Of a DNA stretch of 17,898 nt, positions 1-17,898 are shown piece by piece. The notes beneath the pieces are model-generated. The model did not search any database. It was not told the DNA's origin and saw nothing but the letters and a program-made list of their open reading frames with translations. How positions within the stretch are numbered: the first letter of the stretch is position 1; every line of letters starts with the position of its first letter. The position numbers and the translations under genes were made by a program. Origin of the DNA: Candidatus Tectimicrobiota bacterium (GTDB taxonomy: Bacteria > JACPSX01); contig JACPSX010000160.1 in assembly GCA_016193065.1 (NCBI GenBank), forward strand, positions 1-17,898, given 5' to 3'.

Positions 1-86
1 AGATCCTGATAGCCGATTTCCAGCGCCTCAAGGCAGGTCCTCATATCCAGGAGCTTTTCGACTTCCTCATTGTTGATCAACAGCAT
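1..86 (-). CDS. Ornithine cyclodeaminase / mu-crystallin family protein, N-terminus only
   Basis: The minus strand encodes 28 codons beginning MLLINNEEVEKLLDM before leaving the window. This opening, a short hydrophobic strand followed by an acidic 'xEEVxxLLDM' helix and 'CLEALE', is typical of ornithine cyclodeaminase/mu-crystallin family proteins, which are NAD(P)-dependent imine reductases or amino-acid cyclodeaminases. The ATG (84-86) is preceded on its own strand by a clear GGAGGA ribosome binding site about 6 bases upstream. A promoter-like pair lies further upstream at 170-199. The gene is divergent from the ThDP enzyme at 650, with about 560 bases between them. Only the first 28 residues are visible, so substrate and even subfamily cannot be decided. 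Confidence 0.7.
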   Translation of the reverse strand, partial: MLLINNEEVEKLLDMRTCLEALEIGYQD

Positions 87-169
87 CAGTTGTCCTCCAC
101 TGACAGGCAGCACGGTTTTAGAGGAACACGGCATGGGGACTCAGCCTTGTCTTGTAAGGTCTCGGTGCT

Positions 170-199
170 ATTCTAGGCTCCCCAGAAACTCCCTGTCAG
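170..199 (-). promoter_or_regulatory. Candidate sigma70-type promoter for the cyclodeaminase-like gene
   Basis: Read on the minus strand, CTGACA (194-199) is followed after 18 bases by TAGAAT (170-175). Each hexamer is one base from consensus. Transcription would start near 163 and give a leader of about 75 bases before the ATG at 86. Confidence 0.5.
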
Positions 200-317
200 C
201 AAAAATCTGCGCACTTGGATCTTCCTGGCGAGTTGCGCTCATCTCCCTCGATTCCCCGCGGAAACGTCTCGCCGCAAGCCGTTCGCCTGCGGGGCAACTC
301 CCTCGGAGACAGAGCAC

Positions 318-528
318 AAAGGGGACTGACCTTCTCGCCCTGAGCGAAACTGCCGGGAGCAGCGGGGACCCACCGGGAGCGGCCAGGGATGGGAAACCGC
401 GCAGCCTAACCTCGCTTGCAGATAGCCGAATCATTACCGTGGCGGTAGCGGAGGGGTCCCACCCTGGGCGCCCCGAGAAGGGTCGCTGCGGGGGGCGTGA
501 AGCGAGGGGCGGGAGGCAGTCCCCTTTT
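318..528. repeat. Degenerate MITE/REP-like element bounded by an 11-bp inverted repeat
   Basis: AAAGGGGACTG at 318-328 is matched in perfect inverted orientation by CAGTCCCCTTT at 517-527, with one further T. A weaker internal pair (CCTTCTCG at 330-337 against CGAGAAGG at 474-481) is nested inside. The interior is GC-rich and I see no convincing gene in it. The longer reading frames running through here have no ribosome binding site and no recognisable protein. The rest of 87-649 holds only the two divergent promoters and the dyad at 552. A small non-autonomous element or a remnant of one fits, but no target-site duplication is clear. Confidence 0.35.
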
Positions 529-551
529 CCACGGAGCCGCAAAAACTGGTG

Positions 552-569
552 GGCAAGTCCTCGCTTGCC
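552..569. promoter_or_regulatory. Candidate operator dyad abutting a -35 box
   Basis: GGCAAG (552-557), six bases, then CTTGCC (564-569) form a perfect 6+6 dyad. It ends exactly where the proposed -35 hexamer TTGACT (570-575) begins. A second, overlapping inverted pair CAAGTC (554-559) / GACTTG (572-577) spans the -35. The position suits an activator or repressor site for the ThDP-enzyme operon. No regulator gene is present in the window. Confidence 0.4.
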
Positions 570-599
570 TTGACTTGGGAATCGGCCCTGTGGTACCGT
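570..599 (+). promoter_or_regulatory. Candidate promoter for the ThDP enzyme / binding-protein operon
   Basis: TTGACT (570-575) is separated by 18 bases from TACCGT (594-599). The -35 is strong and the -10 is weak, keeping only T1, A2 and T6. Start of transcription would be near 606, leaving about 44 bases before the ATG at 650, which has an AGGAGGT site at 636-642. Confidence 0.4.
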
Positions 600-649
600 C
601 TCCCGACAATCCGAAAAGGCAAAGTACCTGGAGAAGGAGGTGTGGGTCG

Positions 650-2302
650 ATGCCCTCCGGCGCACAACTGTTTGTCGAATGTCTCAAAGCCCTCGGCGTG
701 ACTCACGTCTTCAGTCTCCCCGGAACGGGGATCATGATTCTGCTGGAAGCCCTGGAGCATGCCCCGGAGATCCGCTGCATCACGGTCCGGCACGAGCAAC
801 TCGCATCTCACATGGCGGATGGATACGCGCGGACCAGTGGAAAACCGGGCGTCGTCCTGGCTTCCCGCGGTCCCGGGGCCGCCAATACGCTGGTAGGGCT
901 AACCTGCGCGTATCCCGCCTGCTCTCCGGTGGTGGTCATTGCAGGCCAGACTCCAACCCGGTGGCTCGGTCGGGAAGCTTTTGAAGAGTTTGACCTGGTC
1001 GCCATGTTCCGTCCCGTCACCAAACACGCTTTCCAAGCCCAAAGGGCCTCTACATTCCCTGAAGTGTTGCGCCGGGCGTTTTGGGAGGCATCCAGTGGCC
1101 GGCCGGGGCCAACTTTCTTGAGCGTCCCTTCCGACCTCTTCCAGGAGGAAGTCGAAGCATCCATTTCACCCGTTCCTCTCTCGATCCCGCCGCGGCTGCG
1201 ACCGGATCCCGGCCCGATTACCCGGGCGCTGGACCTTCTCTTGGAGGCGCGCTTTCCGGTCATGCTCCTGGGGGGTGGCGTGAACATTTCCGGAGCGGCA
1301 TCCGAAGCGGTGACCCTGGCCGAGCGCCTGGGCCTGGCCGTCGTGCCCAGCAGCGAACCGGACGTTTTCCCCACCCACCACCCTCTCTTCGTCAACGATC
1401 GCCAGGTGGTCAAGGAAGCGGACGTGGTCCTGGCCGTCGGTTGCCGGTTTTCCGAATTAGGAACTTTCGGCTGGACCCTGCTGCCCGGCAACGCGCGCTT
1501 GATCCACATCGACATCGATCCCTTCCAGATCGATAAAGTATACACGGCGGAAGTGGGAATCATCGCCGACGCGAAAGCCGCCTTGACGGATCTCCTGGAA
1601 GCCGTCTCCGCTGCCCGCCTCCAGGCCGCGGCGAGCCAACGCATCGAGGAACGCCGGAATCAGGTACGAATGCGTCACGAGGATTTCCAGCGCCGGCGCT
1701 GGCCCAAGGAGGGCTGGGACTCCGGGCCGATCACCCCCTGGCGATTTCTCCGTGATCTGCAGGAAGTCTTACCCGGCGATGCCCTGATTGCTTCCAATGC
1801 CGCCACACTGGGACATTGGCTCAACCGCTGTTATGATTTCGGGACGCCGGGAACCCTCCTGTACTCCGTGGGAGGGGCCACGGGCTTCGGCCTCCCGGCC
1901 GCCGCCGGCGCAAAGCTCGCCCTCCCGGAGCGCACGGTGGTATGCCTGTGCGGAGACGGGGCGTTCACCATGGTGGAGGGGACGCTGAGCACGCTGGTCC
2001 ACGACCGGATTCCGCTTTTCACGATGGTGTGGAACAACTCGGCCTTTCTCCAAACCGCGCTCCACGTTCCGACCGTCTCCGGAAACTACCTCAAGAACCC
2101 CGACTTCGTCACCATCGCCCGGGCCTATGGGATTTCCGGCAGGCGGGTGGAGCACCCCGGACAGATCAAGGAGGCCCTTGTCTGGGGACTGAAGGAAACC
2201 CGGGAGGGCCGTCCGAGCGTCGTGGAGGTGATCGCAACCAGCGACCTGAACGAGGCGACTCCCGCCCGCTACTTCCGGCTGGGACGAGGCGGCGGCAATT
2301 AG
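650..2302 (+). CDS. Thiamine-diphosphate-binding enzyme, acetolactate synthase-like
   Basis: A 550-residue protein of the acetolactate synthase / benzoylformate decarboxylase superfamily of ThDP enzymes. Glu49 in VRHEQLASHMADGYAR matches the catalytic Glu that activates the cofactor. GPGAANTLVGL follows, then a central domain, then the ThDP/Mg binding motif GDG (435-437) with NN at 462-463, the expected spacing. The full length matches the family. The start is placed at 650, not at an upstream ATG (497), because AGGAGGT lies 7 bases before it and the homology begins there; the upstream 51 codons look like intergenic sequence. It is followed after 34 bases by an NMT1-like binding protein, so the real substrate may be a 2-keto acid linked to an imported compound. 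Branched-chain amino acid synthesis is less likely because no small subunit is adjacent. Confidence 0.85.
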   Translation: MPSGAQLFVECLKALGVTHVFSLPGTGIMILLEALEHAPEIRCITVRHEQLASHMADGYARTSGKPGVVLASRGPGAANTLVGLTCAYPACSPVVVIAGQTPTRWLGREAFEEFDLVAMFRPVTKHAFQAQRASTFPEVLRRAFWEASSGRPGPTFLSVPSDLFQEEVEASISPVPLSIPPRLRPDPGPITRALDLLLEARFPVMLLGGGVNISGAASEAVTLAERLGLAVVPSSEPDVFPTHHPLFVNDRQVVKEADVVLAVGCRFSELGTFGWTLLPGNARLIHIDIDPFQIDKVYTAEVGIIADAKAALTDLLEAVSAARLQAAASQRIEERRNQVRMRHEDFQRRRWPKEGWDSGPITPWRFLRDLQEVLPGDALIASNAATLGHWLNRCYDFGTPGTLLYSVGGATGFGLPAAAGAKLALPERTVVCLCGDGAFTMVEGTLSTLVHDRIPLFTMVWNNSAFLQTALHVPTVSGNYLKNPDFVTIARAYGISGRRVEHPGQIKEALVWGLKETREGRPSVVEVIATSDLNEATPARYFRLGRGGGN

Positions 2303-2336
2303 CCGAGGGAAACGGACACCTGAAGGAGAGGGCATT

Positions 2337-3302
2337 ATGCGCGGCATTTCAACTCTGACCTTGCTTCTGTTTCTAAGCGGATCACTGCTGGCGTCACCAG
2401 ACCCCGCTTCCGCCCAGAGCTCGCTCATCAAGACCCGCCTGGCCATTCCCGTAACCGGCTTGAGCCAGCTCCCCATCTTCGTCGCCAGGGACAAGAAGAC
2501 CTTTCAGGGCGAAGGGCTGGACGTGGAGATCATCGAGATGAGAGCGGCTTTGGCCATTCCCGCCCTCACCGGCAGCCAGATCGACTTCACCACGACGGCC
2601 GAGACCACAATCCGCCGGGCCGTTTCCGGACTGCCCCTGAAGGCTCTGGGCTTCATCGCGATCCGGCCCGCCCTGGTGCTCATGTCCAGGCCGGGGATCA
2701 ATTCCGTGGCGGATCTCAAAGGAGGAACGATCGCCGTGACCTCCCTGCGCGCCACCGTGGACTTTGTGGCCCGGGACGTGGCGCGCCATTTCGGCCTGAA
2801 CCCGGACAAGGACATCACCTCCATCGCCCTGGGCAGCGACGCGAACAAGCTCGCGGCCGTCAAGAGCGGCGCCGCGGACGCCGCCATCATTACCTTGCCG
2901 GGGGACACCCTCGGCGAAGAGATGGGCCTCAAGAAGCTTGCCGCCGCCTGGGACTATGTGGAGGGCCTGCAGTCCGGGTTGGCCACTTCGGACAAGGTGA
3001 TCAAAGAAGAGCGGGACAAGGTTGTGAGAATGACCCGTGCGTTCGTGAAGAGCCTCGCACTGGCGCGCCAGGATCGGGAAAACACCGTACCTCTCATCAT
3101 GAAGCTGTACAAATTAAACCGCAAAGTAGCCGAGAGCAGCCTGGACCAGATGATCAAGACCTTCAGCCCCGATGGGGAAGCCCCGGAGCACCTCGTGCGC
3201 AAACTGATCGAGGAGGTAAGGCAAGAACAAAAAATGGAGAAGGAAGTGCCTCTCTCCCAGGTCGTGGACTTCTCGTTCGTCCGCCAGGCGCGCGGTCAAT
3301 AA
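2337..3302 (+). CDS. ABC transporter substrate-binding protein, NMT1/THI5-like
   Basis: A 321-residue exported binding protein. It starts with a signal peptide (hydrophobic residues 6-18, likely cleavage after ASA near residue 26). The mature part has the NMT1/THI5/SsuA-like two-lobe pattern: 'LPIFVARDKKTFQGEGLDVEI', a SQIDFTT segment, 'NSVADLKGGTIAVT' and 'HFGLNPDKDIT'. AAGGAGA sits about 7 bases before the ATG. This family captures small nitrogen-, sulfur- or pyrimidine-type compounds in the periplasm for an ABC permease, but no permease or ATPase gene is in the window. It lies between the ThDP enzyme (34-base gap) and DUF488 (4-base gap), so it is probably co-transcribed with both. The ligand cannot be predicted. 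Confidence 0.85.
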   Translation: MRGISTLTLLLFLSGSLLASPDPASAQSSLIKTRLAIPVTGLSQLPIFVARDKKTFQGEGLDVEIIEMRAALAIPALTGSQIDFTTTAETTIRRAVSGLPLKALGFIAIRPALVLMSRPGINSVADLKGGTIAVTSLRATVDFVARDVARHFGLNPDKDITSIALGSDANKLAAVKSGAADAAIITLPGDTLGEEMGLKKLAAAWDYVEGLQSGLATSDKVIKEERDKVVRMTRAFVKSLALARQDRENTVPLIMKLYKLNRKVAESSLDQMIKTFSPDGEAPEHLVRKLIEEVRQEQKMEKEVPLSQVVDFSFVRQARGQ

Positions 3303-3306
3303 GAGT

Positions 3307-3846
3307 GTGGAGATCTTCACGGTAGGGCACTCCACCCGGGAAATGGGTGAATTCCTGGAGCTGATGGAGGCCCACGGAATTGAGCTCGTGGTCGACGTGC
3401 GCACGGTCCCCCGGTCGCGCCACGTTCCCCAGTTTAATCGGGATTCCCTCGAGAAGGTCCTTCCGATGCATGGTGTCGCGTACCGCCATCTGGCCTTGCT
3501 GGGAGGGCTTCGCAAACCCCGGAAGGACTCGCCAAACCTGGGCTGGCGCAACGAGAGCTTCCGCGGCTTTGCCGACTACATGCAAGAGGACCACTTCTGG
3601 GATGGGATCGCCGAGCTGGAAGCGCTGGCCTGCGACCAGCGCGTAGCCATCATGTGCGCCGAGGCCGTGCCGTGGCGCTGCCACCGCTCATTGATCGCGG
3701 ACACTCTGCTGATTCACGGCATCGTGGTGCGCCACATCTTCTCCAAGACCAAGGTCGAGACGCACGCGATGACTCCTTTTGCCGTCGTCCAGGAAGGTCG
3801 CATCCTGTACCCGCCCGGCGGTCCTCAAAGTGCAGGTAACTTTTGA
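3307..3846 (+). CDS. DUF488 family protein
   Basis: A 179-residue DUF488 protein. The hallmark features are present: N-terminal 'EIFTVGHSTREMGEFLELM', the 'VVDVRTVPRSRHVPQFN' block (Asp30, Arg32, Pro35, Ser37), and the C-terminal cluster IMCAEAVPWRCHRSLIAD with Cys117, Glu119, Cys125, His126 and Arg127. The biochemical role of DUF488 is not established; the conserved Cys/His set suggests metal binding or a redox role. The start is a GTG at 3307, four bases after the preceding stop, with only a weak ribosome site, so expression probably depends on coupling to the upstream gene. Its stop codon overlaps the -35 of the next promoter. Its link to the neighbouring binding proteins is unexplained. 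Confidence 0.85.
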   Translation: MEIFTVGHSTREMGEFLELMEAHGIELVVDVRTVPRSRHVPQFNRDSLEKVLPMHGVAYRHLALLGGLRKPRKDSPNLGWRNESFRGFADYMQEDHFWDGIAELEALACDQRVAIMCAEAVPWRCHRSLIADTLLIHGIVVRHIFSKTKVETHAMTPFAVVQEGRILYPPGGPQSAGNF

Positions 3847-3871
3847 CAGGGGCCTGGGGATCTGCTAGGTT
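3843..3871 (+). promoter_or_regulatory. Candidate sigma70-type promoter for the second binding protein
   Basis: TTGACA (3843-3848), 17 bases, TAGGTT (3866-3871). The -35 is perfect and the -10 keeps T1, A2 and T6. The predicted start near 3878 leaves a leader of about 114 bases before the ATG at 3992. This would let the gene be expressed apart from the upstream operon. Confidence 0.5.
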
Positions 3872-3991
3872 TTGATCCATCTCCAAGCCATCGGCGATGC
3901 CATGTGACTTTCAGAGGTAAGCGGACCCGCATATCTTCAAGACCGCACAGGTCGGGCGTCCCGAAGGATGCCGGACTTAGAGGAGAGGAAA

Positions 3992-4984
3992 ATGAAAAAG
4001 TCGATCTGGTTGCAGAGCTTCATCCTGGTGTTGCTCCTCGCAGCGCCGGCTGCCGCCCAGGAAAAGATCAACCTGGCCTATATTTCCCCGGCCGCGGAGG
4101 CCAACGCGGCTTTCTGGATCGGCAAGGAAGCGGGTCTCTACAAGAAGCACGGCCTGGATGTGAACCTGATCTTCATCGACGGCTCCCCCAGAAGTATTCA
4201 GGCCCTGCTGGCTGGGGAACTGCAGATCATCCACACCACGGGAGTCGCCGAGGCGAACGCCAAGCTGAGCGGAGGCGACGTGGTCCTCTTCATGGGGCTC
4301 AGCGTGGTCCTGCCCTACTATCTGGTCACCAGCCCCGATGTTCAGAAGGTCCAAGACCTCAAAGGGAAAGTGGGTGCGAATCACATTCCGGCCACTTCCG
4401 CCGACCTTGCCACGCGCATGGGATTGCGAAGTCTGGGACTTGACCCCGACAAGGACGTGATCCTGAGGTCCGTCGGCGGCACCAACCTGCGGATGGCAGC
4501 CCTCAGGCAAGGGATTGCCCAGTTCACCCTCGTTTCAGAGGGGGACAAAGTGGCAAGCGAGAAGGCTGGATTCAAGGTGCTCGTCGACTTCGCTCAAAAA
4601 GGAATTCCCTTCCAGCACACCGCTGTCGCCTCCAGCTCAAAATTTCTCAAGGAAAAGAGAGAGACAGCGATGCGATTCGCCCGGGGCATCGTGGAGTCCA
4701 TTTACTTTTTCAAGACCCGGAAACCCGAGACCATTTCGATCATCAAAAAGTATACCCGGACTGACAACATGGAGGCCCTGGAAGCTGCCTACCTCTGGCA
4801 GAAACAGTATCTTCCGGAAGTCCCCTACCCTTCCATCGACGGCATGAAGCTCATTCTTGCCGAGGTGGCCCGCAAACGTCCGGAGGCAGCCAAGGCGGAG
4901 GTCTCCCAGTTCGTGGACATGAGCATCGTGAAGAGCCTGGAAGACTCCGGCTTCATCAAGGAGATCTTTCACCGGCCGAACTAG
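3992..4984 (+). CDS. ABC transporter substrate-binding protein, NMT1-like (second copy)
   Basis: A 330-residue exported protein beginning MKKSIWLQSFILVLLLAAP, a textbook signal peptide cleaved after about residue 22 (PAAA-QEK). The mature chain shows the TAXI/NMT1-type pattern: 'AAFWIGKEAGLYKKHGLDV', 'GELQIIHTTGVAEA', 'VQDLKGKVGAN' and 'GLRSLGLDPDKDVIL'. An in-frame ATG 24 bases upstream (3968) is rejected because AGGAGAGG lies just before 3992 and the signal peptide starts there. It is only distantly similar to the 2337 protein, so it is a paralogue and not a recent duplication. No permease is adjacent, so it is an orphan receptor. It converges on the minus-strand gene at 5088. Confidence 0.85.
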   Translation: MKKSIWLQSFILVLLLAAPAAAQEKINLAYISPAAEANAAFWIGKEAGLYKKHGLDVNLIFIDGSPRSIQALLAGELQIIHTTGVAEANAKLSGGDVVLFMGLSVVLPYYLVTSPDVQKVQDLKGKVGANHIPATSADLATRMGLRSLGLDPDKDVILRSVGGTNLRMAALRQGIAQFTLVSEGDKVASEKAGFKVLVDFAQKGIPFQHTAVASSSKFLKEKRETAMRFARGIVESIYFFKTRKPETISIIKKYTRTDNMEALEAAYLWQKQYLPEVPYPSIDGMKLILAEVARKRPEAAKAEVSQFVDMSIVKSLEDSGFIKEIFHRPN

Positions 4985-5002
4985 TGCCGGGCCAAAGGGC
5001 TG

Positions 5003-5084
5003 AGAGCTAAGTGCTAAGGGCCAGAAAAAGCGAAGAGCGAAGGAGTCTCCGGCTCTGGGCTCTAGGCACTAAGCACTCAGCTCT
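5003..5084. repeat. Imperfect inverted repeat between convergent genes; possible bidirectional terminator
   Basis: The arm 5003-5022 pairs with 5065-5084 over 20 bases with three mismatches, around a 42-base loop. Both arms are built from repeating words such as AGTGCTAAG and TAAGCACT, a type of low-complexity intergenic word repeat. It fills the 100-base gap between two convergent genes, so a shared terminator is plausible, although neither side has a strong T-tract. Confidence 0.45.
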
Positions 5085-5087
5085 TCT

Positions 5088-6158
5088 TCATTGACCTTTC
5101 AGGATTTGCCCAATCTCCCGCTCCGTCTGGGCGCCCTTTTCGGAAAGCATGAAATCCAGCAAACCCGGCACCTGCTGTACGGCATAAACCTTGAGCCCAA
5201 GCTTGCGGTCCGCTTGGTCAATATCGTGCTCAAAGTTGCCTGGATAAAACACGCTGCCCGCGCCGGCTTCCTCGATCATATATTTATCTCCTTCCGGGCT
5301 CGCCAGGAAGACGGCTAAGAGCTTTGCGGCGTTCGGGCGCCGAGCCCCTTTCGCAACATAAACAGCATGAACTGTAGACAAGGAAATATCGGGAGAGACC
5401 CACTGAGCAGGCACTCCCTTCTTTTTTGCCTCCCAATAAAAGCTGCTGGCAGTAAGAAGAATCGGATACTCGCCAGCCATATAGCGGGTTAAGCCGGTCG
5501 CGTAAGTGTCCACCACGGGATCGTTTTTCATAATCTCCCGCAACGTGGACAGGGTCTTATCGATGCCCAGGACATAGGCAAAATTAAGGTAAATGGTTGT
5601 ATAGGGATGAATGGCAATCTTCCCTCGCCACTTCGGATTGGCCAGATCCTTTAGAGACTTGGGAGCCTCCTGAGCGGAGATGACATTGGGATTGTAAACG
5701 AACCCGTAGTGGTTTGTGTGCTCGGAAAGGGCATTCCCATCAAACTGGATTACCTGAGGTGGAGTCCCCTCGGCGAGGAGCGGTTTCCAATCCACCTTCT
5801 CCGTGATCCCGGCAGCGACGGCCCTGGCAAGGGTCGCATCGGAGAGAATCATGAGGTCAAACGTGGGTGCCGCCCCCGTCTTGTGCTCGGTGATGGCCTT
5901 AACAAGATGTTCGGGGTAGGATCTCACCGGTGTATAGTCGATTTGCAGATCCACCCCGTACTTTTCCGCCACACCTCGCCTGAGACGCTCGATCCCTTTG
6001 CCGTAAAGGCTAGCGTGTAGCATCACCGCAACTCGCCCTTCCCTTTTTGCTCCTTCGATAACCCGGGACAAGGCCGGGGAAGTTGCCCCGAATGCTTGTA
6101 CTCCTCCCCAAGACCACGCGAGAAGAATCACCCCTAAGAGAACCAATATCTTACGCAT
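5088..6158 (-). CDS. Extracellular solute-binding protein, Fe3+/spermidine-type ABC family
   Basis: A 356-residue exported protein with signal peptide MRKILVLLGVILLAWSW ending near AFGA. The mature part resembles the family 1/6/8 binding proteins used for ferric iron, thiamine or polyamines: 'VIEGAKREGRVAVMLHAS', 'TFDLMILSDATLARAVAAG', 'NHYGFVYNPNVIS', 'SLKDLANPKWRGKIAIHP' and 'AAKLLAVFLASPEGDKYMIE'. The frame stays open 55 codons further upstream, but the start is set at 6158 because AAGGAGGA stands 7 bases before that ATG and the signal peptide begins there. It stands alone on its strand, with no permease or ATPase, and its ligand is unknown. Confidence 0.85.
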   Translation of the reverse strand: MRKILVLLGVILLAWSWGGVQAFGATSPALSRVIEGAKREGRVAVMLHASLYGKGIERLRRGVAEKYGVDLQIDYTPVRSYPEHLVKAITEHKTGAAPTFDLMILSDATLARAVAAGITEKVDWKPLLAEGTPPQVIQFDGNALSEHTNHYGFVYNPNVISAQEAPKSLKDLANPKWRGKIAIHPYTTIYLNFAYVLGIDKTLSTLREIMKNDPVVDTYATGLTRYMAGEYPILLTASSFYWEAKKKGVPAQWVSPDISLSTVHAVYVAKGARRPNAAKLLAVFLASPEGDKYMIEEAGAGSVFYPGNFEHDIDQADRKLGLKVYAVQQVPGLLDFMLSEKGAQTEREIGQILKGQ

Positions 6159-6505
6159 CCTGAATCCTCCTTGACGGATAAGGATCTCAACGCTCCCGGT
6201 GTCAATTGGCCAGTGCGGAGGAGAGAGAGAAACACAAACTGTCACCCCATGTCCTTCCGCAGGAGCAAGGTTCACGCTTACGAAGGGATTCCTTCGTCGC
6301 ATTCCACCAATTACAAATTGCATGAGGAGATTCCATGCATCTTAAGAGATACCCGTCTCAAAGTCAAAGAGCATTTCCCGTTTGAGGGCGCAGAGGGAAG
6401 ATGAACCTGTGCAGAAGGCGTCCTTCCGCGATGAGGAATCCCGGCTCGACTTTTAAGGAAAGTGGATGTATTGCGACTTTCTTCAAGCCCGACTGAAGAA
6501 AATAT
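6159..6505. other. Non-coding stretch between the binding-protein gene and the island
   Basis: I find no supportable gene here. Two hairpins stand out. One is a perfect 7-bp stem with a GATT loop at 6280-6297 (ACGAAGG/CCTTCGT). The other is a perfect 8-bp stem with an 8-base loop at 6478-6501 (TTTCTTCA/TGAAGAAA), which ends just before the decayed gene at 6506. Neither is followed by a clear T-run. This stretch is the likely left edge of the inserted defence region. Confidence 0.4.
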
Positions 6506-6668
6506 ATGAAACCAGCTCCTTTCATTTGTTGGTCTCACTATCGGCGACGTGATTGGCTGATGGTTGGGCGCTCACATGGGGATAATGACTGCCTTCATCA
6601 TCAGTACAATTGGCGCCGCAGTCGGACTGTACATCGCCTTGCGGATTTACGGAGAATATATTGGGTAA
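6506..6668 (+). pseudogene. Decayed small glycine-rich membrane protein gene
   Basis: Read from 6513 in one frame the sequence gives QLLSFVGLTIGDVIG, a TGA stop (6558-6560), then WLGAHMGIMTAFIIS followed by TIGAAVGLYIALRIYGEYIG and a TAA (6666-6668). The two halves together look like one roughly 53-residue protein with two hydrophobic, glycine-zipper segments and a short charged tail, a style common among small uncharacterised bacterial membrane proteins. The only nearby ATG (6506) is one base out of frame; removing one A in ATGAAAC would restore MNQLLSF. The internal TGA is one transition from TGG (Trp). Two lesions in so short a gene argue for decay. An intact 30-residue ORF (6576-6668) remains but has no good ribosome site. 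Family assignment is from recall only. Confidence 0.5.
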
Positions 6669-6802
6669 CGTCCAAGCCATACAGATCGCAAGAATCAGAT
6701 GCGAAAATCCGTCCTTAGAGCATGATATAGAAGTGTAAGTATCTATTTTAATTTATCATCCATTTAAATTGAACCTTCAGTAGCTGTCCTCAAAAAAATA
6801 AA

Positions 6803-6831
6803 TTGACATATCATCTGATAAATCATATGAT
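6803..6831 (+). promoter_or_regulatory. Strong promoter of the hsdM operon
   Basis: TTGACA (6803-6808), exactly 17 bases, TATGAT (6826-6831). This is a perfect -35 and a 5/6 -10 with ideal spacing, in an AT-rich stretch unlike its surroundings. Transcription should start near 6838, giving a leader of about 20 bases that contains the GGGGAGG ribosome site (6844-6850) before the TTG start at 6858. Confidence 0.75.
6809..6831. promoter_or_regulatory. Candidate operator palindromes inside the hsdM promoter
   Basis: Two dyads fill the space from just after the -35 through the -10: TATCA-TC-TGATA (6809-6820) and the perfect palindrome ATCATATGAT (6822-6831). They share ATCAT/ATGAT half-sites, and another TATCATC occurs at 6754-6760. 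A protein bound here would block RNA polymerase. The first gene of the operon starts with an XRE-type DNA-binding domain, so autorepression is the obvious inference. Confidence 0.5.
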
Positions 6832-6857
6832 CCCTTGAAATTCGGGGAGGCCAGAAC

Positions 6858-8768
6858 TTGGCCAACAACACCGACATCTCAACCCTGATTACGCAGCTTC
6901 GCCAGCGCCTCGGGCTCAGCCAGGAAAAACTGGCGGCCCGGCTCCGGGTGTCCCTTCCAACAATCAACCGCTGGGAAAAAGGGAAAACGAAACCCGACTT
7001 ATTGGCGCTGCACGCCGTCGAGGTGTTCATTCAACAGCTCGGCGCGGAGTACCAGGACCTCTGCAAGCGCTACTTTCCTAATGAAACTGGAACTGCTCCA
7101 CCGGTAGAGGTCTCTGAAACTCCGAGACGCGGACGTCACAAGCGCAAGACAACCCAAAATGGCCCAGGCAGCACAGAGCCCAACGGAGGCAACGGCTCTG
7201 TCCTCGACACCAAGTCAATGGAAGGACTCCTCTGGAAGGCGGCCTGTTCCATCCGGGGCGAAAAGGACGCGCCGAAATTCAAGGCCTACATCCTGCCGCT
7301 GGTCTTCATCAAACGGCTCTCTGACGTTTTCGAAGACGAAATCGCGCGCCTCACAGCGACATACGAGGACGAGGAGACCGCTCGCACGGTGTTGGAAACA
7401 GATCATAGCCTGGTTCGCTTCTATATCCCACAAGAAGCCACTTGGACGGTTGTGAGCGGCCGCCGGAAATTCGATTGGCCTGAAGACAAGAAACCAAAGA
7501 CCCTGGGCGAACAGCTCACCAACACCATCCGCGCCATCGCCCGAGCCAACCCCTCGCTCCAGGGCGTCATCGATATCGCCGACTACAACGAGACCCGTAA
7601 CGGAGAACGGGAGATCAGCGACGAAGCTCTTTCGCGTCTGATCGAGCTCTTAAGCGATCCGCGCTACCGCTTGGGGTTAAACGACGTGGAGCCTGACTTC
7701 CTCGGGCGTGCTTACGAATATTTGCTTCGCAAGTTCGCCGAGGGTCAGGGACAAAGCGCGGGTGAGTTTTTTACGCCTAAAGAAGTGGGTTGGCTGATCG
7801 CCTATCTCATGAAGGCCAAGCAAGGCGAAGAGGTCTATGACCCATGCTGCGGTTCCGGTGGATTGCTCATCAAGTGTCAGCTCGCTCTGAAAGAGCAGGA
7901 AAAGGAAATCGCCCGGCCTCTTCAGCTTTGCGGCCAGGAATTAACCGGTTCCTCCTTCGCCATTGCCCGGATGAACATGGTCCTTCACGATATGGAGGGA
8001 GAGATAGTCCGTGGCAACACGATGACCAATCCGAAGTTTCTCGACGGATCGAGCCTCAAGAAGTTCGATATCGTGGTGACGAATCCCATGTGGAACCAGA
8101 ATAACTTCGATCCCGCCTCCTACGAAAACGATCCGTTCGAGCGCTTCACGGAACGCGGAGGATTCGCGCCCGCCTCGAGCGCCGACTGGGCCTGGCTCCA
8201 GCATGTCCTTGCTTCTCTCAATGACCACGGTCGCGCGGCCATGGTCATTGACACGGGTGCCGCAGGCCGCGGCAGTGGAAATCAGGGGGAAAACAAAGAG
8301 AAGACGATCCGCCGGTGGTTCGTGGACAACGACGTGATCGAAGGTGTGATCCTGCTCCCGGATAACCTTTTCTACAACACCACCGCTGCCGGAATCATCA
8401 TCCTCCTTAATTGCAAGAAGCCTAAAGACCGGCAAGGCAAAGTCGTTCTCGTCAACGCGAGCAACGAATTCCAGAAAGGCCGGCCCAAGAACTTTATTCC
8501 CGACGAGTCGATTCAAAAGATCGCCGAAGCCTTTCATTTAGGCAAGGACCTCGAACGGTTCGTCAAGGCGGTACCGGTCGAAGAAATTGCCAAGAACGAC
8601 TACAACCTCTCTCCATCCCGCTACATCGAAACCGCCGCCGCTACAGAGCACCGAGACGTCCAAACCATTCTGGATGAACTGGCAGGGCTTGAGGGCGATG
8701 CATCACGATTGGATCAGGAGATCAAAGAGATCTTTCGTGGGCTTGGATATCAATGGGGAGGAAAGTGA
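6858..8768 (+). CDS. hsdM: Type I R-M methyltransferase subunit HsdM with N-terminal XRE helix-turn-helix
   Basis: A 636-residue fusion. Residues 9-58 form an XRE/Cro-type helix-turn-helix (GLSQEKLAARLRVSLPTINR, then WEKGKTKP). Residues 73-117 are a polar, basic linker. From about 121 onward comes a full HsdM: the N-terminal helical domain ('MEGLLWKAACSIRGEKDAPK'), the 'GEFFTPKEVGWLIAYLM' entry to the methylase fold, the SAM-binding motif DPCCGSGG (residue 328 on) and the catalytic NPMW (409-412, the NPPF/Y motif of N6-adenine methylases). It methylates adenines at sites chosen by HsdS and is part of the restriction complex. The start is TTG at 6858, seven bases after GGGGAGG and just downstream of a strong promoter. 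The HTH is not part of standard HsdM and probably controls the operon. Its stop overlaps the next start (ATGA). Confidence 0.9.
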   Translation: MANNTDISTLITQLRQRLGLSQEKLAARLRVSLPTINRWEKGKTKPDLLALHAVEVFIQQLGAEYQDLCKRYFPNETGTAPPVEVSETPRRGRHKRKTTQNGPGSTEPNGGNGSVLDTKSMEGLLWKAACSIRGEKDAPKFKAYILPLVFIKRLSDVFEDEIARLTATYEDEETARTVLETDHSLVRFYIPQEATWTVVSGRRKFDWPEDKKPKTLGEQLTNTIRAIARANPSLQGVIDIADYNETRNGEREISDEALSRLIELLSDPRYRLGLNDVEPDFLGRAYEYLLRKFAEGQGQSAGEFFTPKEVGWLIAYLMKAKQGEEVYDPCCGSGGLLIKCQLALKEQEKEIARPLQLCGQELTGSSFAIARMNMVLHDMEGEIVRGNTMTNPKFLDGSSLKKFDIVVTNPMWNQNNFDPASYENDPFERFTERGGFAPASSADWAWLQHVLASLNDHGRAAMVIDTGAAGRGSGNQGENKEKTIRRWFVDNDVIEGVILLPDNLFYNTTAAGIIILLNCKKPKDRQGKVVLVNASNEFQKGRPKNFIPDESIQKIAEAFHLGKDLERFVKAVPVEEIAKNDYNLSPSRYIETAAATEHRDVQTILDELAGLEGDASRLDQEIKEIFRGLGYQWGGK

Positions 8769-9499
8769 TGACCACACTCGTACCAACGGAACGTATTGAC
8801 CACGCAATCCTTTTGATCCGAGGCCAGAAAGTCATGCTTGATGCGGATTTGGCTGAGCTTTACGGGGTCACAACCAAGGTGCTCAACCAGGCTGTGAATC
8901 GCAATAGGGACCGTTTTCCCGAGGATTTTATCTTTCAATTGACTGCCGACGAGAAAGCCAAGGTAGTCGCGAAGAGTCCCCACCTTCAATGTCTGAAGTT
9001 CTCGTCTGTGCTGCCCTGCGCTTTCACTGAACCGGGGGCTGGCATGCTGGCGAGTGTCTTGCGCAGCCCAGCAGCTACTAAAATTTCTATCGAGGTTCTG
9101 CGCGCTTTCGCACGACTCCGCCAGGAAGAAGAACCAGAGCCGTTACCCGAGAACAGCGGTGCCCGCAACCTGTTCGCCGCGATTCGCGATGCGATACTGC
9201 TCCAACCTGAAGACGAAATATACACCACAAGTGAGCCGTACACGTACTTCGTACAGGCTGGCGACCGGGGTCCCATCAAGATTGGCTCGACCAGAAACCT
9301 GCTGGTCCGTCTACGTACTCTATGCGCGATGTCTCCCGTGCCGCTGAAGCTCTTGGGCGTGATGAAGGGTGATGCTGAGGATCGGTGCCATCTCCGACTG
9401 GGCGCATTCCGCCTACATGGAGAATGGTTCGCTCCATCGTCCGTGGTGTTCGACTTCATTCGCGAGCATGCTGTGATACCCGAATCTGGAAGGGCATAA
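8768..9499 (+). CDS. ORF6N domain protein with C-terminal GIY-YIG-like (T5orf172/MUG113) domain
   Basis: A 243-residue protein. Residues 9 to about 90 are a classic ORF6N DNA-binding domain (ILLIRGQKVMLDADLAELYG, TKVLNQAVNRNRDRFPEDF), with a helical extension to 118. An acidic linker follows. Residues 158-232 look like the T5orf172/MUG113 branch of the GIY-YIG nuclease fold: 'YTYFVQAGDRGPIKIGSTRN', Arg181/Arg183, Glu204, His208 and a terminal GEWF (218-221). ORF6N proteins alone are known passengers between hsdM and hsdS; their role there is not understood. The GIY-YIG-like part suggests DNA cleavage or binding, but I cannot confirm an active site. The start is set at 8768 (ATGA overlap with hsdM, GGGGAGG five bases upstream), not the earlier ATG at 8753. 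Its TAA overlaps the hsdS ATG. Confidence 0.8.
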   Translation: MTTLVPTERIDHAILLIRGQKVMLDADLAELYGVTTKVLNQAVNRNRDRFPEDFIFQLTADEKAKVVAKSPHLQCLKFSSVLPCAFTEPGAGMLASVLRSPAATKISIEVLRAFARLRQEEEPEPLPENSGARNLFAAIRDAILLQPEDEIYTTSEPYTYFVQAGDRGPIKIGSTRNLLVRLRTLCAMSPVPLKLLGVMKGDAEDRCHLRLGAFRLHGEWFAPSSVVFDFIREHAVIPESGRA

Positions 9500-10776
9500 T
9501 GACCACCGATAACGGTCATGCTGAGATGCCGCAAGGATGGAGGAACGTTCCTCTTCGGTCGTTGTGCCTAAAAACTGAGTTGGCCGACCCAACGAAGAGT
9601 CCACATAAGTCTTTTCGATACATCGATGTCTCAGCCGTTTCGAATGGACTTTGGAAGATCATAAGCTCAACGGAACATACGGGTTCAACGGCACCGAGTC
9701 GTGCACGCAAGCTCGTGAAAGCCAATGATGTCATTTTCGCGACGGTGCGACCAACGCTGCGGCGGGTTGCTATGGTTCCAGATCACCTGGATGGTCAGGT
9801 GGTTTCCACCGCTTTTTGCGTCATCCGAGTCAACCCCACACAGGCGGATGCTCTTTTCATTTACTACTCGCTCTTGACTGACGAATTCCTTGATCGTATC
9901 GGGAACGTGCAACGAGGGGCCAGCTATCCTGCTGTGACTGACGGCGACGTTCTAAGGCAGGAGATACTTGTCCCTCCTCTTTCCGAGCAGTGCGCCATTG
10001 CGGCGGTGCTGTCGAAGATTCAGTCGGCTGTGGAGGTTCAGGAAAAGGTCGTCGCCACGCTGAAAGAGCTAAAAGCCGCAACCATGGCTAAGCTCTTCCG
10101 GGAGGGCCTGCGTGGCGAGCCCCTCAAGCAAACCGAAATCGGCGAGATCCCGCAGACCTGGGACGTTGTCCGGCTTGGCACCGTCGCCGAACTATTAAGC
10201 GGCGGAACACCTTCTAAGAGCCGCCCTGAGTGGTGGCGAGGACCGATTCCCTGGGCAAGCCCGAAGGACATGAAGCAGCCTCGATTGTGGGATACCCAAG
10301 ACCACATTTCTCAAGAGGCCCTCGAAGATGGGTCTCGCCTAGTTCCTGCTAGAACGCTTTTTGTCGTCATTCGCGGAATGATCCTTGCCAAGGACCTTCC
10401 GGTCGCAATGACTGAAGTCCCAATGGCATTCAACCAAGATATGAAGGCCGTCATACCGGCAGACTCAATTGACCCCGAGTATCTCCTTTATGCAATTGTT
10501 TCTTGTAAAGATGCATTAACTCGCGAAATCGGCACCTCCGCGCATGGTACTCGACGCATGGGCACTTCGTCGTTGGAAGCACTCCCAATCCCACGGCCGG
10601 AAAAGGATGAGCAGCGGGAGATCGCCAGAGCTATCCGAGCAGTTGAACAGCGAGAAGAGACGGCATTGAAAAGACGCGACCGGATCAAATCTCTCTTTTC
10701 CTCAATGCTGCACCTGCTCATGACCGGGGAAGTGCGGGTGAATCATTTAAAACTTAGCGAGGAACAAGATGGCTAA
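9499..10776 (+). CDS. hsdS: Type I R-M specificity subunit HsdS
   Basis: A 425-residue protein with the two-fold layout of HsdS. The first target recognition domain is about residues 10-160 (ends 'DGDVLRQEILVPPLSEQ'). The first conserved helical spacer follows at 165-203 (AIAAVLSKIQSAVEVQEKVV, ending in MAKLFREGL). The second recognition domain is about 212-368 ('IGEIPQTWDVVRLGTVAELL', 'GGTPSKSRPEWW'). The second spacer (371-412, EQREIARAIRAVEQREETAL) ends in LLMTGEVRV. It chooses the bipartite DNA target and docks two HsdM and two HsdR subunits. The recognised sequence cannot be read from the protein. The start at 9499 overlaps the upstream TAA (TAATG) and has GGAAGGG before it; an open extension to 9385 lies inside the upstream gene and is rejected. 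The last eight bases overlap the next gene. Confidence 0.92.
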   Translation: MTTDNGHAEMPQGWRNVPLRSLCLKTELADPTKSPHKSFRYIDVSAVSNGLWKIISSTEHTGSTAPSRARKLVKANDVIFATVRPTLRRVAMVPDHLDGQVVSTAFCVIRVNPTQADALFIYYSLLTDEFLDRIGNVQRGASYPAVTDGDVLRQEILVPPLSEQCAIAAVLSKIQSAVEVQEKVVATLKELKAATMAKLFREGLRGEPLKQTEIGEIPQTWDVVRLGTVAELLSGGTPSKSRPEWWRGPIPWASPKDMKQPRLWDTQDHISQEALEDGSRLVPARTLFVVIRGMILAKDLPVAMTEVPMAFNQDMKAVIPADSIDPEYLLYAIVSCKDALTREIGTSAHGTRRMGTSSLEALPIPRPEKDEQREIARAIRAVEQREETALKRRDRIKSLFSSMLHLLMTGEVRVNHLKLSEEQDG

Positions 10777-11710
10777 GCAGAAGAGACAAGAGGCACCAAG
10801 TAAAGGTTTCGGTCTCTCCTTGATGGATCGGATTCAAAACGAGGGCTCGATCCACCATGAGGCAGTGCGAAGGGTTGAGTCAATCACCAAGCGGAATCTG
10901 ATCTGCTATACGGCATTTCTCAGACATCCAGCAAGTACCATCATTCAGGAAGATAGCCAGTTTATCGAACACTTGCTTCGGTCAGTGAACCTCCAAGAGT
11001 ATCCAGATACTCTTGACCTCCTACTGCATACTCCGGGTGGGGATCCAACCGCTGCAGAGCGCATTGTAAAGACCTGCAGATCCTACGCTAAGTCCTTCCA
11101 GGTGATCGTTCCTCAGACTGCCATGAGTGCTGGGACACTTATCGCTATGGGCGCAGAATCAATCCTCATGACCGAAACTTCAGAGTTGGGTCCAATTGAT
11201 CCACAAATGATCATATCAAGTGGCAAAGAGCAGACGTTACGACCGGCTGCAGCGTTTGTGGACGCCTATATGGATTTAATCAATAAATCACAGGAAGCGA
11301 TTCGGAAAGGAGATCCCCCACATCCCTACATTGAACTCCTGCGGAGGATGGATCCCACATGGATTCAAGTTTGTCTCAAGGCTCGGGAACTCGCGCGAAC
11401 TATCGCTGGAGAATTCTTAGAGCAGTACATGCTTAATGGAAAAGACAAGAAAGAAATCGAACGAACCGTCGAATGTTTTATGAAAGAAGGTGAGTTGCTT
11501 TCCCATGGGCGAATCATCCGGCACGCTAAAGCCAAGGAGTACGGGTTAAACGTAAAAGTGATCCCGAAGGGAACCCCACTTGATGAAGCACTGTGGGAAC
11601 TACAGACCCGCTGTGAAAACTACGTCCAGTCGCGGAGTCTCGCGAAGTACCTGGTTTGTCGTTCCGGTGGGATTAATGTCAGTGTGCGTATGCAGAGACT
11701 GTCCGTTTAG
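10769..11710 (+). CDS. Serine dehydrogenase proteinase (SDH) family, ClpP/SppA-fold serine protease
   Basis: A 313-residue protein of the SDH-proteinase family in the ClpP/SppA (crotonase-fold) clan. Visible features are the oxyanion-type TPGG (88-91, in 'LDLLLHTPGGDP'), the nucleophile block with Ser120 in TAMSAGTLIAMGAESI, and the following 'TSELGPIDPQM' that is diagnostic of the family. There is no signal peptide and no convincing membrane segment, so it should be cytoplasmic. It begins inside the last codons of hsdS (8-base overlap, GCGAGGA ribosome site) and is the last gene of the first unit. Known biology: E. coli ClpXP degrades HsdR to relieve restriction. Inference: a dedicated protease here could tune or be triggered by the R-M complex. 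Its stop overlaps tail-to-tail with the opposite-strand gene. Confidence 0.82.
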   Translation: MAKQKRQEAPSKGFGLSLMDRIQNEGSIHHEAVRRVESITKRNLICYTAFLRHPASTIIQEDSQFIEHLLRSVNLQEYPDTLDLLLHTPGGDPTAAERIVKTCRSYAKSFQVIVPQTAMSAGTLIAMGAESILMTETSELGPIDPQMIISSGKEQTLRPAAAFVDAYMDLINKSQEAIRKGDPPHPYIELLRRMDPTWIQVCLKARELARTIAGEFLEQYMLNGKDKKEIERTVECFMKEGELLSHGRIIRHAKAKEYGLNVKVIPKGTPLDEALWELQTRCENYVQSRSLAKYLVCRSGGINVSVRMQRLSV

Positions 11711-11931
11711 ATAGAAGCATGGACCTGATATGAAAAATTCGCTTCGGCGACATAATTTGGCACTTCAGATTCCCCAGGCAACTCAGCAGGTAGGTCTAAA
11801 TAGAGAGAGCCTAATTTGTCAACCAGCTTCTGATACTGTTCAAAGTTCTTTAGGAGATCTTCCTCAGTGACTGAAGTAATCATTTCAGATTCCAGACCTG
11901 TTGGTTCGAGATTCCGGATTTCCTTTTTCAC
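11707..11931 (-). CDS. Small acidic hypothetical protein, opposite strand, probably leaderless
   Basis: A 74-residue acidic, helix-prone protein (MKKEIRNLEPTGLESEMI, 'TEEDLLKNFEQYQKLVDKLG', then 'LYLDLPAELPGESEVPNYVA'). I do not recognise the family. There is no signal peptide or membrane segment. Support for reality comes from a well-spaced promoter immediately upstream on the same strand (11938-11966), whose predicted +1 falls on the first base of the GTG start, and from exact tail-to-tail packing against the protease gene (4-base overlap). An internal ATG (codon 17) is an alternative start for a 58-residue product. It sits between the two R-M units on the opposite strand. It could be an antitoxin-like, inhibitor or control protein, but nothing in the sequence proves that. 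Confidence 0.6.
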   Translation of the reverse strand: MKKEIRNLEPTGLESEMITSVTEEDLLKNFEQYQKLVDKLGSLYLDLPAELPGESEVPNYVAEANFSYQVHASI

Positions 11932-11937
11932 AAGCGT

Positions 11938-11966
11938 ACTATACCCAAATCAGAGACCAGCGTCAA
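11938..11966 (-). promoter_or_regulatory. Promoter of the small opposite-strand gene
   Basis: On the minus strand TTGACG (11961-11966), 17 bases, TATAGT (11938-11943). Both hexamers are close to consensus. The usual 7-base distance from the -10 puts +1 at about 11931, the G of the GTG start codon, so the message would have no leader. Confidence 0.6.
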
Positions 11967-12012
11967 GAGACTTCGAAAATTGGCTCCTTTCAAGGAATTG
12001 CAGCGCAATTAT

Positions 12013-12041
12013 TTGCTGTAACCCATTCATCTCATTATGTT
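12013..12041 (+). promoter_or_regulatory. Candidate promoter of the second unit (hsdR remnant, MNT-HEPN, hsdR)
   Basis: TTGCTG (12013-12018), 17 bases, TATGTT (12036-12041), in an AT-rich gap. Start near 12048, followed by GGAGGT at 12074-12079 and the ATG at 12086. It is divergent from the promoter at 11938-11966, with their -35 boxes about 46 bases apart. Confidence 0.45.
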
Positions 12042-12085
12042 CTCATGATTTGGCCGTGTAATTGAGCGAAATCGGAGGTGGCGTC

Positions 12086-12220
12086 ATGCCCCTCAATCTC
12101 GGTTCCGAACGGGCCACAGTCCAAGACCCACTGATCGGTTACGCCGTTGAGATCGGGTGGGCCTATCTTTGTCCTTGGAAAAAGAATGGCAGCTTAAGAA
12201 ACCAAGAGAGGGCGATATGA
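12086..12220 (+). pseudogene. hsdR 5' remnant (about 30 codons homologous to the HsdR N-terminus)
   Basis: A 44-codon reading frame whose first 30 residues (MPLNLGSERATVQDPLIGYA, then VEIGWAYLCP) match the start of the full HsdR at 12782 in 24 of 30 positions. At DNA level codons 12-26 (12119-12163) match 12815-12859 in 43 of 45 bases, while codons 2-11 differ often, including synonymous changes. After residue 30 the similarity stops and 14 unrelated codons lead to a TGA that overlaps the next ATG (ATGA). It has a strong GGAGGT ribosome site and its own candidate promoter, better start signals than the full hsdR copy. It is probably the broken start of a different hsdR allele, left when the MNT-HEPN cassette or a new hsdR arrived. 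It may still be translated and coupled to the MNT gene. Confidence 0.75.
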
Positions 12221-12546
12221 AAGCGAGAAAGAAGGTCTTAAGCGAAGGGGTCCTTCAGGAAACCGTCCGGCGGATTGTTGAAGTTGCCAAGCCGGAGAAG
12301 ATCATTCTTTTTGGCTCGGCGGCACGGGGTGAGCTGGGGCCGGACAGTGATCTGGATTTCCTGGTAATCAAGGCATGCAGTCACCGGCGGAATACGGCCC
12401 GCAGAATTCGACGTGCCCTGTTCGGTATTGGCGTGCCCATAGACATCATCGTTGCGAAACCGGAGGACATCGAACGCTACAAAGACGCGATAGGTCTCCT
12501 CTATCGTCCTGCCTTGAGGGAGGGAAAGGTCCTCTATGCCGCCTAA
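12217..12546 (+). CDS. Minimal nucleotidyltransferase (MNT) domain protein, antitoxin-type
   Basis: A 109-residue minimal nucleotidyltransferase of the pol-beta fold. The motif GS-x10-DxD is complete (Gly33, Ser34, Asp45, Asp47 in LFGSAARGELGPDSDLDFLV), and the third acidic residue is Asp76 in VPIDIIV. Family knowledge: MNT proteins pair with HEPN proteins as toxin-antitoxin modules, and studied MntA antitoxins inactivate the HEPN ribonuclease by adding AMP. The start is set at 12217, overlapping the stop of the hsdR remnant (ATGA) with GAGAGGG before it; an open extension to 12157 lies within the remnant and is rejected. It overlaps the HEPN gene by 11 bases. All catalytic residues appear intact although the partner is damaged. 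Confidence 0.85.
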   Translation: MKARKKVLSEGVLQETVRRIVEVAKPEKIILFGSAARGELGPDSDLDFLVIKACSHRRNTARRIRRALFGIGVPIDIIVAKPEDIERYKDAIGLLYRPALREGKVLYAA

Positions 12547-12775
12547 GACTGATCCCACTGGACAACCAAAGGAATGGCTGCGGCGTGCGAAGGGTGAGGG
12601 TCACTCAATCCCTCAGGAGATATGGGAAGCAGTTGATCTAACCGATTATGCGGTTGAGACCCGCTATCCAGGACCGGCGGAACCAGTAACACAGAAGGAG
12701 TATCGAGCAGCAGTTAGGATAGCCGAGCAAGTCGTTAAGTGGGCAGGAAGAATTATCTCAGGAAAACAGCGATAA
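12536..12775 (+). CDS. HEPN domain protein with large in-frame internal deletion
   Basis: A 79-residue protein whose two ends match the MNT-associated HEPN family (PF05168-like): the start MPPKTDPTGQPKEWLRRAK and the end 'EAVDLTDYAVETRYPGPAEP', 'TQKEYRAAVRIAEQVVKWA'. Full family members are about 130-140 residues. The missing middle normally holds the 'CFHAQQAAEKALKA' helix and the HDL segment, so roughly 55-60 residues are lost near residues 19-24, with the frame kept. The core of the HEPN four-helix bundle is therefore absent and nuclease activity is unlikely. The gene overlaps the MNT gene by 11 bases and ends six bases before hsdR. It may be a dead toxin, a non-toxic decoy, or simply a scar that preserves coupling to hsdR. 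The family lengths are from memory. Confidence 0.7.
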   Translation: MPPKTDPTGQPKEWLRRAKGEGHSIPQEIWEAVDLTDYAVETRYPGPAEPVTQKEYRAAVRIAEQVVKWAGRIISGKQR

Positions 12776-12781
12776 AGAGCC

Positions 12782-15670
12782 ATGGCAACTAGCCTCGCCT
12801 CGGAAAGAGCTACGGTCCAAGACCCACTGATCAGCTACGCCGTTGAGATCGGGTGGGCCTACCTGTCACCAGAGCAAGCCCTGAGCCTCCGGCGAGGGGA
12901 AAGCGGCACGCTTCTGTACCAGGTCCTTCGCGATAAACTTATCGCTCTCAATCCGGGCGTTGTGACCATGGAAACCGTCGATCAGGTCATTTCGAGAATC
13001 GAGAACGTCCGCAACAACATCGAGGGGAATGCCGAGGTGCTGGCATGGCTACGAGGTGAACGCTCGGTCTACGTGGAGAGCGAGAAGCGCCAGAGGAACG
13101 TTACGCTTATCGACTTTGAACACCCCGCCCACAACGTCTTCCACGTCTCCGACGAGTGGGAATACACAAACGGACGGCACACAAACCGAGCCGATGTAAT
13201 GTTTCTCATCAACGGCGTCCCCCTGGCACTGGTCGAGACCAAGGGCGCAACGAAACAGGACGGGATCGATGAGGGGGTCACTCAGATCCGGCGCTACCAC
13301 CGGGAGACGCCGGAACTCATGACCGCAACGCAGGTGTTTGATGTCACTCACCTCATCGACTTCTATTACGGAGTCACCTGGAACCTGGATCGTAAGGACC
13401 TCTTCAACTGGAAAGACGAGGAGAAAGGCCACTTCGAGAAGAAGGTAAAAAGATTCTTCAGCCGGGAGCGTTTTCTCAAGCTGGTTGGAGAATGGATCGT
13501 ATTCTTCAAGAGAGATGACGAACTGCGAAAGATCGTCTTGCGGCAGCACCAGACACGGGCGGTGGAAAAGGTCGTCGAGCGCACTCTCGACCCGGAGAAG
13601 AAAAGGGGCTTGGTGTGGCACACACAGGGGTCCGGAAAAACCTTCACGATGATCAAGGCAGCCGAACAAATCCTCCAGCATTCGGCCTTCGAGAAGCCCA
13701 CAGTCATCATGCTGGTAGACCGAAATGAGCTGGAAGGCCAGCTTTCCGGTTGGATTGCGAGTGTACTGGGTGCGGGTAAGGCAGAGCCCGCCTACAGCAA
13801 GCAACGTCTGCGCGAACTTTTGCGTTCGGACTACCGCGGCCTCATCGTCTCGATGATTCACAAATTCGACCGTGCAGACGCAGACCTTTGCACACGAGAA
13901 AACGTCTTTATTCTGGTGGATGAGGCCCACCGGAGCATGAGCGGAGACCTGGGTAACTACCTCGTGGCCGCCCTGCCCAACGCCACGATGATCGGCTTTA
14001 CCGGCACGCCGATCGACAAGATCGCCTACGGCAAAGGAACCTTTAAAGTATTCGGCAAGGACGACCCGAAAGGCTACCTGGACAAGTACTCCATTTCCGA
14101 GTCTATCGAGGATGGAACGACACTGCCGCTCCATTACACGCTGGCACCGAACGACATCCGCGTGCCTCCCGATCAACTGGAGAGAGAGTTCTTCGATCTG
14201 GTGGAGGCCGAAGGGATCAGTGATATCGAGGAGCTGAACAAGATTCTTGACAAGGCAGTGAATCTGAAGGCCTTCCTCAAGGCCTCCGACCGGGTCGAAA
14301 AGGTGGCTCACTATGTCGCTCGCCACTTCCGCGAGAACATCCAACCTCTGGGCTACAAGGCTTTTCTCGTGGGGGTCGATCGGGAAGTCTGTGCTCTCTA
14401 CAAGAACGCTCTGGACCGGCAACTGCCGGCGGATTACTCAACCGTCGTTTATACCTCTGCCCATAACGACAGCGAGCTGCTGGCCCAATACCGTCTTAGT
14501 GAAGAAGGCGAAAAGAAGATCCGCAAAGCGTTTCTCAAGAGGGATGCGCTCCCAAAAATCCTCATCGTTACTGAAAAGCTGCTGACGGGCTTTGATGCTC
14601 CGATTCTTTACTGCATGTACCTGGACAAGCCGATGCGGGATCACACACTGCTCCAGGCAATCGCTCGGGTCAACCGTCCCTACGAGGAAGAGGGAGAAAT
14701 CAAGAAGCCGGCGGGGTTCGTTCTCGATTTCGTTGGGATCTTTGCCAAGCTTGAGAAGGCACTGGCCTTCGATTCGGATTTTGTCGGAAGCGTCATCCAG
14801 GATCTGGACGTCCTCAAGCACCGCTTCTCCATGCTCATGACGGACCAGGCGCCAGAGTATCTCGCCCTCTCCCAGGGCCGTATTGATGACAAGGCTGTTG
14901 AGCGCGCCATCGAAACCTTTGCCGATCAGGAGAAGCGCAACAGGTTCTATAAGTTCTTCAGAGAAATCGAGATGCTCTACGAGATCATCTCGCCGGATAT
15001 ATTCCTCCGGGAACATCTAGACAACTATGGAAAGCTCTCAGTCCTGTACGAGATCGTCCGAAATAACTTTGCCAAGCGCGTTGCCCTCTCCAAGGATATA
15101 GCGAAAAAAACCGAGGGGTTAATCCGTGAACAAGCTGAAGCCTATGGGCTTAAAACGGCCATGCCGATCGTGGAGATCGATGAGAAAACCATTGACGCCT
15201 TGAGGAAGTCGGGTCCATCAGACCCTGCGAAGGTGATCAACCTGGGGAAAAGCCTGGCCAAGAAAGTTTTTGAGGAAGCCGAGCGGGCCCCCTATCTGAT
15301 ACCGATCGGCGAGCGCGCTGAAGCGATCCTTGATTCTTACGACGACCGGCAGATGACTACGCAGGAAGCATTTGAGCGGATCCGGGCATTAATGGAGCAA
15401 TACCTTCAGGCACATAAGGAGCGAGAAAAGTCCGGATTCGACGACAACACGTTCGCAGTTTATCTGGTGCTAAGACAGTTCGGCGCGTCTCAGCCAGAGA
15501 AAGTCGCGCCTTTGGTCAACTCCGCCTTTCAACGATTCCCAAACTACGGGTACAACACTTCGGAGCAGCGCCATCTCAAGGCCGAGCTATACAAGGTGCT
15601 GTTACGCGCAGTCGGAAAGGAACGCATGGTGGATCTGGCGGAAAATCTCCTCCGGCTGCCGCGAAAATGA
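12782..15670 (+). CDS. hsdR: Type I R-M restriction subunit HsdR (endonuclease and translocase)
   Basis: A 962-residue HsdR, full length for the family. The N-terminal PD-(D/E)xK nuclease shows Asp138 and Glu152-x-Lys154 (NRADVMFLINGVPLALVETK). The superfamily 2 motor follows: Walker A GSGKT with Lys286 and Thr287 (TQGSGKTFTM), DEAH at 380-383 (VDEAHRSMSGDL), the motif III block GFTGTPID, and motif VI 'LLQAIARVNRPYEEEGEIKK'. The helical C-terminal region that binds the methylase core continues to the end. With HsdM and HsdS it translocates DNA and cuts unmethylated invaders. All catalytic residues appear intact. The start at 12782 has only a weak ribosome site and follows the HEPN stop by six bases, so it may depend on coupling. 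Its TGA overlaps the ATG of the peptidase gene. Confidence 0.93.
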   Translation: MATSLASERATVQDPLISYAVEIGWAYLSPEQALSLRRGESGTLLYQVLRDKLIALNPGVVTMETVDQVISRIENVRNNIEGNAEVLAWLRGERSVYVESEKRQRNVTLIDFEHPAHNVFHVSDEWEYTNGRHTNRADVMFLINGVPLALVETKGATKQDGIDEGVTQIRRYHRETPELMTATQVFDVTHLIDFYYGVTWNLDRKDLFNWKDEEKGHFEKKVKRFFSRERFLKLVGEWIVFFKRDDELRKIVLRQHQTRAVEKVVERTLDPEKKRGLVWHTQGSGKTFTMIKAAEQILQHSAFEKPTVIMLVDRNELEGQLSGWIASVLGAGKAEPAYSKQRLRELLRSDYRGLIVSMIHKFDRADADLCTRENVFILVDEAHRSMSGDLGNYLVAALPNATMIGFTGTPIDKIAYGKGTFKVFGKDDPKGYLDKYSISESIEDGTTLPLHYTLAPNDIRVPPDQLEREFFDLVEAEGISDIEELNKILDKAVNLKAFLKASDRVEKVAHYVARHFRENIQPLGYKAFLVGVDREVCALYKNALDRQLPADYSTVVYTSAHNDSELLAQYRLSEEGEKKIRKAFLKRDALPKILIVTEKLLTGFDAPILYCMYLDKPMRDHTLLQAIARVNRPYEEEGEIKKPAGFVLDFVGIFAKLEKALAFDSDFVGSVIQDLDVLKHRFSMLMTDQAPEYLALSQGRIDDKAVERAIETFADQEKRNRFYKFFREIEMLYEIISPDIFLREHLDNYGKLSVLYEIVRNNFAKRVALSKDIAKKTEGLIREQAEAYGLKTAMPIVEIDEKTIDALRKSGPSDPAKVINLGKSLAKKVFEEAERAPYLIPIGERAEAILDSYDDRQMTTQEAFERIRALMEQYLQAHKEREKSGFDDNTFAVYLVLRQFGASQPEKVAPLVNSAFQRFPNYGYNTSEQRHLKAELYKVLLRAVGKERMVDLAENLLRLPRK

Positions 15671-16011
15671 AAACTTCAAAGCGGGAGACTTCCCAAAAAG
15701 CCGAGACTCTAAGAAGTAATGTGCAGAACTGGGCGGCAAAGATCGGCGTGAGGCCCAGGCGCGTTCAGATCCAGCACATGACGACGAAATGGGCTTCCTG
15801 CTCGCCCGCGGGTCGGATCTGTCTTAGCAAAGATCTCCTCCAGGAAGACACTGCATTTCAAGAGGCGGTCATCGTTCACGAGCTTCTTCACCTTCGTGTG
15901 CCCAACCACGGGAAATTGTTCAAGAGCCTGATGAATGCCTATCTGCCGGAATGGGAGGAGGCAGCGCGGGGACGTGTCGGACGTGTGTGCGGATACAGAG
16001 ATCCTTCTTGA
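15667..16011 (+). CDS. YgjP/DUF45-like M48-type zinc metallopeptidase
   Basis: A 114-residue protein with the YgjP/DUF45 signature: 'IQHMTTKWASCSPAGRICLS' (the conserved W-x-S-C strand), then the zinc motif HELLH (71-75) followed by PNHGKLF with His81 as third ligand. Compared with free-standing YgjP proteins it lacks the N-terminal strand region and is short, a form seen beside hsdR in other genomes (recall). It starts inside the hsdR stop (ATGA overlap) and so is strongly coupled to it. It has no signal peptide and should be cytoplasmic. Its substrate is unknown. With the SDH protease it makes two unrelated proteases in one R-M locus. It is the last gene of the island. Confidence 0.85.
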   Translation: MKTSKRETSQKAETLRSNVQNWAAKIGVRPRRVQIQHMTTKWASCSPAGRICLSKDLLQEDTAFQEAVIVHELLHLRVPNHGKLFKSLMNAYLPEWEEAARGRVGRVCGYRDPS

Positions 16012-16050
16012 TGCTGGAATGTCCGATCCAGGCGATCAAGTGCTTCCCCC

Positions 16051-16100
16051 TTACCCTCCCCTCTCCCCCCTACAAGGTGGAGAGGGTAAAGGTTCTTTTC
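16051..16100. terminator. CT-rich hairpin, likely shared terminator between convergent units
   Basis: CCCTCTCC (16059-16066) pairs perfectly with GGAGAGGG (16079-16086) around a 12-base loop. TTACCCT (16051-16057) and AGGGTAA (16083-16089) offer an alternative outer pairing. The run GGTTCTTTTC follows on the plus strand. It lies between the end of the peptidase gene and the transketolase stop. It also resembles widespread intergenic REP-like CCCTCTCC/GGAGAGGG palindromes, so it may be a repeat that doubles as a terminator. Confidence 0.5.
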
Positions 16101-16101
16101 G

Positions 16102-17898
16102 TCAGCGCCCCAGCAGAGCCTTGGCCCGGCGGATGACGTTGGCCGCGGTAAAGCCGTACTCTTTCATGAGGACCTCGTAAGGCGCCGAGGCGCCGAAGCG
16201 ATCGACCCCCAGGATCCCTCCCTGATCCCCGGCGTAACGCTCCCACCCCAGAGGAGAAGCTGCCTCCACGACGAGGCGGGCCTTGACCGCTTGGGGGAGC
16301 ACCTCCTCCCGATAGCTTTCCGGCTGCTTCTCAAAAAGCTCCCAGCAGGGTACGTTCACCAGACGGACCGTGATTCCTTCCTGACTGAGAGCCTCCCAGG
16401 CCTCCAGAGCCACAGAAACCTCCGAGCCGGTTGCAATGAGGATCAGCTCGGGCTCGGGGCTTTTCTCTTTTGCCAGCACGTAGGCTCCCCGGGAGAGCTT
16501 TTCCGCGGTACCAAACCGGGTGCGGTCGACGACCGGAAGCTTCTGCCGTGTCAAGATCAGAGCAGTAGGACCCGATTTGCGGGTCAAGGCTTCTTTCCAG
16601 GCTGCGGGGACCTCGCCGGCATCCGCCGGCCGGATGACATTCAAATTCGGAATTGCGCGCAGAGCGGCAAGATGCTCTACAGGCTGATGGGTGGGTCCGT
16701 CCTCTCCCAGGCCGATGCTGTCATGGGTAAACACATAGATGACGCGCAGTCCCATCATGGCCGCCAGGCGGATGGACGGGCGCATGTAGTCGGAAAAGAT
16801 CAGGAAGGTACCCCCGTAAGGGATCAGCCCTCCGTAAAGCGCCATGCCGTTCAAGATGGCTCCCATACCGTGCTCTCGAACCCCGAAGCGCAGGTTTCGA
16901 GCCCCAAAATTCCTCGCGCTCACGTCTCCCCCCCCTTTGATGAGGGTCTCCGTGGAGGGGGCCAGATCGGCAGACCCGCCGATCAGCGTGGAGATAACCG
17001 GCGCCAGGGCATTGATGACCTTTCCCGAGGCCTGACGCGTCGCCATGGCACCCTGCTCCGGAGTAAAGACCGGGAGGGATTTTTCCCACCCTTCGGGGAG
17101 ATTTCCGTTTTGAATCCGGGCCCATTCATCGGCCAGATCGGAGTGCTCCCGCGCATAGTTTGCAAGGCCGGATTTCCACTGCGCTTCCAGCTTCTCCCCC
17201 CGCTCGACGCAACGGCGAAACACGGCCAGGGCTTCTTCCGGTACCAGGAAGGCAGGCTCCACGGGCCAGCCCAGGTTCTGCTTGGTCAGCTTCACCTCCT
17301 CCGCTCCCAGCGGAGAGCCATGGGCGTCGGCGCTGTCCTGCTTGTTGGGACTCCCATAGGCAATATGGGTGGTGAGAAGGATCAGAGATGGTTTGGCGGC
17401 CTCGGCACGGGCCGCTTCAACGGCCTCCTCGATAGCTTTCAGATCGTTTCCATCGGAGACCTTTTGAACGTGCCAGCCGTAGGCCTCAAAGCGCCGGGCC
17501 ACGTCCTCTGTGAAGGCCAGGCGGGTGCTCCCCTCGATCGTGATCCGATTGTCATCGTAAAAATAAACGAGCTTGCCCAGGCCCAGGTGACCCGCCAGGG
17601 AAGCGGCTTCCGAGGCCACCCCCTCCATCAAGTCGCCGTCGCTGACGATCCCGTAAACGGTATGGTCGAGGATCGGATAATCCGGCTGATTAAAGCGGCT
17701 GGCCAGAATCTCCTGGGCAAGGGCCATCCCGACCCCGTTGCCGAATCCCTGGCCCAGCGGACCCGTGGTCGTCTCGACGCCCGGGGTGTGCGCGAACTCC
17801 GGATGGCCCGGGGTCTTGCTGCCCCACTGGCGAAACTTCTTAAGCTCGTCCAGAGAGAGGTCGTAACCGGTCAAGTGAAGCATGCTGTACAGGAGGAT
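16102..17898 (-). CDS. tkt: Transketolase, 5' end beyond the window
   Basis: The minus strand encodes 598 residues of transketolase running off the window; about 60-70 N-terminal residues should be missing. The visible part begins [14 protein letters not shown] and contains '[20 protein letters not shown]', the ThDP/metal site SDGDLMEG ... YDDN (near 17622-17645; SDGD in place of the common GDGD), '[20 protein letters not shown]' with the catalytic Glu, and '[20 protein letters not shown]'. It transfers two-carbon ketol units between sugar phosphates in the pentose phosphate or Calvin pathway. Because the sequence is open at the window edge, the ATG at 17881-17883 is an internal Met, not the start. 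It converges on the R-M island and is a normal housekeeping neighbour. Confidence 0.95.

Follow-up and report, generated by a model that had tools for sequence, protein, structure and literature searches.

A soluble SDH-type protease of predicted ClpP fold and a tiny partner gene between hsdS and hsdR of a type I restriction-modification operon

The window analyzed here, the whole stretch of 17,898 nucleotides at positions 1 to 17,898 of contig JACPSX010000160.1 (assembly GCA_016193065.1, Candidatus Tectimicrobiota bacterium), contains a type I restriction-modification (R-M) operon that is apparently complete, with HsdM, HsdS and HsdR all present. Between hsdS and hsdR, we found a soluble SDH-type peptidase from a mobile gene family together with a tiny conserved partner gene. 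Our preferred reading, to which we assign a probability of roughly 45%, is that this pair was captured by the operon and may serve there as a latent proteolytic effector.

Catalytic residues, predicted fold and family of the protease

The open reading frame (ORF) of the protease is unbroken and encodes 313 amino acids (Table 1). The first-pass annotation had placed its start inside hsdS, and this was borne out by reading the sequence: the protease ATG lies at 10769 and the hsdS TAA at 10774-10776, giving an overlap of 8 nt, and a GAGG was noted a few bases 5' of the ATG. Because of this overlap co-translation of the two genes is probable, and the translation of the protease is probably coupled to that of hsdS.

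The retention of the TPGG loop and of the nucleophile Ser120, also claimed earlier, was confirmed. TPGG was found at residues 88-91 and Ser120 in an MSAGT motif, and the residues invariant in 71 aligned relatives were D83, L84, P89, G90, G91, P115, S120, G141, D144, P145, Q146 and H246. Ser120, Asp144 and His246 were also kept in the membrane-type SDH outgroup, together with G90 and G91, and a Ser-Asp-His triad is suggested by this pattern of conservation. A frameshifted or decayed copy was ruled out, as both the ORF and the catalytic set are intact.

Against the Pfam family PF01972 (SDH_protease), the protease scored 69.3 bits with a cut-off of 31.3 (E = 3.5e-19), the best stretch being limited to amino acids 61-148, and the residues conserved in that family (GG loop, nucleophile Ser, Asp and His) were all found. 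It reached 82.4 bits against the NCBIfam equivalog NF047768 (Clp_like_SDH), for which the curated cut-off is 250, and 18.1 bits against ClpP (PF00574), for which the gathering cut-off is 20.2. As the latter score is below the cut-off and the fold is common to both, the protease resembles ClpP without being one. By far the best family match was phrog_11747, a phage protein family listed with unknown function in its annotation (E = 1.2e-46); residues 30-265 of the protease matched positions 9-242 of the 290 in this profile, which is near full length.

The AlphaFold2 model of the protease, built with its relatives, had a pLDDT of 90.4 and a pTM of 0.88. A VIA-align fold search returned ClpP chains (Z 13.8) and the Pyrococcus 1510-N protease (Z 13.4), and a sequence search of solved structures gave weak matches only (1510-N protease, E = 0.029). 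From these computations the protease is predicted to have the ClpP fold, which agrees with the earlier description of a ClpP/SppA-fold protease in a type I R-M operon. The N-terminal transmembrane helix of the membrane-anchored SDH proteins was absent from a hydropathy scan near the N-terminus of the protease, where the top 19-residue mean was 0.35 compared to 1.5 to 2.4 in the membrane type. The protease matches the SDH families PF01972 and NF047768 in fold and in the positions of the GG loop, Ser, Asp and His, but differs from them by the missing membrane helix, the NF047768 score (82 vs 250 bits), the tiny partner, and a clade of its own on the tree, separate from membrane SDH.

Operon context and distribution of the family

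The features of the operon and the loci of related proteases are collected in Table 1. The hsdS ATG at 9499 overlaps the preceding stop codon, and the longest mechanical ORF for this gene starts at 9385. The interval between hsdS and hsdR appears to have taken several insertions, since an hsdR remnant, an mntA-like gene and a truncated hepT were all found there; neither these features nor the convergent tiny gene had been mentioned by the first-pass annotation. The mntA-like gene scored 29.9 bits against the MntA model, under its cut-off of 60.

Further observations were made on the operon. The fusion of a helix-turn-helix domain to HsdM possibly makes it a self-regulating methyltransferase. 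The accessory gene that follows overlaps both hsdM and hsdS; its product corresponds to the PADLOC candidate PDC-S05 (E = 2.3e-44) and resembles phage anti-repressors (phrog_4792, E = 4.8e-21). The nucleotidyltransferase and HEPN genes look like a type VII pair in which the antitoxin-like half was kept and the toxin-like HEPN half is broken, being without its first half. The duplicate of the hsdR 5' end in front of them suggests that the hsdS-hsdR interval underwent insertion or recombination.

Table 1. Coordinates of features in the window and of related protease loci in other genomes
Feature	Position	Strand	Basis
hsdM, fused N-terminal Xre-type HTH	6858..8768	+	PF01381, E 1.9e-12, aa 13-51
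hsdM, methylase part	6858..8768	+	HsdM_N, E 7.5e-23; N6_Mtase, E 9.9e-92
Accessory protein, ORF6N + T5orf172 (GIY-YIG-like)	8753..9499	+	PF10543, E 1.3e-28
hsdS	9499..10776	+	Methylase_S, two stretches, E 1.4e-25
SDH-type protease of predicted ClpP fold, cytosolic, phrog_11747 family	10769..11710	+	Profiles, conservation, AlphaFold2, fold search
Tiny partner gene, 58 aa, convergent	11883-11707	-	Recurrence, dN/dS, shuffle test
Promoter-like site TTGACG-17-TATAGT, 5' of tiny gene	11938..11966	-	Consensus match only
hsdR 5'-end remnant	12098..12168	+	86% identity over 71 nt with 12794-12864
mntA-like nucleotidyltransferase	12218..12546	+	NTP_transf_2, E 5.1e-10
Truncated hepT-like HEPN gene	12536..12775	+	PF05168, E 1.8e-6, profile positions 59-115 of 117 only
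hsdR	12782..15670	+	TIGR00348, E 4.2e-142
YgjP-like metallopeptidase, overlaps hsdR end	15667..16011	+	PF01863, E 3.9e-27
E. coli prophage SDH locus L138	7812-8885		
E. coli prophage SDH loci L145, L146, L147	2501-3574		
Multiubiquitin-operon loci L002, L003, L005, L048, L049, L052, L053, L057, L059, L081, L096, L142			

Relatives of the protease were encountered by plasmid and genome searches in phages, prophages, plasmids, multiubiquitin-E2-E1-DUF6527 operons and defense-like loci; the phylum search around the genome of the window sampled that genome alone. A scan of viral_contigs with the single protease sequence gave no match. In E. coli prophages, the SDH gene directly follows a cI-type repressor gene and is itself directly followed by a 56-aa gene, and in one annotated prophage it sits between cI and N, the place of rexA/rexB in lambda. 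The E. coli copy was matched in 19 of 5426 complete genomes, in 17 of them over most of the query. At L044 (302-4440) and L131 (400-3908), a ResIII helicase and a TnsA-like nuclease lie downstream of the protease, with a HerA-like gene upstream of it in L044, and this looks like an undescribed defense locus. In the multiubiquitin-E2-E1-DUF6527 operons an SDH protease is the last gene, and the proteases sampled from these operons group as a single clade in the tree. PADLOC contained no model for the protease. A literature search that covered few subscription journals and preprints found no function for any family member, nothing on this protease under multiubiquitin with DUF6527 or under the family names, and nothing naming an SDH protease together with type I R-M, in keeping with the earlier statement that no established role was known. 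Proteases are not mentioned in PMC9519451.

We then assessed how often the family lies near type I R-M genes, an association that the first-pass annotation had proposed to count. Among 94 soluble-type homologues in 86 genomes, with the window left out of the count, 3 had HsdM_N within 5 kb, where 0.48 would be expected (Poisson P = 0.013), and 5 had it within 10 kb, where 0.96 would be expected (P = 0.003). The genomes were picked by protease similarity and not by R-M content, and their broken contigs reduce the observed count. The enrichment near hsdM is real but weak, and the R-M-embedded copies are polyphyletic. Gene orders differed among these copies: hsdM-hsdS-protease-membrane ORFs-hsdR-YgjP in L060, with a gap of 2 bp between hsdS and the protease; tiny gene-protease-hsdM-hsdS-hsdR in L103; and hsdR-protease-83 aa-DUF5131-hsdS-hsdM in L141 (341-7590). 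DUF5131 was thus observed inside an R-M operon in the last of these. On the tree, the four embedded copies (window, L060, L103 and L141) need at least four separate origins. Because few homologues lie near HsdM and the origins are separate, R-M operons have captured such proteases repeatedly and the family is not their own. In view of the weak enrichment and the polyphyly, we rejected the idea that the gene is specific to type I R-M. The nearest relative of the window protease (L043, 59% identity) stands alone among housekeeping genes, which indicates that the R-M link is not needed.

Tiny partner genes of the protease

The stop codons of the tiny gene and the protease overlap by 4 nt. The start sites of the tiny ORFs are uncertain, and a GTG at 11931 is an alternative start for the copy in the window. 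The promoter-like site 5' of this gene matches 10 of 12 consensus bases, and 3 such sites were found in the stretch compared to 0.8 expected. A convergent tiny gene follows the protease in all four readable members of the window clade (L043, L044, L131 and L133), with L045 left out because its contig ends there. Protease identity to the window is 59% for L043 (Phycisphaerae), 46% for L044 (Nitrospirae) and for L131, and 38% for L133, L131 having been drawn from a sample of the L044 phylum and L133 from a sample of the L043 phylum.

The tiny proteins of this clade have in common a helix-like N-terminal part, in which TEKDLL/NFE occurs (only weakly in L133), and aromatic C-terminal tails (FSYQVHASI, YSYDIHVTS, FIYTISSC and FQYQISSV). 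Comparison of the L044 and L131 copies of the tiny gene gave a dN of 0.069 and a dS of 0.585 (dN/dS about 0.12), and the other two frames were unbiased. The alignment score of the window protein with that of L044 was reached by 0 of 2000 shuffles, and with that of L043 it was equalled or exceeded by one shuffle of 2000. These computations indicate a conserved partner gene under purifying selection. An adjacent, small, coding partner of this sort is found in toxin-antitoxin pairs. A chance antisense ORF was considered as an explanation of the tiny gene and rejected, given the dN/dS value and the reappearance of the gene at the corresponding position in other genomes. No Pfam family scored above its cut-off with the tiny protein, and its AlphaFold model was weak (pLDDT 68), with one helix and a loose tail.

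Tiny genes were also frequent in the wider family. Among testable homologues outside the window clade, 43 of 68 had a same-strand gene of 50-100 aa directly upstream, compared to 26 of 455 control ORFs (250 aa or longer) taken from those loci (Fisher exact test; P = 2e-27), with one simple ORF picker used alike on both sets. By this upstream criterion the remaining 25 of 68 had no tiny gene, and the multiubiquitin-linked homologues seem to use other neighbors instead. Many of the upstream tiny proteins carry a tail of the type YFxKLSMYDxYTPVxTSGxTTLIS, the tail motifs having been recognized by eye and carrying no statistic. In the E. coli pair, dN/dS was about 0.31 for the tiny gene and 0.04 for the protease. 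The tiny genes are under purifying selection, yet change faster than the protease, as would be expected for an inhibitor that determines specificity. The partner position varies by branch, being upstream, downstream or convergent. Tiny genes with a common SGYDLxPxF motif were also observed directly downstream of SDH proteases at L136 (8921-9151) and L139 (8858-9064), representing another partner type.

Known systems and competing explanations

In the EcoprrI operon, the prrC gene lies between hsdS and hsdR, the slot that the protease occupies in the window. An effector-type gene is likewise embedded in the hsd operon here, with L060 and L141 as independent cases. PrrC is an anticodon nuclease that is embedded in the type IC EcoprrI operon, where the R-M complex keeps it sequestered until infection by T4 (PMC3874165). 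EcoprrI is the closest working model for the protease module, although the window instead carries a protease of predicted ClpP fold with its own tiny partner. The E. coli homologues stand directly after cI, in the position of rexA/rexB in lambdoid prophages, and beside a 56-aa gene, but the proteins are unrelated as far as known and the likeness is one of position. The window copy also departs from the phrog_11747 pattern, as it lies in an R-M operon and its partner is convergent instead of upstream.

Under the preferred reading, a soluble SDH-type serine peptidase of the mobile phrog_11747 family would work with a tiny, fast-evolving partner, and the two would have been inserted as a module between hsdS and hsdR. 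The partner may bind the protease, perhaps with the aromatic tail at its C-terminus, and either keep it silent or license it. Once the partner is lost, or once a phage brings about some change, the peptidase would be free to act against cell or phage proteins. The module would ride in the R-M operon and may be gated by it, as PrrC is in EcoprrI. Of the two roles put forward by the first-pass annotation, an effector coupled to R-M is the better.

The other of those roles, a private protease that would degrade HsdR and so alleviate restriction, we judge very improbable. It draws on the degradation of EcoKI HsdR by ClpXP during translocation (PMC4231737), alleviation needing ClpX on the translocating motor (PMC4231737, PMC3874165), and on the presence of a ClpP-type fold in the same operon as hsdR. 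However, the likeness to ClpP ends at the fold and a possible type I R-M link: the order of the residues is Ser-Asp-His in the window protease and Ser-His-Asp in ClpP, no Clp-type unfoldase was found among the family matches of the operon, the host genome encodes its own ClpP (G000:C29, E = 4.6e-86), the gene family lies mostly far from hsd, and the type IC system EcoR124I is alleviated without ClpXP (PMC3874165). Even less credible is that an ordinary protein-quality enzyme of the membrane-SDH type came here by chance; membership of the Pfam SDH_protease family would fit this, but the protease has no membrane anchor, belongs to a clade apart from membrane SDH and has relatives in mobile contexts.

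A strong rival, which we regard as possible though well short of probable, is a self-standing addiction or cargo module of protease and tiny antitoxin, carried in the operon as a passenger with no functional link to restriction. About 95% of the homologues lie away from hsdM, the closest relative stands alone, the R-M copies are polyphyletic, and the mntA, truncated hepT and hsdR remnant indicate that the interval between hsdS and hsdR received insertions more than once, all of which speaks for this rival. Against it stand the modest enrichment near hsdM and the same-strand arrangement with hsdS, an overlap in the window and a gap of 2 bp in the unrelated L060, giving co-expression, which cargo inserted at random could do without. 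The tiny protein might alternatively be the substrate of the protease, cut to free a signal or a phage-acting peptide. This reading is improbable: the common aromatic tail near the C-terminus and the fast evolution of the tiny proteins would suit it, but no signal sequence or exporter was found beside the pairs examined, and the convergent genes of the window clade imply separate transcripts.

More broadly, these proteases could represent a new class of defense or exclusion module, in which a tiny cognate inhibitor would hold a soluble ClpP-fold protease in check. Phages and plasmids would spread such modules, and R-M and ubiquitin-like operons would have incorporated them repeatedly, sensing infection and releasing the protease; we put this forward tentatively, as rather doubtful. 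If true, R-M operons, prophage immunity regions and bacterial ubiquitin-like systems would have in common an unrecognized effector principle, in which a small mobile enzyme of ClpP fold acts by proteolysis. Because of the tiny partner gene the effector reading can be tested directly, and the copy in E. coli prophages, together with the 56-aa partner, offers a convenient model in a host that is easy to work with.
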